Source: Leptolyngbyaceae cyanobacterium JSC-12 (GTDB lineage Bacteria; Cyanobacteriota; Cyanobacteriia; Leptolyngbyales; Leptolyngbyaceae). From it: DNA of 64,000 nt. The notes under the pieces are model-generated. The model ran no database searches and was not told where the DNA came from. It saw nothing but the letters and a program-made list of their open reading frames with translations. Of the stretch, positions 1-64,000 are shown one piece after another. Numbering within the stretch: position 1 is the stretch's first letter; every line of letters begins with the position of its first letter. The DNA lies in NCBI GenBank assembly GCA_000309945.1, contig CM001633.1:828723-892722 (forward strand). Direction: 5' to 3'. The translations under genes and the position numbers were made by a program.

Positions 1-1
1 G

Positions 2-568
2 CTAGTGGAACTCGGTGTTGGCTTAATTCCTGCAGGTGGCGGCTTAATGCGAATGGCACGTTGGACAAACAGTCGTGCAATTGCTGATACATCGGGTGAT
101 ATTCTTCCCTTCCTGCGTCGCGTATTTGAAACAATTGGCATGGCAAAGGTAGCAACCAGTGCTTATGAAGGAATGGAATTGGGGTTCCTGAATCCTCAAA
201 CGAAAGTGGTAATGAACCGCGATCGCCGCCTTTATGTTGCCAAACAAGAAGTGTTGTGTCTGGATCGCATGGGGTATATACCACCTGCACGTACACCGAT
301 TCATGTTCTAGGACAACCTGCCAGAGCCGTGTTGGAGCACATGGCATACATCATGCATCAAAGTGGCTACATCAGCGACTACGATCTCGCCCTCGCCAAA
401 CGACTTGCCTACGTTTTGACAGGGGGCGACATCACTGTTTCGGCTCACGTCGATGATGATTACTTGCTACAGCTAGAACGCGACAACTTCTTGCCCTTGA
501 TTGATGAACCTAAGACTCAAGAACGCATTTTGCACATGCTGAAGACGAAGAAACCACTGAGGAATTAA
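2..568 (+). CDS. fadN: 3-hydroxyacyl-CoA dehydrogenase/enoyl-CoA hydratase, C-terminal part (partial)
   Basis: The 5' end lies outside the window; the frame is open from base 2, so only the last 188 residues are present. The first residues ([12 protein letters not shown]) match the enoyl-CoA hydratase (crotonase) signature. The end (EPKTQERI...LKTKKPLRN) resembles the C-terminus of Bacillus FadN, where the hydratase domain follows the NAD-dependent dehydrogenase domain. It would hydrate enoyl-CoA and oxidise 3-hydroxyacyl-CoA in the cytoplasmic beta-oxidation cycle. The stop is 2 bp before fadA, so the genes are co-transcribed. The dehydrogenase domain cannot be checked here. The family call is fairly firm; the substrate range is inferred. 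Confidence 0.82.
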
Positions 569-570
569 CT

Positions 571-1746
571 ATGAAGGAAGTCTACATCGTTAGCAGTGTT
601 CGTACTGCGGTGGGCAAAGCTCTACGGGGAACGCTTCGGAATACTCGCCCTGATGATTTAGCTGCAACCGTAATCAAAGGCGCGATCGCTCAGGTTCATG
701 GACTTGTTTCTAACCAGGTGGAAGACGTAATCATGGGATGTGCCATGCCCGAAGCAGAACAGGGCTATAACATTGGGCGAATAGCAGCGTTACGGGCAGG
801 CTTTCCAGATTCGGTTCCAGGGTGTACAGTCAATCGGCTGTGTGCATCCGGATTGCAGACAATTGCAATGGCAACCCAGGCGATCGCAGCGGGACAGGCA
901 GAGGTGATAGTAGCTGGTGGAGTGGAATCCATGAGCCTGATTCCCATGGGTGGACATCAGTTTTTACCAAATGCCGATTTACTGGCTAAGAACCCTGGCA
1001 GTTACATCACAATGGGCTTAACGGCAGAAAATGTTGTGCGACACTATCATATTTCACGGGAAGATCAGGATGCGTTTGCCTTGCGCTCTCATCAACGGGC
1101 GATCGCCGCAATCAAAGCCGGACATTTCAAGAACGAAATTATCCCAATCACCATTCGTGAAACCTATTACGTCGATGGCAACACTGAAACCATTGAACTC
1201 ACTTTTGATACCGATGAAGGTCCTCGCTCCGATACCAGTTTAGAAGCCCTTGCTCAACTCAAACCTGTCTTTCATGCCACAGGCACAGTAACCGCAGGGA
1301 ACGCCTCTCAAATGTCGGATGGAGCAGCAGCAACGGTTGTGATGAGCGATCGCTTAGTCAGCGAACTGGGGATTCAACCAATGGCACGGCTGGTTGGTTA
1401 TGCTGTTGCTGGAGTATCTCCTGAAATAATGGGAATTGGTCCAGTTGTAGCGATTCCCAAAGTACTCAAACAAGTTGGACTTACTTTGAAAGATATTAGC
1501 TTAATTGAGTTAAACGAAGCATTTGCAGCTCAAGCTCTGGCAGTCATGCGCGAGTTGGATCTGAATCCAGACATTGTGAATGTGAATGGTGGCGCGATCG
1601 CCCTCGGTCATCCCCTTGGTTGCACTGGCGCAAAACTCACTGCCACTCTGCTGCATGAACTGAAACGACGTGGCGATCGCTACGGTATGGTTTCCATGTG
1701 CATTGGTGGCGGCATGGGCGTAGCAGCCGTGTTTGAAAATCTATAA
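571..1746 (+). CDS. fadA: acetyl-CoA acyltransferase (3-ketoacyl-CoA thiolase)
   Basis: This 391-residue protein has the normal thiolase length. The acylated Cys91 is in NRLCASGLQ, His347 in [11 protein letters not shown] and Cys377 in CIGGGMG, so the full catalytic set is present. It would cleave 3-ketoacyl-CoA to acetyl-CoA and a shortened acyl-CoA. The ATG is 2 bp after the fadN stop, and the acyl-CoA dehydrogenase follows about 100 bp downstream, so the order is N-A-E as in the Bacillus subtilis fad operon. A biosynthetic acetoacetyl-CoA thiolase (phaA type) is the main alternative, but the neighbours favour beta-oxidation. Confidence 0.88.
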
Positions 1747-1846
1747 CCGCCATTTAGTGGATCACCAAATCTTCATAACTTCTAACCATTTTCCCCCCCT
1801 CCATCTCCCCATCTCCCCCCATTTTTTCATCCAGGAGTCACAACCC

Positions 1847-4195
1847 ATGCCTCCCTCCCTCATCCTCCTCATCCTTCTTACGCTCCTCACCCTCGCCCTC
1901 CTCATCCTTTTCATCCCCTGGCTGCGCCAACGACTCCTCACCGTCTGGATTGTCAAAGCCATTAAGGCGATGAAACTAATGCCAACCATTTCAGACACGG
2001 AGCGAGCCGCGATCGAAGCAGGCACTGTTTGGATTGAGGGTGAGTTTTTTACGGGCAATCCCAATTTTCAGCGGATTCTCAACGAACCCTATCCCCAGGT
2101 TTCAGCCGAGTTACAAGCTTTTCTCGATGGTCCAGTGGAAAAGGTGTGTCAGATGGCGAGTGATTGGGAAATTTACCAACGCAAAGATCTGCCACCGGAA
2201 GTTTGGGACTATCTCAAACAAGAACGTTTCTTTGGCATGATGATTCCTCAGGAATACGGTGGGTTAGGTTTCTCCAACTTGGCTTATAGCGCGGTGATGG
2301 TGAAACTGGCATCGCGATCATTTACTCATGTAGCAACGGTCGGTGTTACAAATTCACTAGGTCCAGCTAAGTTGCTATTACGGTATGGAACTCCTGAGCA
2401 AAAAGCTCATTACTTACCCAAATTGGCACGCGGAGAAGAGATTCCATGTTTTGCCCTTACAGAACCAACGGCTGGATCGGATGCGGCGAGTCTGACCTCC
2501 CACGGAGAAGTATTTCGGGGCAAAGATGGCAAGTTGTATTTGCGATTGCATTGGAAAAAGCGATACATCACCTTGGGTGCGATCGCAACTCTCTTGGGAC
2601 TGGCATTTCGTCTGCATGACCCCGAAAACTTACTTGGCAAAGGTCAGGATGTGGGCATTACCTGCGTCTTAGTGCCAACCAATACGCCAGGAGTGGTGAT
2701 TAATCAGCGTCATGATCCAATGGGGGTACCATTCTACAATTCGCCGACAGAAGGGCATGATGTAATTCTGCCAATTGAGCAAATCATTGGCGGCATCGAA
2801 CAAGCCGGACAGGGCTGGAAAATGTTGATGCAGAGTCTTGCCGCCGGACGAGGCATTAGTTTCCCAGCAACTTGCACAGGTGTGGCAAAACTGGTGGCAC
2901 GAGTCACAGGTGCCTATAGTGTAGTGCGGCAGCAGTTTGGACTTTCGATTGGGCGGTTTGAAGGGATTGAGGAACCTCTAGCGCGCATTGGCGGACTGGC
3001 TTATTTAATCGATGCAGTGCGGTTGTATACCTGTGGTGCGGTGGATAATGGACAGCAACCTGCGGTTGCCTCTGCGATCGCTAAATATACCACCACAGAA
3101 CTCTCCCGCAAATTGATTAATGATGGCATGGATATTTTAGGTGGGGCAGGCATTTGTCGCGGACCTCGTAATCTACTGGCAAACATTTATACCGCAACTC
3201 CTATTTCCATCACGGTTGAAGGTGCCAATATTCTTACCCGTACATTGATGATTTTTGGGCAGGGGGCAATTCGCTGCCACCCCTACATTTACAAAGAGAT
3301 TCAAGCCTTGAATGAGAATAATTTAGTCGAATTCGATCGCGTTTTTTGGCAACATGTTGGCTCATTTATTCACAATACAATTCGAGCCATTGTATTAAGT
3401 GTGACACGAGGTTTTTTTGTGCGATCGCCTATTCATAATTTCACCGCCCGTTACTACCGCAAACTTACCTGGGCATCGGCGACCTTCGCCTGGTTAACTG
3501 ATATCGCCCTAATTTGTTTTGGCGGTTCGCTCAAACGCAGAGAAAAGCTCACCGGACGCTTTGCGGATATACTTTCCTGGCTTTATTTAGGCACTGCCAC
3601 CTTAAGACGCTTTGAAGCAGAAGGTCAACAACTTGAAGATAGAGTTTTTGTTGATTGGGTAATGCAATACGCATTGGCACAAATCCAGATCGCATTTGAA
3701 GGGATTTTCAATAATCTCTCAGTGCCAGTACTAGGCACGTTGCTACGCGGTCCACTGCTTACCTACTGGCGACTAAATCCTATTGGCACTTTGCCATCAG
3801 ACTACCTCGGTAGTCAGGTAGCACACTCATTGCAAAAACCAGGACAGGTTCGCGATCGCCTGACTACAGGCATTCATATTCCCAATGATCAAACTCAAGC
3901 ACTCGGACGATTAGAACATGCATTGAATCTGGTGTCTCAAGCAGAACCCATTCTTCAAACCATTAAAACTGCAATTCGTACTGGAAAATTGCCTGTTAGA
4001 GAAACAATTCACCAATTAGAAGTGGCACATCAAATGGGCATCATCAACCAGGCAGAAGTCACACTAGTTTCTGAAGCTGAATCCGCCCGGAAAGATGCGA
4101 TTCAAGTCGATGCATTTACATTTGAGGATTACCAGCAAGAAACAGCCTTCAAGCTTAATCAAGCGATGAAACTAGCAGAGTCAGTTAGCTGCTAG
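1847..4195 (+). CDS. fadE: acyl-CoA dehydrogenase, long FadE type
   Basis: I start at the ATG at 1847, which has an AGGAG nine bases upstream. The frame is also open from 1733, but that stretch overlaps fadA and encodes unlikely low-complexity sequence. The 782-residue product begins with a hydrophobic segment of about 25 residues and a basic stretch, so it may be membrane-associated. The flavin-enzyme core includes PCFALTEPTAGSDAA. The long form and the segment RLHWKKRYITLG...LGLAFRLHDPENLLG resemble E. coli FadE (about 814 residues, with a DUF1974-like C-terminus) rather than the shorter mitochondrial type. It would catalyse the first, FAD-dependent step of beta-oxidation. Its electron acceptor in this organism is unknown. 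Confidence 0.85.
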   Translation: MPPSLILLILLTLLTLALLILFIPWLRQRLLTVWIVKAIKAMKLMPTISDTERAAIEAGTVWIEGEFFTGNPNFQRILNEPYPQVSAELQAFLDGPVEKVCQMASDWEIYQRKDLPPEVWDYLKQERFFGMMIPQEYGGLGFSNLAYSAVMVKLASRSFTHVATVGVTNSLGPAKLLLRYGTPEQKAHYLPKLARGEEIPCFALTEPTAGSDAASLTSHGEVFRGKDGKLYLRLHWKKRYITLGAIATLLGLAFRLHDPENLLGKGQDVGITCVLVPTNTPGVVINQRHDPMGVPFYNSPTEGHDVILPIEQIIGGIEQAGQGWKMLMQSLAAGRGISFPATCTGVAKLVARVTGAYSVVRQQFGLSIGRFEGIEEPLARIGGLAYLIDAVRLYTCGAVDNGQQPAVASAIAKYTTTELSRKLINDGMDILGGAGICRGPRNLLANIYTATPISITVEGANILTRTLMIFGQGAIRCHPYIYKEIQALNENNLVEFDRVFWQHVGSFIHNTIRAIVLSVTRGFFVRSPIHNFTARYYRKLTWASATFAWLTDIALICFGGSLKRREKLTGRFADILSWLYLGTATLRRFEAEGQQLEDRVFVDWVMQYALAQIQIAFEGIFNNLSVPVLGTLLRGPLLTYWRLNPIGTLPSDYLGSQVAHSLQKPGQVRDRLTTGIHIPNDQTQALGRLEHALNLVSQAEPILQTIKTAIRTGKLPVRETIHQLEVAHQMGIINQAEVTLVSEAESARKDAIQVDAFTFEDYQQETAFKLNQAMKLAESVSC

Positions 4196-4551
4196 AAAGT
4201 GCCATAAATGTAGACGCTAGGCTGGTTCAGGAGAATTCTTCATTCCTCTTTAGTTTTTATGTCTACAAAACTAAATCTTTAGTTTTTATGTCTACAAAAC
4301 TAAAATTTTGCATAAAGAATTAATGTGACAAAACTTTATAGCATCTTTTTTATCTGGCTACGTATCTTCATTCACTCTACATTCATGGTTACGTGAATTT
4401 AGCTATCGTTGCATTTAGTAGAGGTTCAACGCTTGATAGCTGGTTTGTGATTACATCTACCTAATGAAGTTTTGGCTTTTGAAACTTCCGAGCCAGCTTA
4501 GACATGTTCTGGTAAACCCAAAGCCTTCACAAAACTGCAACTGTATCTAAT
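4196..4551. other. intergenic region after the fad operon
   Basis: This AT-rich stretch of about 355 bp separates the fad operon from the next gene. It holds two tandem 29-bp units (4248-4305, listed separately). No reading frame of interest and no RNA gene was seen. The promoter of the downstream coiled-coil gene probably lies in its second half. Confidence 0.5.
4248..4305. repeat. tandem pair of 29-bp units, each a hairpin
   Basis: Two adjacent units (4248-4276 and 4277-4305) are identical except for the last base. Each contains the perfect 9-bp inverted arms TTTAGTTTT and AAAACTAAA around a 9-nt loop. Lying 50 bp after fadE, they could act as a double terminator or a 3' stabilising hairpin. 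The stems are AT-rich and therefore weak. Confidence 0.75.
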
Positions 4552-5397
4552 ATGAAGAGTTCCGTCTTACCATCAGCTCTGCTGTCTTGTACTGTTTTCT
4601 CCGGTTTAACTGCGCCTCTAGCAATTCTTGGTCCCAATTCAATCAACATTGAATTTCAACGGGAGAATATTTTTGCCGGTCGCCTTAAAGACATTGCAAC
4701 TCCCTATCTTGGGATTGCTGGTTTGATGAGTTTGGGTGCTGGTGCTGTTACGTTGTCCGTTGCTGAATGGCGGCGTTCTGCCCGTAAGTCCGTTCGCGTT
4801 GAATCACAACTGGCTGAACTTCAAAAGGAGTTGAAGGAAAAAGCCGTCCAAATTGATGAGTTACGCCTGTCAGAGTCATACTTGGCTACAAGTGGATTGA
4901 AGTCCTTCCTGGAACCAGAGGCAAAACCGCCTACTCCTAGTCAGGAAAAGCCTGTTCCAGCTTTTCATTCCTTAGCACAGCCACCCCTTAAACACAGTTC
5001 ACATATCTCAAATCAAGAGCAGCCTACTCCAAAGCCACATCCTACCATCCAGCAACAACCTCCTAAAAGAAGTCTGCCTGTTGAACAAACACTGCAAGCC
5101 CCATCTTTTCGAGGGGTGGTTGAAACTACAGCCGTTGAGATCCCTAAGTCCCGTTTAGCGATTGAGCGCGGACATGAACCCGCTGAAAGCCCTACGGAAG
5201 TGATATTATCACGAGTGAATCAACTGCAACATCAGCTTAAGCAGATGCAGGCTCACATTGAAGCGTTACAAAATTCATTGCACACTTCAACCCAGCCTGC
5301 TGAACCAGCCAATTTTCATAATTCGGAAATTGCGCGTTTACATCAACGGCTGCAACTGCTGGAGCTAGATTGGATGCGTCATCAAACTGCCTCCTAA
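4552..5397 (+). CDS. membrane-anchored coiled-coil protein of unknown function
   Basis: I do not recognise a family. The 281-residue protein has a hydrophobic N-terminus (about residues 5-28) and a second hydrophobic segment (about 50-72, PYLGIAGLMSLGAGAVTLSV). A basic stop-transfer stretch and a charged helix of about 45 residues predicted to form a coiled coil follow. A Pro/Gln-rich linker occupies about residues 120-190. A second coiled-coil helix (about 218-278, heptad-like VNQLQHQLKQMQAHIEALQ) closes the protein. This layout suits an envelope scaffold or cell-morphology factor, but nothing specific can be claimed. It stands alone, convergent with the lipoprotein gene. Confidence 0.7.
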   Translation: MKSSVLPSALLSCTVFSGLTAPLAILGPNSINIEFQRENIFAGRLKDIATPYLGIAGLMSLGAGAVTLSVAEWRRSARKSVRVESQLAELQKELKEKAVQIDELRLSESYLATSGLKSFLEPEAKPPTPSQEKPVPAFHSLAQPPLKHSSHISNQEQPTPKPHPTIQQQPPKRSLPVEQTLQAPSFRGVVETTAVEIPKSRLAIERGHEPAESPTEVILSRVNQLQHQLKQMQAHIEALQNSLHTSTQPAEPANFHNSEIARLHQRLQLLELDWMRHQTAS

Positions 5398-5565
5398 ATT
5401 AGAGGGCAATAGACCTGTCAGTATTCTTCCGATCGCGGTTCAACACCTATTCTGTTTGAGAGACTACTAGTGTTTCTATAGTTTTCCCAAATGGATTTAC
5501 TTAGGATTCTCTAGTAACCTCTTTGTAGGGCTGATGAAGGTTGATCAGTATTTATCTATTCATTT

Positions 5566-5608
5566 AAGACTGATGTCGTTTACAAATCAAATACAACATC
5601 AGTTTTGA
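5566..5608. terminator. imperfect hairpin between convergent genes
   Basis: The arms AAGACTGATGTCG and CAACATCAGTTTT pair with two mismatches across a 15-nt loop. The position between two convergent genes suits a bidirectional terminator. There is no strong U-run on either strand, so this is tentative. Confidence 0.35.
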
Positions 5609-5680
5609 TTTACCATCAGGGGACTACTGTTTCAGCCTGATCATTCACTTCATCAGCAATACCATATCAGTAGCAACCAA

Positions 5681-6469
5681 TTAGCGGAAACGTGATTCAG
5701 AAGAAAGCGGTGCATCCACTTGCTTTTCTTTCGGTGGTACTCCAACAGACACCTTAGCGCGCGTCGTGTTCGCTGTTGAGCGATTTCTCCAACTATCATT
5801 CTGGTCAAGCATTGTGACTGCGGGGGGAGTCGTTTTACCAGAAGGCAAACTCACGGGTAACGTTTGACTCGCCTGCAAGTAAGGTTGGCCATTTTCGGTA
5901 AACCGCAACAGCGGACTTTGTAAGTCTCGCTGCTGAACTTGCTGATTCACGCTGGTGGGTTGGTTCTCTGGCTCAAAGGTGGCTGTAAACACCACTTGCC
6001 CAGATGATTTGAATGGCAATCCTAAGCTTGTTTGGTGCTGTTGCCAGTTCTCCTGATATCGTCCATCAGAAGCAACTTGCCAAAGCGTTAGAGTGGTTTG
6101 CCATTGACCTTGATTCACTTCGGCAATTTCACGATCCAAAATGGCATAGTTGGCATCACTGGGTCGAAGGGGGGTAGAATCGGTTAGGGGTTGCAGATAC
6201 CGGATTCCTGAGATTACGATACGACTGTGATCCGGCAGATTTGTTGTTCCCGATGCCACGTATACTCCTGGTCGTCCAGATGGTTTGATAGTCAGGGAAA
6301 GATCTACCGAGGTTGATTGAGACTGGGTGCAGGCTGCTACCAGCCCTAACAGAAGAGTAAAGCCAGGAAGGGTAAGTCCAGTCAAGGATACAGTCTTTTT
6401 TGAGTATGAATAGGTTCGAGATGTCAATCGAGGCATTGGCATGATCGCAGTCTTGAGTAGCAGCTTCAT
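5681..6469 (-). CDS. predicted lipoprotein of unknown function
   Basis: The 262-residue product carries a hydrophobic segment ending in the lipobox-like LVAAC, with Cys47 counted from the ATG at 6469. Internal Met10 or Met12 would give a more normal signal-peptide length, so the true start may be slightly downstream. The mature part reads as a beta-rich domain (SLTIKPSGRPGVYVASGTTNLPD) followed by a disordered, Gln/Pro-rich tail. No enzyme motif is visible. It is divergent from the cellulose operon and shares a 178-bp intergenic region with it, so joint regulation is possible. Confidence 0.65.
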   Translation of the reverse strand: MKLLLKTAIMPMPRLTSRTYSYSKKTVSLTGLTLPGFTLLLGLVAACTQSQSTSVDLSLTIKPSGRPGVYVASGTTNLPDHSRIVISGIRYLQPLTDSTPLRPSDANYAILDREIAEVNQGQWQTTLTLWQVASDGRYQENWQQHQTSLGLPFKSSGQVVFTATFEPENQPTSVNQQVQQRDLQSPLLRFTENGQPYLQASQTLPVSLPSGKTTPPAVTMLDQNDSWRNRSTANTTRAKVSVGVPPKEKQVDAPLSSESRFR

Positions 6470-6647
6470 CGTTTCAACATTGGTGAATCTTGAGGTTTAT
6501 CAGGATCAATAATCAATCAACAATTGGATTACTGATTCCTTTCAGTAGCGAACACTTCACTTTTTTACCATTTAAATCTTGCTCCATTTCATATCTTCAT
6601 AAACTCCTAAAATTGTTCAAATCTAAGTCTGGGAGATCTTTTAAATT

Positions 6648-8891
6648 ATGCCTAGATCATCTCTTGGCTTGTTCCTACGTGGTTTGTCGATAGCAAACTC
6701 GGTCGCAAATCAGCACTTAGTTGTCGCAGCGTTTACTTTGTGGCTATTTGGATGCATGGTAGCCCCAGTCATAGCAACTGCAACAGAAGGGAAAGAAGCC
6801 AGTTCAGAAGAGCACCCCTTGGCGATCGCTCAGATATCTGAGCCACAGCCCCCTTTATTACCCCAGGCAACTTCCACAAATGACGCTCCAGCCTCTGAGA
6901 AAAATGAGCTTCCCACATTAGGCGATCTGATTGCGCAAACATTACAGTCTTCATCTCCATCGTCATCCAACGAGGGAACTGTGGCTGAAGCCTCCAGTGA
7001 TTCAACACTTCACCTCGCTCAACTCACATCCCCTCTTCCTGCCCAATTACCCGTTCCTTACCCCCCTTCATCAGCTAAAGGGAAAACTCCACCGCCACCC
7101 CCCACTAATCTTGTGGATGGCACAAATCCAGGACAGCCGTCTCAACCCACCAGTGTTTCACCTCCGGGCTATCTCCCCTATGGCATGGTTCTGGTGCCCA
7201 TGCATGTTTATGGCGGAACACCCGTCGGGTTTCCAGCAGGCGCAACCCTTCCATTAGGTTCATCCCCACCTAAGTTAGCACCCCTGCCCTATCCGGTCAT
7301 GCCTTATGGAACTGCACCCCTGCCAACGGGCTATTCCTATGGGGCAGTACCTGGAACCCCGATAATTTTCGCTCCCCAAGGGATGCCTGCTTATCCAGCA
7401 CATATGGCTCCTGCTGGTGCTCCCTTGCCAGCCTTGCCTCGCCCAATGGGGTATGCTGTCTATCCGGGTAACTATCCATTGGGTAACTATCCATCGGGTA
7501 ACTATCCATCAGGAATGATGTTGCCGCCCATTCCTTACTCCTATGGCATCAGTCTGCCGTCTAATACCTTACCGGCAGCGCCATCTCCCCACAGCGCGTC
7601 AACTCCTGGCATGGCCCTGCCGCCTCCTGCCTATCCTTATGGCATGGTTCTGATTCCACCTGGGGCTTACCCAACTGGACTACAACCTAGCGTCTATCCC
7701 ATCGGAGTGCCACCCACAACACAAATACTTCCAACTGGAGTCATGCCTTTTCCGGCGTACCCAGTCCCTTCTCCTGAAGCACAATTTCCTCAGGCGCAAC
7801 CATTGCCAGTTCAATCTCCACAAGGGCAGCCATTACTCCCACTTCCTTCAACTCCAACACCAGGAACAACTTCAACAAATAGCAAACCACTGATTCGCTC
7901 AACTGCCCTGAATCAGCCAGAACTTAAGTTTCAAGGCGCTTACATCTACCAGGGAAGTGAAGGATCGGGGCGGGCACGAGTCACCGGAACGTTACCATTG
8001 ACGCCGCGGGTGTTGGTAGGAGGAACGTTGGACTTTGTTGATGGTCGGGCGTTTACTGATTCTGAGAATCAAGGGATTAACTTGAATGAACTGTATGTGG
8101 CAACGTCCATCCCCGATTTGCCGAATCTGCGGTTTGTGGTAGGGCAGTTGGATTTGACTTCCTATTTTGACCGCAACAGTTTTGCCAAAGATGGTGCCAG
8201 TATGTTCTTCAACCCAGTGTTCCAGACCAACCCAGCACTGGCAGCAACAGGGATTGGTTCCCGGCAGGCAGCGTTAGTAAACTGGAGCATTACGGACAAT
8301 GCCGAAGCCAAAGCCGCAATCTTTTCTTCATCCCGTGAGTTGAATGACTTTAGTGTGGATGGGTTTGCGGGAGAGTTGGGCATTCGCTTTGGCAATACGA
8401 TTGTGCGGGGCACCTACGCTACCAATCGCGATGGTGGACGCCGAGATGGGTTCCGAGAGATTTTCCAGGTTGATCGCGGCAATGGACGTACTGGACTGCT
8501 GCGAGACGATCGCGAAGAAGCCTTTGGGATTAATGCCGAAACCTATTTCCCAGACATCAAAATGGGCATTTTTGGGCGCTATGGGCATTACTACAATCGG
8601 GGCATCAACCGCACAGCAAATACCTATAGTTTCGGGGTGACTTTCCTGGATTTATTGACTAAAAACGATCGCCTGGGCATCGCTTATGGACGAGAACTAT
8701 CCAATGAAAGCTTGCGACGACGGGCAGGCGATCGCAAGCCAGATGTTTTTGAAGTGTTTTATGACTTTGCCTTATTGCCTAACTTACGGTTGGGATTTTC
8801 ATTCCAGGCGGCTGATAATTTTTCAGAAACCATCCTGGGAATTCGAGTTAAAACTGATTTTGACTTAATTGCGCCTAGACAACCGCGATAA
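6648..8891 (+). CDS. outer-membrane beta-barrel with a Pro/Tyr/Gly-rich periplasmic or surface domain, cellulose operon
   Basis: This 747-residue protein has an N-terminal hydrophobic segment (about residues 20-48). An acidic/Pro-rich stretch follows, then about 250 residues rich in Pro, Tyr and Gly with repeated PYGMVL-like words. The last ~330 residues alternate polar and hydrophobic positions with repeated aromatic strand ends (NTYSFGVTFLDLL, NLRLGFSFQAADNF), the look of an outer-membrane beta-barrel. It is the first gene of the operon encoding a TPR protein, GH8 enzyme, BcsB and BcsA. It could therefore be the export pore that in proteobacteria is the C-terminal barrel of BcsC. That role is inferred from position and fold only. 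Confidence 0.7.
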   Translation: MPRSSLGLFLRGLSIANSVANQHLVVAAFTLWLFGCMVAPVIATATEGKEASSEEHPLAIAQISEPQPPLLPQATSTNDAPASEKNELPTLGDLIAQTLQSSSPSSSNEGTVAEASSDSTLHLAQLTSPLPAQLPVPYPPSSAKGKTPPPPPTNLVDGTNPGQPSQPTSVSPPGYLPYGMVLVPMHVYGGTPVGFPAGATLPLGSSPPKLAPLPYPVMPYGTAPLPTGYSYGAVPGTPIIFAPQGMPAYPAHMAPAGAPLPALPRPMGYAVYPGNYPLGNYPSGNYPSGMMLPPIPYSYGISLPSNTLPAAPSPHSASTPGMALPPPAYPYGMVLIPPGAYPTGLQPSVYPIGVPPTTQILPTGVMPFPAYPVPSPEAQFPQAQPLPVQSPQGQPLLPLPSTPTPGTTSTNSKPLIRSTALNQPELKFQGAYIYQGSEGSGRARVTGTLPLTPRVLVGGTLDFVDGRAFTDSENQGINLNELYVATSIPDLPNLRFVVGQLDLTSYFDRNSFAKDGASMFFNPVFQTNPALAATGIGSRQAALVNWSITDNAEAKAAIFSSSRELNDFSVDGFAGELGIRFGNTIVRGTYATNRDGGRRDGFREIFQVDRGNGRTGLLRDDREEAFGINAETYFPDIKMGIFGRYGHYYNRGINRTANTYSFGVTFLDLLTKNDRLGIAYGRELSNESLRRRAGDRKPDVFEVFYDFALLPNLRLGFSFQAADNFSETILGIRVKTDFDLIAPRQPR
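7466..7510 (+). repeat. three tandem 15-bp units inside the barrel gene
   Basis: The unit GGGTAACTATCCAT plus one base occurs three times in a row. It encodes GNYPL/GNYPS pentapeptides in the Pro/Tyr/Gly-rich domain. Copies 2 and 3 are identical, and copy 1 differs at the last base. This indicates recent expansion of the low-complexity domain by slippage. Confidence 0.85.
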
Positions 8892-8997
8892 GGAAATAGA
8901 TTATTAGAAATTTATTTACTTTTTTCCAGTAAACCATCGACGCAGTAGGAATAAAGGAGATGAATATTACAGTGGTGCTAGTGGGGAGGAATGAATC

Positions 8998-11301
8998 GTG
9001 AAATCAAGCACCAACCATTGGATGAGTGCGACCTATCTGGGGCTGCTTTTGATGAGTGGTCCAGCAATTCCATTGCTAACTGTCTCTGTTGCTCAAGCAC
9101 AGGCAGTTCCAGTTCTAGTTCAGCAGGGATATGCTCTTTTAAATCAGGGACGGGTGAACGAAGCGATCGCAGTTTTTCAGCAGGGAACCCGACAGTTTCC
9201 AAGATCGGTAGAAGCGTGGTTAGGGTTGGCGATCGCTTACCGTCGCGCTGGACAGGATGCCAATGCCTTTCAGGCGTATGAGCAGGTATTGCGGCTAGAA
9301 CCCAATAATCGCCTAGCACTCAGCAGTATTGGCTTACTGGGAAGCTATCGCCCGGAGTGGCAAATGCGCGGGATTGAAGCGTTGACTACCCTGCTGAGAT
9401 TGAACCCAGGTGATGTGGAAGCCCGGACTCAACGAGCGTTGCTCTATCGTTATCAGGGGCGGTTTCCAGAAGCTCTGACAGATTATCAGATTTTGCTTCA
9501 GGGCAATCCAGCACCAGCAGTGCTCCTGGGCGCAGCAGAAGCCTATAGCTACAACGGCAACTATCCACAAGCGCTGGAATTGTACAATCGCTATCTCCGG
9601 ACGGGCGGCAAAATTACGGGCTATGCCGCGATCGCCTACGCCCGCACGCTGCGCAACATGGGCAATCCGGGAGGAGCCGTACAGCTTTTGGAATCTCAAT
9701 TAACCAACAAAGCGGATGATCTAAATACTCAAATTCGAGTGGAATTAGCCCAGGCGTATGTGGTAATTCAGCAACCCGCTAAGGCATTCGCAACAATTGA
9801 GCCATTGCGAGGTCGTGCAGATGCCTCTTTACCCTTAGCTCGTGCATTTAACGAACTTGGACAAAAGCTGAATAATGCCATGTTACTGGCTGAATCGGCG
9901 CGATTGTATCGCCAGGTATTAAGCCAAACCCCCAATCCGTCACTATCTCTCCTGCGAGAAGTGGCAGATGTGCTGAGTGGGCAGGCAACTGAGCGAGAGG
10001 CAGCCTTGCAACTATATCGCCAGTTAGTGCAATTGCAACCCAGCGATCGTGGCATTCAGCTTAAACGGTTGGCACTGGAACGACAATTGGGTTATATTTC
10101 GCGATCGCAGCTTCGGGAAGGGGTACGGGCAATTGTACAGCCTTTACCCAGTGATTCAACTCAACAACAGGCGATCGCCCAGGGGTTGGTACGAATTGAG
10201 CCGGAAATTGAATTTTTGCCTGTTTATCAAGCGCTGCTACAAAACCCCACCATCAACGAACCGTTTCTCAATTTTCGAGCGGCGCAAATGCTACTCCAGC
10301 GCAATGATTTAGCAGGTGCCAGAAATGCTCTCGCGGCTTATACCTCAACCCCTCAAGCTGTGGGTGATCTCGCACCGCAACTACTGGCAGCGGAAATTGA
10401 ACGGCGCGAAGGCAACCTCGATGCTGCCGCACAACGTTACGAAGCTATCATCGCGACCAATCCCGCCAATTACGACATTTTGGTAGGAGCAGTTCAGGGT
10501 CTGGCTACGATTCGCGCTACGCAGGGACGCACAGGAGAATCACTATCTGTGCTGGATCAACTGATTGCCCGCTATCCCCAAGACGTGCGGTTACAAATGG
10601 CGCGGGCGGCGATCGCTTATCAGGCACAGGTAATCACTCAAGCGCAGGCAGAAGCAGTACTGAATGCCTGGTTGGGTAGCCGTCCTCCCACGGATACGCC
10701 ATCCGAACTGTATAGCCTGGTGGTAGCCTTGCCTGCTAGTTCCCAGCGGGAACCACTCTATCAACTGCTAGCAGAGGCAGACCCCAACAACATTCCAGTG
10801 CAAGTACGGCTGATTCAGGTGATTGCCCTGCGCGATCGCAACGAAGCCAAAGCACAGGTCATACAGCTTGTGGGACGGAGCCAGATGATGGGCATTTCCG
10901 CAGTGGATGCTTACCTGCTGCAAGGCGAACTGACGCTGGCAATCCAAGACTTGGGATTAGCAAGAGCTTCGTTTGAGTCGGCATTGGCATTGCAACCGCT
11001 GAATGCCGATGCCTTGATTGGTTTAGGGAATGTCTCCTTCCAGGAACGCCATTTTGATAAAGCTAAAGACTTTTTCAATCGGGCACTTGCTATCAAGCCC
11101 AGAGATACGGGAATCCAGCGATCGCTGATTGAGGTCAAAGTAGCTCAAGATTACCCCCTGGAAGCTATCTCCCAAATTGAAGCTCTGCAACGACAGCAAG
11201 CAGGTGGATTCCTAGCACCAGGGTTAGCCTTACGCCGCCAAAAAATTGAAGAAGACTTCCTCAAACGTCGCGGGTTTCAACCCCCGTGGGAGCGTTACTA
11301 A
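8998..11301 (+). CDS. periplasmic TPR-repeat protein of the cellulose operon (BcsC TPR half)
   Basis: I use the GTG start at 8998, which has GGGGAGGA about eight bases upstream. The 767-residue product has a signal peptide ending near AQAQA (about residue 36). Many TPR-like helical pairs follow, for example ALLNQGRVNEAIAVFQQGTRQFP and ADALIGLGNVSFQERHFDKA. In BcsC the TPR domain spans the periplasm and joins a C-terminal barrel; here the protein ends after the TPRs with no barrel. The preceding gene encodes a barrel. It is co-directional with the endoglucanase gene, 9 bp away. A role as scaffold for glucan export is inferred. Confidence 0.8.
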   Translation: MKSSTNHWMSATYLGLLLMSGPAIPLLTVSVAQAQAVPVLVQQGYALLNQGRVNEAIAVFQQGTRQFPRSVEAWLGLAIAYRRAGQDANAFQAYEQVLRLEPNNRLALSSIGLLGSYRPEWQMRGIEALTTLLRLNPGDVEARTQRALLYRYQGRFPEALTDYQILLQGNPAPAVLLGAAEAYSYNGNYPQALELYNRYLRTGGKITGYAAIAYARTLRNMGNPGGAVQLLESQLTNKADDLNTQIRVELAQAYVVIQQPAKAFATIEPLRGRADASLPLARAFNELGQKLNNAMLLAESARLYRQVLSQTPNPSLSLLREVADVLSGQATEREAALQLYRQLVQLQPSDRGIQLKRLALERQLGYISRSQLREGVRAIVQPLPSDSTQQQAIAQGLVRIEPEIEFLPVYQALLQNPTINEPFLNFRAAQMLLQRNDLAGARNALAAYTSTPQAVGDLAPQLLAAEIERREGNLDAAAQRYEAIIATNPANYDILVGAVQGLATIRATQGRTGESLSVLDQLIARYPQDVRLQMARAAIAYQAQVITQAQAEAVLNAWLGSRPPTDTPSELYSLVVALPASSQREPLYQLLAEADPNNIPVQVRLIQVIALRDRNEAKAQVIQLVGRSQMMGISAVDAYLLQGELTLAIQDLGLARASFESALALQPLNADALIGLGNVSFQERHFDKAKDFFNRALAIKPRDTGIQRSLIEVKVAQDYPLEAISQIEALQRQQAGGFLAPGLALRRQKIEEDFLKRRGFQPPWERY

Positions 11302-11310
11302 GTTAGGACT

Positions 11311-12630
11311 ATGCCCTTTCATCATGCAACTCTTATGACTAAACTTTATTGGCGTTTACCCAGTTTACTTATAGCCCTGATGCCCCTTGTAGGACTGGAT
11401 AGTTGTCGGGCAATGTCCGAAAAGCCGGAGTCCTCTCCATCTGCCCAACCGATTACGTCTGTTTCTCCGACTCCACAGCCACCACTGGTCGCGCCAACCA
11501 CCACAATCGCAGCAGCCACTCGCTTAACAACTGCCCCCGCCTCAGACCAGGTATTACTGCAACAAAGTTGGGCAGCCTATCGCCAGCGCTTTATCCAGAG
11601 TGATGGGCGTGTGATCGATTGGGAAGCAAATGAACGGTCCACCTCAGAAGGGCAGGCTTATGCCATGTTGCGAGCCGTGATGATGGGCGATCGCGACACC
11701 TTTGACCGCACCCTACAATGGGCAGAAAACAACCTGAAACGTCAGCGCGACGGCAAACCAATCGATTCCCTGTGGGCATGGAAGTGGGGCAAAAATCAGC
11801 AGGGACAATGGATGATTGTCGATCCTAACTTCGCCAGCGATGCCGATGTGGATGCAATCACCGCGCTGATTTTGGCATCTCGCCGCTGGCAGCATCGCCC
11901 TTATCTGGAACTAGCACAAATTAAACTGCAAGATTTGTGGAACCTTTCCACAGTCGCGGATTATCGAACAGATGCTCAGCAGCGGCGCTACCTGTTGCCA
12001 GGTCCAGCCACATCCTTCCAAAAAAAGACAATCATTCAACTCAACCCCTCTTACTTTTCGCCTGCATCATTTCGTTTATTCGCCCAGGTAGACAAATCTC
12101 GCAATTGGATCAGCCTGGTACACAGCAGTTATCAGGTGTTGCAACAAGCAAAGACTCTTTCTCAAACAGGATTACCCAATGATTGGATTCTATTAGATCT
12201 AACAACAGGCATACCGCAAGCCCTACTCACACCCAACCCTGGCACCAGTGAATATGGATTTGATGCCTACCGTGTGTGGTGGCGACTCGCCATTGATGCT
12301 GACTGGTTTGGGGAACCATTAGCTCGATCGCTCCTGCAACAACAACTCAAACCTATCCAACAACGGTGGCGATCGCAGCAACAAATTCCTGCCCGCATTG
12401 ACCTGCATGGCGAACCACTCGTCACTTACGAAGCCACATCTCAGTACGGCATGTTGTACCACGCCTTTCGATTAATTGATCCAGCAATAGCTCAACAAAT
12501 TCGGCAAAAACAACTTGATCCCAGATATCGGGATGGCTTCTGGGACAACAACTCTGCCTACTACACGCAAAATCTTGTCTGGTTCGGACTTGCGCCCTCC
12601 GCTCCTCTGGCTCCGCTGTTAAAACCCTAA
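11311..12630 (+). CDS. bcsZ: GH8 endo-beta-1,4-glucanase of the cellulose operon
   Basis: The 439-residue product starts with a hydrophobic leader ending near LDSC, possibly a lipobox (ATG at 11311, alternative ATG at 11335), then a Ser/Pro/Thr linker. The catalytic domain shows the family-8 features: the acid Glu113 in STSEGQAYAMLR and the signature ASDADVDAITALILASRRW near residue 175. The enzyme hydrolyses internal beta-1,4-glucosidic bonds and trims nascent cellulose in BcsZ-containing systems. It sits between the TPR gene and bcsB with short spacers (9 and 34 bp), so co-transcription is likely. The unusual Asp at -2 makes lipidation uncertain. Confidence 0.88.
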   Translation: MPFHHATLMTKLYWRLPSLLIALMPLVGLDSCRAMSEKPESSPSAQPITSVSPTPQPPLVAPTTTIAAATRLTTAPASDQVLLQQSWAAYRQRFIQSDGRVIDWEANERSTSEGQAYAMLRAVMMGDRDTFDRTLQWAENNLKRQRDGKPIDSLWAWKWGKNQQGQWMIVDPNFASDADVDAITALILASRRWQHRPYLELAQIKLQDLWNLSTVADYRTDAQQRRYLLPGPATSFQKKTIIQLNPSYFSPASFRLFAQVDKSRNWISLVHSSYQVLQQAKTLSQTGLPNDWILLDLTTGIPQALLTPNPGTSEYGFDAYRVWWRLAIDADWFGEPLARSLLQQQLKPIQQRWRSQQQIPARIDLHGEPLVTYEATSQYGMLYHAFRLIDPAIAQQIRQKQLDPRYRDGFWDNNSAYYTQNLVWFGLAPSAPLAPLLKP

Positions 12631-12664
12631 GCTCACACCTGTCATCTCCAACCAAACTCGACCT

Positions 12665-15175
12665 ATGAAAGGCAAGCATCGCTCTCAAACTGTTCAGCAT
12701 CCAGTGTCTCATCGTCAGCCTAGTCGCAAAATGCGGTTGGCAGCAGCAGCGATCGCCGGACTGTTATTTCCCAGCTATGTAGGGCTTTCCCTCAGTCCCC
12801 TGACTGCGATCGTCCAAGCACAAAGTAATTCCAGTATAGAAACCCAGGAAAATCAACTGATTCGCCAATTTGCGCCACCACCCTCCCCACCCCCACCTCC
12901 TGTTTATCGTCCTGCCCCTGCTCCGGCACCCGCGCCAGAACCTGAGTTTGTGCCAGAGTCTACTCCAGTTCCAGCCTCTGCTCCGGCTCCAGCCCCTGCC
13001 CCTAAAGCCCCCACCAGCAGCCCACCAGAAACTGCCATTCGGGGAACGAATAGTACCTATGTGTTGGAGTTTAATCGCAGCCCAATTGTGGGCAATAGTT
13101 TACGATTACGAGGAACTTATGCCGAAGGCCGACTAGCATTCACCCGTCCCCGCAACTGGAACTTGAAGACCGTAAAAGCCATTATTCGCTATCAGCACTC
13201 GCCCGCATTGGTAGCAAACCGCTCCAATCTAACCGTGCGGGTAAACGGTACCAGCGTCGGTAGTGTGCCATTAAATCGCAAAAACTCCAAAATTGGCGAA
13301 TTGGCAGTGAATATTCCTGCCAGCCTGATCCAGAACTACAACGAACTAACCGTAGTGGCGCAGCAGAACAATGTGCCAGAAGGTTGTTCTGATCCAGGCG
13401 ATGCCACCCTGTGGACAGAAGTCTTACCCGACTCCAAACTGGTTTTTGGCTTCCAACCCAAAGCCATCCCGCTAGATTTCAGCCGCTATCCCTACCCGTT
13501 TTTTGATGATTTGGGATTGGATGCGGCGGAAGTTGCCTATCTCTTGCCCAAAAGTTTGAATCCATCCTGGTTAACGGCTGCTGCCCGGTTTCAGGCAGGC
13601 ATGGGCAGATTGGCAGATTTTCGCCCCATGAATACCCAGGTAATAAAGTCGCTGAGTCAATTACGAACCAATCAACAACTGGTAGTGATTGGCACGCCCC
13701 AAGAGCAACCAGCAATTAAGTCGCTCAAACTGCCTTACAAAATTGCAAACAATCAATGGGTAGACGGCAGTAAAAGTCCCCTGCCTGATGATGTGGGCTT
13801 AGTGATGCTGACCACAGTTCAGGATGGTCGAGTGCCCGTGCTGGTGATCACTGGAAACGGAGCCGAAGGGATGGCAAAAGCGGTGCAATTTTTGCTGCAA
13901 CCAGGACAACGCCAGATGGGAACTGGAGCAGCAGTGCTAGTTGACCAGGTACCTGATGTGCCTTCTCCACCGTTGCGCCAGTGGGCGCGTTACATTCCCG
14001 AAGCCAACAACTTCCAGCTAAAGGATCTAAAAAGCCCGGATAACAAGCCCTGGCAGGATGTGACCCTGCGCGGTTCTTATGCGCCGCCAATGGAATTTGA
14101 TTTTCGGGCATTGCCGGACGATCGCCTGCAGCGGGGCAGTTCCATGACACTGTTCTACAGTCACAGTCCGCAGGTGAATCCGCGCCTCTCTACTGTGGAA
14201 GTGCGACTGGATGGAGTCCCGATTGGTGGTAAGCGATTAACCGCTGAAGATGGTACGACTCGCGACTCGTTGAATATCAACCTGCCCGAAGATCTGGTCA
14301 CATCCAACTCTAAGATACAAGTGGCATTTAACCTGGTGCCAAAAGAAATCGGGGAATGTGGCAAGATGACTGACCAGCAACTGTGGGGAAAGATTCACAG
14401 CGACACTAAGTTTGACCTGAATCGGCAACAGTCGGTCAAACTACCAGACTTGAAACTCTTACAGGCAGGATATCCATTTGCGGCACCGCAAGATTTGTCA
14501 AATACTGTGATTGCTTTGCCCGATTCACCCTCTAATGCCGAGTTGTTGACCTTGCTGCAAGTCAGTGAACGGCTAGGACGCTTGAGCCAATCGGAGAGCA
14601 TTAAGCTGCAGGTTTATAACGGTGGCAATTTGCCAGAAGAAACCCGCAGTCGAGCAAATTTGATTGGTATCGGTACCCGCGATCGCTTCCCATTCCCGGA
14701 AATATTCAACAGGGGCGGCTTCCAACTGGATAAGTTTTTCACTCGTCGTACGGAGCAAAGCCAGATTCAAACCTTACCCGATGCAGGAGGAGTGGTCAAA
14801 CAGGTGATTTCTCCCTGGAATGGCGATCGCGTAGTGCTAGCACTCACAGCTCAAAACAACAGCGGGCTAGATAAAATCCGTGCCTTGTTTAAGAAAAATG
14901 CTCTATTTTTTCAACTTAAAAATGACACAGTTGTTGTGAACACTACTGACAAAAATCCGTCTGAATACGATGTGGATGCTTATAGCCTCAGCTTTTTCCA
15001 GGAGGCAAATCGGCAAACTCGTATTGATAACGCCTCGCCTCTTAGCAAAACCTCTCGCTTCCTGCAAGACAACTGGTACTTACTGCCCACAGGCATTGTG
15101 ATTTCGGCATTGGTGATGTACGGCGTCGCTCAGTTGTATCTCAAGCGCGTAGCTGAACCGAAAGGAGAAAAATAA
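12665..15175 (+). CDS. bcsB: cellulose synthase regulatory/periplasmic subunit BcsB
   Basis: The 836-residue product has a signal segment near residues 20-50 and a striking Pro/Ala linker (about residues 70-120). The BcsB ectodomain that follows contains paired carbohydrate-binding-like and flavodoxin-like modules (YVLEFNRSPIVGNSLRLRG, then FSHSPQ-like repeats in the second half). A single C-terminal transmembrane helix (about 808-828) is followed by a short basic tail. BcsB guides the growing glucan through the periplasm and docks on BcsA. The stop overlaps the bcsA start by one base (TAATG), a sign of translational coupling. Confidence 0.88.
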   Translation: MKGKHRSQTVQHPVSHRQPSRKMRLAAAAIAGLLFPSYVGLSLSPLTAIVQAQSNSSIETQENQLIRQFAPPPSPPPPPVYRPAPAPAPAPEPEFVPESTPVPASAPAPAPAPKAPTSSPPETAIRGTNSTYVLEFNRSPIVGNSLRLRGTYAEGRLAFTRPRNWNLKTVKAIIRYQHSPALVANRSNLTVRVNGTSVGSVPLNRKNSKIGELAVNIPASLIQNYNELTVVAQQNNVPEGCSDPGDATLWTEVLPDSKLVFGFQPKAIPLDFSRYPYPFFDDLGLDAAEVAYLLPKSLNPSWLTAAARFQAGMGRLADFRPMNTQVIKSLSQLRTNQQLVVIGTPQEQPAIKSLKLPYKIANNQWVDGSKSPLPDDVGLVMLTTVQDGRVPVLVITGNGAEGMAKAVQFLLQPGQRQMGTGAAVLVDQVPDVPSPPLRQWARYIPEANNFQLKDLKSPDNKPWQDVTLRGSYAPPMEFDFRALPDDRLQRGSSMTLFYSHSPQVNPRLSTVEVRLDGVPIGGKRLTAEDGTTRDSLNINLPEDLVTSNSKIQVAFNLVPKEIGECGKMTDQQLWGKIHSDTKFDLNRQQSVKLPDLKLLQAGYPFAAPQDLSNTVIALPDSPSNAELLTLLQVSERLGRLSQSESIKLQVYNGGNLPEETRSRANLIGIGTRDRFPFPEIFNRGGFQLDKFFTRRTEQSQIQTLPDAGGVVKQVISPWNGDRVVLALTAQNNSGLDKIRALFKKNALFFQLKNDTVVVNTTDKNPSEYDVDAYSLSFFQEANRQTRIDNASPLSKTSRFLQDNWYLLPTGIVISALVMYGVAQLYLKRVAEPKGEK

Positions 15176-17733
15176 TGGCAAACCCTTCAATGCAATCTCC
15201 CCAAGTCAGTAAAAGTCAACAAGTAATCAACTTGCTGGTGCAGGCAATTCCGCGCTTTTTCGATCGCAAATTGGCTCGGCTGCAGCGTCGTCAATTGTTA
15301 CTCATCATTATTCTGGTGGGGCTACTCTCCGTGCCATTGATTATTACACCGCTGGAAATTTGGCAGCAGGGAGTTGTGGCATTGTCACTGGTCGTGATCA
15401 GTTGGGTGGTGTTACGGGTAGAGCAGAACCAAAACGATACCATCACCAGCGAGTATCTGCACCTGTTTATGGTGTGGCTCAGCATTATCACAACTCTGCG
15501 CTACTTCTATTACCGCACCGTCTATACTCTCAACTTTGATGGGTGGATTAATGGTTTCTTCTGCACCTTGCTGTATGGGGCAGAATTATATGCTGTGATC
15601 GGGTTACTGCTGGCTTATTTCCAAACACTCAAACTGAAAGAACGTCAACCCGTGCCCCTGACTGTGCGCCCCCAAGAACAGTGGTTTACCGTGGATGTCT
15701 ACATCCCCACTTACAACGAAGATGTGGAGATTGTTCGCAAGACTGCCCTTGCCGCCATGGCGTTAGACTATCCAGCCAACAAGAAACAAGTGTATGTACT
15801 GGATGATGGACGCAAATTTCCAGAGCGCAGGCAGGAACTACAACGCATGTGTAATGAAGTGGGCTGCATCATGCTAACGCGAGACAACAACGACCACGCC
15901 AAGGCAGGCAATATTAACACAGCAATGCGCCGGACTCATGGCGATCTAGTGATGATTCTAGACTGTGATCACATTCCTACTCGCGACTTTTTGCAAAACA
16001 CTGTGGGATTCTTTTATGACTCAAACGTGACGCTAGTACAAACTCCTCACTGGTTCTACAATCCAGATCCATTTGAGCGGAACTTGATGACCAGAGGACG
16101 AGTCCCAATCAGCAATGAGTTGTTCTATAAAGTAGTGCAGAAGGGAAATGATTTCTGGAATGCCGCATTTTTCTGCGGGTCAGCCGCGGTGATTCGGAAA
16201 GATTACGTGCTGCAAATTGGCGGTATTGCCGTGGAAACGGTGACTGAGGATTGTCATACATCCTTCCGGCTGCACTCCCTCGGGTATGACTCGGTGTATT
16301 ACGACAAGATTATGATTGCGGGGCTGGCTCCTGAAAAGTTTTCAGCATTGGTAGGGCAACAGGTGCGCTGGGCACGGGGCATGGCACAAATCCTGCGACT
16401 GGAAAACCCCTTGTTTAATCGCAGGCTCAACCTTTCAATGCCGCAACGCTTATGTTATTTCTCAGCCATGTTTGGTTTCTTTTATGGGTTTCCACGTTTG
16501 ATCTACGCGATCGCACCGACCCTATTCCTCCTATTTGCGATTAACCCGATTCGTGGGTTGGGCATGGAAACATTAGTGTATGCGTTACCACACATTATTT
16601 TGTCCATGAATACCAACTTCATCGTGTCAAAACGAGTGCGATTCTCTTTCTGGAATGAAGTTTATGAATTTGCACTATCGTTTTACACAGCAATTGTAAC
16701 TTCCGTTGCACTGTTCAATCCTCGCATGGGTTCATTCAACGTTACCGATAAGGGATTGTCCGTGACCAAGCGCAGTTTTGATTGGCGCTCTGCTCGCCCG
16801 CTGTTAGTAGTTGCCATCATGGTACTGCTCTCTTTAATCGCGGTGCCATTCTGGCTGGCATTGAGTCCATCTGATTATGAAGCAGTATTAGTGAACGCCA
16901 TGTGGAGCGGCTTTAATTTGATTTTGATTATGGGGGCTTTGTTGGTGGCATTTGAGCAACCGCAACTGCGCCGTGCTCACCGCCTCAATCGCAAATTGCC
17001 TGCCATCATCTACAGTCAAGATCAAACCTGGAGAGGTTCTACGGTGGATGTGAGCGAAACGGGTGCTCGCATTATTTTAGATACCTGGCCGAATATTCCT
17101 GATGTAGTCGAGATAGAACTCGTGGGAGACTATGGTGCACGAGCATTTTTAACTGCTCAAATCGTGCGAGGTCTGCCCCTCAATGAGTCTCAAACTCTTT
17201 TGATTGCGGATTTTCTGGAACCGACTCGTGAACAAATGGATGCATTAAGTTTGGTGCTCTATTCCGATGTAAGGGAGTGGTATTCTCAACATCGAGACAA
17301 TGTGGATGACCCGCTGGAATCCTTGCGGTTTATTGCCACCAGTATCAGTCGTTCCTTTGATGAACTACAACCTGCAAAAGGGGTGAAAGTCCGAAAGAAA
17401 ACCCAAGTTCCTGTACAACTCTTTTGGGAAGGACATTTCTATCCCGCCCAAGTGGTGGAAGCAGGGGTGCAAAGTATGCAACTCGCGATCGCTCCAGAGA
17501 TCCTTCTCAATTGGGATGTGCTGCAACGGAAAAAGCCAATCGTAGGACTGGAAGTTACAACAGAACGGAATAATGCTGGAAACAATCGGTTACTGGCATT
17601 TGTGAATGAAGTAGAACTGCGATCGCTGCAATCTACAAATACAGATGAAAACTTGATTTTGATTGAGTTGCGATTGCCAGAACGTCTAGAAAACCGCCAA
17701 AAAATAGCTGTTCAGAAAATTCTAGCCGCTTAA
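15175..17733 (+). CDS. bcsA: cellulose synthase catalytic subunit with PilZ domain
   Basis: The ATG overlaps the bcsB stop and is preceded by AAAGGAG. The 852-residue protein has membrane helices before and after a GT2 domain. The processive-synthase motifs are visible: VLDDG near residue 209, DCD near 262, FFCGSAAV near 330, TED near 356 and QQVRW near 394. A PilZ domain follows with RRAHR (RxxxR, near 598) and DVSETG (DxSxxG, near 624), the c-di-GMP-binding signature. Polymerisation of UDP-glucose into beta-1,4-glucan activated by c-di-GMP is therefore expected. The last ~130 residues contain a second, PilZ-like stretch without the full motifs. Confidence 0.93.
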   Translation: MANPSMQSPQVSKSQQVINLLVQAIPRFFDRKLARLQRRQLLLIIILVGLLSVPLIITPLEIWQQGVVALSLVVISWVVLRVEQNQNDTITSEYLHLFMVWLSIITTLRYFYYRTVYTLNFDGWINGFFCTLLYGAELYAVIGLLLAYFQTLKLKERQPVPLTVRPQEQWFTVDVYIPTYNEDVEIVRKTALAAMALDYPANKKQVYVLDDGRKFPERRQELQRMCNEVGCIMLTRDNNDHAKAGNINTAMRRTHGDLVMILDCDHIPTRDFLQNTVGFFYDSNVTLVQTPHWFYNPDPFERNLMTRGRVPISNELFYKVVQKGNDFWNAAFFCGSAAVIRKDYVLQIGGIAVETVTEDCHTSFRLHSLGYDSVYYDKIMIAGLAPEKFSALVGQQVRWARGMAQILRLENPLFNRRLNLSMPQRLCYFSAMFGFFYGFPRLIYAIAPTLFLLFAINPIRGLGMETLVYALPHIILSMNTNFIVSKRVRFSFWNEVYEFALSFYTAIVTSVALFNPRMGSFNVTDKGLSVTKRSFDWRSARPLLVVAIMVLLSLIAVPFWLALSPSDYEAVLVNAMWSGFNLILIMGALLVAFEQPQLRRAHRLNRKLPAIIYSQDQTWRGSTVDVSETGARIILDTWPNIPDVVEIELVGDYGARAFLTAQIVRGLPLNESQTLLIADFLEPTREQMDALSLVLYSDVREWYSQHRDNVDDPLESLRFIATSISRSFDELQPAKGVKVRKKTQVPVQLFWEGHFYPAQVVEAGVQSMQLAIAPEILLNWDVLQRKKPIVGLEVTTERNNAGNNRLLAFVNEVELRSLQSTNTDENLILIELRLPERLENRQKIAVQKILAA

Positions 17734-17740
17734 TATAAAG

Positions 17741-17768
17741 CCTCCGATTTCTTGGAAAAAATTGGAGG
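17741..17768 (+). terminator. hairpin after bcsA
   Basis: The arms CCTCCGATTTCTT and AAAAAATTGGAGG pair over 13 positions with a G-U-type mismatch and a 2-nt turn, 7 bp after the bcsA stop. It has no downstream U-run, so termination may rely on the stem alone. Confidence 0.5.
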
Positions 17769-18187
17769 GCTGCAAACCCTTATTGCCAAACAAAAACCTT
17801 CTGATTTTGGTTTGTATTCACCAGACTCCTCTCCCATCCACAGCATTGGTACGCCCGTTGCTGTCATTTGCTTTAGGTCTGCCACATGACGATACTTCCC
17901 ACGTGCATGGGGAGCATCTTCATCGAGATAATATAGCTTTGGTCAGAACGCTTAAGACAAGGATAATGGTAGAAAATCAATACCAGATAGGCGTTCTGAC
18001 TCGCCTCCGCCACGTTACACATGGCTACGGCTATAAATAGCTTTCCATCTCAGCGATTGCCCGTCGTGACAGATGTTGCAGCGATTTTGGCTCTATCACA
18101 AGAAACAATGTGGATCTTTTTCACCATCTTTAAATAGCTAGACTACAATTTTTCCACATATTTCAACCCCAGGAAGGGCGCTTTCTT
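17769..18187. other. intergenic region between bcsA and hup
   Basis: No gene with support was found in these ~420 bp. A perfect 10-bp inverted repeat (GTCAGAACGC at 17943-17952, GCGTTCTGAC at 17991-18000) brackets about 38 bp. On the minus strand a stretch of about 65 sense codons (17734 to roughly 17940) is free of stops but has no good start. The hup promoter is probably near 18120-18150, where TACAAT could be the -10. Confidence 0.45.
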
Positions 18188-18505
18188 ATGAACAAGAGTG
18201 AACTGGTTGATGCGATCGCCTCAAGGGCGTCCATCACAAAGAAAGATGCTGATAATGTACTAACTGCCGTAGTGGATGCCATTATGGAAGCGGTTTCATC
18301 GGGCGAAAAGGTGACTCTGGTTGGGTTTGGAACGTTTGAAGCACGGCAACGCCAGGCTCGTGAAGGGCGGAATCCCAGCACCGGCAAACCTATTCAAATT
18401 CCAGCGACAACGGTTCCTGCTTTTTCAGCAGGGAAGCTGTTTAAGGAAAAAGTTGCACCTGCGAAAGAGGAAGCCCCGAAGGCGAAAGCAAAAGGCAAAA
18501 AGTAA
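18188..18505 (+). CDS. hup: HU-family nucleoid protein
   Basis: This 105-residue protein has the full HU fold: MNKSELVDAIA at the start, the hinge GFGTFEARQRQAREGRNP and the beta-arm with GKPIQIPATTVPAFSAGK. The last ~18 residues are a Lys/Ala-rich tail beyond the canonical ~90 residues, which probably adds non-specific DNA contact. An AGGAAGG lies 12-17 bases before the ATG. HU bends and compacts DNA as a homodimer in bacteria with one copy. It is monocistronic, with structured inverted repeats downstream. Confidence 0.95.
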   Translation: MNKSELVDAIASRASITKKDADNVLTAVVDAIMEAVSSGEKVTLVGFGTFEARQRQAREGRNPSTGKPIQIPATTVPAFSAGKLFKEKVAPAKEEAPKAKAKGKK

Positions 18506-18513
18506 AGGCGCGA

Positions 18514-18590
18514 TCGTAGAGTGTGTGAAATATTGCTATTAGGCACTGTTAGGCTACCTTCAGTGCGATGGCATGATGCTCACTCTACGA
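18514..18590. other. nested inverted-repeat element after hup
   Basis: The outer 10-bp perfect arms are TCGTAGAGTG (18514-18523) and CACTCTACGA (18581-18590). An inner pair GCACTG (18543-18548) and CAGTGC (18561-18566) lies inside. The 77-bp stretch could fold as a branched structure in the hup 3' UTR or be a small mobile palindromic element. Confidence 0.5.
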
Positions 18591-18687
18591 GGCACACCAT
18601 AAAAATTTGTGCACTTGACTCATCATCTCACTCTGCTGGATGAACCTCTTAGAGTAATGTGCCGTTTTAATACCGCTTTACCCACTG

Positions 18688-18735
18688 TAAAAATTCCTAG
18701 AAGATTTAGCACATTTACTTCTAAGAGAATTTTTA
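18688..18735. terminator. hairpin between hup and bgtB
   Basis: The arms TAAAAATTCCTAGAAG and CTTCTAAGAGAATTTTTA pair with a short bulge across a 14-nt loop. It lies between convergent genes, 2 bp from the bgtB stop, and has A/T runs at both ends, so it can serve both strands. Confidence 0.6.
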
Positions 18736-18737
18736 CC

Positions 18738-20246
18738 TTAGGACTTTGTGGCTCGATGTCGGAGTGGATCCATCCAGCGTTCTAGAAAGCTAAAAGCTTG
18801 AGACGACAGGAGGGTTAGCGCTAGGTAGACCAGTGCCACGGCAGTGTAAAGTTCAAACGGGCGGTAATTTTCTGCTACGATCAACTGTCCTCGCCGAAAC
18901 AGTTCTTCAAACCCAATTACAGCAACTAAACTGGTATCTTTCAGTAATGTAATGAATTCGTTCCCTAAAGGGGGAAGCATACGACGAAATGCTTGTGGAA
19001 AAATAATGTAGCGCATAGTCTGGACTGAATCTAAACCTAATGATTGCGCTGCTTCTGATTGCCCATAATCGATGGATTGAATTCCTGCTCGCACAATTTC
19101 GCCAATGTATGCTGCACTATTGAGACTTAATGCCACTACCGCTGCTAGAAAGCGATCAAAGGAAAAATCAATTTGTGACTCTTTGAGCACAGCGGGGATG
19201 CCAAAGTAGATCATAAAAATCTGCACGAGTAAGGGAGTCCCCCGAAAGAAGTCAATATAGGCTCTGGCAGCCCAGCGTACTGGCAATACCCGCGATAGAC
19301 GAGCGATCCCAATCAACGAGCCAGCGATCAACCCAAGCAGAGTAGAAATGGCTGCTAATTGCAGAGTAATAAACGCTCCGGCTAAAAGCGATGGCAGAGC
19401 ATCTAAAATTACCCTGAGTGGAGAAGCGGTTGTTGCAGCGGTTTTTCCCGTCGGGTCAAAAGCAGTGGCGGGAAGTTGGGGCGGATCAGCATTAAACCAT
19501 TTGCGATAAATGCGCTCGTAGGTGCCGTTTTCTAGAATGGTGGTCAAGCCCTGGTTAATGAGCTTCAGGTTGGGAGAGTTGAGCGCAGTGGGGATGCCGT
19601 AGAACTCTTCAGTGAGCAATTGTCCCACGATCTGAACTCGTTTGAGATTACCCGTATTAATGGCATAGAGCGTTACAGGGGCATCGTTAATGACTGCATC
19701 CACATTGCCGTTGCTCAATTCCTGGAGAGCCATTACAGCCGCATCAAAGGTACGAATGGTAGCATTGGGAATTTTCTTCGCAGTTTGGGCGCCTGTTGTG
19801 CCAATTTGAACGGCAATTTTCTTACCTGCTAAATCCTCTAATGAATTAATTTCTTGAGTTCCTGTGCGAACAGCGATCGCCAGCCCTGCTTTGAAGTAAG
19901 GACGGGAGAATGACACTACCTGCGATCGCTCTGGCGTAATCGTCATTGCTGAAACAGCGGCATCCACTGTACCTGCCTGTAAGGCAGGAATAATCCCATC
20001 AAATGGCAAACTTTGAAACTGCACTTCAAAATCGGCAGCTTTCCCCACCTCTCGCATCAAATCAATATCAAATCCTTGCAGTTCGCCGTTTGCAGCTTGA
20101 AATTCAAAAGGTGGATAAACGGGTTCCACCGCCACAATCAAGCTACGCTTTGCCGCATTGCCAGGATGACTAAAAACTAACAACAGTAAACAACTAAAGC
20201 CCAGAATCAGGGGATATAAAAATCGCAACGGTTGCAGCTTTTTCAT
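18738..20246 (-). CDS. bgtB: amino-acid ABC transporter, fused substrate-binding and permease protein (Bgt type)
   Basis: The 502-residue protein joins two domains. Residues ~1-30 are a signal or anchor helix and ~35-260 form a polar amino-acid-binding domain (VAVEPVYPPFEFQAANGELQGFDIDL, typical of the GlnH/HisJ family). Residues ~285-495 form a HisM/GlnP-type permease with the EAA loop (EAAQSLGLDSVQTMRYIIFPQAF). This fusion matches BgtB of Synechocystis, which with the ATPase BgtA forms a basic amino acid/glutamine permease. The ATPase gene is divergent, 86 bp away. The substrate is inferred from the family. Confidence 0.82.
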   Translation of the reverse strand: MKKLQPLRFLYPLILGFSCLLLLVFSHPGNAAKRSLIVAVEPVYPPFEFQAANGELQGFDIDLMREVGKAADFEVQFQSLPFDGIIPALQAGTVDAAVSAMTITPERSQVVSFSRPYFKAGLAIAVRTGTQEINSLEDLAGKKIAVQIGTTGAQTAKKIPNATIRTFDAAVMALQELSNGNVDAVINDAPVTLYAINTGNLKRVQIVGQLLTEEFYGIPTALNSPNLKLINQGLTTILENGTYERIYRKWFNADPPQLPATAFDPTGKTAATTASPLRVILDALPSLLAGAFITLQLAAISTLLGLIAGSLIGIARLSRVLPVRWAARAYIDFFRGTPLLVQIFMIYFGIPAVLKESQIDFSFDRFLAAVVALSLNSAAYIGEIVRAGIQSIDYGQSEAAQSLGLDSVQTMRYIIFPQAFRRMLPPLGNEFITLLKDTSLVAVIGFEELFRRGQLIVAENYRPFELYTAVALVYLALTLLSSQAFSFLERWMDPLRHRATKS

Positions 20247-20332
20247 ATAGTTGGATCAGAAAAAGATTCTCTCAATTAGAAAGGCAGCGAAAAAGTAAAC
20301 TTTACTCTATCACTAAGCGATTCTGTAAAACG

Positions 20333-21094
20333 ATGAATGATTCACCCGCCATATTGTTTGACTGTGTTGAGAAAAGTTATGGTTCGCTCGAGGTACTGCG
20401 CGGGGTGAGCGGACGGGTGAATCGGGGAGAGGTTCTAGCGGTCATTGGTTCCTCTGGCTGCGGGAAAAGTACATTACTGCGTTGCCTGAACCGATTGGAA
20501 ACGATCAGCCGGGGGCGAATTGTGGTCAACGGCATGGAAGTGTCTCAACCTGGCTTGAGCAACAAACAATTACGGCAGTTGCGATCGCAGGTGGGCACTG
20601 TGTTCCAGCAGTTTAATTTATTTCCTCACCTGTCTGTCCTGGAAAATTTGATCCTGGCTCCACAGAGAGTGTTAAACAAGTCGCGGCAGGAGAGCATCGA
20701 CCGTGCCCGCTATTACCTGGAACAGGTGGGGCTGCAAGACAAAGCCACTGCTTACCCCGATCAACTCTCCGGTGGACAAAAGCAACGAGTCGCGATCGCC
20801 CGCAGTTTGTGCATGGATCCTCAGGTAATGCTGTTTGATGAACCTACAAGTGCCCTCGATCCAGAACTGGTGGGAGAAGTGCTGGAAGTGATGCAAGACC
20901 TGGCAGGTCAGGGCATGACAATGGTTGTTGTTACCCACGAAATTCAGTTTGCGCGGGAAGTTGCCCAAACTGTCATGTTCTTAGACAAAGGCTGCGTAGT
21001 AGAAGCAGGAAATGCGCGAGAAGTGCTGCTGCATCCCCAGAGCGATCGCCTCAAAGCCTTTCTAAGTCGAATGCGCCAGGCACAACCCTTTTAA
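20333..21094 (+). CDS. bgtA: amino-acid ABC transporter ATPase (GlnQ/BgtA family)
   Basis: The 253-residue ATPase contains the Walker A GSSGCGKS (about residue 38), Q-loop VFQQFNLFPH, signature LSGGQKQRVAIAR and Walker B VMLFDEPTSALDPE, followed by VVTHE with the switch His. The length is normal for polar amino-acid importers. It is transcribed away from the fused binding/permease gene, and the 86-bp gap likely holds both promoters. The pairing with BgtB is inferred from adjacency and family. Its last four bases overlap the stop end of the convergent photolyase gene. Confidence 0.85.
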   Translation: MNDSPAILFDCVEKSYGSLEVLRGVSGRVNRGEVLAVIGSSGCGKSTLLRCLNRLETISRGRIVVNGMEVSQPGLSNKQLRQLRSQVGTVFQQFNLFPHLSVLENLILAPQRVLNKSRQESIDRARYYLEQVGLQDKATAYPDQLSGGQKQRVAIARSLCMDPQVMLFDEPTSALDPELVGEVLEVMQDLAGQGMTMVVVTHEIQFAREVAQTVMFLDKGCVVEAGNAREVLLHPQSDRLKAFLSRMRQAQPF

Positions 21095-22498
21095 TGCTGC
21101 AAAAGCCAGTCCTGCGCCTGTTGCCGAATGGTCGCCAATTCCTCAGCAGCCATTTTATCCAGATTCTTCAACATAAAGCTCATGCGTCCTTGCGATCGCA
21201 ACACTTCCCGGTGGCGATCAAGAAAATCCCAGTAAAAGAAGTTGAACGGACAGGCACCTTCCCCCGTGCGCTGTTTAGGATTGTAAACACAGTTGCCGCA
21301 ATAATCGCTCATTTTGTTCACATAATTGGCAGAGGCAGCGTAGGGCTTAGATGCCAACATGCCACCATCGGCAAACAACCCCATGCCAATTACATTCGTT
21401 TGCATTACCCAGTCGTAAGCATCAATAAACGCAGTGTGAAACCAACGCTCAACTTCTTGAGGAGACAATCCCGCAATCAGAGCAAAATTACTTAGAATCA
21501 TCAGCCGTTGAATGTGATGGGCATATCCACTACGTTCCACCTGTTTCAAAGTTTGATGCAAACAGTTCATCTCAGTTTTGTCCCCATCCCAAAAAAACTC
21601 TGGTAACGGGTGAATGTGGTTAAACCAGTTGCGGTTAGCATACTCCTCATGGACAAAGTGATATAACCCATGCACGTATTCGCGCCAGCCCGCTACCTGC
21701 CGGATAAACCCCTCCACACTATTCAGACTCAGTTCCCGCTCCTGCAAAGCATCCTCTGCTGCTGCCACCACTTCTGCTGGATGCAGCAATCCCAGGTTTA
21801 GATAGGGCGAAATCAGGGCGTGCCACAGCGTCTCTTGCCCGGTTACCATCGCATCCTGATAAGGTCCAAATGTGGGCAGTCGTGTTTCGATGAAATCCTC
21901 CAACACCTGAAGCGCTTGCTGTCGCGTTACTGCCCAACGAAACGGAGTTGCTTTGCCATAAGTTGGAAATTCTAAGGCTTCAACCTGTTCAATTACTGCT
22001 TGTGTGATTGCATCTGGTTCAAACCATAGTGGCTTTGGCGGATTCAGCTTTCCTTTCGGGGGCTGCCGATTCTCCTTATCAAAATTCCACACCCCACCCA
22101 CGGGTTGATTACCCTCCATCAAAATTCCCAACCGTCGCCGCCCCTCCCGATAAAAATCCTCCATTAACAGGCGCTTACGTGGTTTTGCCCACTGCTTGAA
22201 TTCATTTACACTCCACAAAAAGTGGTTGTTAGGAATCAACGTAATTTTACAGGGCAGATTCAGCGCTTGGATCAGGGCAGCAAACGGGCGATCGCTCGGC
22301 TCCATCACCCGCAATTCCGTAATCTGGTTCGCCTCAATCCACTGACACAACGGTGCTTCAAATTCTACCGCTTGTTGATAGTACGTTACCTGCCAGCCCG
22401 CATTCCTCAACTCTGCCGCAAAATGCCGCATCGCCGACCACACCAGCACCAACTTCTGTTTGTGATACCGGCGTTCCTGCACATGGTGTAACGACTCA

Positions 22499-23031
22499 AA
22501 TGAACTACCCCGCTGCAAGCAGACGGGGTATCAGAATCAAAAAAGAGTAAGCTGCTCATCTCGGTGTAGCTTGAGATATTCGTTACCCTGATTTTTGACG
22601 TAGTTCGCAATCATCCCTTCATCCCCGTGTTTCCCAACTGTACTTGCAAAATAGCCATCACTCCAAAACTCTCCACCCCATAGCTTTTGCTTCACCTGAG
22701 GACAACGCCGAAACACTTCCCTTGCGGTCAAACTCTTGATCATTTTGACCAATTTGGTCACGCTGTATGTCGGCACCGATTGGACTAAAAAGTGCACATG
22801 GTCTTTGTCTACACCGATTTCTATAAATTTAATCTCGTAGCGTTTCTCAATCTCCAGGCAAACTTCTCGCAAAACTTCATCGACCTGTTCATCAAACACA
22901 GCCCGCCGATACTTTGCTGGAAACACAAGGTGGTATAGCAAAACCGTAACGTTATGACTTTTGTGGATGTACTCGCTCATCCCTGCATTTTACGCTGCAG
23001 AGCAGCGGGGAATTGACCCATAGAGATTAAA
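22499..23031 (-). mobile_element. IS200/IS605-family insertion sequence, copy 1 (about 533 bp)
   Basis: The boundaries were set by comparing the two copies; sequence identity stops at about 22499 and 23031. The element encodes one TnpA and no TnpB, so it is IS200-like. Subterminal hairpins are visible: ACCCCGCTGCAAGCAGACGG at 22507 onward, closing with GGT, and CGCTGCAGAGCAGCG near 22993-23009. No terminal inverted repeats or target duplications are expected for this family. It interrupts the photolyase gene. The end positions are uncertain by a few bases. Confidence 0.85.
22537..22980 (-). CDS. tnpA: IS200/IS605 TnpA transposase (Y1 HUH), copy 1
   Basis: This complete 147-residue transposase has the HUH pair in DKDHVHFLVQ and the catalytic Tyr in MIANYVKNQG near the C-terminus. 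The other conserved words of the family are present, such as YHLVFPAKYRR and LWGGEFWSDGYF. It cuts and rejoins single-stranded DNA at the subterminal hairpins. The translation is identical to the copy at 25370-25813, which indicates recent movement. No defect is visible, so it is probably active. Confidence 0.93.
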   Translation of the reverse strand: MSEYIHKSHNVTVLLYHLVFPAKYRRAVFDEQVDEVLREVCLEIEKRYEIKFIEIGVDKDHVHFLVQSVPTYSVTKLVKMIKSLTAREVFRRCPQVKQKLWGGEFWSDGYFASTVGKHGDEGMIANYVKNQGNEYLKLHRDEQLTLF

Positions 23032-23131
23032 ACTACAGGCGTTTTTTCCCGCTGACTTATACAGCCTTGTAGGGCTGCCTGTCCTTGCCAGAGTTGATTA
23101 CCGAGAATCCAGATACCAATTGTCATATCTA

Positions 23132-24625
23132 CTACTCATTAACCTTTTCAATCTGCCTCACAACGGTTAACGCTGAGTAACTTACGCCTGCGGTGCCTTC
23201 GCCAGGATGGGTCGAGTCGCCTACAAGCCAGAGATGCTTGATTGGGGTGCGATTGGCAAAGCCAAAGGGACCAAAGGTGGAGATGCGCTGACCAATGCCG
23301 CCCACAATGCCGCGATCGCGGGCAGTATACCGGGCAAACGTCCGGGGCGTTGCCGATTCAATGTGTTCTATCGTCTGCTCATTCAAGTCAAAGAATTGAT
23401 TCAAGCGGGCCAGCGCTTCGTCTGTGTAGCGTTGTTTAAGGGAAAAGTAGTGACCTCCTTCCCACACATTCACATCTGTAAACGACGAGGCGATGATCGT
23501 GGCTTTTCCGTCTGGAGCACGTCCATCTCCAGGCTTAGAGACGGAAACGAATAGGGAGTTGTTTTCGGCAATGGGACCGTCATAATCGTAGAGAAATTGC
23601 AGATGAAGTGGACAATTTTCAGGAATGGCGCGTTGATCCACACCGAGATAAATCACAAATGCACCGGATGAGGGTGGCAGTTTATCCACTCGTTGGCGAT
23701 AGCCTCTGGGTGTCTGTTCGCCTAATAGCTGCACCAAATTTTGCACCGTTACATTTGCCACAATCTGATCTGCAGGTTCCGTCCAGATGGTGTTGGTTTT
23801 CTGATTGCGGATGGTTACACCTGTCACCCTACCGTTTTCAGTGTGGATTTGTTCAACGGTGTGCCGCATCAACAATTTGCCACCATCTCGTTCAAAGGCT
23901 TTTACCAGGCGATCGCTCAGTGCCTGCATACTACCCTGCAAGTGAAATAATCCCTGCGGAGCCTGAGATATGCTCAATGCCGTTGCTGCATAGAGCAATG
24001 CAGTTTCGTCTGCATCCACCTGGGAATACAACTTTAATTGCATATTGAGAAAAGTCTTGAGGCGGCGATCGTGCGTTAACCCATAACCCCGCAGGGCATC
24101 CCCCACAGTCGAGAAGGTATGAGGCACAGTAATCAACGTTCCAGGACGAACCGCTTTCACCAATTGCCACAGATCCCAGGCATTGCGTGGTGGCAACACC
24201 GGATCACGAGACTGGAATCTCCAACTAGCCTGAAACAAATCAGCAAGCAATTGCCAAAATGGTTCACTGCCAGGAAACTGCCGTTGTCGTTCCGCTTTCC
24301 ACTGCTCGCGATCGCGCCATACATTAATCGGTTCCGTTTCACCCGGTAAATACACCGCACACGCCGGATCACACTGTGTTGCCGCAGGCGGATCAATTTC
24401 CAACTCGGCAAAAATGCGATGATGAATACCCCCTGGTTCCAGCCCTGCCACTTGTGTTGCTCCCACATCAAACGTGAAACCTTTGCGTTTAAACGTAGAA
24501 GCACACCCACCTGGCACCAATGCCTGATCTAGCATTAGTACAGAGTAGCCCCGATGTGCCAGCAGTGCGCCTGCGGTTAGCCCGCCAATTCCTGCTCCAA
24601 CTACAACAACCCGCTTGTCAACCAT
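23132..24625 (-). CDS. crtD: FAD-dependent carotenoid desaturase, CrtD (C-3',4' desaturase) type
   Basis: The 497-residue protein begins with the dinucleotide-binding motif VVVVGAGIGGLTAGALLAHR. It carries the phytoene-desaturase-family C-terminal motif (WLVGDSTHPGEGTAGVSYSAL). Features such as VPGGCASTFKRKGFTFDVGATQ are those of the cyanobacterial CrtD/CrtH branch. I favour CrtD, which introduces the 3',4' double bond in myxoxanthophyll synthesis; the carotene isomerase CrtH is the alternative. It precedes the interrupted photolyase gene by 5 bp and is flanked on both sides by direct copies of the same insertion sequence. Confidence 0.72.
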   Translation of the reverse strand: MVDKRVVVVGAGIGGLTAGALLAHRGYSVLMLDQALVPGGCASTFKRKGFTFDVGATQVAGLEPGGIHHRIFAELEIDPPAATQCDPACAVYLPGETEPINVWRDREQWKAERQRQFPGSEPFWQLLADLFQASWRFQSRDPVLPPRNAWDLWQLVKAVRPGTLITVPHTFSTVGDALRGYGLTHDRRLKTFLNMQLKLYSQVDADETALLYAATALSISQAPQGLFHLQGSMQALSDRLVKAFERDGGKLLMRHTVEQIHTENGRVTGVTIRNQKTNTIWTEPADQIVANVTVQNLVQLLGEQTPRGYRQRVDKLPPSSGAFVIYLGVDQRAIPENCPLHLQFLYDYDGPIAENNSLFVSVSKPGDGRAPDGKATIIASSFTDVNVWEGGHYFSLKQRYTDEALARLNQFFDLNEQTIEHIESATPRTFARYTARDRGIVGGIGQRISTFGPFGFANRTPIKHLWLVGDSTHPGEGTAGVSYSALTVVRQIEKVNE

Positions 24626-25331
24626 GGGTTCTTTACATTTTGTAAACTCTCTTAATTATCTTAAGCGAATTACAGGAAACCAGGGTTAATTATCGACATC
24701 GGTTTTGGCTATCCGGCACATTGCGTAAGGCAGATGTTGTGACGGCAGCACCTTTAACAAAAGGTTGGTCAACCATTTCTGCTAAATCAACTGACTGTAG
24801 CAAACTGCGCCAATTTGAAATGATTTGGTTGTCTTGTGGGAACTTCTGACGTAATTGCGCTAAGGCTGTCAGCGCATCGTACCAAATGCCATTGGTTGCA
24901 TAAAGAGTTGCTTGCTGCAAGGGTGTTGCAGTTGATAGCTCTTCTATTAACTTCTGATCCAACCTGATCCGAATCACCACACCTTGAATCGTCGGGCGGT
25001 AATCGGACGATCGCCCAGGTTCACAGGTTGTGGAAAGCACCCAGCGATAAGGTTTGCTAACTTCTAGAGGGGAAATTGTTTCAGGTAAAGCAATCTCAAC
25101 AATACCTGACTGGTTAGGAGTTACGATTTCAGTTTTATAAACGATTTTTCGAGTATCTTGCTCCTCCAAACTAAATTCGACTAAATACTTTGACTGAGTA
25201 TTTCCCGGAATGTAAAACCAGAACGATGGATAATCTTGAATGGTGTATCCCCAAACGTCTAGATTTGATACATAATGATTAGGAGATAATTTCTGAAAGA
25301 ATGCTAAGGCAGTTAAAGATGGATGGTTCTT

Positions 25332-25864
25332 AATGAACTACCCCGCTGCAAGCAGACGGGGTATCAGAATCAAAAAAGAGTAAGCTGCTCATCTCGGTGT
25401 AGCTTGAGATATTCGTTACCCTGATTTTTGACGTAGTTCGCAATCATCCCTTCATCCCCGTGTTTCCCAACTGTACTTGCAAAATAGCCATCACTCCAAA
25501 ACTCTCCACCCCATAGCTTTTGCTTCACCTGAGGACAACGCCGAAACACTTCCCTTGCGGTCAAACTCTTGATCATTTTGACCAATTTGGTCACGCTGTA
25601 TGTCGGCACCGATTGGACTAAAAAGTGCACATGGTCTTTGTCTACACCGATTTCTATAAATTTAATCTCGTAGCGTTTCTCAATCTCCAGGCAAACTTCT
25701 CGCAAAACTTCATCGACCTGTTCATCAAACACAGCCCGCCGATACTTTGCTGGAAACACAAGGTGGTATAGCAAAACCGTAACGTTATGACTTTTGTGGA
25801 TGTACTCGCTCATCCCTGCATTTTACGCTGCAGAGCAGCGGGGAATTGACCCATAGAGATTAAA
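25332..25864 (-). mobile_element. IS200/IS605-family insertion sequence, copy 2 (about 533 bp)
   Basis: By eye it is identical to copy 1 over its whole length and in the same orientation, 2.8 kb away. Flanking sequences differ, which fixes the ends at about 25332 and 25864. It carries the same subterminal hairpins. It interrupts the DUF928 gene. Confidence 0.85.
25370..25813 (-). CDS. tnpA: IS200/IS605 TnpA transposase (Y1 HUH), copy 2
   Basis: This 147-residue product is identical in sequence to the one at 22537-22980, with the same HUH motif (DHVHFLVQ) and Tyr in NYVKNQG. Complete identity between copies points to transposition within a short evolutionary time. Confidence 0.93.
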   Translation of the reverse strand: MSEYIHKSHNVTVLLYHLVFPAKYRRAVFDEQVDEVLREVCLEIEKRYEIKFIEIGVDKDHVHFLVQSVPTYSVTKLVKMIKSLTAREVFRRCPQVKQKLWGGEFWSDGYFASTVGKHGDEGMIANYVKNQGNEYLKLHRDEQLTLF

Positions 25865-26121
25865 GAGAGGGTTGTTGGTCGCTCAGGCGGCACAAACCAG
25901 ACTGATTGAGTTAAGCTTTGCCCAAATACCACTTGTGTAGAAATCGATAGCCAAAATGCAACCGCGATCGCGGTTTTCAGTCTCACAAGCAGCTTTAACT
26001 TCATGATTCGGACAAGTTTCCTTATAGAGCGATGCAAATCTCTACGCTGCTATTTTGAGAAATTATGCAAACTCATCATCCCTGCGACGTAGATAAAGCT
26101 TACCTACAGATAACACACCTA

Positions 26122-26194
26122 CGAGCATGGCAGGAGTCGAACCTGCGACACCCAGAACCGGAATCTGGTGCTCTATCCTCTGAGCTACATGCCC
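26122..26194 (-). tRNA. tRNA-Arg (anticodon CCG)
   Basis: The minus strand folds as a full cloverleaf. The acceptor GGGCATG pairs with CATGCTC, and the discriminator is G. The D arm is AGCTCAGAGGATAGAGC, and the T arm is GCAGGTTCGACTCCTGC. The anticodon stem CCAGA/TCTGG holds the loop TTCCGGT with anticodon CCG, which reads CGG codons. The CCA is not encoded. It lies between the DUF928 gene and the M23 peptidase gene. Confidence 0.95.
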
Positions 26195-26245
26195 TTGCAC
26201 CACTGTGCATTGTAAGTATAGCATTTCTCTGGCGTAAGGCGATGG

Positions 26246-27430
26246 TTAAAGAAATGCGATTGGATCGGTCGGTTCTCCATCACGACGCACTTCAAAATGC
26301 AGGTGAGGTCCAGTGGAAAGCCCTGTAGATCCCACTGCGGCGATCGCCTGTCCTCGCTGAACAGTTTGTCCTTCAACGACATAAAGTTCGCTAGTGTGAG
26401 CATACAGGGTGATAATGTTACTACCATGATCAATGATCACGGTATTCCCATAGCCTCCATACCAGCCCGCAAAAATTACAGTTCCTCGTTCCGCCGCATA
26501 GATAGTTGCGCCGTAATCTGCGCCAATGTCTAATCCAGCATGAAATCGTTCATACCCAAGAACCGGGTGCATCCGCCAACCAAAGGGACTTGTAATTTCT
26601 CCGGCAACGGGCAATAGCATTTGCCCACTCCCCCGAAATGCCACACGTTCACCGTGAGCAACTCGCTGCATAATCAGCGCACTAATAGCACGAGAATCGC
26701 GCTCTAGTTGGGCTTCAGCAACTTCCATTGCTCGGCGATCGCTCGTTAGCCGCCCAATTGAGTTTTTTTGATCAATTGCAAGTGCTTCCAATTGACCTTT
26801 TTGCGCTAGCAATTGTTGTGTGAGAATTGTAATTTCATTTTTCTTTTGTTCAACGGCATTACGCTGCTGTTCCAGTTTATCTGCATCCAATTTCAAACTG
26901 ATGAGCGTTTGTTGGTCAGCCTGGTGAACTCGTTTTAGTTGATAACGCCGATCCAAAAACTCATTCAGGCTCTGGCTTTGTAGCAAAACTGCCCATCCCT
27001 GATCAACTCGTTGCCGTTGTAAAAATTGCAACCGCGCAATCGTTGATGAGCGCTTCTGTTCATAGGACTTTTCCGCCAGTGCTAACTTGGTTTCTAACTG
27101 CCTTAATTTTTGAGTTTCATCCTGAAGCCGCTCTCCACCAAGCTGAAGTTGCTTTGTGGTGGCTTTAATCCCTTTTTGCAAGTCTTTTAATGTATTCTGT
27201 GCGGCTCCTTCCAATTGTTGAAGACGGGTGCGCTCTTCTGAAAGGTGCGATCGCTGCCGTTCAATTTGCTGTTGATAGTCTTGCAAGTGGTCGAGAGAGG
27301 TTTGGGCAAGATATAACGGTTTTATTTCTGAAAAAGCAGATGCCGAACCAGGCACGCTTGCCAAGATAAGCCAGAGCATCCAACCAAGCGCCAGAACAAG
27401 CCGCCACCAAAATCGCTGCAACACAGTCAC
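26246..27430 (-). CDS. M23 (LytM) peptidase with coiled coil, EnvC-like
   Basis: The 394-residue protein has a signal peptide (about residues 1-33). A long coiled coil rich in Gln/Leu/Arg follows (about 45-255), then a C-terminal LytM domain (about 272-394). The zinc ligands appear intact: HAGLD (HxxxD) and HLHFEV (HxH). Such proteins either cut peptidoglycan cross-links or activate amidases at division sites. Intact ligands favour real endopeptidase activity here. The gene is single, with tRNA-Arg just downstream. Confidence 0.88.
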   Translation of the reverse strand: MTVLQRFWWRLVLALGWMLWLILASVPGSASAFSEIKPLYLAQTSLDHLQDYQQQIERQRSHLSEERTRLQQLEGAAQNTLKDLQKGIKATTKQLQLGGERLQDETQKLRQLETKLALAEKSYEQKRSSTIARLQFLQRQRVDQGWAVLLQSQSLNEFLDRRYQLKRVHQADQQTLISLKLDADKLEQQRNAVEQKKNEITILTQQLLAQKGQLEALAIDQKNSIGRLTSDRRAMEVAEAQLERDSRAISALIMQRVAHGERVAFRGSGQMLLPVAGEITSPFGWRMHPVLGYERFHAGLDIGADYGATIYAAERGTVIFAGWYGGYGNTVIIDHGSNIITLYAHTSELYVVEGQTVQRGQAIAAVGSTGLSTGPHLHFEVRRDGEPTDPIAFL

Positions 27431-27673
27431 TAGAAAAATTTAGTTAGGGCATTATGAACTCTGGCATTGTACTCACAGTTCATGATTTGAATACATTGGT
27501 TTTTGATATTGCGAATAGTTTTTGATGTTGTGAAGACATTGCGAAATATTGCAAGCCTCAAACATTCTTTGCAGTTAAAAGACCTTGACAATCCCACTTT
27601 TTCAGCTTTTGAAAAGATAGATTAGTCATATAAGATACAAATTTCCTGGCTGCATAGGCAGCAGGGGTGGGGA

Positions 27674-28237
27674 ATGGCTATTAATCAATACAGCCGTGCG
27701 ATCGCAATTCTTCCGAGCCTGGAAGCGATTGGACAGGCGGTGGATCAACTCGTTTTTTCTGGTTTTCCGCTAGCTCAAATCTTTTTGGTTGGGAAAGACC
27801 CGCAGGTAACAATTCGAGAAGACGCAAGTCGGATTGGCAAGGTTTCAGTCAAAGAGCTGCTGCATGAAGCAAATCTTGACACAATTACTGGCTCCACCAC
27901 CACTCTAAAGCGTGGAGTCATGGTTGGTAATCTCACTGGTGGAATCACAGGGCTGCTAGTAGGGATTGGGTTGTTGACTGTTCCAGGGGTTGGAGAAATT
28001 GTTTTGGCATCAGCCTTTCTCTATCTTCTCTCCACAGTTGGAATTGGAACATTAACAGGTGGTGCTTTAGGGGCGTTAGTTGGGCAAGGAATAACGGAGC
28101 GACTTGCTAAAAGCTACACAGATCAGGTGGCACAAGGTAATTATCTTTTAATTGTGAGCGGCAGTGAATCTGATATTTTTCGTGCTGAACAGATTCTCTA
28201 CATTCAGGGAATCCAATCTCACCGCTGGAGCCAGTAA
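27674..28237 (+). CDS. glycine-zipper membrane protein with stress-protein-like N-terminus
   Basis: The 187-residue protein starts with a small alpha/beta domain (AIAILPSLEAIGQAVDQLVFSGFP) like the general stress protein 17M-type region. It continues with two Gly-rich hydrophobic segments (GVMVGNLTGGITGLLVGIGLL and GIGTLTGGALGALVGQGI) typical of glycine zippers. A short C-terminal strand-rich part repeats the first fold. Similar proteins are common in cyanobacteria and of unknown role; a stress-related membrane function is possible. It is followed by a terminator hairpin. Confidence 0.7.
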   Translation: MAINQYSRAIAILPSLEAIGQAVDQLVFSGFPLAQIFLVGKDPQVTIREDASRIGKVSVKELLHEANLDTITGSTTTLKRGVMVGNLTGGITGLLVGIGLLTVPGVGEIVLASAFLYLLSTVGIGTLTGGALGALVGQGITERLAKSYTDQVAQGNYLLIVSGSESDIFRAEQILYIQGIQSHRWSQ

Positions 28238-28267
28238 TTTGAAGCCAATATTTGAAGCCTCAAAATA

Positions 28268-28293
28268 AAGCCCCCAGCGTGCGTTGAGGGCTT
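28268..28293 (+). terminator. hairpin after the glycine-zipper gene
   Basis: The arms AAGCCCCCAG and TGAGGGCTT form a GC-rich stem about 30 bp after the stop. Only a short T-run (CAGTTT) follows a few bases later. Confidence 0.55.
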
Positions 28294-28413
28294 GCAGTTT
28301 AGGAGCGATGAAGTGTAATAGTAAAAATGTACTATTTTACTCCCAGTCTGTCAAATACCCACCCAAATGAGCTTAGGTTTTGTATAGTCTCAGCTATAGG
28401 GCGCGATCGCACA

Positions 28414-28447
28414 CCTCTATGGCTCCTAAACCTCTATGGCTCCTAAA
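28414..28447 (+). repeat. 17-bp tandem duplication covering the KirBac start codon
   Basis: The unit CCTCTATGGCTCCTAAA occurs twice with no gap (28414-28430, 28431-28447). Each copy has an ATG. The second (28436) starts the channel gene. The first (28419) opens a 10-codon frame, offset from the main one, that ends at 28451, past the true start. Confidence 0.9.
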
Positions 28448-29371
28448 TTAAATCGATTCCCTTCTCATTCCGCCTCATCCCGTCAAAAACCTCGGCGTAC
28501 TGGGCACTCCAGGCGAGTCATGAATCCTGATGGACGCATCAGCATTTTGCGATCAGGCGACCATTACAATCCATGGAAAGACCTGTACCATCGGCTTTTG
28601 ACCATGTCTTGGCTCCAATTTTTGGGGCTGGTTGCGAGCTTATATATCATTACCAACTTGCTATTTGCATGTGCCTACTTAATCGGTGAAGAAAATATCG
28701 CCAATGCCCAACCAGGCTCACTGTTTGATGCTTTTTCATTTAGCATCCAAACTATGGCAACCATTGGCTACGGTGCCATGTATCCTAAAACCTTTTATGC
28801 CCATATTCTGGTGGCGTTTGAAGCGTTTGTCGGCTTGTTAGGCGTGGCGATGGCAACTGGACTGATGTTTGCTCGCTTCTCCCGACCAACAGCACGCGTA
28901 TTACTTAGTAATAAAGCCGTTATCATGCCCTACAATGGCATCCCGACGCTGATGTTTCGAGCAGCAAACAAGCGCGGCAACCAAATTTTGGAGGCACGGC
29001 TCTGGGTAACGCTGATTCGCGAAGAAACAACCGTTGAAGGCTACACCATGCGCCGCATCTACGACATGAAATTACTCCGAAGTCACAGTCCATTTTTTGT
29101 GCTCACGTGGACAGCAATGCATCCAATTGATGAAGAGAGTCCACTTTACGGAGAAACACCTGACTCTCTGGCAAATAGTGACGCGGAGATTTTAATTTCC
29201 CTGACCGGGATTGACGAAACCGTAGCTCAAACAGTGCATACTCGTCACGCTTATGCAGTCCGCAATATTCTTTGGAATCACAAATTTATCGATGTTGTTT
29301 CCACCCTTCCCACTGGGCAGCGCATGATTGATTATGCCCATTTTCATGATGTAGAACCCTTGGAGTTGTAG
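28436..29371 (+). CDS. inward-rectifier potassium channel, KirBac family
   Basis: The 311-residue protein has a basic N-terminus, outer helix (about residues 57-82), pore helix and selectivity filter TIGYGAMYP (about 110-118). The inner helix (about 123-148) contains Gly hinges, and a cytoplasmic beta-domain follows. The layout is that of bacterial Kir channels, whose cytoplasmic immunoglobulin-like domain gates the pore. It would conduct K+ across the plasma membrane. The start region is duplicated (see the repeat). It is monocistronic and followed by a 28-bp tandem repeat. Confidence 0.9.
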   Translation: MAPKLNRFPSHSASSRQKPRRTGHSRRVMNPDGRISILRSGDHYNPWKDLYHRLLTMSWLQFLGLVASLYIITNLLFACAYLIGEENIANAQPGSLFDAFSFSIQTMATIGYGAMYPKTFYAHILVAFEAFVGLLGVAMATGLMFARFSRPTARVLLSNKAVIMPYNGIPTLMFRAANKRGNQILEARLWVTLIREETTVEGYTMRRIYDMKLLRSHSPFFVLTWTAMHPIDEESPLYGETPDSLANSDAEILISLTGIDETVAQTVHTRHAYAVRNILWNHKFIDVVSTLPTGQRMIDYAHFHDVEPLEL

Positions 29372-29403
29372 GCTATTCCGCCATTTTCTATTCCCCATAT
29401 TTT

Positions 29404-29459
29404 TTAATTCTTTACTAATATTTCATGCTGCTTAATTCTTTACTGATATTTCATGCTTC
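29404..29459. repeat. tandem pair of 28-bp units downstream of the KirBac gene
   Basis: The units at 29404-29431 and 29432-29459 differ at two positions. They start 33 bp after the channel stop and lie in the leader region of the next gene. No symmetry inside the unit was seen. Confidence 0.85.
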
Positions 29460-29584
29460 ATTTTTCTGGGTTTATTCTTTTCCTGCTTTGATATGTGTAC
29501 TGTTAAATTAGGATGCTCTTGCGCCTGCATAGACTTAATAGGTACCTGATTGCTGTAAACAACTCATGGAGTAATAAAAGTTTC

Positions 29585-30472
29585 ATGACGCGAATTTTGT
29601 TAACTGGCGCAAACGGACAGGTGGGTGAAGAACTGCGGCAAACGCTTACTCCGCTTGGTGAGGTCATTTCCGTTGATCGCACGTTGTGGGATATGTCTGA
29701 ACCAGATGCGATTCGCCCGGTCGTACAAACGGTTCAACCTAATCTGATTGTGAATGCAGCAGCTTACACGGCGGTTGATAAAGCTGAAAGCGAACCTGAG
29801 TTGGCCCATGCAGTGAATGGTAAGGCGGCTCAAGTGATCGCGGAAGAAGCTGAGAAATTGGGGGCTGGACTGATTCATATCTCGACCGATTATGTGTTTG
29901 ATGGCAAACACAGTAGTCCCTATCTGGAAACTGATTCAACAAATCCGTTAGGTGTCTACGGAAAATCAAAGTTGCTGGGGGAAGAAGTTGTGAGGCAGCA
30001 CTGCCAGAAACACATGATTATTCGCACAGCCTGGGTGTACGGTATACAAGGCAAGGGAAATTTCGTCAAAACGATGTTGCGAGTGGGCGCTCAACGGGAT
30101 GAACTGCGAGTTGTGACAGATCAAATCGGTGCGCCTACGTGGGCTAAGGATCTGGCATCAGCGATCGCCCACCTGGCTCCCCAGCTCACAACGGACACCG
30201 CGGGCACCTATCATTACACCAACAGTGGCGTCTGTAGCTGGTACGATTTTGCGATCGCCATCTTTGAAGAAGCTCAAGCTCTCGGCTTTCCACTTCAGGT
30301 GCAACGGGTAATCCCCATTACCACCGAAGAATATCCCACTCCTGCCCGTCGTCCTGCTTTTTCAGTGTTATCTCTCAAGAAAACTAGTGCCCTTCTAGGA
30401 GAACACCCGCCCCACTGGCGACAAAGCCTCCGCAAAATGCTAGTTGAGTTACACAAATCAGCTAGCAATTAA
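29585..30472 (+). CDS. rfbD: dTDP-4-dehydrorhamnose reductase
   Basis: I start at the ATG at 29585, where the Rossmann motif begins (MTRILLTGANGQVGEEL). The frame is open from 29513, but the extra residues are not family-like. The 295-residue protein is normal in length and has the SDR catalytic YGKSK and the NADPH-binding TGANGQVG. HISTDYVFDG and WVYGIQGKGNFVKTM are typical of RmlD. It reduces dTDP-4-keto-L-rhamnose to dTDP-L-rhamnose, the last step of the donor pathway. No other rml genes are nearby. Confidence 0.9.
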   Translation: MTRILLTGANGQVGEELRQTLTPLGEVISVDRTLWDMSEPDAIRPVVQTVQPNLIVNAAAYTAVDKAESEPELAHAVNGKAAQVIAEEAEKLGAGLIHISTDYVFDGKHSSPYLETDSTNPLGVYGKSKLLGEEVVRQHCQKHMIIRTAWVYGIQGKGNFVKTMLRVGAQRDELRVVTDQIGAPTWAKDLASAIAHLAPQLTTDTAGTYHYTNSGVCSWYDFAIAIFEEAQALGFPLQVQRVIPITTEEYPTPARRPAFSVLSLKKTSALLGEHPPHWRQSLRKMLVELHKSASN

Positions 30473-30500
30473 GTAATCAGGTAACCATCTCAGTTGTTTG

Positions 30501-30535
30501 TAGTTCGTGGAATTCTGTTATAGTTCGCGGAATTC
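30501..30535. repeat. 20-bp-period duplication at the end of the TM2 gene
   Basis: TAGTTCGTGGAATTC (30501-30515) repeats as TAGTTCGCGGAATTC (30521-30535) with one change. The second copy is the last codons of the minus-strand gene, so its end has been duplicated just past its stop codon. Confidence 0.75.
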
Positions 30536-31015
30536 GTACATCACAACGCCAGTATCTGGATCATTGTAAGCATCCACGTAGCCCGTTTTTATCAGTCCTC
30601 GCAAGGCTGTTTCTACTTCTGCAAAGCTGGCTTCTGTATCCATCACACCCTGGGTTACAGACAGCTTACCATTCCGAGCATGAGCAGCTTTGACCAATTT
30701 GACAACGAGGCGATCGCGGTTGAGTGTAGCCATCGGCGGCGGCGCCAACTCCTGCGCCACCACCCGTTGAATCATAGGCTGCAAATGAGGTGCATTAGGC
30801 GGCAGTATGCCATGCTTTGCCCGATAGTTAGCATTATGTTCCTCAACCATGCCAGGGATCAGCATTAAATCAATCAATTGACCAAATCCCATCAACCCAA
30901 ACGTAAACAACCACAAAAAACCAGTAAAAATCTTACCATTGTAAAGACGCTGAAGCCCATGAAGCTGGAGGAGACAGCCAAGCCAGAGAACATAGGCAGT
31001 GCCAATGTTGTTCAT
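30518..31015 (-). CDS. TM2-domain membrane protein
   Basis: I choose the ATG at 31015, where the family-like sequence MNNIGTAYVLWLGCLLQLHG begins. Further in-frame starts exist at 31054 and 31165, and no clear ribosome-binding site decides. The 165-residue product has two close hydrophobic helices with a short turn containing RLYNGKIFTGF, the TM2 signature. An N-proximal loop PGMVEEHN and a soluble C-terminal domain (about 75 residues, winged-helix-like) follow. The function is unknown. It is convergent with rfbD and divergent from acsF. Confidence 0.7.
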   Translation of the reverse strand: MNNIGTAYVLWLGCLLQLHGLQRLYNGKIFTGFLWLFTFGLMGFGQLIDLMLIPGMVEEHNANYRAKHGILPPNAPHLQPMIQRVVAQELAPPPMATLNRDRLVVKLVKAAHARNGKLSVTQGVMDTEASFAEVETALRGLIKTGYVDAYNDPDTGVVMYEFREL

Positions 31016-31114
31016 AACCAGTTCTTGCCAAGTGTGGAGAAGCTTGCTCCCCATGATAAAGAGTTTGGTGAAAGATGGGGAGAGTTGGAAATGGAAGAAT
31101 TTTAGATCGCAGAT

Positions 31115-31179
31115 TTTAGAGGGCTGATTGATATTACAGGGGATTGTTTGAATCCAAAATCTCAAATCAGCCCTCTAAA
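31115..31179. promoter_or_regulatory. 15-bp perfect inverted repeat upstream of acsF
   Basis: The arms TTTAGAGGGCTGATT (31115-31129) and AATCAGCCCTCTAAA (31165-31179) are perfect complements around a 35-nt loop. The loop holds a small inner hairpin (GGATT/AATCC). It lies between the divergent TM2 and acsF genes. It could be an operator, a cruciform or a transcribed structure. Confidence 0.6.
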
Positions 31180-31299
31180 GTTCGTACAAATCTTGCTGAC
31201 CTGTTGCAAGTCTTAACAAATAAGCATTCTATTGTCACAGCAAGGCTTGGTAGACTGTGAATCATGTCTTAGCGACTGAATCTAGAGAAGAAACGACTC

Positions 31300-32376
31300 A
31301 TGGTAGATTCCCTTAAAAAGCCTGCTTTTGAAGAGATGCGTCCTGGCATCAAAGTTCCAGCCAAGGAAACCATCCTCACGCCCCGCTTCTACACTACGGA
31401 CTTCGATGCGATGGCGAAGATGGATATTTCTCCCAACGAGGATGAATTGCAAGCCATCCTGGAGGAGTTTCGGGCAGATTACAACCGTCATCACTTTGTT
31501 CGGGACGAGGAGTTTACTCAATCCTGGGATCACATTGATGGTGAAACGCGCCAACTGTTCGTTGAATTTCTAGAACGCTCCTGTACTGCTGAATTCTCTG
31601 GATTCCTGCTTTATAAAGAACTTAGCCGCAAGCTAAAGGACCGGAATCCTGTGTTAGCAGAGTGTTTTTCCCTCATGTCTCGGGATGAGGCTCGTCATGC
31701 TGGCTTTTTGAACAAAGCCATGTCTGATTTCAACCTCCAACTTGACCTAGGCTTTTTGACCAAGAGCCGTAAGTATACCTATTTCCAACCTAAATTTATT
31801 TTCTACGCAACCTATCTATCTGAAAAGATTGGTTATTGGCGATACATTACTATCTATCGCCATTTAGAACAGCATCCTGAGAATCGCATCTACCCGATTT
31901 TCCGCTTCTTTGAGAACTGGTGCCAGGATGAAAACCGTCATGGTGACTTCTTTGATGCCATTATGCGGGCACAACCTGAGTATCTGAATGACTGGAAAGC
32001 AAAGCTGTGGTGCCGTTTCTTCCTGCTGTCGGTGTTCGCCACAATGTATCTAAACGATGTACAACGATCCGGCTTCTATGCATCGTTGGGGCTGGATGCA
32101 CGCGAATACGACAAGTACGTAATTGAAAAGACCAACGAAACTGCTGCTCGTGTCTTTCCAGTAATACTGGATGTGGCAAAGCCGGAGTTTTATGATCGCC
32201 TGGAAGTGTGTGTGAAGAACAATGAAAAACTATCGGCGATCGCAAACTCCAAGACACTGAAGCCAATTCAGTTCTTCCAGAAATTGCCATACTACATTTC
32301 TAATGGCTGGCAATTCTTGAAGCTATACCTCATGAAGCCGATTGATGTTGAAAAAACTCATGGTGTCGTGCGTTAA
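31300..32376 (+). CDS. acsF: Mg-protoporphyrin IX monomethyl ester oxidative cyclase (aerobic)
   Basis: The 358-residue protein is a diiron enzyme of the AcsF family, with the usual length. The two metal-binding motifs are EARH near residue 130 (RDEARHAGF) and ENRH near residue 212 ([10 protein letters not shown]). It forms the isocyclic ring of chlorophyll, giving divinyl protochlorophyllide, and needs O2. It is isolated, with a textbook terminator 25 bp after the stop, so it is a single-gene unit. It is one of the clearest photosynthesis markers in the window. Confidence 0.96.
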
Positions 32377-32400
32377 GCACTTGGGTTGAATAGAGAATGT

Positions 32401-32440
32401 AGCTCTGCATCAAAATTCTTTGGTGCAGAGCTTATTTTTT
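32401..32440 (+). terminator. Rho-independent terminator after acsF
   Basis: The 9-bp perfect arms AGCTCTGCA and TGCAGAGCT (stem extended by ATC/GGT) are followed directly by TATTTTTT. It has stem, loop and U-run and belongs to acsF. Confidence 0.9.
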
Positions 32441-32463
32441 GCGACACTAAGGGGAGTGTGAGG

Positions 32464-33420
32464 ATGAGTACCCTTATGAACTTAATAAAAGTGAGATCGC
32501 GGTTGCAGCCGCTTTCAACTATCCCCTTTACCCCACAAAGTCTGGCACAGGTCATTCAAAAAGCGGACTTTAAGTTTCTTTCTCCGTACCATTGGGTTGT
32601 GAAGAGGGCAGGAGCGATAATATTATTTGCGAGTGCGTCAATCTCGATGGCTGCACCAGCCTGGGCAAGCCCAAATGCATCAACGTCTTACGTGGCTCAG
32701 GATCTAATGCCACCTGAAGTTGAGCCGCTTCTTCCTTCAGAAGTGCTTTTGCCAGAGATAGAAGCGCGATCGCTAGAAGCAATTTCCACAATTGCCCAAA
32801 CGGTTGATCCCCAACCATCTGAGAATAAAGAACCTGCTAGAACCGACATCTTAGATACCAGTCCGGTGTTTCAACGATGGAATCGGGAAGTCCCCAATAT
32901 TTTAGATGACATCCGGCGTGATCCAGCCTTCCGTACCCGTGCCCGTCTGGGATTGTCTTATTTCCCATCCACGTTTGATTCTCTGGGTTGGAATGTAGGT
33001 ATTGAGGATGTGTTTATTGGGCGCACTGGGTTGACAGTGAGCGGCGATTATCAAGCCACCTTTACAGGCGATCGCAAAGCAGGCGGCGGCGAATTCCGCT
33101 ACTATCTTTTACCGCTAGGTGGCTATTTCAACATCGCTCCTGTTCTTGGCTATCGCTACCTAGAAACCCCTCGCTACATTACCGATGGCTTAAACGTGGG
33201 TGCCAAATTCCAATTGGTACTCTCGCGCACAGGCGCAACTGACATTTCATTGACCCAAACCTGGGTTGCTCCGCAGCAAAGTGAAGAAGTTGGCATCACT
33301 AAATTTTCGTTTGGCTATGCCCTTACCCAAAATCTACGACTCTCAACAGAGATTGAAAAACAAAATTCCAAGCAAAAGAAAGACACTCGTTTTGCCATCA
33401 GTTTTGAATGGATGTTTTAA
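32464..33420 (+). CDS. predicted outer-membrane beta-barrel protein of unknown function
   Basis: I use the ATG at 32464, which has GGGGAG upstream; the frame also runs from 32386. The 318-residue product has a signal peptide of unusual length ending near PAWAS (about residue 68). A short Pro/Glu-rich linker follows (about 75-125). The C-terminal ~180 residues form an alternating strand-rich domain (RLGLSYFPSTFDSLGWNVGI, closing with DTRFAISFEWMF). Ending on an aromatic residue is typical of outer-membrane barrels. I do not recognise a family. Confidence 0.68.
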   Translation: MSTLMNLIKVRSRLQPLSTIPFTPQSLAQVIQKADFKFLSPYHWVVKRAGAIILFASASISMAAPAWASPNASTSYVAQDLMPPEVEPLLPSEVLLPEIEARSLEAISTIAQTVDPQPSENKEPARTDILDTSPVFQRWNREVPNILDDIRRDPAFRTRARLGLSYFPSTFDSLGWNVGIEDVFIGRTGLTVSGDYQATFTGDRKAGGGEFRYYLLPLGGYFNIAPVLGYRYLETPRYITDGLNVGAKFQLVLSRTGATDISLTQTWVAPQQSEEVGITKFSFGYALTQNLRLSTEIEKQNSKQKKDTRFAISFEWMF

Positions 33421-33653
33421 GTAATCGCAATTTTATTTCGCTAGGTTTACGTTTATTTAGTCGATAATTTGCCTCTTTAAAGTTCCGTCATTTTCGGATA
33501 AGTGCTTCATTTCTTATCTGCCTGGATAGCCCGATTGCCTTAAGTGAAGTAAAGAATTATTGAAGTTCCCAGAAATTCCCCCACGACAAAGGGTAGGAAT
33601 GGTGTAATCGCGAGAGTTGTCACCGTTCATCTGCTTATTGTGGGGAGATAATT

Positions 33654-36600
33654 ATGAGATTGGGCAAGCACTTTATGGTGCCCGTGTTGTTCCTGCTTGG
33701 AGTATTGATTACTGTTGGATTCGCTGGATGTGGCATCGCGAATATTACCAATGCACCGCAAACAGTTGAAGTAGCCGAATTGCCTGCACCAAATCTCCCC
33801 GATTGGATTGAGGAAATCAGTCCACTTGGAAATGCCAAAACCCAATCCCAGATTCGGGTGCGGTTTAAGGAGCCATTGATCCCAGTTGAAAGTTTGGAGA
33901 GTGATGATCAACGTCAACTTTTGCAAAAGTTTGAAGTGGTGCCACCGCTGAAGGGACAATTTCGCTTCCTGACTCCGCGCATGGTGGGTTTTCAGGCGGA
34001 TGAAGCAACGCCACTAGCAACACGGGTAAGGGTAACCCTCAAAGCCGGATTAGCCGATCTCAAGAATCACAAATTGGATCAAGATTTGGCGTGGACATTC
34101 CAGACTGATCGCATCAAACTCACGAACCTCCCTACCTCCTATTCAACTGACAATCCTAAAGAGGTGACCGAGCCGCTAGATACCAAACCTGTGCTCAGAG
34201 TATATGCCAACACTGAATTAGATCAAGCCTCACTGAAAGAGCATGCCAAACTGATTCCAACTGGCAAAAATGACAGCGTTGCGCTTGCGGTAGCTTTGGA
34301 AAAGCAACCTGAAATTTTTGAGCCAGATACGCCTAGTCCTGAAGAAAGCTTTGACCCCTCCACCCGGAGTTGGATTTACACTTTGCAACCACAGCGAGAT
34401 CTGGACAAAGCCACCCAATACAAACTGGAATTTACACCAGGATTACGTTCTGCCAGGGGCAATTTAGCCACTGAAGAGAGCTTTACCAGTCAGGTTGAAA
34501 CCTATTCCCCGCTGGCGTATCAAACCTTAACGTATTTTGGACAGCCGGATGCCAGCGGCACCTACGGGCGATTTGTCAAAGGGGCAGGACAACTAGCGTT
34601 CAATAATCCAATTAATGTAGAATCGGCGTTAGCCAATATTTCCATTAACCCAGAACCCCAGAATAAGGACGTGCCGTTGGTGCGGGCATATGAGGGCGAT
34701 CGCGTCATCAACCTTAACCCCTGGGCACTGGAACCTACCACCAAATACACTGTCACAATCGGCGCAGATCTCAAAGATAAGTTTGGGCAAACCCTTGGCA
34801 AGCCCGTCACCGTAGACTATGAAACGGGGGATGTCGCTCCCGACATTTGGGCACCCACCGATTTGAATATTTTTCCAGCCAATACCAATAGCAACAAAGC
34901 CTTGCAGTTGAACATTTCTACGGTGAACTTGTCGGAATACAAATCGGCGTTCGAGATAGTTCAACCTACTGATTTGGTGTACGTCAATTCTGCTTATCCT
35001 CAAGGCAATGGCAATGATCTTCTCCCCAATCCCAGTCGTTGGAAAAAATCAAATGTTCAGCCGAAGAAGAACGAATCCGTAGAAACAACCGTGCCGTTAC
35101 AGAAATTGCTAGGTGGGTCTACTGGGATGCTGGCATACGGTGTGCAGGCACGTACCAACTCCTATCAGGAAGACGGCAAGCAGAAATTTCGGGAACCAAC
35201 GTTTTATGGAATGGTGCAGCTTACAAATCTGGGTGTGTTTGCCCAATGGTTTCCTGAATCCGGTCTGGTGCGAGTCCATCATTTATCGGATGGCTCTCCT
35301 GTAGGGAATGCGTCTGTGCAAATTTATAAATCTCAATTGGAGTCAAAAGATCGTTCAACTCCAACTCCCTGTGCAGCAGGCAAAACGGATGCCAGCGGAA
35401 TGTTGACATTAGCCAAAAATCAGTTTCAAGGATGTCGCAATGTGGGTGTGGAAACTGCTCCTGCCTTGTTGGTGATTGCACAGGAAGGAAAAGATTGGGC
35501 ATTTACTCGCACCTATGAATATAGTGGTGCCTATGACTATGGCATCGATGCAGGCTGGGAGAGTGGCAAACCAATTTCGCGCGGCACAATTTTTAGTGAT
35601 CGCCAGCTTTACCAACCCGGTGAAACAGTGTATCTGACAGGTGCCGCCTACTATTTGCAAGCAGGCGAGTTGAAACAAGACAAGAATGTCAAATTCACCA
35701 TCACACTGCAACGCCCTGATGGCCAAAAGCAAGCATTGGGGACGCAGACCAGCACTCAGTTTGGCACTTTTTCCTTACCTGTGACGCTCGATAAAACCCA
35801 GCCATTGGGAACTTATGTTGTTCAAGCAAAGAGCGAAAATGGAGCCGAAATTACTGGAGAGTTCCGGGTTGCCGAATTCAAGCCACCTAACTTCAAAGTG
35901 GCGCTGACATTGAACGCACCTGGTAAAGGGCAATCGGGAGCCATAAACCGCGATCGCTTACCAATTTCGCCCGATGAGTCATCCGCCTTTGTACCCATTG
36001 CCCTACCAGAGCAAACGGTAGAAGCGAAAGTGCAGAGCAATTATTTGTTTGGTCCACCCGTGCAGGCAGGGGAAGCCAAGTATTACATCACACGTCAACA
36101 AACTGAGTTTGCCCCAAAAGGTTGGGATGGTTATTCCTTTGGGCGACGCTGGTTCTGGCCCGAAGAAACACCAGAAGTTTCCAGTGATGTGCTGCAAACG
36201 ACCCAAATTCTCAGCAATGAGGGACAGAGCACACAAACGATCACAGTTGAAAAGGATTTGCCCTACCCAATGGCATATCGTGTAGATGCTCAGGTGTCAG
36301 ACGTATCGAATCTCTCGGTGGCGGATTCCCAAACGTTTGTGGCACTGCCCAGTGATCGCATGATCGGACTCAAAACCGATTTTGTCGCTAAAGCTGGCAA
36401 AGAACTGCCTGTGCAGGTAATCGTTACGGATCCATCTGGAGCAGCGATCGCGAATCAGAATGTGCGAATAGAGTTGCAAAAGATGAACTACAGCAACATC
36501 ACTCGCGTAGTAGAAGGCAGTCGCACGTCACAAAATCAGGTAGAGTACAAAACCGTTGCCGCTCAGGAACTCAACACAAAAGAGACAACTCAAACGGCAT

Positions 36601-39500
36601 TCCTGACGGTGCCAGAATCCGGCTCTTACCGAATCCGCGCCACGATCGCAGGCAGCAGTGAAGCCAGTGCCACCGATTTGCAAATTTGGGCAACTGGAAA
36701 CGAAGCTACCTTTTGGGGCGATCGCTACCGCAACAATCGATTAGAACTCAAACTGGACAAGAAAACCTATCGTCCGGGTGATCTGGCAACGGTTCTGATT
36801 CAGTCTCCCTATCCCGATGCAGAACTCTACTTTGCCGTAGTGCGGCATGACACAATTTATCAAACGGTCACCAAAGTCAACGGCAGTGCTCCGCAAATTC
36901 AGTTCACGGTCACGCCCAATATGGTGCCGAATGCAGCCGTAGAAGCGGTGTTAGTGCGGCAGGGCAAACCCCTGGAACAGGAAGAACCTGGCAGCCTGGA
37001 TGACCTAGTGCGCATAGGGTTTGCGCCATTTACCACGAATACCGACGAACATTACCTCAATCTGGAAGTGAAACCCGCTGGAGGCGTAGAAGGCTCGCCA
37101 GCACTGGAACCCGGTAGTAACCAAACTGTGGAACTAACACTGAAAAATAATGTAGGCAGTTCGGTGAAAGGGCAGTTCACCGTGATGGTGGTCAACGAGG
37201 CGGTTCTGCAACTGAGTGGCTATCGTCCGCCTGATCTAGTGAAAACGGTGTTTGCCGAGCAACCCATTTCCACACGCCTGAGTGATAACCGTCCAGACGT
37301 TGTGCTGACTCCGATCACCTCTCCCTTGCAAAAAGGCTGGGGCTATGGCGGCGGACTTTCGGCTGGAGCCGCTAACACTCGCACCCGCACTGACTTCAAA
37401 CCCGTGGCATATTACAATGGCTCCGTCGTCACGGATGAAAATGGCAAAGCGAAAGTCAGCTTTTCATTGCCGGACGACCTCACCACCTGGCGAGTCATGG
37501 CGGTAGCAACCGATGGCAACTTCAACTTTGGCACTACTGACACCACCTTTGTCACCAGCAAACCAGTCGTCTCCAATCCGATTTTGCCGCAGTTTGCTCG
37601 ACCGGGCGATCGCTTTCAGGTGGGAGTTTCTGTCACTAACAACACCAGCACCGAAGGCGACCTCGCCATCACAGGCAACGTTACCGCTCCGCTAAAATTT
37701 GACAACAATTCTGGTTCAGAGCAAGCCAGAGCCAGAGTTGGCACCAATGCCTACCGCTTCCCCGTGCTGGTGGATCAGCCTGGTCAAGCAACTGTCAAAT
37801 TCTCCTCTCAACTCAACGGCAACACTGATGCCTTCGAGGTGCCACTGGAGGTGAAGCCGCTCATGGTGATAGAGCAAGTAGTGGAATCAGGCACAACCAA
37901 CGATCAGAAAGTGATTCCGATTAATGTGGATAAAAACGTTGCCAACGAGACGGGCGGGCTAGATATTTCCCTCGCCAGTTCGCTGATTCCCCAACTCGCC
38001 GCCCCGGCTCAACAAGTGCTGGATGAGCAAAATTTGCCCTTTTTGGAGCCAGCCGCCAGCCAGTTGAGTATTGCTGCTAACCTGCAAACCCTCTCTAGAA
38101 CCTATGGGCAAACCTTTGCCGGATTCAACCCAACTAAGCAAGCGAATCAGGCACTCAATCGCCTGCAAGCGTTGAAGAAACCGGATGGTGGCTTTGCCTC
38201 TCACCCCAACATTCCAAAGTCTGACCCCTTTGTGACAGCCTACGCTGCCCAGGCGATCGCCCAAGCGCAGCAGGCATTCGGAGGTGAGCCGTCAGTCATT
38301 AGCAGTCAGGAGTTTATACCTGGTCTCAAAACTTACCTAAGCAAACTGCTGGCAGATCCAGGTCAGTATAACTTTTGCAAACAAGCACTCTGCAAAAATC
38401 AGGTGCGGCTGAATACCCTACTGGCACTGGCAGCGCTGGGCGATCGCCGGACTGAATTTGTCGTAGATATTTACGCGCAACGGGAACAACTCGACGCGAT
38501 CGACCAGATGCGATTGGCACGTTACCTGTCGCAATTGCCCGATTGGCAGTCAGAAGCCAAAACGTTGGCATCCCAGTTGCAGGAAAGCACTTACGAGACA
38601 GGACGCAACGCCAAAGTCAACCTGCCGGAAGGTTGGCGCTGGTTTAGCTCCGGCACAGCAACGCAGGCAGAGGCATTGAAATTAGCGATCGCTCAAAAAG
38701 CCCGACCCGAAACCATTGATAAACTGGCGCAAGGTCTGCTGGCACAACGACGCAACGGCACCTGGCAAACCACCTACGACAACGCCGAAGCCCTGATGGC
38801 ACTGGTGGAATATAGCCAGCTTCAGCCCATCCCGCCTAGTTTCAAAGCAACGGCAGATTTGGCGGGGAAAAATCTGGCAACCGCACAATTCCAGGGTTAC
38901 CAGAAACCCAGCATCACAGTGAAGGTGCCAATGGCAGACCTCCCCCGCGAGAAGAATGATCTGGTGCTGAAAAAGTCTGGCAATGGCATTCTGCATTATC
39001 TAGTGGCTTACCGCTATCGCTTGCAGGGCAACCAACCCGGACGCTTAAACGGCTTACGGGTTACTCGCACGATTCGTCCAGCCAATGCGGAAAATGCTCT
39101 GTACACCACGGGACTGTATGCCAGCGATTCGCTGAAAGTGACCGTTGGGCAAGTTTACGATATCGGCTTGGAAATCATCGCCGATCACGCGGTTGATCAC
39201 GTCGTCATTACCGATCCGCTCCCTGCTGGGTTTGAAGCGGTGGATGACAGCTTCCAAACCTCTACGCCCTACTTCAAAGCCAAAGGAGATTCCTGGCAGG
39301 TAGGTTACCAAACTCTGTACAAAGATCGGGTGGTTGCTTTCGGCGATAAGCTCAATCCTGGAGTTTACACGTTGCATTATCTGGTACGCTCAGTCACGCC
39401 TGGAACTTTCGTCTACCCCGGGGCAGAAGCCCATTTGCAATATGCGCCAGAAGAGTTCGGGCGATCAGCTTCAACGACGCTAATTGTGGAGGAGAAGTAA
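33654..39500 (+). CDS. bacterial alpha-2-macroglobulin-like lipoprotein
   Basis: The 1948-residue protein has a lipoprotein signal with the lipobox GFAGC (Cys near residue 25), and thus likely sits in the periplasm on a membrane. Many MG-type beta domains follow. The A2M bait/MG10 region contains GKAKVSFSLPDDLTTWRVMA (about 1260-1285). An alpha/alpha-barrel TED-like domain then runs from about 1430 to 1740. Where most A2Ms have a CxEQ thioester, this protein reads LPFLEPAASQ (about 1461-1470), so the reactive Cys seems absent. Such proteins trap proteases or guard the envelope. No pbpC partner is in view. Confidence 0.86.
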   Translation: MRLGKHFMVPVLFLLGVLITVGFAGCGIANITNAPQTVEVAELPAPNLPDWIEEISPLGNAKTQSQIRVRFKEPLIPVESLESDDQRQLLQKFEVVPPLKGQFRFLTPRMVGFQADEATPLATRVRVTLKAGLADLKNHKLDQDLAWTFQTDRIKLTNLPTSYSTDNPKEVTEPLDTKPVLRVYANTELDQASLKEHAKLIPTGKNDSVALAVALEKQPEIFEPDTPSPEESFDPSTRSWIYTLQPQRDLDKATQYKLEFTPGLRSARGNLATEESFTSQVETYSPLAYQTLTYFGQPDASGTYGRFVKGAGQLAFNNPINVESALANISINPEPQNKDVPLVRAYEGDRVINLNPWALEPTTKYTVTIGADLKDKFGQTLGKPVTVDYETGDVAPDIWAPTDLNIFPANTNSNKALQLNISTVNLSEYKSAFEIVQPTDLVYVNSAYPQGNGNDLLPNPSRWKKSNVQPKKNESVETTVPLQKLLGGSTGMLAYGVQARTNSYQEDGKQKFREPTFYGMVQLTNLGVFAQWFPESGLVRVHHLSDGSPVGNASVQIYKSQLESKDRSTPTPCAAGKTDASGMLTLAKNQFQGCRNVGVETAPALLVIAQEGKDWAFTRTYEYSGAYDYGIDAGWESGKPISRGTIFSDRQLYQPGETVYLTGAAYYLQAGELKQDKNVKFTITLQRPDGQKQALGTQTSTQFGTFSLPVTLDKTQPLGTYVVQAKSENGAEITGEFRVAEFKPPNFKVALTLNAPGKGQSGAINRDRLPISPDESSAFVPIALPEQTVEAKVQSNYLFGPPVQAGEAKYYITRQQTEFAPKGWDGYSFGRRWFWPEETPEVSSDVLQTTQILSNEGQSTQTITVEKDLPYPMAYRVDAQVSDVSNLSVADSQTFVALPSDRMIGLKTDFVAKAGKELPVQVIVTDPSGAAIANQNVRIELQKMNYSNITRVVEGSRTSQNQVEYKTVAAQELNTKETTQTAFLTVPESGSYRIRATIAGSSEASATDLQIWATGNEATFWGDRYRNNRLELKLDKKTYRPGDLATVLIQSPYPDAELYFAVVRHDTIYQTVTKVNGSAPQIQFTVTPNMVPNAAVEAVLVRQGKPLEQEEPGSLDDLVRIGFAPFTTNTDEHYLNLEVKPAGGVEGSPALEPGSNQTVELTLKNNVGSSVKGQFTVMVVNEAVLQLSGYRPPDLVKTVFAEQPISTRLSDNRPDVVLTPITSPLQKGWGYGGGLSAGAANTRTRTDFKPVAYYNGSVVTDENGKAKVSFSLPDDLTTWRVMAVATDGNFNFGTTDTTFVTSKPVVSNPILPQFARPGDRFQVGVSVTNNTSTEGDLAITGNVTAPLKFDNNSGSEQARARVGTNAYRFPVLVDQPGQATVKFSSQLNGNTDAFEVPLEVKPLMVIEQVVESGTTNDQKVIPINVDKNVANETGGLDISLASSLIPQLAAPAQQVLDEQNLPFLEPAASQLSIAANLQTLSRTYGQTFAGFNPTKQANQALNRLQALKKPDGGFASHPNIPKSDPFVTAYAAQAIAQAQQAFGGEPSVISSQEFIPGLKTYLSKLLADPGQYNFCKQALCKNQVRLNTLLALAALGDRRTEFVVDIYAQREQLDAIDQMRLARYLSQLPDWQSEAKTLASQLQESTYETGRNAKVNLPEGWRWFSSGTATQAEALKLAIAQKARPETIDKLAQGLLAQRRNGTWQTTYDNAEALMALVEYSQLQPIPPSFKATADLAGKNLATAQFQGYQKPSITVKVPMADLPREKNDLVLKKSGNGILHYLVAYRYRLQGNQPGRLNGLRVTRTIRPANAENALYTTGLYASDSLKVTVGQVYDIGLEIIADHAVDHVVITDPLPAGFEAVDDSFQTSTPYFKAKGDSWQVGYQTLYKDRVVAFGDKLNPGVYTLHYLVRSVTPGTFVYPGAEAHLQYAPEEFGRSASTTLIVEEK

Positions 39501-39530
39501 GAGGGTCTGTCTTTAACCTGGCTAGTTAAT

Positions 39531-39567
39531 CGCAGAGTCAAACTCCACATTTTCGTGGAGATCTGCG
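39531..39567 (+). terminator. nested hairpin after the A2M gene
   Basis: The outer arms CGCAGA/TCTGCG enclose a perfect inner stem CTCCAC/GTGGAG. It is 30 bp downstream of the stop. No U-run follows, so it is a probable but not textbook terminator. Confidence 0.5.
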
Positions 39568-39692
39568 ATCGCAATTGTCCAGTCTCTTCTCAGGGTAGAA
39601 ATTCGGGCTAGCTGAATGAATCTAGACTCCTGGATTCGATTTTCAAGCCTTAGAATAGATGAACATCTCAATCCGCGTATTTGTAAATTTTT

Positions 39693-41039
39693 ATGACACT
39701 TTCTGGGTTTCTTTCTGCGTTGCCCGCGATCGCAGTTCTCGCAATTTTGATCATGGTGCATGAACTTGGGCACTTCATGGCAGCCCGCTTACAGGGAATT
39801 TACGCCAACAAGTTTTCCATCGGGTTTGGTCCAGTGTTGTGGAAATATCAGGGACCGGAAACCGAATACGCCCTGCGAGCCTTTCCTCTAGGCGGGTTTG
39901 TGGGTTTTCCCGATGATGACCCAGAAGCCAATAATATTGACCCTAATGATCCCAATTTGCTGAGAAATCGTCCCATTTTGGATCGGGCGATCGTCATCAG
40001 TGCTGGAGTCATCGCTAACCTGATTTTTGCTTACCTAGTACTGGTTGTGCAGGTGGGAACCGTTGGCGTGCAACAGGTGAGCCAGCCTGGAGTTTTGATT
40101 GATGGATTCTTTAAAGTCAGCGAAGTCAGTTCCCAGGCAGCGCAGGCAGGTATTCAACCAGGGGACAGCCTGTTTATCAACGGCAACAAAGATCGTGGCA
40201 AGTTTGATGTGGTTTACAACCCTTCTACCAATTCTGCAGAATTGCTGGCAACCACTAGCCCGGTCGAGTTTCAAATTGGGCAAAAGGATGAAAGTGGCAA
40301 ACTCAAGCCAAAAACTATTACTCTTAGTCCTCAAATTGGCGCAAACGGAACGGGGCAAACTGGAGTTGGTTTAACTCCCACCCCTGCCCTCAAAGCTGGG
40401 TTAAAGCCGGGAGATGTAGTGTTGTCACTGAATGGGCACACCTTCGGACAATCAATCCGAGAAATTCAAACCTTTCAAAATACGATTCGAGAGAGTGCTA
40501 ATACTCCTGTCCAAATGAAGGTGCAGCGTGGCAATCAGGTACTACTGCTGACGATTATCCCTGCTGCCAATGCTGATAACGAAGGCACGATTGGCGTCGG
40601 GCTATCTCCTAACGGAGAGTTTCAGCGTCAGCGAGTCGGTGGCTTAGGGGCGTTTAGTGTGGCGGCAGAAGCGTTCCAGAACATCGTAGTAGATACAATT
40701 GATGGGTTTGGTAAGTTGATCAGCCGATTCAGCAAAGTGGCCGATCAGGTGGCAGGACCAGTGGCGATCGTGGCAGTGGGAGCAAAAATCGCTCAATCCG
40801 ATGCAGCCAGCTTATTTCAATTTGCAGCATTGATCAGCATCAATTTGGCAATCATCAACATTCTGCCCTTGCCTGCGTTGGATGGCGGACATCTCGCTTT
40901 CCTGTTAATCGAAGGGGTGCGAGGCAAACCGCTTCCGACCAAAATTCAAGATGGTGTGATGCAAACTGGTTTGATGCTACTCTTGGGCTTGGGAATTTTC
41001 TTAATTATTCGCGACACTGCTAACCTGATTCCACAGTGA
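39693..41039 (+). CDS. rseP: RIP metalloprotease RseP (site-2 protease family)
   Basis: The 448-residue membrane protease has the zinc motif HELGH at residues 23-27 in the first helix. The third ligand is in NILPLPALDGGHL (about 390-402). Two PDZ-like regions lie between (about 125-215 and 225-310). It would cut transmembrane segments of anti-sigma factors or other substrates after a first cut in the periplasm. Its GTG-initiated neighbour nth overlaps the stop by four bases (GTGA), so they are translationally coupled. Confidence 0.93.
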   Translation: MTLSGFLSALPAIAVLAILIMVHELGHFMAARLQGIYANKFSIGFGPVLWKYQGPETEYALRAFPLGGFVGFPDDDPEANNIDPNDPNLLRNRPILDRAIVISAGVIANLIFAYLVLVVQVGTVGVQQVSQPGVLIDGFFKVSEVSSQAAQAGIQPGDSLFINGNKDRGKFDVVYNPSTNSAELLATTSPVEFQIGQKDESGKLKPKTITLSPQIGANGTGQTGVGLTPTPALKAGLKPGDVVLSLNGHTFGQSIREIQTFQNTIRESANTPVQMKVQRGNQVLLLTIIPAANADNEGTIGVGLSPNGEFQRQRVGGLGAFSVAAEAFQNIVVDTIDGFGKLISRFSKVADQVAGPVAIVAVGAKIAQSDAASLFQFAALISINLAIINILPLPALDGGHLAFLLIEGVRGKPLPTKIQDGVMQTGLMLLLGLGIFLIIRDTANLIPQ

Positions 41040-41743
41040 GCACTCAGACGAAAAAGCTTTCAACCAAGCAGCGGGCGCTGGAGGTTTTGGCACGGCTGAA
41101 AGCACTCTATCCCGATGCCAAATGCTCGCTGAATTTTGAAACTCCGGTTCAACTATTGATTGCCACAATTCTATCGGCGCAATGTACGGATGAACGGGTA
41201 AATAAGGTGACTCCCGAATTGTTTCGGCGCTTTCCGGATGCAGCCGCGATCGCTTCGGCTGAACTGTCCGACATCGAAAACCTCGTGAAGTCCACCAACT
41301 TTTTCCGCAACAAAGCCAAAAACATTCAGGGTGCTTGTCGGTTGATCATGGAGCGCTACGGTGGCGAAGTGCCTCAAACCATGGAGGAGTTGCTGACCTT
41401 GCCTGGCGTTGCTCGTAAAACTTCGAACGTGGTGCTGGCAAATGCTTTCAATATCAACATGGGTGTGACCGTGGATACACACGTTAAGCGGTTAAGCTAT
41501 CGTTTGGGTTTAACCAAACACACCGACCCAATCAAAGTTGAGCAGGATTTGATGAAACTCTTGCCCCGCCCTGATTGGGAAAACTGGTCGATTCGGCTGA
41601 TTTATCATGGTCGCGCTGTGTGCAATGCCCGTAAGCCAGATTGCGATCGCTGCACTCTCGCCGATCTCTGCCCCTCGGCAACCCTAACTGAAAAGCCCGT
41701 GATTTTTGAAGCCCCAGAGTTGGACTATCCCCGAAACCAGTAG
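41036..41743 (+). CDS. nth: endonuclease III
   Basis: The GTG start overlaps the rseP stop. The 235-residue enzyme has the helix-hairpin-helix LPGVARKTSNVV with the catalytic Lys near residue 124, and the catalytic Asp in VDTHVKRLSYRLG. The 4Fe-4S cluster Cys set is CNARKPDCDRCTLADLC (spacing 6-2-5). It removes oxidised pyrimidines and nicks the abasic site in base-excision repair. All hallmarks are intact. Confidence 0.96.
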   Translation: MSTQTKKLSTKQRALEVLARLKALYPDAKCSLNFETPVQLLIATILSAQCTDERVNKVTPELFRRFPDAAAIASAELSDIENLVKSTNFFRNKAKNIQGACRLIMERYGGEVPQTMEELLTLPGVARKTSNVVLANAFNINMGVTVDTHVKRLSYRLGLTKHTDPIKVEQDLMKLLPRPDWENWSIRLIYHGRAVCNARKPDCDRCTLADLCPSATLTEKPVIFEAPELDYPRNQ

Positions 41744-41813
41744 GCGCGATCGAGGTTGCTTCCCCCTTTCCCCCAGTTGCCTAAACTGTCTCTATCACCA
41801 GGCAATCTTAAAG

Positions 41814-41843
41814 TTGTTAATCAACTGTTTCTTGAGGTATAGT
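41814..41843 (+). promoter_or_regulatory. possible sigma-70-type promoter of rpsN
   Basis: TTGTTA (41814-41819) and TATAGT (41838-41843) are 18 bp apart and 42 bp upstream of the rpsN start. The match is fair to both consensus boxes, but it was found by eye only. Confidence 0.35.
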
Positions 41844-41884
41844 TAGGAATTGTGTCTTTAGCATTAAAAGCGTTGGGATGATTC

Positions 41885-42187
41885 ATGGCTAAGAAAAGCA
41901 TGGTTGAGCGCGAGAGAAAGCGCGAGAAGTTAATCGCCAAGTATGCGGCAAAGCGGCAAGAGCTAAAAGCAGCTTTTTCAGCTGCCACCTCTCAGCAAGA
42001 AAAGCTAGCGATTCATCGACAACTACAACAGCTTCCTCGCAATAGTGCTCCATCCCGTCATCGCAATCGGTGTTGGGTAACAGGTCGTCCTCGTGGATAC
42101 TACCGTGACTTCGGCTTGTCTCGCCATCAGTTGCGCGAAATGGCACACGAAGGTCTGCTGCCAGGTGTTGTGAAGTCAAGCTGGTAA
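41885..42187 (+). CDS. rpsN: 30S ribosomal protein S14
   Basis: The 100-residue protein is the longer, zinc-free type of S14. It has [16 protein letters not shown] at the start and the conserved C-terminal part ([21 protein letters not shown] to [10 protein letters not shown]). It binds 16S rRNA in the small-subunit head. It is a stand-alone gene outside the S10/spc clusters, as is usual in cyanobacteria. A 25-bp tandem duplication starts in its last two codons and includes the stop. Confidence 0.97.
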
Positions 42188-42230
42188 ATTCTTGATTGAT
42201 GTAAACTGGTAAGTTCTTGATTGACGTAAA
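42181..42230 (+). repeat. 25-bp tandem duplication spanning the rpsN stop codon
   Basis: The units 42181-42205 and 42206-42230 match at 23 of 25 positions. The first contains the final Trp codon and TAA of rpsN. The second repeats that CTGGTAA in the 3' UTR. Confidence 0.88.
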
Positions 42231-42240
42231 TCAGTATAGA

Positions 42241-42261
42241 GGGGCATTCATTGAGTGCCCC
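42241..42261 (+). terminator. hairpin after rpsN
   Basis: GGGGCATTCA and TTGAGTGCCCC pair almost fully (one G-U). The sequence TATTTGCAT follows, so the U-run is weak. It may also serve the convergent small gene at 42316-42423. Confidence 0.65.
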
Positions 42262-42315
42262 TATTTGCATAGGAGTGATTAATTGGTTGAGTTTGCTTTA
42301 GTTCAGCGTTGAACC

Positions 42316-42423
42316 TTACTTTTTCCAGGGCAATTTTGTGCCCATCTCTGTATAGGCTGAGAACACTAGATAGAGAAGCAAGACTCCTACCCCAATTAGA
42401 AACGGAACAAGATTGTGGTTCAT
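42316..42423 (-). CDS. 35-residue single-helix membrane peptide, unrecognised
   Basis: The ATG at 42423 opens a frame reading MNHNLVPFLIGVGVLLLYLV, then FSAYTEMGTKLPWKK and TAA. The pattern is a short N-terminus, one hydrophobic helix of about 17 residues and a basic, Trp-containing tail. It resembles the small subunits of photosystem, cytochrome b6f or NDH-1 complexes in size and layout. I cannot match it to a known one (PsbI, PsbM, PsbT, PetG, PetL, PetN, PsaI and PsaM do not fit). No clear ribosome-binding site precedes it. It is convergent with rpsN. The good coding pattern argues for a real gene. Confidence 0.6.
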   Translation of the reverse strand: MNHNLVPFLIGVGVLLLYLVFSAYTEMGTKLPWKK

Positions 42424-42585
42424 AGTAATAGCGGATGTCTAGAGTTTTCTTCGTGGTGCTGCTGTTTTTGCACAAGTGCATAAATGTCTGGAGATCGCAC
42501 CGAATAATTGCCAAAATTCCGATTTAATAGAATGGATGCAACTTGGCGCGATCGCTGTTGCTTTATTTCCATTCACAACCCCTTC

Positions 42586-43560
42586 ATGAATCATCCCCGC
42601 GTTCTTTGCCTCGGCGAAATTCTATTCGATTTTCTTTCCAACCAACCTGGCGTACCCTATGAGCAAGTCACATCCTGGACACCCTATCCTGGTGGTGCCC
42701 CAGCCAATGTTGCCTGTGCATTGACAAAACTTGGAACTTCCAGCGGATTTGTTGGGGCTGTGGGGGTGGACGAGACGGGACAGACACTCGTCAATTTGCT
42801 GAATAAAATTGGGGTGAATACAGAAGGTGTTCAACGACACCCAACCGCACCCACCAGAGGCGTGTATGTCGTTCGGACGGAAACGGGCGATCGCGTCTTT
42901 TCTGGATTTGGCAGTTACGACACAAGCGAGTTCGCCGATACTCACCTGCAAGCCAATCAACTACCAGTTAACTTATTTGAAACAGCCGAGTTTTTAGTAT
43001 TGGGCACCCTGGAAATGGCGTACCCAGAAAGCCGAGATGCCATCTTGCAGGCACTGTCGCTAGCAGACCAGTACTACACCAAAGTGCTGCTGGATGTAAA
43101 CTGGCGACCCGTGTTCTGGCACAATCCGGCAGAAGCCCCAGTCATCATTCACCGCTTGATGCAACACGCCGACTTCATCAAGCTTTCAGACGAAGAAGCC
43201 GAATTCCTATTTGAGACAACTGACCCTAGCATCATCGCTCATCGGGTTGACACTGCCGAAGGGGTACTAGTAACAGCGGGCGAAAAGGGCTGTACGTATT
43301 ATCTAGCTGAGCATCAGGGCAGCATTCCTGCCTTCCAGATGCCTGTTGTGGATACCACCGGTGCGGGTGACAGTTTTGTGGCAGGCTTCATTCACCAACT
43401 CGCCTTACATGGGTTAGAAAGTCTTGCAGATCCAGAGCAGGCACGGCAAGTTATTACGTATGCCAGTGCCGTGGGAGCGTTAACTACAACGAAACCAGGG
43501 GCGATCGCGGCTCAACCAACAGCAGCGGAAGTAGAGGATTTTCTCAAGAAGAATCGGTAG
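42586..43560 (+). CDS. PfkB-family carbohydrate kinase, probably fructokinase
   Basis: I start at the ATG at 42586 (MNHPRVLCLGEILFDFL); the frame is open from 42508, but the family begins here. The 324-residue product has the N-terminal PfkB motif GGAPANVACALTKLG. The C-terminal DTTGAGDSFVAGF contains the catalytic Asp. It phosphorylates a furanose or related sugar with ATP. Its overall form is nearest to fructokinases, but 2-keto-3-deoxygluconate or ribokinase-like activity cannot be excluded. The stop codon is duplicated in a short tandem repeat. Confidence 0.83.
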   Translation: MNHPRVLCLGEILFDFLSNQPGVPYEQVTSWTPYPGGAPANVACALTKLGTSSGFVGAVGVDETGQTLVNLLNKIGVNTEGVQRHPTAPTRGVYVVRTETGDRVFSGFGSYDTSEFADTHLQANQLPVNLFETAEFLVLGTLEMAYPESRDAILQALSLADQYYTKVLLDVNWRPVFWHNPAEAPVIIHRLMQHADFIKLSDEEAEFLFETTDPSIIAHRVDTAEGVLVTAGEKGCTYYLAEHQGSIPAFQMPVVDTTGAGDSFVAGFIHQLALHGLESLADPEQARQVITYASAVGALTTTKPGAIAAQPTAAEVEDFLKKNR

Positions 43561-43576
43561 GAGAATGTCGGTAGGA
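43551..43576 (+). repeat. 14-bp-period duplication over the kinase stop codon
   Basis: GAATCGGTAGGA (43551-43562) is followed by GAATGTCGGTAGGA (43563-43576), which is the same with two extra bases. The first contains the gene's TAG. Confidence 0.7.
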
Positions 43577-43649
43577 AATAAACGACAGAAGCCGTAGGAA
43601 TATAGCTTTACGCTTGCCCAATCCGTGAAAATTAAGGGGGAAGGGGAAT

Positions 43650-44159
43650 ATGGGAACGGAAATTGAGCGGAAGTTTCTAGTGGTTGGGGATGGTTGGCGC
43701 GCGCTGGGCAAAGGCTCCACTTATCGACAAGGATACATTACATCGAGCCAGGAGAAAGCAGTTCGGGTCAGAATTGTGGGTGATCAGGGGTTTTTAACCA
43801 TCAAGGGAGCTACCCAGGGAATCACACGAGCCGAATTTGAATATTCAATCCCAGTAGAAGATGCGCAGGAAATGTTGGAGACATTATGCGATCGCCCATT
43901 AATTCAGAAAACTCGTTATCAGATCGAGTGGGGTGGGTTGCTGTGGGAAGTCGATGAGTTTGAAGGCGAAAATGCAGGTTTAGTTCTGGCAGAGGTAGAA
44001 CTAGCAGATGCCAATCAGGAAATTTTAATGCCCGACTGGATTGGGGCAGACGTTTCCCACGATCCTCGCTATTACAACACTAACCTCGCCAGATGCCCTT
44101 TTAGACAGTGGGACGAACTGCACAAACCTCAAGCAGCTAGGGGCAAAACACACCATTAG
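43650..44159 (+). CDS. CYTH-domain protein (triphosphate tunnel metalloenzyme)
   Basis: The 169-residue protein starts with MGTEIERKFLV, containing the ExExK signature. The basic and acidic strand motifs of the tunnel follow: RQGYI, VRVRIVGDQGFLTIKG, RAEFEYSIP and WEVDEFEG with LAEVELA. Bacterial members of this length hydrolyse inorganic triphosphate or related substrates with a divalent metal. The precise substrate is not visible. It stands between the sugar kinase and a pair of 37-bp repeats. Confidence 0.87.
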   Translation: MGTEIERKFLVVGDGWRALGKGSTYRQGYITSSQEKAVRVRIVGDQGFLTIKGATQGITRAEFEYSIPVEDAQEMLETLCDRPLIQKTRYQIEWGGLLWEVDEFEGENAGLVLAEVELADANQEILMPDWIGADVSHDPRYYNTNLARCPFRQWDELHKPQAARGKTHH

Positions 44160-44180
44160 CCCTCCGTAAGCCTCGTCGCT

Positions 44181-44290
44181 GAGACCTCATCCATCTGCTA
44201 TCCGCAAAAAAAGCAAGCAGTACAAGGTGACGAAGGCGCACCAGGAAGTTGGGGAGACCTCATCCATCTGCTATCCGCAAAAAAAGCAAG
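44181..44290. repeat. two identical 37-bp direct repeats with a 36-bp spacer
   Basis: The repeats at 44181-44217 and 44254-44290 are identical, beginning GAGACCTCATCC and ending in an A7 run plus GCAAG. The intervening 36 bp are unrelated to the repeat. The spacing is CRISPR-like, but only two units exist, the repeat has no dyad and no cas gene is in the window. A simple local duplication is more likely. Confidence 0.85.
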
Positions 44291-44318
44291 ACTAAGCCAT
44301 ACTCAAGACTAAGCCATA
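44287..44318. repeat. 17-bp-period duplication at the response-regulator stop
   Basis: The 15-bp CAAGACTAAGCCATA (plus strand) occurs at 44287-44301 and 44304-44318. The second copy contains the last Met-Ala codons and TAG of the minus-strand gene, and the first is its repeat in the 3' UTR. Confidence 0.82.
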
Positions 44319-44956
44319 TTATTTTCAATTGCCCAGCGAGCCAGTTCTGTTCGGTTATGCAGCCCGGTTTTGCCCAGCATATTGCTAACATGGCTCTCGA
44401 TAGTGCGTTGACTCACATTTAATTCATCGGCAATCTCTCGGTTTGCCATACCGCGAGCCACGAACTGTACTACCTTCAACTCGGTAGGGGTCAACTCGAC
44501 ATCAAACGGCACTTGAATTTTAGGAGCCGTTTCAGCACTTCGTCCAGGACGTTCAGACATTCGGGCTGCTTGCTTGAGAGATGACTCCACTTGAGCGACT
44601 AGCTCTTCTGGCTCAAACGGTTTCACCATGTACACATCTGCACCTGTGTTCAACCCCTTGACCCGATCCTGACTTTGACCTTTGGCAGATAAAAACAACA
44701 CTGGAATCCAACTAGTACGAGGATCTTCTCGGACGTGCCGTACTAGAGAATAGCCATCCATTTCCGGCATCATGACATCACAAATAATCATGTCAGGGGT
44801 ATCCTGCTCAAGCACTTCTAATGCTTCTCGCCCGTTCTCCGCCGTAATTACTTCGTATCCCCGAAACTCCAGGTAATCCTTAACTAACAAAATCAGGTTC
44901 GGATCATCGTCGATTAGCAGTAATCGTCTGTGACTTCCGGCGCTGGTTTCTTTCAT
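44309..44956 (-). CDS. NarL/FixJ-type response regulator (REC plus LuxR HTH)
   Basis: The 215-residue protein has a receiver domain with the acidic pair in LLIDDDPN, the phospho-acceptor Asp in MIICDVMMPEMDG (about residue 60) and the conserved Lys in MVKPFEPEEL. A linker of ~25 residues leads to a LuxR-type HTH (ELTPTELKVVQFVARGMANREIADE). The sequence resembles the cyanobacterial Rre1/Ycf29 stress regulator; I did not assign the symbol because paralogues are close. It would be phosphorylated by an unlinked kinase and act as a transcription regulator. Its C-terminal end is duplicated past the stop. Confidence 0.9.
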   Translation of the reverse strand: MKETSAGSHRRLLLIDDDPNLILLVKDYLEFRGYEVITAENGREALEVLEQDTPDMIICDVMMPEMDGYSLVRHVREDPRTSWIPVLFLSAKGQSQDRVKGLNTGADVYMVKPFEPEELVAQVESSLKQAARMSERPGRSAETAPKIQVPFDVELTPTELKVVQFVARGMANREIADELNVSQRTIESHVSNMLGKTGLHNRTELARWAIENNMA

Positions 44957-45230
44957 GTTGTGCTACTCACCTACTCCTGGATAAAAACTGAACTGGATGT
45001 CATCAGAACCTAGTAACATTTGCCCGCATAGAGTCAGACCCTTCCCGTTGGTACACTGCTCTGAGTTTGAGCCTTGTGGACGCTTGTTCACCATTTTAGG
45101 TAGTCCACGGGGTTCGAATTAAATTTCAATAAATCTTATACACTAAGAAAATCATTCAGATAGATATACATCGTAAATCATTATATTTACTAATGCTCGA
45201 TCGGGCACAGTTTCCATTGAACGGCATTAA

Positions 45231-46559
45231 TTAACACCAGATCTTTATGATGCGTCCTTGAATAGATTGCCCAAACCAGGGTGTATTGGTTGATCGTGAT
45301 TGCAGCGATCGCGCATCAAGAGTCCACGCTGCTTGAGGATTAAACAGAACCATTTCCGCAGATTTACCGAGTTCAATTTGGGCAGGGCTTTGCTGCAAAC
45401 AACTGGCTGGACGAGAACTAAGGGCAGACCAAAGCTCCAAAGCTGACCATTGATTAGTTTCAACCAGTGCTTGCCACAGTAATGGCAACGCAAACTCCAG
45501 CCCAATCGCGCCAGGAGGAGCCTCCGCAAAGGCAACAGTCTTTTCCTCATAGGTAAACGGTGTGTGATCTACTGCGATCGCATCAATCACGCCTTGTTGC
45601 ACCGCTTCAACTAGTTCTTGCTGATCAGCAGGTGTACCCAACGGAGCCGGTAAGCGCAAACTGGGATGGTAAGAGCCAAGAGCCTGCGTGTTTAACAGGA
45701 GATGCATCCAGGTGGTACTAGCGGTAATCGGCAGTCCGCGAGACTTGGCTAACCGAATCAATTCCACACTGCGGGCTGTAGACAGGCGCATAAAATGAAC
45801 TGGCGTTCCTGTTTCTTCCACGCATTCCAGCAGGGCAGCTAGAGCAGATGTTTCGGCGATCGCCGGAATCCCCGGTAAACCAAACAAGATAGAATCATGC
45901 CCCTCTCGCATCACTCCATTCCCAACCAAACTAGGGTCACATGCCCACAGCATCACGGGTTTACTCAATGGATGCAGATATTCCAGCATTCGCCGTACCA
46001 GCAACAGGTTAGGAATTGGCTTGCCATCTGCAAACCCAACCGCGCCTGACATTGCCAACTCTGCCAACTCTGTCATTTGCTGTCCTTGCACACCAGTAGT
46101 CAACGCAGCCCAGGGGAAGAGACGAGGATAGGGGATGGGGGATGGGGGATAGGGAATAGGGGAGAGAAAGGAGGACGAAGTACAAGCTTCTGGCTCCTGG
46201 CTCCTGGCTCCTGACTTTTGCTGATCAAAAAACCAGTGGACGCTGGCAGGATTATCTAGGGGGGGGTGAGTAGTAGGCAAAACGGCAACTCGTGTAAAGC
46301 CACCTGCTGCAGCTGCCAATCTCAGGGAGTGTAGAGTTTCGCGCTCTTCAAAACCAGGTTCACCAGAGTGACTATACAGATCTACCAAACCTGGTGCCAG
46401 CACCAGTCCTCGGCAGTCAAGCACGGTGACATTGCTGGAAACATCGACGATCGCGTCAGCTATTTGAGTAATCACTCCATCCTGAATCAGAACATCCGCC
46501 ATGCGATCAGTTTGTGACACGGGATCGAGAATCCGTACTTGTTGCAGAAGCTCTTGCAT
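45231..46559 (-). CDS. dihydroorotase-like protein with degenerate active site
   Basis: The 442-residue protein is of the dihydroorotase/amidohydrolase superfamily. It has a family-like N-terminus (VRILDPVSQTDRMADVLIQDG) and the DHTPFTYEEK segment. Key metal ligands are missing: the usual DxHxH reads DLYSH, and a second His site reads MLWACDPS. The region around the third (VHFMRLSTARS) is altered. It is thus probably not a zinc hydrolase and may be a non-catalytic or changed-function paralogue, as with the inactive dihydroorotases that partner aspartate transcarbamoylase. A heptamer repeat of ~95 bp has inserted about 30 extra residues near residue 120. The better pyrC lies 4 kb downstream. 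Confidence 0.8.
   Translation of the reverse strand: MQELLQQVRILDPVSQTDRMADVLIQDGVITQIADAIVDVSSNVTVLDCRGLVLAPGLVDLYSHSGEPGFEERETLHSLRLAAAAGGFTRVAVLPTTHPPLDNPASVHWFFDQQKSGARSQEPEACTSSSFLSPIPYPPSPIPYPRLFPWAALTTGVQGQQMTELAELAMSGAVGFADGKPIPNLLLVRRMLEYLHPLSKPVMLWACDPSLVGNGVMREGHDSILFGLPGIPAIAETSALAALLECVEETGTPVHFMRLSTARSVELIRLAKSRGLPITASTTWMHLLLNTQALGSYHPSLRLPAPLGTPADQQELVEAVQQGVIDAIAVDHTPFTYEEKTVAFAEAPPGAIGLEFALPLLWQALVETNQWSALELWSALSSRPASCLQQSPAQIELGKSAEMVLFNPQAAWTLDARSLQSRSTNTPWFGQSIQGRIIKIWC
46117..46215. repeat. heptanucleotide repeats (STRR) inside the dihydroorotase-like gene
   Basis: Five imperfect heptamers of the GGGGATG/GGGGATA type occupy 46131-46165. Three exact TGGCTCC heptamers occupy 46191-46211. 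In the gene they encode runs such as PIPYPPSPIPYP and RSQEPEA, and the frame is kept. Heptameric STRRs are known from filamentous cyanobacteria. Confidence 0.8.
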
Positions 46560-46594
46560 AGTATCTATTCTTGACTGCCCTATTAGTCGCTCGC

Positions 46595-47944
46595 CTAAAG
46601 TGCCCCAGCAGCTGTTTTATCCAGTACTCCACCATCCAAATGGGCAGTGCTGTTCATGCAGGTGAGAACGGGCTGGCTATTGGCTCCGGCATAGTCAATG
46701 ACGCTGACGGCACCGTTGCCCTGCTTGAAGTTCCAAAAGTTTGCTGGACCTAAACCCAGGACGTAGCAAAGAATCGCTTTGTTAATCGCATCGTGTGCTA
46801 CCACTAGCGTGATTCCAGGTTCTGGACGATTAACCGCAGCCTCAACAATCGCATCCCAGGCCGCGATCGCCCGTTCCCAGACCTGTTGCAGGTTTTCGCC
46901 TGCTGGCATTTGCACCGTTTCAGGGGTAGTTTGCCAGCGTTGCAGTTCTCCCGGAAACTCTGACTCAATTTCAGATTCCAATTTGCCTTCCCACAAGCCG
47001 TGACTAATTTCTCGTAGATTCTCCTCAAGCTCTAGCTGCACATCCGGATGGTATTGCAGGATAATTTCTGCAGTTTCCTTAGGGCGGAGCATTGGGCTGG
47101 TAACTGCATAACGAATTGGAATCTGCTTCAAATATTCGGCTGCCTGCCCAGATTGCGATCGCCCATTGTCATTCAACGGCACATCAATTTGTCCCTGGAA
47201 GCGCTTTTGCCGATTCCATTCAGTTTCACCATGCCGCACCAGCAGCAAGCGTGGACCGTCGTAATTTTTCTTGGGTTTGGGCAATGGTTCACCTAAATGG
47301 GCAGTTTGGTTAAGTGACTCAATCTGCACCATATCATTCAGACCACCCGCAAAATTCAGCACACTAATACCGCAATTGGATTGATGAACAGTTTGATAGC
47401 CTGTTGGTTCTAGCCCAATCGCCGTGCTGATTAATGCCCGATTAATACCGCTATGAGCCACCAGTAATACGGTTTTATCAACATGGTTGGGTAAAAAATC
47501 CTGCCAGAAACGTTTTGCCCGTTCATACAGGTCCAGCACTGGAAAATAATCACGTGTCCCATCTTCTGTTGGAACAACCATCCGTAATTCGTGGGGGCGG
47601 TTGCTCCACTGCTCAAACTCGTCTGGGTATTTCTGCGCCACATCTTTGAATAGCATCCCCTCCCACAGCATTAAATTAATTTCTTTCAATGCATCTATCG
47701 TCTGAAAGGGGCTTTTGGGTGTTTGCTTCAGGCAAGATAGGATGATTTCCGCAGTGTCTTTGGCTCGCCGCAGGGGGCTGCTGTAAACGGCATCAAACGC
47801 AATTTCGCTGAGAGCAGCCCCCACTTTACGAGCACCAGCTTGCCCAGCAGCAGTCAGAGTTGATTCATCCAAAAAACCTTGCACACGGCGTTCCACATTG
47901 AAGGTGCTCTCACCATGGCGAACCAGAATGACACGAGTAACCAT
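46595..47944 (-). CDS. two-domain histidine phosphatase
   Basis: The 449-residue protein contains two phosphoglycerate-mutase-like (histidine phosphatase) domains. The first begins with VILVRHGESTFN at residue ~5. The second begins with LLVRHGETEWNRQKRF near residue 230. Each keeps the catalytic RHG and a later His (AHSGINRAL, VAHDAINKAI). Double-domain proteins of this sort occur in cyanobacteria and plastids and include the putative 2-carboxyarabinitol-1-phosphate phosphatase. Here the substrate is not shown by the sequence. It is co-directional with the dihydroorotase-like gene and 35 bp upstream of it. Confidence 0.82.
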   Translation of the reverse strand: MVTRVILVRHGESTFNVERRVQGFLDESTLTAAGQAGARKVGAALSEIAFDAVYSSPLRRAKDTAEIILSCLKQTPKSPFQTIDALKEINLMLWEGMLFKDVAQKYPDEFEQWSNRPHELRMVVPTEDGTRDYFPVLDLYERAKRFWQDFLPNHVDKTVLLVAHSGINRALISTAIGLEPTGYQTVHQSNCGISVLNFAGGLNDMVQIESLNQTAHLGEPLPKPKKNYDGPRLLLVRHGETEWNRQKRFQGQIDVPLNDNGRSQSGQAAEYLKQIPIRYAVTSPMLRPKETAEIILQYHPDVQLELEENLREISHGLWEGKLESEIESEFPGELQRWQTTPETVQMPAGENLQQVWERAIAAWDAIVEAAVNRPEPGITLVVAHDAINKAILCYVLGLGPANFWNFKQGNGAVSVIDYAGANSQPVLTCMNSTAHLDGGVLDKTAAGAL

Positions 47945-48109
47945 AATTTTAGGAGATGGGATTTAGGGGATAGGGTATTGGAAATGAAATCGAGGCGAGT
48001 AACGTACAACTCAAGGGGGCAGTATATCCTGTGAAAAGGCAAACGGCTAATTCAAGCCAGAAGCATTTTAGCTTGTCTGCTGCGCTCACTCTGTAGATTG
48101 GGAAAGTTC

Positions 48110-49642
48110 ATGACGATTAAACGGTTGATTCTGATAGTCCTCACGGCGGTTGCGATCGTACTTATTGGTCTAGATTTGTGGGATAGCTTCAGTCAGCCAC
48201 AAATTCAAAGTCGGCTTGAACTGTATCAAACCAACTTGGTGCTGCAAGTGACAGAATTGCGATCGCCAGATGCAGGGACAACCTCGGCAGCAACGGCGAT
48301 CGTGGGTAACGAACCTCTGAAGGCAGCCCTGGAACAATACGACGATGTGCGAGAACAAGCGCAGAAAAATTTGGAAAAATCTCTGGCTCGAACAAAATCG
48401 GAAACGCGATCGCTCCCACCCGATGAAGCCAGGCAATTGCAAGCCACTCAACACCAATTAGAGCAATTAATTGCCGAGCTGGACTTGAATCGGGGCATTT
48501 TGCAAACTCAGCAGGAGCAAGTTGATACGGCCTTAAAAATCTGGACATCTATCAGTGAACAGGCGGGGACTCTGAGTTTACCAGCCAATCTCAGCCAAAC
48601 AGCAGACGTATTAATTGGCTTGTGGAGCGTGCCTCCCCAACTGTTGCCAGATGCAGAACCTGCTTTAAAGAAGAATCTAGATGGCTGGTTTGAGAATCGT
48701 GCCCTGGCGCGGCTGTATGAGTTGCAACAACGGCAAAACGCTTTACAAGAGCTGGAACTCACTCAGCAGGAAGCGGCTGAACGGGCGTTTCAAAGTTTGG
48801 CGTTGATTGCTGGAGTGCCAATATTCGGTTGCTTGATTGGTGCTGGCATTTTGCTATTTCTGATTGGTCAATGGCTGGTGCAGCGCAAACAGGCATTGCT
48901 ATCTGCAGAAACGATGGATGGATGGCTTACGCCTTGGGATGGCGAAACAATCTGGCAGGTACTAATCTTTGGCTTCTTTTTAGTGGGGCAAATCATTCTG
49001 CCAATTGTGTTTAGTATCCTGCGCCAGACTAGTCTCTTTGCGATCGCAAGTACAAACGAATGGGGACGAGCCGCTTTAATTCTGCTCAATTACTTATTGC
49101 TGGCAATGGGCGGACTAGGCATTTTATATGTGTCAATCGAGCCGTTTTTGCCCCTACCGGAAGGTTGGTTCCGCATTAACCTTAAAGGCAACTGGTTTTG
49201 GTGGGGGTTGGGCGGCTATTTTGCAGCACTGCCGTTGGTCATTCTAGTTTCATTAATCAATCAGCAAATCTGGCAAGGGCAGGGAGGCAGTAATCCGATT
49301 TTGCCGATCGCGCTGGAAGAAAAAAACAATCTTGCGTTGTTCATCTTCTTCAGTACTGCCGCAATCGCCGCCCCGATTTTTGAAGAAATTTTGTTTCGAG
49401 GCTTCTTGCTGGCATCACTCACCCGCTACGTATCGATTTGGGGGGCGATCGCCCTCAGCAGTCTAATCTTTGCCATCGCTCACCTGAGCCTATCCGAAGT
49501 GTTGCCCCTGACTGTATTGGGAATGGTGCTGGGGTTTGTCTACGTGCGATCGCGCAACCTACTTGCCTGTATGTTGCTGCATAGCCTCTGGAACAGCGGC
49601 ACGTTAATTAGTTTGATAGTGTTAGGTGCAGGGCAGAATTAG
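48110..49642 (+). CDS. CPBP-family intramembrane metalloprotease with N-terminal coiled coil
   Basis: I start at the ATG at 48110; a TTG four codons upstream is possible. The 510-residue protein has an N-terminal helix, a periplasmic coiled-coil region (about residues 35-225) and a helix at ~235-255. Several C-terminal helices carry the CPBP motifs: EEILFRGFLLASL (EExxxR) near residue 427, AIAHLSLSE and MLLHSLWN. CPBP (Abi) proteases are related to Rce1 and act inside the membrane. The long coiled coil before the catalytic part is typical of the cyanobacterial group. Its substrate is unknown. Confidence 0.85.
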   Translation: MTIKRLILIVLTAVAIVLIGLDLWDSFSQPQIQSRLELYQTNLVLQVTELRSPDAGTTSAATAIVGNEPLKAALEQYDDVREQAQKNLEKSLARTKSETRSLPPDEARQLQATQHQLEQLIAELDLNRGILQTQQEQVDTALKIWTSISEQAGTLSLPANLSQTADVLIGLWSVPPQLLPDAEPALKKNLDGWFENRALARLYELQQRQNALQELELTQQEAAERAFQSLALIAGVPIFGCLIGAGILLFLIGQWLVQRKQALLSAETMDGWLTPWDGETIWQVLIFGFFLVGQIILPIVFSILRQTSLFAIASTNEWGRAALILLNYLLLAMGGLGILYVSIEPFLPLPEGWFRINLKGNWFWWGLGGYFAALPLVILVSLINQQIWQGQGGSNPILPIALEEKNNLALFIFFSTAAIAAPIFEEILFRGFLLASLTRYVSIWGAIALSSLIFAIAHLSLSEVLPLTVLGMVLGFVYVRSRNLLACMLLHSLWNSGTLISLIVLGAGQN

Positions 49643-49644
49643 CG

Positions 49645-49820
49645 AATCGGGGATTAAGGGGTTAGGAGATTGGGGAATTGGGGATTGAGGCTTGAAAACG
49701 GGTAATGGATTAGTAACGGGTGATAAGCAATCACAAATCCCGAACTCCTCCTACAATCCACAATCTCCAGCCTGCAATCTAAACTTCTCTCCCTATCTCC
49801 AATATCCCCAAAACCCCATC
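49645..49820. repeat. G-rich/C-rich low-complexity element between convergent genes
   Basis: The left part (49645-49700) has runs of GGGGATT/GGGGAAT, and the right part (49740-49818) has CAATCTCC/CCCC runs. They are roughly inverse, so a large imperfect hairpin can form. The composition is like the STRR tracts in this genome. No coding sequence was seen. Confidence 0.55.
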
Positions 49821-49826
49821 CCTTTC

Positions 49827-50462
49827 TTACTTTCCATATTCCGGTTCAGGCGTAATTCCACCCAGGCGATCCAAAGGCCAAAAGCGAGCCACTGCTCGAC
49901 CAATAATATTTTCGCGAGGGACGAAACCCCAGTAGCGGCTGTCACAGCTATTGTTGCGATTATCTCCCAAAACTAGATAGGAATTTTCAGCAACGATGCG
50001 AGGACCATACTGATATTCGGGAACGTCATCCAGGTAGTTCTCCCGCAGAGGCTGATCATTAACATAAACCTGACCTTGCCGGATCTCGAACTTTTCTCCT
50101 GGCAGAGCAATGATGCGTTTGATGTAAGCATCTTTAGAAGAAGAAGGGCTACTTCCAGGATTGCGCGGTCCTGTACAAACAACACCTGCTTCGTCTGGTG
50201 GCATGAACACCACAATATCCCCACGCTGCGGGTTTTTAAAGTGATAACTGACTTTATCTACGATTAAACGATCGTTCACTTGCAAGGTTGGCACCATTGA
50301 CCGAGATGGAATGTATCGCGCTTCAGCCACAAACGTTCGGATACCAAACGCTAAGACGGCACTCAACCCAAGCGTCTTAAGAATTTCAACCCAGGCGTTT
50401 TCGCGGGCGGATTGAGAAGACTTCTTATCATCGTCTGGCTCTGGTTTGTTGACTTGCGACAT
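49827..50462 (-). CDS. lepB: signal peptidase I
   Basis: The 211-residue enzyme has one N-terminal transmembrane helix (about 26-45). The catalytic Ser55 is in IPSRSMVPTL and Lys115 in AYIKRIIALPGE. The conserved GDNRNNSCDSRYWGFV box is near the C-terminus. It removes signal peptides of secreted proteins on the outer face of the plasma membrane. The many exported proteins in the window are potential clients. It is divergent from pyrC by 149 bp. Confidence 0.95.
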   Translation of the reverse strand: MSQVNKPEPDDDKKSSQSARENAWVEILKTLGLSAVLAFGIRTFVAEARYIPSRSMVPTLQVNDRLIVDKVSYHFKNPQRGDIVVFMPPDEAGVVCTGPRNPGSSPSSSKDAYIKRIIALPGEKFEIRQGQVYVNDQPLRENYLDDVPEYQYGPRIVAENSYLVLGDNRNNSCDSRYWGFVPRENIIGRAVARFWPLDRLGGITPEPEYGK

Positions 50463-50611
50463 AAGACCTTGAACTTATTTAAAGGATTGCGAAGTATTTG
50501 AGTGTAACATTCATCTATGCCAAACAACAAGATTGAACTATCAGCCATAACAGGACTGCGATCGCCTCATTTTGGCAAAGCTCATCTGTATTCTAATCTG
50601 CAGGCATCATC

Positions 50612-51940
50612 ATGACAGTTGATTCGTCGTTAGTGGTTCGTCAAGCACAAATTCTTCATCCCAATGGTGAACTGCGAGAAGGAGATGTGCTGGTCGAAAA
50701 TGGCAAAATTCAGCAGATAGCCTCCCATGTTCCCCTTCCTCCCAACAGCAGCTTAAGAGAAATAGACGCTACTGGATTAATTTTGTTGCCAGGAGTGATT
50801 GATCCTCAGGTACATTTTCGTGAACCGGGGCTAGAGTACAAAGAAGATTTGTTTACAGCGAGTTGTGCGTGTGCTAGAGGGGGAGTGACATCGTTTCTGG
50901 AAATGCCTAACACCCGCCCCCTGACAACCACCCAGGCAACGTTGGATGACAAACTTAAACGTGCTTCCGAAAAATGCATTGTCAATTATGGTTTCTTTAT
51001 TGGTGCAACTGCAGAGATACTTCCGGATTTATTAGAGGCAAATCCGGTCTGTGGTATCAAAATTTTTATGGGGTCGATGCATGGACCACTGCTAGTGGAT
51101 GAAGAACCATTGCTAGACAAAATTTTTTCACAAGGCAAGCGCTTGATTGCTGTTCATGCAGAAAATCAAGAACGCATTCGTCAACGTCGCGAGCAGTTTG
51201 CAGGCATTCATGATCCGGCGATTCACTCGCAAATTCAAGACAATCAAGCTGCCCTGGAAGCCACACAACTCGCACTCAAACTGTCCAAAAAATATCAGCG
51301 GCGGCTCCACATTTTGCACATGTCCACGGCGGAGGAAGCCGAGTTAATGCGGCAGGATAAACCTGCTTGGGTAACGTGTGAAGTCACGCCGCAACATCTG
51401 TTGTTAAATACCAGTGCTTACGCAACGATTGGTACGCTAGCGCAGATGAACCCGCCGCTGCGATCGCCTCATGATAACGATGTGCTGTGGCAGGCCCTGC
51501 TGGATGGCGTAATTGATTTCATCGCCACGGACCACGCGCCCCACACCCTGGAAGAAAAAGCCCAGGAGTATCCCAATAGCCCATCGGGAATGCCAAGTGT
51601 AGAAACATCATTGGCGCTAATGCTAACCCAGGCAGCCAAGGGACGCTGTACAGTTGCGCAAGTTGCCAACTGGATGTCTACGGCTGTCGCGAAGGCATAT
51701 CGGATTCCAAACAAGGGTGCGATCGCCCCTGGCTACGATGCCGATCTGGTACTAGTTGATATGAATAACTATTTCCCTGTTAGGCGAGAAGACATTTTAT
51801 CCAAATGTGGTTGGAGTCCTTTTGAGGGTTGGAATCTGACAGGATGGGCAAAAGTGACAATTGTCGGGGGACAAGTCGCTTATGAAAACGGTAAGGTCAA
51901 CTCGACCGTGCGAGGCTGTGCGCTCACTTTTGATAGTTGA
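50612..51940 (+). CDS. pyrC: dihydroorotase
   Basis: The 442-residue protein has most class I dihydroorotase features. They include GVIDPQVHFREPG, the Lys in CGIKIFMG that is carboxylated in the family, and His in LIAVHAENQE. RLHILHMSTAEEA and the catalytic Asp in IATDHAPHTLEEK are also present. One difference is the first metal His of DxHxH, which is Gln (DPQVH). It converts carbamoyl-aspartate to dihydroorotate in pyrimidine synthesis. Because the other ligands are intact, I consider this the working enzyme, in contrast to the paralogue at 45231-46559. A strong terminator follows. Confidence 0.86.
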   Translation: MTVDSSLVVRQAQILHPNGELREGDVLVENGKIQQIASHVPLPPNSSLREIDATGLILLPGVIDPQVHFREPGLEYKEDLFTASCACARGGVTSFLEMPNTRPLTTTQATLDDKLKRASEKCIVNYGFFIGATAEILPDLLEANPVCGIKIFMGSMHGPLLVDEEPLLDKIFSQGKRLIAVHAENQERIRQRREQFAGIHDPAIHSQIQDNQAALEATQLALKLSKKYQRRLHILHMSTAEEAELMRQDKPAWVTCEVTPQHLLLNTSAYATIGTLAQMNPPLRSPHDNDVLWQALLDGVIDFIATDHAPHTLEEKAQEYPNSPSGMPSVETSLALMLTQAAKGRCTVAQVANWMSTAVAKAYRIPNKGAIAPGYDADLVLVDMNNYFPVRREDILSKCGWSPFEGWNLTGWAKVTIVGGQVAYENGKVNSTVRGCALTFDS

Positions 51941-51951
51941 TAGAGCAATTT

Positions 51952-51990
51952 GCAATCAACTGAGGTGCTTCGGTTGATTGCTTTTATTTT
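51952..51990 (+). terminator. Rho-independent terminator after pyrC
   Basis: The perfect arms GCAATCAAC and GTTGATTGC (51952-51960, 51973-51981) are followed by TTTTATTTT. It is a classical terminator. Confidence 0.92.
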
Positions 51991-52430
51991 CTAACAACAC
52001 TACTGATTAGTCGGTTGTCCTTTCGCGATCGCCTTTTCAACTAGATCATCCGTAACTAACATTAGAAGCACCGCTCAAATGAGGATTGACTTTTTTGCCA
52101 TTTCAGCATAGCCAGCCGATTCACTCTTAAGTTCGGCTCCAGTCACAACACTGTCTGAGATTGATACTTCAAATTGAGGTTTGACTAGCTGCTGTGTAGT
52201 TTCAGCATCAACCATTCCAGTACTCATTTTCTTAGCCGCATCATAGTCAGATGCTAAATCCACTTCAGGTGCTTCTTGATCACCGATACTGACTGAGAGC
52301 AATGTAACTTACAGCAAAAATCCCATTCAGCAAGGTATGGTTTTACGATCTGGTAAGGAGTGAGTTCCGAATCGAGCGATTGCAGTAGACTTCTTACAAT
52401 AGCGGTAGACGCATAAGGAGCTATCTGCGT
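51991..52430. other. intergenic region between pyrC and ftsH
   Basis: This 440-bp region separates the pyrC terminator from ftsH. On the minus strand a frame of 75 codons (52075-52302) is open; it is listed separately as doubtful. The ftsH promoter is probably in 52330-52420. Confidence 0.4.
52075..52302 (-). CDS. doubtful small hypothetical protein
   Basis: The frame of 75 codons has only a TTG start at 52302 and a TGA at the end. The predicted product (SIGDQEAPEVDLASDYDAAK onward) is acidic, without low complexity or membrane segments, and shows a plausible residue mix. No family is recognised and no ribosome-binding site is clear. It may be the remnant of a longer gene. Confidence 0.28.
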   Translation of the reverse strand: MLSVSIGDQEAPEVDLASDYDAAKKMSTGMVDAETTQQLVKPQFEVSISDSVVTGAELKSESAGYAEMAKKSILI

Positions 52431-54362
52431 ATGCCAGTTGAAACCAATAACAAAATGAAAGCACCTCGCTCCAGACAGCTTGGAGGAGGATTACTAATCT
52501 TATTTACGCTACTGTTGCTCCTAAACTTCGTGGTTCCCTCGTTCTTCGGTCCACGAACCCCGCAAATTGCTTATAGCGACTTTGTGGCACAGGTGCAGGC
52601 GGGTAAGGTTTCTCAAGCATTGATTACCCCAAACCGCATCGAGTTTATTCTCAAGCCCGATGCAAATGCTGACCCCAGTCAACCTCAGCGGGTTTACAGC
52701 ACAACTCCTGTTCCAATAGATCTGGATTTGCCTAAAATTCTACGTGACAATGGGGTTGAATTTGGTGCGCCCCCACCTAGTAACAATGGGTGGATTGGCA
52801 CACTTTTAAGTTGGGTGGCTCCACCGCTCATCTTTTTTGGCATCTGGGCGTTTTTGATCAACCGTCAAGGGGCTGGACAGGCTGCTTTAACCGTTGGCAA
52901 GAGCAAAGCTCGCATTTATTCCGAAGGCAGCACGGGGGTGAAGTTTTCGGATGTGGCAGGGGTGGATGAGGCAAAAGCAGAACTGCAAGAGATTGTAGAC
53001 TTCTTGAAAAATGCCAACAAGTACACTAGCCTCGGTGCCAAAATTCCCAAAGGGGTCCTGCTAGTTGGACCTCCTGGAACGGGGAAAACCTTGCTGGCAA
53101 AAGCGATCGCAGGAGAAGCAGGCGTACCCTTCTTCAGCATTTCCGGTTCTGAGTTTATTGAACTGTTTGTTGGGGTCGGTGCCTCTCGTGTCCGAGACTT
53201 GTTTGATCAGGCGAAAAAACAAGCCCCTTGCATTGTGTTCATTGATGAACTAGACGCTTTAGGCAAATCTCGTGCTCAAGGTCCTATGTTTGGTGGCAAC
53301 GATGAGCGGGAACAAACCCTGAACCAGTTGCTAACAGAAATGGATGGATTTGAAGCTAATACGGGTGTGATTTTGCTAGCTGCGACTAACCGCCCAGAAG
53401 TGCTTGACCCAGCGCTGCGCCGTCCTGGTCGATTTGATCGGCAAGTGGTAGTTGATCGCCCCGATAAAATTGGGCGGGAAGCCATTCTCAAAGTCCACGC
53501 TCGTAATGTGAAACTATCTAATGATGTAGATTTAGGTGCGATCGCTATTCGCACACCTGGATTTGTTGGCGCTGACCTGGCAAACCTGGTGAATGAAGCA
53601 GCACTGCTGGCAGCCCGCAACGGTCGGCAAGCGGTGGTAATGGCAGACTTTGCTGAAGCGATTGAACGAGTAATTGCCGGACTGGAAAAGAAATCTCGTG
53701 TATTGAATGATACTGAGAAAAAGGTGGTAGCGTATCACGAAGTGGGGCATGCCATCATTGGGACTCTGATGCCAGGAGCCGGAAAAGTTGAAAAAATCTC
53801 CATTGTGCCGCGGGGCGTAGGTGCTCTGGGCTACACACTGCAACTACCAGAAGAAGACCGCTTCTTAATGGCAGAAGACGAAATTCGGGGACGAATTGCG
53901 ACTCTGTTGGGTGGGCGATCGGCTGAGGAACTGATCTTTGGCAAAGTATCTACCGGAGCCAGTGACGACATTCAAAAAGCGACTGACCTGGCAGAACGGT
54001 CTGTTACTCTATACGGCATGAGTGATCAACTGGGACCGATCGCCTTTGAGAAACAGCAAATGCAGTTTCTAGACGGTTATCAATCTCCCCGTCGCGCTGT
54101 TAGCCCCAAAGTTACCGAGGAGATTGACCGCGAGGTGAAGGAGATTGTGGATAATGCCCATCACATTGCTCTTGCCATCCTGAATCAGAATCGTGACCTT
54201 TTGGAAGAAACTGCCCAGGAGTTATTGAACAAGGAAGTGTTGGAAGGAGACGCTCTGCGCGATCGCCTCAAGCAAGCCACCTCTCCACCAGAAATGGAAA
54301 GTTGGCTTTTATCTGGGAAACTCCCAGATAATGTTCAACTCATGCAAACAACCCTAGCCTAG
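52431..54362 (+). CDS. ftsH: ATP-dependent zinc metalloprotease FtsH
   Basis: The 643-residue protein has two transmembrane helices (about 20-40 and 122-142) around a small periplasmic domain. The AAA domain has Walker A GPPGTGKT near residue 213, Walker [13 protein letters not shown] near 266 and the [11 protein letters not shown] near 331. The M41 protease domain contains HEVGH near residue 436. As a hexamer it extracts and degrades membrane proteins; in cyanobacteria FtsH complexes turn over photosystem II D1. Which of the usual four paralogues this is cannot be told. A terminator follows. Confidence 0.96.
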
Positions 54363-54477
54363 TTCTCAAAGATTGTTGCTACAGGTTGATTTCTTTCTGG
54401 CGGGAAACACCATATTCTCCTAGACAACATATGTGAAAATTTGTCCGGGTTGAATGTGCCAGTTTAGTAAACATGCA

Positions 54478-54511
54478 ATGATGCCCTAATCCATTGGGGC
54501 ATCATCTTTTT
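54478..54511 (+). terminator. Rho-independent terminator after ftsH
   Basis: The perfect arms ATGATGCCC and GGGCATCAT are separated by 10 nt, then CTTTTT. It lies 115 bp after the ftsH stop and has all parts of an intrinsic terminator. Confidence 0.88.
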
Positions 54512-54635
54512 AATGTAGTAATTTAGACATAACCCTTCTAAGTACCCCGAGATAACTCGATTTGTTGCATTTTTCATAACATTCCAGACCAGATGCCCAA
54601 AACTGAATAGACAACTGACAGATAAAGGGTGATTT

Positions 54636-55481
54636 ATGAGAAGTCTCACAGTCGCGATTGGACTATTAACGTTGAAAACTGCATCATTGCTAGTGTTGGC
54701 AAACGGATATGCCCAACAATCACTGCCAGTGCGGGTTGATCGAGGCTTAGAAGTGCGCAGTTTAGCGGGTCAGGTTAGCCGTTTCCAAAAAACAGTTTCC
54801 CAACCTGCGCGAGTAGGTGATTTTTTACGAGCTATAGGCGACGGACTGATTACGAGCAAAGGTGCCAAAGCCATCCTTTTTGTCGATACAGGCATTGGAG
54901 TTGTGGATGTGGCTGAAAATACCAACCTGGTCGTTCAAGAATTGTCCTTTGCTCCTGACAATGGACGAATTACTAAATTATTTGTCTCTCAGGGACAGGC
55001 TCGCCTCAGAGTCCGCCCCTTTACTCATCGCGGCTCCAAACTAGAAATTCGTACTCCTGTTGGCTTGAGCGGTGTTCGGGGAACTGATTTTGGCATTGCG
55101 GTACAACCAAACGGCAAAACAGGATTAGCTGTGACCCAGGGGCAAGTCTCCAGTGAGGCATTAGGTAAAGCAGTGGCGGTAAATGGAGGCTTCCAAAACT
55201 TCATATTGCCCAATGAACCACCCTCACCCCCAGTTCCACTTCGCAACGATACGCGCCTAGTTTATTCGTTTCAGCGCATCATTCAGGGAGGCATTCGTAA
55301 AGTCCAGTTAAATGGGCAAGTTGATCCAGTCAATGCAGTGCAGGTCAATGGGGTTCCCCAGGTAACTGACCGTGAAGGACGGTTCAAAACCCAGTTAGAG
55401 ATTTTTCCACCTCCCCTGTTTCAAGTGTTAGTTCAAACACCGTTGGGCAAAGAGCAACGGCATGATTTGGTGTTTCGATAG
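54636..55481 (+). CDS. FecR-domain exported protein
   Basis: The 281-residue product has a signal peptide ending at ANGYAQ (about residue 26). A FecR domain follows (about 50-190), with VGDFLRAIGDGLITSKGAKA and the Gly-rich GLSGVRGTDFGIAV. A C-terminal domain after a Pro-rich hinge (EPPSPPVPL) reads as a small beta-sandwich (about 215-281). FecR domains outside iron signalling occur in many envelope proteins. The gene lies 41 bp upstream of a CHASE2 histidine kinase with the same orientation, so the two may form a sensing pair. Confidence 0.83.
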   Translation: MRSLTVAIGLLTLKTASLLVLANGYAQQSLPVRVDRGLEVRSLAGQVSRFQKTVSQPARVGDFLRAIGDGLITSKGAKAILFVDTGIGVVDVAENTNLVVQELSFAPDNGRITKLFVSQGQARLRVRPFTHRGSKLEIRTPVGLSGVRGTDFGIAVQPNGKTGLAVTQGQVSSEALGKAVAVNGGFQNFILPNEPPSPPVPLRNDTRLVYSFQRIIQGGIRKVQLNGQVDPVNAVQVNGVPQVTDREGRFKTQLEIFPPPLFQVLVQTPLGKEQRHDLVFR

Positions 55482-55522
55482 AGTGCAATAGCGGTGCTTA
55501 CCCCACACGTTAGAAAGGTATT

Positions 55523-57844
55523 ATGAACTGGCGATTCCGTAAGCATGGATGGCGATTTCTGCCAGGAGGAGCGATCGCGCTGGGCGTAGCGGTTCTACTA
55601 AAGCTGGGTGTGTTTCAGCCACTTGAGCAGATTGTCTACCAATCCTTACTGAATCTGCGAGGGACTTATCTCTGGGACGATCGCCTGGTTTTAGTCACAA
55701 TTGATGACGCTAGCATTCAACAGATTGGACGATTTCCCTGGTCGCGCCAGCAATACGTCGAATTGTTGAATGTTTTGGCAAAAGCAGACGCTAGCGTAGT
55801 CACCCTGAACTTAGTCTTTTCAGAATCTAGCCCGGAAGATGCGGCACTGGCTCGTGCAATGACCCAGTATGGTCGTGTCATCCTGGCACAAGCCAACAAT
55901 GGAGCCGAATTCAAGTTATCTCCAGTTGCCACCCTACAAACATCTGCGATCGCAACAGGGCATATCCTTCGAACTGAAGACTCCGATGGCATTACCCGCA
56001 GCATTCCGACTTCCGCTCGCAACGTTCCAACCCTGGGAGTAGCAACTGTTCAAGCCTACTCGCTTGTGAGAGAGAAGATCCCAATTGATTATTTAGGCGA
56101 TCGCTTGTGGATTAATTGGGTCAGCCCTGTACGCAATATTCCGCAATATTCATTCGTGGACGTGATTCGAGGTAAATTTCCGGCTCAAGCCTTTCGAAAC
56201 AAAATTGTTTTAGTTGGAGTCACGGCTCGAGCAATTGACCCACTTATCACACCTTATGATCGCAACCCACCTGCCAGTGGGGTTCATCTCCATGCAACAG
56301 TGATTAACAACTTGCTGCAACATAACTCGTTGTGGTTGTGTCCACGAATCTGGTTGCCGTTTCTGCTGCTGGTGGGAGGTCCAGGATTTAATCTTGTTCT
56401 CAGTCGCTATCGTACCCATAACCGGATTCTCATCTGGTTAATTGTCTGCCTCGCCTGGGTCACGCTGAGCGCTTTTGTGTTTCGAGCAAATGTCTGGATT
56501 CCAGTAGCAATGCCGCTGACTTTATTTACTGCAACGGCGATCGCCGTCAACATCAGTCAACAACTCCGGCTAAATGCCCTACTCCAGCAGCAAATTCAAC
56601 ACCTCTGGCAAACCTATCATGCAGATCTGGTCACTCACCGCTTCCATCGTTCTCACCCAACCACATTACGACCTGAGGATGAGGCAATTTCTAGTGAAAG
56701 AGTTGAACAGTTAGCCGCCTTGGCTGAGCAATTTGGACGATCGCAATCGACCCAAGCCGCGATTGCTCATAGTTTACCAATCGGTCTGCTAGCAGCAGAT
56801 CTGGATGGAGTGGTTTGGTTTTGCAACCCTGTTGCTGCGGAGTGGTTGAATGTTCAGCTAGGTGACCAACTCACAGCACATTTAGTGCCAGAGTGGTTAG
56901 ACGAAACCCAGTGGCACATATCCCTGCAAACTCTACAGCAGACGAAACTTTCTCCGATTCTGCTGCAGCGAGGCGATCGCTGGTATGAACTGAAATTAGA
57001 GCCATTAATTTACACCTCCTCCCAATTACAAGCCTCTGAACCAGATGGTTTACTCCTGGTTCTCACCGATTTCACACTCCAAAAACAGGCGGAAGCAACG
57101 CTAGAAAACCAGGTCAATGAGTTGCATCGCTTGAATCAACTGAAGGATGATTTTTTGAGTACCGTTCCCCATGAATTGCAATCGCCAATGGCAAGTATTC
57201 AAATGGCGATCGAATTACTAAAAATTTCCAAATCACCCGAAAGCACTGAGCGTTACCTGAAAATTTTGCAAGACGAGTGCACACGAGAAGTGAATTTGAT
57301 TAATGACCTGCTCGATTTACAACGATTAGAAGCAGGCACTAAAACGTTCACCGCAGAACCCATTGTTCTGGCTAATTGGTTACCGACTGTAATTGAAGAC
57401 TTTTATAAACGAGCAGAAGCCCGCCAACAAAAGTTTCAGCTTGAGTTAGCCCCCCAACTTCCTGTTTTCATTTCTGATCAGGCAAGTTTGCAGCGAGTCA
57501 TGGTGGAATTGGTCAACAATGCCTGCAAATACACTCCTCCTAATGAAGAAATTAAAGTCTCAGCCAGTTCAACCACCACCCATATAGAACTTGTTGTCAG
57601 CAATTCGGGCAGCAAAATTTCCCAGAACGAATTGCCATGGATCTTCGAAAAATTTTATCGAGTGCCTCAATCGGATCCGTGGAAGCGAAGGGGAACTGGC
57701 TTAGGACTGGCATTGGTTAAAAAATTGGTGGAACGGTTGGGGGGATCGATTACAGTCAGCAGTGATTCTAGACAAACAACTTTCATAGTCTCCCTGCCAA
57801 TTGCGGGGTTACTATCCACCAATCTTCAGCAATCTGAGATATAA
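55523..57844 (+). CDS. CHASE2-domain sensor histidine kinase
   Basis: The 773-residue protein starts with a hydrophobic helix (about 14-32). A periplasmic CHASE2 domain follows (about 40-265; FPWSRQQYVELLNVLAKAD, GKFPAQAFRNKIVLVGVTA), then three transmembrane helices (about 272-345). A PAS-like domain (about 410-520), HisKA with the His near residue 550 (VPHELQSPM), and HATPase_c with the N box VNNACKYTPPNE and G boxes (GTGLGLALVKK) complete it. The H box is HELQSP rather than the common HELRTP. No response regulator gene is adjacent. The FecR-domain gene lies directly upstream. Confidence 0.9.
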   Translation: MNWRFRKHGWRFLPGGAIALGVAVLLKLGVFQPLEQIVYQSLLNLRGTYLWDDRLVLVTIDDASIQQIGRFPWSRQQYVELLNVLAKADASVVTLNLVFSESSPEDAALARAMTQYGRVILAQANNGAEFKLSPVATLQTSAIATGHILRTEDSDGITRSIPTSARNVPTLGVATVQAYSLVREKIPIDYLGDRLWINWVSPVRNIPQYSFVDVIRGKFPAQAFRNKIVLVGVTARAIDPLITPYDRNPPASGVHLHATVINNLLQHNSLWLCPRIWLPFLLLVGGPGFNLVLSRYRTHNRILIWLIVCLAWVTLSAFVFRANVWIPVAMPLTLFTATAIAVNISQQLRLNALLQQQIQHLWQTYHADLVTHRFHRSHPTTLRPEDEAISSERVEQLAALAEQFGRSQSTQAAIAHSLPIGLLAADLDGVVWFCNPVAAEWLNVQLGDQLTAHLVPEWLDETQWHISLQTLQQTKLSPILLQRGDRWYELKLEPLIYTSSQLQASEPDGLLLVLTDFTLQKQAEATLENQVNELHRLNQLKDDFLSTVPHELQSPMASIQMAIELLKISKSPESTERYLKILQDECTREVNLINDLLDLQRLEAGTKTFTAEPIVLANWLPTVIEDFYKRAEARQQKFQLELAPQLPVFISDQASLQRVMVELVNNACKYTPPNEEIKVSASSTTTHIELVVSNSGSKISQNELPWIFEKFYRVPQSDPWKRRGTGLGLALVKKLVERLGGSITVSSDSRQTTFIVSLPIAGLLSTNLQQSEI

Positions 57845-57870
57845 TACAGATGAACTATTTCATCTTGAAC

Positions 57871-57906
57871 GCGATCGCTCTTTGGCTAATGGGGGCGATC
57901 GCTTTT
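57871..57906 (+). terminator. terminator built from two HIP1 palindromes
   Basis: GCGATCGC (57871-57878) and GCGATCGC (57895-57902) can pair as an 8-bp stem over a 16-nt loop and are followed by TTTT. It lies 27 bp after the kinase stop. Confidence 0.6.
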
Positions 57907-58138
57907 GCTAGACCAGGTTCGCTGGAACGCGGTGGCAAGCTTGTTTAGCAGCTTCGTCAAGCTTGATTGCAGAAATTGTGGAGCTTCACGAGAACCTTTG
58001 GGAATCTTCACACCCACACTTCGATAAATCCGTAGAATTACTCGTTCTTTCCTGGGGCGTGCAAATCCTCCGGAGAGCCAGAACCAATAGGCGAAGGAGT
58101 TGTCAGCAAATACTTTCTCAACGCCTTCGTCTCTGCAA

Positions 58139-61081
58139 ATGACTGTTAAACCCTTAAGCCGCGTTACCTGTACCGCTGGATTATTGCTTGTTGAACTAGC
58201 GCCTACTGCAACTGCACAGCCCATGGATCTGCCTGTTGAGCCAGGGCAAGATTCCGTTCCAATTTCTTCCCCAAAAGTTACCAAAACCTTTGCTCAGGTT
58301 CCAGTCGCACCCAACGCCCCAGCTTTTGCAGCCCAACCCGAATGGCTTACACCTACTGAAACTGTATCGCCATCTTCACGCAGTCAAGAAGCAGAGAGAA
58401 TGGCAGGGCGATCGCCAATATCAGACACCACTCCCATTGCCCGACCTGAACGGTTAGAGCCAACAGACCTCGTATTCCTCAAATCTTCCCAGAGTCAAAC
58501 CTTGCCTGTTTCCACCCGTGCCAGTGATTTAGGGACTTTAAAGCCAGCCTCAGTGGCAATATCTCAGCCAGAGACGATCAGAGAGGGAGGTAAGGGAGAT
58601 GTATCGGGGCATCGGGGGGCGAGGGTCGGAGCTAAAGAAGTTTCCCCTATCCCCCAACCTCCAACCCCCATCCCCTCACCTTCCTCCCCCCCTCCCAATC
58701 CTCAATCTCCAATCCTCAATTCCCAAGCTCAACCTGCTTCCCCCACTCCCTCATCTTCCCGCACTTCCTCCCCCATCTCTCCTAGTGTTGGTGCAACCTT
58801 CACCACAGGACCGGGGATTGGTTACTCCAGTTCATACACAGGGCTGAAGGGCTTCATTCCCATTCGGCAGCAACCGGGGCAGAATATCACCTTTGCAGAA
58901 GCACAGGCATTTGTGGATACAGGAGAAGGCAGTCCTGGGGCAAATCTGGTGCTGGGACATCGGTTCTATGATCCTAAAAGCGATCGCATTTATGGCGGTT
59001 ACCTGGCATTTGACCACCGCAACACGGGCAATCATGGCTTTAATCAAATTGGGCTGGGCGTTGAGACGCTGGGTAGAACCTGGGATGCTCGTGCCAACGT
59101 GTATTTGCCAGTTGGAGATACACGCCAGTTAGCGTCAGAAAGCGTAAGTTCGTTTGCAACGGCGTTGTCTGACCCATTTTTTCAAGGGAATTTTTTGGCG
59201 AGAAGTCGCACGATTCAACAACAAATCGATCGCCGCTATGAAGCTGCTGCTACCGGAGTTGATGTGGAAGCGGGCGGAAAGATTCTTTCTCTAGGACAAG
59301 GTGATTTACGCGGATATGGTGGGTTGTATTACTTTGGAGCACCGGGAGGCAATGGCACGATAGGTTGGCGCACTCGGTTAGAAGCTCGCCCAACCGAAAA
59401 TTTGCAACTGGGATTAGCCCTATCCCGCGATAACAACTACGGCACCAATTTAGTCTTCAATGTTGGAGTCACTTTCCCCATTAATCGCTCCAATCGTGAC
59501 TCACTGAGAGAACCTCTGCTGGCTCGTTTAGGCGATTCAGTTTATCGTAATTCCAACATTGTGATTGATCAGCAGCGGGAGTTTCGCCAAACCACGATTC
59601 AAGACACACAGTTGATTACGAATCCCACCACGGGACAACCCTGGCGCTTCCGTCACGCCGTTCCGGGTGTGGGGACTGGCGATGGCACGTTTGAAAACCC
59701 CACGGGAACGGTTGCCGCTGCACTAGCCGTTGCCCAACCGGATGATATTGTCTATGTACAATCGGGAATCAATCCTGGCATTCCTGCTTTTACCATTCCT
59801 GATCGCGTGCAGGTACTTTCTACAGGGCCAATTCAGCGCATCGATACCGTAGAACTAGGAAATTTCCAACTGCCACTGTCGGGAGCGGGGGTATTGCCTT
59901 CTGTGGTAGGAACCGTCACCCTGGGCAACAGCACTACCCTGTCTGGTTTTGCGATTACGGCAGCGAATGGGGCAGGCATTGTGGGCAATAACATCACGCA
60001 AACTACGGTGCGTGACAACGCGATCGCCAACACGGGCACCCAGGGAATTTTGCTGACCAACGTGCAGGGACAAGTTGCCATTACCGATAACACCATCCAG
60101 CAAGCAGGTGCAGAGGGAGTTTCTCTCATTAACAATGCAGGTCAAGTCGATTTGCTGCTGACTCGAAATCAGATTTCCAACAATGGCAACCGAACAACCG
60201 ATGGCGATGGTGTAAATATTGAATTGCGAAACAATGCAGGCGGTAACTTCACTATTACCAACAACACGATTACGAATAACCAGGGAACAGGTAGCATTGC
60301 CGATGGCGTAGAGGTAAAGCTGTTTAATGCGGCAAATGGTACATTCAACGTAACAGATAACGTCATTACAGGGAACCAGCTTAATGGAGTTGCGATTGAC
60401 TTGGAGGCAACCGCACAGGGAACCTTCAATATTGCTCGCAACAACCTGTCTAATAATCAACTGAATGGGGTGGGATTATTCCTGTCAAACGATGCACAGG
60501 GACAGTTTAATCTAGACAACAACACAATTGCCAACAATCAATTCAGCGGCTTGCAGGCAGTAGTATCCGATCGCGCAAATAGTATCGTAACTTTTACCAA
60601 CAACACCATTACGAATAATCAAGACACAGGCATTTTGCTACAAACATCCGATCAAGCACAGGTGACTGCGACACTTCTGAGTAACTCCATCATCAATAAT
60701 GGCAATGATGGCATCCTGACGCTCACGAATGACACAGCACTGCTCAGACTCTTTGCCGCATCTAATATCATCACAGGTAATGGATTCTCTGGCGTTGCGC
60801 TCAACACCTTTGATACGGCTAGTACTGCGGCATCCCTCCGGGGCAATACGATTACAGGCAATACGTTTAGCGATCTGGATGTATTTAATCTGACGCCTGG
60901 CACTACGACTTGTCTGCAACCGCTCAACAACGCGATCGGTTCCCTGGTACTGGATGACAGCAACGGTGCTGCTGGACAAATTCAAGTCGAGACAGGTTCG
61001 CTCCCCACCAATAGCGTTACATCACCCGACTTTACCTTCTGGTCTGGCACCACGGTTCCTGCTGGCACCTGTGGGTTTTAG
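58139..61081 (+). CDS. inverse autotransporter (intimin-type barrel) with a beta-helix passenger
   Basis: I use the ATG at 58139, giving a signal peptide ending at TATAQ; an upstream TTG (58100) is unlikely. The 980-residue product has a Pro/Ser-rich linker (about 30-225, partly from a heptamer-like tract). An inverse-autotransporter beta-domain (about 225-475) follows, with GPGIGYSSSYTGLKGFIPI, NLVLGHRFYDPKSDRIYGGY and LQLGLALSRDNNYGTNLVF. The right-handed beta-helix region (about 495-930) has repeated NNTITNNQxxG-like turns, and a short terminal domain holds two Cys. The passenger would be displayed at the surface. The ligand is unknown. Confidence 0.8.
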   Translation: MTVKPLSRVTCTAGLLLVELAPTATAQPMDLPVEPGQDSVPISSPKVTKTFAQVPVAPNAPAFAAQPEWLTPTETVSPSSRSQEAERMAGRSPISDTTPIARPERLEPTDLVFLKSSQSQTLPVSTRASDLGTLKPASVAISQPETIREGGKGDVSGHRGARVGAKEVSPIPQPPTPIPSPSSPPPNPQSPILNSQAQPASPTPSSSRTSSPISPSVGATFTTGPGIGYSSSYTGLKGFIPIRQQPGQNITFAEAQAFVDTGEGSPGANLVLGHRFYDPKSDRIYGGYLAFDHRNTGNHGFNQIGLGVETLGRTWDARANVYLPVGDTRQLASESVSSFATALSDPFFQGNFLARSRTIQQQIDRRYEAAATGVDVEAGGKILSLGQGDLRGYGGLYYFGAPGGNGTIGWRTRLEARPTENLQLGLALSRDNNYGTNLVFNVGVTFPINRSNRDSLREPLLARLGDSVYRNSNIVIDQQREFRQTTIQDTQLITNPTTGQPWRFRHAVPGVGTGDGTFENPTGTVAAALAVAQPDDIVYVQSGINPGIPAFTIPDRVQVLSTGPIQRIDTVELGNFQLPLSGAGVLPSVVGTVTLGNSTTLSGFAITAANGAGIVGNNITQTTVRDNAIANTGTQGILLTNVQGQVAITDNTIQQAGAEGVSLINNAGQVDLLLTRNQISNNGNRTTDGDGVNIELRNNAGGNFTITNNTITNNQGTGSIADGVEVKLFNAANGTFNVTDNVITGNQLNGVAIDLEATAQGTFNIARNNLSNNQLNGVGLFLSNDAQGQFNLDNNTIANNQFSGLQAVVSDRANSIVTFTNNTITNNQDTGILLQTSDQAQVTATLLSNSIINNGNDGILTLTNDTALLRLFAASNIITGNGFSGVALNTFDTASTAASLRGNTITGNTFSDLDVFNLTPGTTTCLQPLNNAIGSLVLDDSNGAAGQIQVETGSLPTNSVTSPDFTFWSGTTVPAGTCGF
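58600..58790 (+). repeat. G-rich/C-rich low-complexity tract within the inverse-autotransporter gene
   Basis: A G-rich part (58600-58640) precedes a long C-rich part (58645-58780) with CCCC-containing heptamer-like words. It encodes a disordered Pro/Ser linker. It is like the tracts at 46117 and 49645, but here it sits in an expressed linker. Confidence 0.6.
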
Positions 61082-61177
61082 AAACAACTGGGGTCTTTGT
61101 ACTAGTAGGAGCAGGTTGAATGCTATAACCTTTAATACCCATTCAAGTTGATCGAATTCCGGTGGAAGGAAGCTGAG

Positions 61178-62773
61178 ATGCCAGCCAACCAATCTCAGGC
61201 GAAGGTGCAACCACCAACGCTACGCCCTTATCAACTGCAACTGATCAAAGACCTCTATACAAAATTAGGACAGGGACATAAACGAGTTGCCATCATCGCT
61301 GGCACTGGAGCTGGCAAAACAGTGATTGGTGGCAAAATTTGTGCTGATACGGCTGCTCGTGGGCTACGCCTGATGTTTCTGGTGCATCTGGATGTGTTGG
61401 TAGAGCAAACTCACCGCAAAATGCAGGCATTTGGACTACAGTGCGGCTTTATTAAGGCGGGCTGGCGGGAAGATCCAGATGCACCCATCCAAATTGCCAG
61501 TATCCAAACTATGGAGAAGCGATCGTGGTGGCGTCAGTATCCGGCGAACGTTGTCTTTTATGATGAAGGGCACACCACTGTATTTAGTCAAATTGGGCAA
61601 GAGATTCTATACAAAACACATGCTCAAGCCATTCACCTGGCAATGACAGCGACGCCTTATCGATTAGGTCGGGAACAACTGGGTGACCATATGGAAACGT
61701 TTGTGGCGTCTCCAGTTCCGGCTGAGTTGCAGCGGATTGGATACCTGGCTCCCATGAAGTATTATGGCGTTTCTCAAGATGCCCAGGTGAATTTATCTGC
61801 TGTGAAGACGATCGCTGGAGATTTTGATGAGCGGGACTTAAAAAATGCCTGCGATCGTCCTGAACTCGTGCAACACATCGTCGAAGAATGGAAGCGCTTG
61901 GTACCCGGAAAACGCACAATCGCATTCTGTATCGATATTGAACACGCCCGTCATGTAGCAGAAGCCTTCAATGAAATAGGAGTTCCGGCAGCAGTAGTAG
62001 ATGGTAACACTCCAATAAAGCAACGACAACGGCTGTATCGGGAATTAGGGGCGGGTAACCTGCTAGTTTTAACCTCATGTAATGTCATCAGCATCGGCTT
62101 TGATGAACCCAGCGTAGAAGTCGGATTATTGCTCCGTCCAACTCAGTCTCGTGCGTTGCATTTTCAACAGATTGGACGAGTAATGAGAATTTCGCCAGAT
62201 ACCGGGAAAACTTGTGGCATCGTGCTTGACCAAGCTAATAACCTGCTTCGGTTGGGATTTCCTGAAGATGTGAAAGAATATCGCCTGCCAAATAGTCGCG
62301 AACCAGGAGAATCTCAAGCAACACCAACCAAACAGTGTCCAGATTGCAATCGGTTAATGTGGGCATTTATAATGACCTGCCCAGGCTGTGGGCATACCTG
62401 GCAAACCGAAACCCACTTGATGACCGACACAATGGTAGAAGTCTTTAGTGAGGAACTCTTACATCAAATTGAAGTCCGCAAACAATACAATTTTTATCGT
62501 GAACAACGAAAGAAAGCATTCCATCAAGGTGCATCACCGAATTGGGCAAAACGCCAATTTTTCCTGCGCTTTAACTGTGCTCCGAACCCAACCTGGACGT
62601 TAGGAGCAATCTTTGGAGACACGCCGACCCTACAAAACAAATATGACTACCGAGATTACCTGCATAACTTGGCGAAACATCAAGGAAAAGACATTGTTTG
62701 GGTGATTGAAGAGTTCCAGCAAGAGTTTGGCTCGGACGGGTGGAAAGAAATTTTCCTGAAGTCAAAGCCATAG
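61178..62773 (+). CDS. SF2 DEAD/DEAH helicase with zinc ribbon, RadD-like
   Basis: I start at the ATG at 61178, with GGAAGGA before it. The 531-residue protein has Walker A GTGAGKTVIGGK near residue 48, the DEAH-like box YDEGH and motif III MTATPYRL. The C-terminal helicase lobe contains QIGRVMRISPD. After the second lobe comes a four-Cys zinc ribbon (CPDCNRL...CPGCGHTW, about 388-411) and an alpha-helical tail. The layout fits the RadD/YejH branch, involved in double-strand break and replication repair, though restriction-like helicases are near relatives. It is about 130 bp upstream of the basic-tailed DNA-binding candidate. Confidence 0.82.
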   Translation: MPANQSQAKVQPPTLRPYQLQLIKDLYTKLGQGHKRVAIIAGTGAGKTVIGGKICADTAARGLRLMFLVHLDVLVEQTHRKMQAFGLQCGFIKAGWREDPDAPIQIASIQTMEKRSWWRQYPANVVFYDEGHTTVFSQIGQEILYKTHAQAIHLAMTATPYRLGREQLGDHMETFVASPVPAELQRIGYLAPMKYYGVSQDAQVNLSAVKTIAGDFDERDLKNACDRPELVQHIVEEWKRLVPGKRTIAFCIDIEHARHVAEAFNEIGVPAAVVDGNTPIKQRQRLYRELGAGNLLVLTSCNVISIGFDEPSVEVGLLLRPTQSRALHFQQIGRVMRISPDTGKTCGIVLDQANNLLRLGFPEDVKEYRLPNSREPGESQATPTKQCPDCNRLMWAFIMTCPGCGHTWQTETHLMTDTMVEVFSEELLHQIEVRKQYNFYREQRKKAFHQGASPNWAKRQFFLRFNCAPNPTWTLGAIFGDTPTLQNKYDYRDYLHNLAKHQGKDIVWVIEEFQQEFGSDGWKEIFLKSKP

Positions 62774-62789
62774 TCGGATGACTGACAAA

Positions 62790-62838
62790 ATCTTGAATTC
62801 ACTACAAAAGTATCTTGACTATCTTGAAACTATCTTGA
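62790..62838. repeat. four copies of ATCTTGA upstream of a DNA-binding candidate
   Basis: ATCTTGA occurs at 62790, 62812, 62821 and 62832, the last three as TATCTTGA. They lie 70-117 bp before the start of the next gene. The clustering suggests binding sites for a repressor or the protein itself, but spacing is irregular (22, 9 and 11 bp). Confidence 0.55.
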
Positions 62839-62906
62839 AAAAGATGTTCAGTTTAGAATCTGAAGTATAGAATCAAATTAGTCAAACTTTGTATTTGGTA
62901 ACCTCA

Positions 62907-63488
62907 ATGGCACTACAACCTCGCAAGCGTTCCCGCTCTACTATTGTCAACGCCGATTCTGTTGAGCAAGCTAGTCTTTTCTTACAAGAGTTGCCTGAAA
63001 AACAAAAAGAGAACCTGTCGCTGCGGGAAGCCGTTGGGCAAATGCAGGACTCGATCAAGGCAGCACTCAACAAAGGCTACACCTACGACGAGTTGGCGAA
63101 GATGTTAGCGAGTCAGGGAATTCAAATTAGTGCCTTTACGCTAAAAAATTATGTCCCGTCTGGCAAGCGTTCAGCTTCTAAAACTAAGACGCCAAGAGCA
63201 AAAAAGCTTAAAGATGAGGGAGCGTCTCAGCAGCTTGACCTGAGTGAGTTAGAGGCTGATGAGAATGGATTTGAATCATCATCTGCGGCTAAAGAAGACG
63301 GTGCGGCTGCAAAAACGTCTGATGCCACCGCAAGTTCTGAGAAATCTCGCAGAGGACGGCAAAAATCTACATCGTCAGAGGATCCAACCAAACCGAAAAC
63401 AGCAGCAGCCAAAAAGCCCTCTACAGCCAAATCGACGACAAAGGCTTCAACGACCACTACTAGAGGACGGAAACGGGCAACGGCTTAG
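62907..63488 (+). CDS. putative DNA-binding protein with histone-like basic tail
   Basis: I use the ATG at 62907 (MALQPRKRSRSTIV). The 193-residue product has an N-terminal helical part with a likely HTH (KGYTYDELAKMLASQGIQIS), followed by TLKNYVPSGKR, as seen in MobC-type and similar proteins. From about residue 95 it becomes a Lys/Ser/Ala/Thr-rich tail with RGRQ and RGRKR motifs, like histone H1 or extended HU. Such tails bind DNA non-specifically. No characterised family is recognised. It follows the helicase gene and is preceded by ATCTTGA repeats. Confidence 0.66.
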   Translation: MALQPRKRSRSTIVNADSVEQASLFLQELPEKQKENLSLREAVGQMQDSIKAALNKGYTYDELAKMLASQGIQISAFTLKNYVPSGKRSASKTKTPRAKKLKDEGASQQLDLSELEADENGFESSSAAKEDGAAAKTSDATASSEKSRRGRQKSTSSEDPTKPKTAAAKKPSTAKSTTKASTTTTRGRKRATA

Positions 63489-63521
63489 TGTGTTGTGGGT
63501 TCAGCAGAAATTTGAACCGGA

Positions 63522-64000
63522 TTAGGGAATTGGGACAGTGTCCAATAGTCGTTTCGTGATCGTTCTTGCCTGCCGTCCTCCCGCTGGAATCATCCGATGA
63601 GATAGCACATAAGGAACCAGATACTTCACATCATCAGGAATGGCATAGTCTCGCCCATCTAAAAAAGCAAGAGCTTGAGTGGTTCGCTGGAGCGCAACGG
63701 CTCCTCGTGGGCTGATTCCTAATGTTACTTCTTCATCTTCACGAGTTGCCCTTACCAAGTTCAGCATGTATTTTTGTAAGGACGACTCGACTTTGACTTG
63801 CATACTCAACCGTTGCAACTCCTGAACTTCTTCTAATGAAATACACGGTTCCAGATCATTAGTTTGTGGATGATCATGAAGTCGCTGGAGCATTTGTAGC
63901 TCTTCATCTTCGGTTGGGTATCCTAATGATAGAGACAACGCAAACCGATCCATTTGGGCTTCGGGTAGAGGAAACGTTCCCTGATATTCAACGGGATTTT
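63522..64000 (-). CDS. MoxR-type AAA ATPase (partial, C-terminal part)
   Basis: The frame runs out of the window at 64000, so 158 C-terminal residues are seen. They start in the AAA core (NPVEYQGTFPLPEAQMDRF, around sensor 1 and the arginine finger) and continue into the lid domain. The lid contains the sensor-2 region (LGISPRGAVALQRTTQALAFLDGRDYAIPDDV). This is the pattern of MoxR ATPases, which act as chaperones, often beside VWA-domain genes. Walker motifs are outside the window. Confidence 0.9.
   Translation of the reverse strand, partial: NPVEYQGTFPLPEAQMDRFALSLSLGYPTEDEELQMLQRLHDHPQTNDLEPCISLEEVQELQRLSMQVKVESSLQKYMLNLVRATREDEEVTLGISPRGAVALQRTTQALAFLDGRDYAIPDDVKYLVPYVLSHRMIPAGGRQARTITKRLLDTVPIP

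Follow-up and report, generated by a model that had tools for sequence, protein, structure and literature searches.

The BcsC protein of Escherichia coli combines a TPR solenoid and a 16-strand barrel in one polypeptide, and belongs to a bcs system with BcsZ, BcsB and BcsA. The first of its repeats has been reported to bind the last BcsB, the solenoid of 19 repeats is thought to guide cellulose to the 16-strand pore, and export is much reduced when BcsZ activity is missing (PMC11379886). For alginate, another synthase-dependent polysaccharide, Pseudomonas uses a separate TPR scaffold, AlgK, and an outer-membrane barrel, AlgE (PMC9734138), the latter with 18 strands (PMC9601211). In PelB, which has a dedicated lipoprotein, PelC, TPR and barrel are fused (PMC12141448). 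Fission of pelB has been noted in some species (PMC7112194), and an acidobacterium has its bcsC in two fragments, which is regarded as a pseudogene (PMC9693552). A barrel that works with a separate periplasmic partner is also found in the EpsY/EpsX translocon, where the partner is an OPX protein, the pathway is Wzx/Wzy and the barrel is AlgE-like with 18 strands (PMC9601211).

The passage of cellulose across the outer membrane of cyanobacteria is considered poorly defined, and the sole model for it is unvalidated (PMC12430437). In that model, XcsA-XcsB(HlyD)-TolC, a HlyD-type protein replaces BcsB and the TolC-type channel is encoded elsewhere (PMC12430437). A phylum-wide survey reports that BcsC_C is missing from every strain it covered and that BcsB and GH8 are rare, and takes the view that the export proteins of cyanobacteria may differ from those of other bacteria (PMC4594306); in contrast, five strains with a BcsC-type barrel are reported elsewhere, together with OprB-type porins in almost all strains (PMC4365693). 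The available portions of PMC4365693 draw no link between OprB and cellulose, and in those of the openly licensed PMC papers we found no description of the gene arrangement presented below, an earlier description being possible.

Here we describe a bcs locus of Leptolyngbyaceae cyanobacterium JSC-12 in which a barrel protein (BAR) and a separate TPR protein precede bcsZ, bcsB and bcsA. It lies in what we call the window, the whole stretch of 64,000 nucleotides that was analysed (contig CM001633.1, positions 828,723 to 892,722 of the forward strand). We put the probability at roughly 70% that the module secretes cellulose across the envelope by means of separate proteins, which together would take the place of BcsC. 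Many cyanobacteria appear to pass cellulose in this way, through a channel of the sugar-porin type together with a separate helical scaffold, and without a single BcsC.

The locus and its closest counterparts

Five head-to-tail genes, all on the plus strand, occupy positions 6648-17733 of the window, and a sixth gene of the module, LP, is divergent from them. The features are:

5681-6469, minus strand: LP, divergent lipoprotein gene, 262 aa, with an invariant lipobox cysteine and without a known family
6648-8891, plus strand: BAR, barrel protein, 747 aa, ATG start, an open reading frame
7893-8888, plus strand: barrel domain of BAR, 332 aa, putatively OprB-related, 16 strands predicted by AlphaFold2
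8154-8258, plus strand: L3-like loop between strands 5 and 6 (domain residues 88-122), the most conserved part of the domain
8998-11301, plus strand: TPR protein, a TPR solenoid of 767 aa, GTG start, matched by TPR families of Pfam and NCBIfam
11266-11298, plus strand: conserved C-terminal tail of the TPR protein, RRGFQPPWERY, a candidate docking motif of the form RG[FYI][QR]PxW
11311-12630, plus strand: bcsZ, GH8 endoglucanase (PF01270, E 5.5e-44)
12665-15175, plus strand: bcsB (PF03170, E 5e-104)
15175-17733, plus strand: bcsA, cellulose synthase (TIGR03030, 712.8 bits, cut-off 699.1) with PilZ (E 3.8e-11)

The earlier note had read separate barrel and TPR proteins as the first genes of a bcsZ-bcsB-bcsA operon, and both the open reading frames and the protein families agree with it. 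BcsA with PilZ and BcsB are found in one operon, as in synthase-dependent Bcs systems, and this BcsB is the only match in the genome, which is a single contig of 5.53 Mb. The bcsZ product matches the BcsZ model NF008305 at E 1.2e-51, yet stays under the cut-off of that model. Between the barrel stop and the TPR start there is a gap of 106 bp. Promoter and terminator scans of 6300-18300 found 11 and 13 sites, where shuffles average 12.6 and 12.4, so nothing usable came from either. Synteny extends to the gene at 4552-5397 in 51 of the 68 named loci that have 4 kb upstream; we do not count this gene in the module.

The AlgK/AlgE pair is among the closest of the described systems, and the locus most likely encodes an exporter that replaces BcsC and works like that pair, but with an OprB-type porin. 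It differs from the pair in that 16 strands are predicted instead of 18, with no match to the AlgE family (PF13372) in the genome, and in that AlgK is itself a lipoprotein, whereas the TPR protein lacks a lipobox and is accompanied by a lipoprotein with a gene of its own. The solenoid, the 16 strands and the company of BcsZ, BcsB and BcsA are all as in E. coli, but BcsC is one polypeptide where here there are two, and the barrel, which looks OprB-related, does not match BcsC_C. PelB and PelC likewise consist of barrel, TPR and dedicated lipoprotein, but with the first two fused, and LP gave no PelC match in the Pfam scan. The XcsA-XcsB-TolC model is alike in phylum and product, but BcsB, which is replaced there, is present here.

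Distribution and gene order

We surveyed a phylum sample of 386 genomes, in which a match below E 1e-80 was taken as a full-length BcsB or a strong barrel; none of the genome counts that follow is independent of phylogeny. BcsB (PF03170) is found in 22 of the genomes, full-length at 22 places in 17 of them and only partial in the other five. The strong barrel matches, at 19 places, are in 16 genomes, all among the 17 that have full-length BcsB. The one such genome without a strong barrel or LP is G343, from another class. Weak barrel matches alone (E 2.2e-6 to 9.4e-4) were found in eight more genomes, and the one of these matches that was scanned, in G308, proved to be an OprB porin that carries an SLH domain. 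LP is present in 18 genomes, which are the same 16 with strong barrels (E 2.9e-25 or better) and two of other classes with weak matches (E 1.9e-7 and 7.2e-4). BcsC_C (PF05420) has no match in the genome of the window; in the sample it matches in eight genomes, two of which pass the cut-off, and the only one of the 16 barrel genomes among them, G338, has a match below the cut-off about 2.5 Mb from the operon.

A separate TPR gene lies directly behind all 19 strong barrels. From there, 16 continue to BcsB in the same stretch, two break off where the contig does, and in one (G360, contig 427) other genes come next. The same order is seen in a larger set of named loci, the best 80 of 204 matches to the barrel profile: the barrel is followed by a separate TPR gene in 77 of these 80, and a fused form occurs in none. 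Of the 77, 53 have an overlap of 1 or 4 bp between the barrel stop and the TPR start, and three have a TPR frame that is broken in two. The full order barrel-TPR-BcsB-BcsA is found in 65 of the 80, in one case with BcsB in two frames. Of the remaining 15, 13 end at a contig edge; in L138, a MAG copy, the TPR start runs in frame into BcsB, and in L154 bcsB lies about 9 kb past the TPR gene, beyond inserted genes. We reject the reading of BAR and TPR as a single gene that a frameshift has interrupted, as each has its own signal-like start and the two stand apart in those 77 loci. In three of the 80 the TPR gene is followed straight by BcsB with no bcsZ between, and these operons keep the barrel, which, with the absence of bcsZ judged in the operon only, argues against a barrel that merely takes up the products of BcsZ.

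The pair of barrel and TPR also stays together where the synthase genes lie apart. On plasmid pMIC7113.02 of Allocoleopsis franciscana PCC 7113 the two form a unit of their own with a 4-bp overlap, annotated as 'hypothetical protein' and 'tetratricopeptide repeat protein', while bcsB-bcsA are on the opposite strand and the LP gene is between the two units. In G360 one barrel-TPR pair (contig 427) and one bcsB-bcsA pair are on different contigs. By tree distance, the nearest neighbours of this BcsB and BcsA are L080 (G215) and L076 (the second operon of G011); the barrel of the separate pair is also nearest to L080, and its TPR protein has other neighbours. The second operon of G011 consists of TPR-BcsB-BcsA, and a barrel was sought near it, and near the second lipoprotein gene of G011, without being found; this counts against a fixed pairing of barrel and TPR.

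Identities were compared in 72 loci with all five genes, duplicate places included. Pairwise identity has a median of 68.0% in the barrel domain, 65.6% in BcsA, 58.5% in BcsZ and 55.3% in both TPR and BcsB, the barrel being taken as a domain and the others at full length. The barrel domain is thus, with that difference in what was compared, about as conserved as BcsA, which suggests a fixed substrate and fixed partners. The identity matrices of the operon proteins correlate at 0.88-0.96, a range that a shared species history alone would give as well. In most of the operon copies examined, among them L071, L121, L162, L163 and L164, the nearest neighbours agree across the barrel, TPR, BcsB and BcsA trees; the barrel of L141 and the TPR protein of L078 disagree with the rest of their own operons.

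The barrel domain

In 19 members, BAR begins with a hydrophobic stretch that by eye resembles a signal peptide. A low-complexity stretch comes next, mostly rich in proline and of very different lengths, and the C-terminal domain that follows has 310-335 residues. The residues ahead of the barrel number 148-590 (median 299), with a median of 15% proline, in a set of 75 complete named members. The closest named relative of the barrel of the window, among the matches listed and with closer records possibly left out, is from a Leptolyngbyaceae MAG (93% identity). The reading proposed in the earlier note hinged on a barrel in the first protein, and AlphaFold2 gives one: modelled from the alignment of 19 sequences, the C-terminal domain has 16 strands (mean pLDDT 85.1, pTM 0.81).

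OprB porins are sugar-uptake channels. Both structure and profile comparisons indicate that the barrel domain is a divergent relative of these carbohydrate porins. The best match of the model in the PDB is OprB of Pseudomonas putida (4gey), with Foldseek (E 4.9e-13) as well as with VIA-align (Z 27.4, rmsd 2.9, 296 residues aligned), where OprO and OprP entries come next at Z 23.8 and below and a second OprB entry, 4gf4, is at rank 13 (Z 21.6, 238 aligned). The barrels of BcsC, PgaA, AlgE and PelB are absent among the best 50 matches listed by the two programs, from which we conclude nothing. With Pfam, 11 of the 19 barrel domains match OprB (PF04966) at E 1 or better, the best at 3.5e-12, and none matches BcsC_C or the AlgE family at that level; the other matches are to two unrelated families, one member each. 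An hhalign comparison of the barrel family with nine OprB porins of the same genome gave 96.0% and E 4.2e-9 over 230 columns. The likeness to OprB porins thus covers the fold, the 16 strands and the position of L3 as well as sequence; BAR differs from them in its proline-rich linker, in having no SLH match, in its ties to TPR and bcs, and in the proposed export instead of uptake.

The whole BAR protein of the window matches nothing in Pfam and NCBIfam at E 1 or better, including no SLH domain in the Pfam scan, and a sequence search of the PDB gave no match with the whole protein and only ferritins, at E 1.1, with the BAR profile. In the genome scan with PF04966 it reaches 20.8 bits, below the cut-off of 22.9, and scanned singly its barrel domain has no OprB match, while four hand-picked homologues score 30.4-39.3 bits, all above 22.9. 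Above the cut-off, ten more OprB-family matches are present in the genome, so that kinship to OprB alone says little about export.

We take the loop that joins strands 5 and 6 to be in the place of L3, which forms the constriction of classical porins. Its conservation averages 3.95 bits, against 2.84 in the other outer loops (99 sequences, 42.3 effective). Inward strand positions average 3.65 bits and outward ones 3.23 in the same 99 sequences, the two sides having been set by hydrophobicity, for which several strands give little contrast.

The TPR protein and the lipoprotein

The TPR protein also has a start that by eye resembles a signal peptide, and its AlphaFold2 model is all-helical (pLDDT 87.1). 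The model matches helical solenoids of many kinds, so that its fold leaves its kinship unplaced. Against the BcsC model of 1157 positions the protein scores 49.5 bits, with a cut-off of 858, and several unrelated TPR families score higher; among the TPR matches in the PDB, BcsC is well down the list. On sequence grounds the protein resembles BcsC no more than it does many other TPR proteins, and a similarity between TPRs as such says little. The motif RG[FYI][QR]PxW is found within the last 40 residues of all 93 TPR proteins, a count that includes the window and some duplicate places. A lipobox pattern is found in the first 70 residues of none of 96 TPR homologues, which rules out an AlgK-like lipoprotein.

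LP does not figure in the earlier note. The lipobox cysteine is invariant in all 20 aligned homologues, and the gene adjoins the barrel gene in 66 of the 73 named loci that have at least 1.1 kb upstream. In L080 it lies instead directly behind bcsA, on the same strand. A Pfam scan of 20 members gave only single-member matches, the best at E 0.013 and none to a PelC model, and a comparison with the PDB gave no believable relative. LP is a new lipoprotein family to place.

A model for export

We propose that the glucan is made by BcsA, with c-di-GMP as the probable activator acting through the PilZ domain, and that BcsA and BcsB together extrude it into the periplasm. The TPR protein would be the scaffold that spans the periplasm, its N-terminal repeats probably meeting BcsB as repeat 1 of BcsC does in E. 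coli, and its conserved tail probably docking on BAR or on the proline-rich linker of BAR. The glucan would then exit through the 16-strand barrel, a recruited OprB-type porin with the L3-like loop lining the pore. The lipoprotein could be anchored beside the barrel and aid the assembly or holding of the complex, as PelC does for PelB, and BcsZ, absent from some of these operons, would trim chains that cannot be exported. Secretion of the proteins, the complex and its contacts, export and the direction of flow are what we infer here. That an uptake porin of the OprB type has in cyanobacteria been turned into a polymer channel, coupled with a free-standing TPR scaffold and a new lipoprotein, is a somewhat bolder claim, towards which we lean.

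Gene content, conservation, predicted folds, OprB kinship and co-occurrence are the observed side of the model. We hold to it because strong barrel and LP (E 3e-25 or better) occur in the same 16 of 386 genomes, all of which have full-length BcsB; because the TPR gene follows the barrel so regularly, mostly with overlapping ends, and remains its partner where the synthase genes have moved away; because the tree neighbours of barrel, TPR, BcsB and BcsA mostly agree; because the barrel is conserved like BcsA, most of all in the L3-like loop and more on inward than on outward strand positions; because no barrel of the BcsC or AlgE type was found in the genome; and because operons without bcsZ keep theirs. 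Against it stand the L3 constriction, which may not leave a moving glucan chain enough room, the score of the barrel of the window under the OprB cut-off, and the seven of 73 loci without an adjoining LP gene.

The barrel could instead be an ordinary OprB-type porin that imports glucose or cello-oligosaccharides released by BcsZ, with the cellulose leaving elsewhere. Kinship to OprB by Pfam, profile comparison and structure would all agree with this, and so would an L3-like loop at the constriction position. We nevertheless regard it as unlikely: two cyanobacterial OprB porins that were scanned carry SLH domains, where BAR has no SLH match and mostly a proline-rich linker, and a porin for uptake does not account for the ties of the barrel to BcsB and TPR, for its retention where bcsZ is missing, or for a conservation about equal to that of the synthase. 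A different history is implied in the earlier note, where the function of BcsC was seen as apparently split between the two proteins. The 767 residues of TPR and the 332 of the barrel domain do add up to nearly the length of the BcsC model, and the number of strands is that given for BcsC (PMC11379886). Yet a true fission, with the barrel drifted past recognition, is quite improbable when PF05420 matches 0 of 19 barrel domains and OprB 11, when the TPR protein scores so far under the BcsC cut-off, and when no fused form is seen in the best 80 of 204 loci.

Since none of the 19 domains matches the BcsC_C or AlgE models and the barrel is related to OprB, "BcsC split" is probably the wrong history, and replacement of BcsC by a recruited OprB-type porin fits better than fission. 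What stands of the earlier interpretation is the system of two proteins and a distinct, conserved export architecture, for which the comparative evidence is good and which is unlike the proposed HlyD/TolC model. The latter provides a further alternative, with the cellulose of this BcsAB leaving by a TolC-type channel as in XcsAB-TolC and the barrel and TPR protein being accessory. Such a route has been proposed for other cyanobacteria, but the cyanobacterial type IV operons concerned are without BcsB, which is present here, and the TolC model is experimentally unvalidated (PMC12430437). The five operon proteins gave no HlyD match in Pfam, where the TPR protein was judged on its best 25 of 29 families, and we find this alternative hardly credible.

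The recruited-porin model names candidate export proteins for operons of the BcsB type and so makes the question of export testable, and the module occurs in culture-collection strains, e.g. Calothrix sp. NIES-3974 and Allocoleopsis franciscana PCC 7113. If it is true, cellulose would have a third way across the outer membrane, in addition to BcsC and the proposed TolC route, and porin-type barrels could be repurposed for the export of polymers, of which this is an apparent case. The genome of the window also contains a weaker second cellulose-synthase-like gene with PilZ (C1:3090549-3092534), which adjoins a SIS-domain gene.

Conserved neighbourhood and variants of the operon

The synteny of the module, by which we mean the lipoprotein gene and the barrel, TPR, bcsZ, bcsB and bcsA genes of the proposed cellulose exporter, extends further upstream to the following gene:

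window 4552-5397, gene encoding a protein with an apparent coiled coil

This gene keeps its position beside the module in 51 of the 68 named loci with 4 kb of upstream sequence, among the best 80 of 204 relatives retrieved with the barrel profile. In Allocoleopsis franciscana PCC 7113 the module is plasmid-borne:

L207 1489-16299, module on plasmid pMIC7113.02

Here a WecB/TagA-type glycosyltransferase gene separates bcsB from the lipoprotein gene, and the 26.6-kb stretch of the plasmid that bears the module contains no match to bcsZ.

Insertions occur within the operon as well. An RRXRR-HNH endonuclease-type ORF separates the barrel gene from the TPR gene in one locus (L133 11183-12544), and similar ORFs of 185-189 aa follow the TPR gene in two others (L113 13750-14319 and L154 13651-14208), in the latter of which an additional inserted gene places bcsB about 9 kb past TPR. 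Two loci look broken:

L206 3695-4518, remnant of the module operon in genome G286
L138 9383-15624, disrupted operon in a Nostoc MAG

In the remnant, an operon fossil, matches to TPR, BcsZ, BcsB and the lipoprotein are short successive fragments on the same strand, spanning about 820 bp. In the Nostoc MAG, BcsB continues in frame from the start of TPR and BcsA is split into two pieces, which is a matter of decay or misassembly.

Related synthases

G000:C1:3090549-3092534 (L201, L205), second GT2 that resembles cellulose synthase and has a PilZ domain, in the genome of the window
L083 8013-12291, BcsB-like gene and neighbour
L084 6562-10878, the same pair
L085 9068-13381, the same pair

The second GT2 adjoins a SIS-domain gene and scores below the TIGR03030 cut-off. 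In three cyanobacterial genomes, each of about 3 Mb, the genes for a BcsB-like protein (about 650 aa) and a neighbour of about 765 aa stand side by side. The domain scan, made on L083 alone of the three loci, identified this neighbour as a GT2 synthase carrying an MshEN domain, with no hit to PilZ. The pair could be a glucan synthase under MshEN regulation, partnered by the BcsB-like protein.
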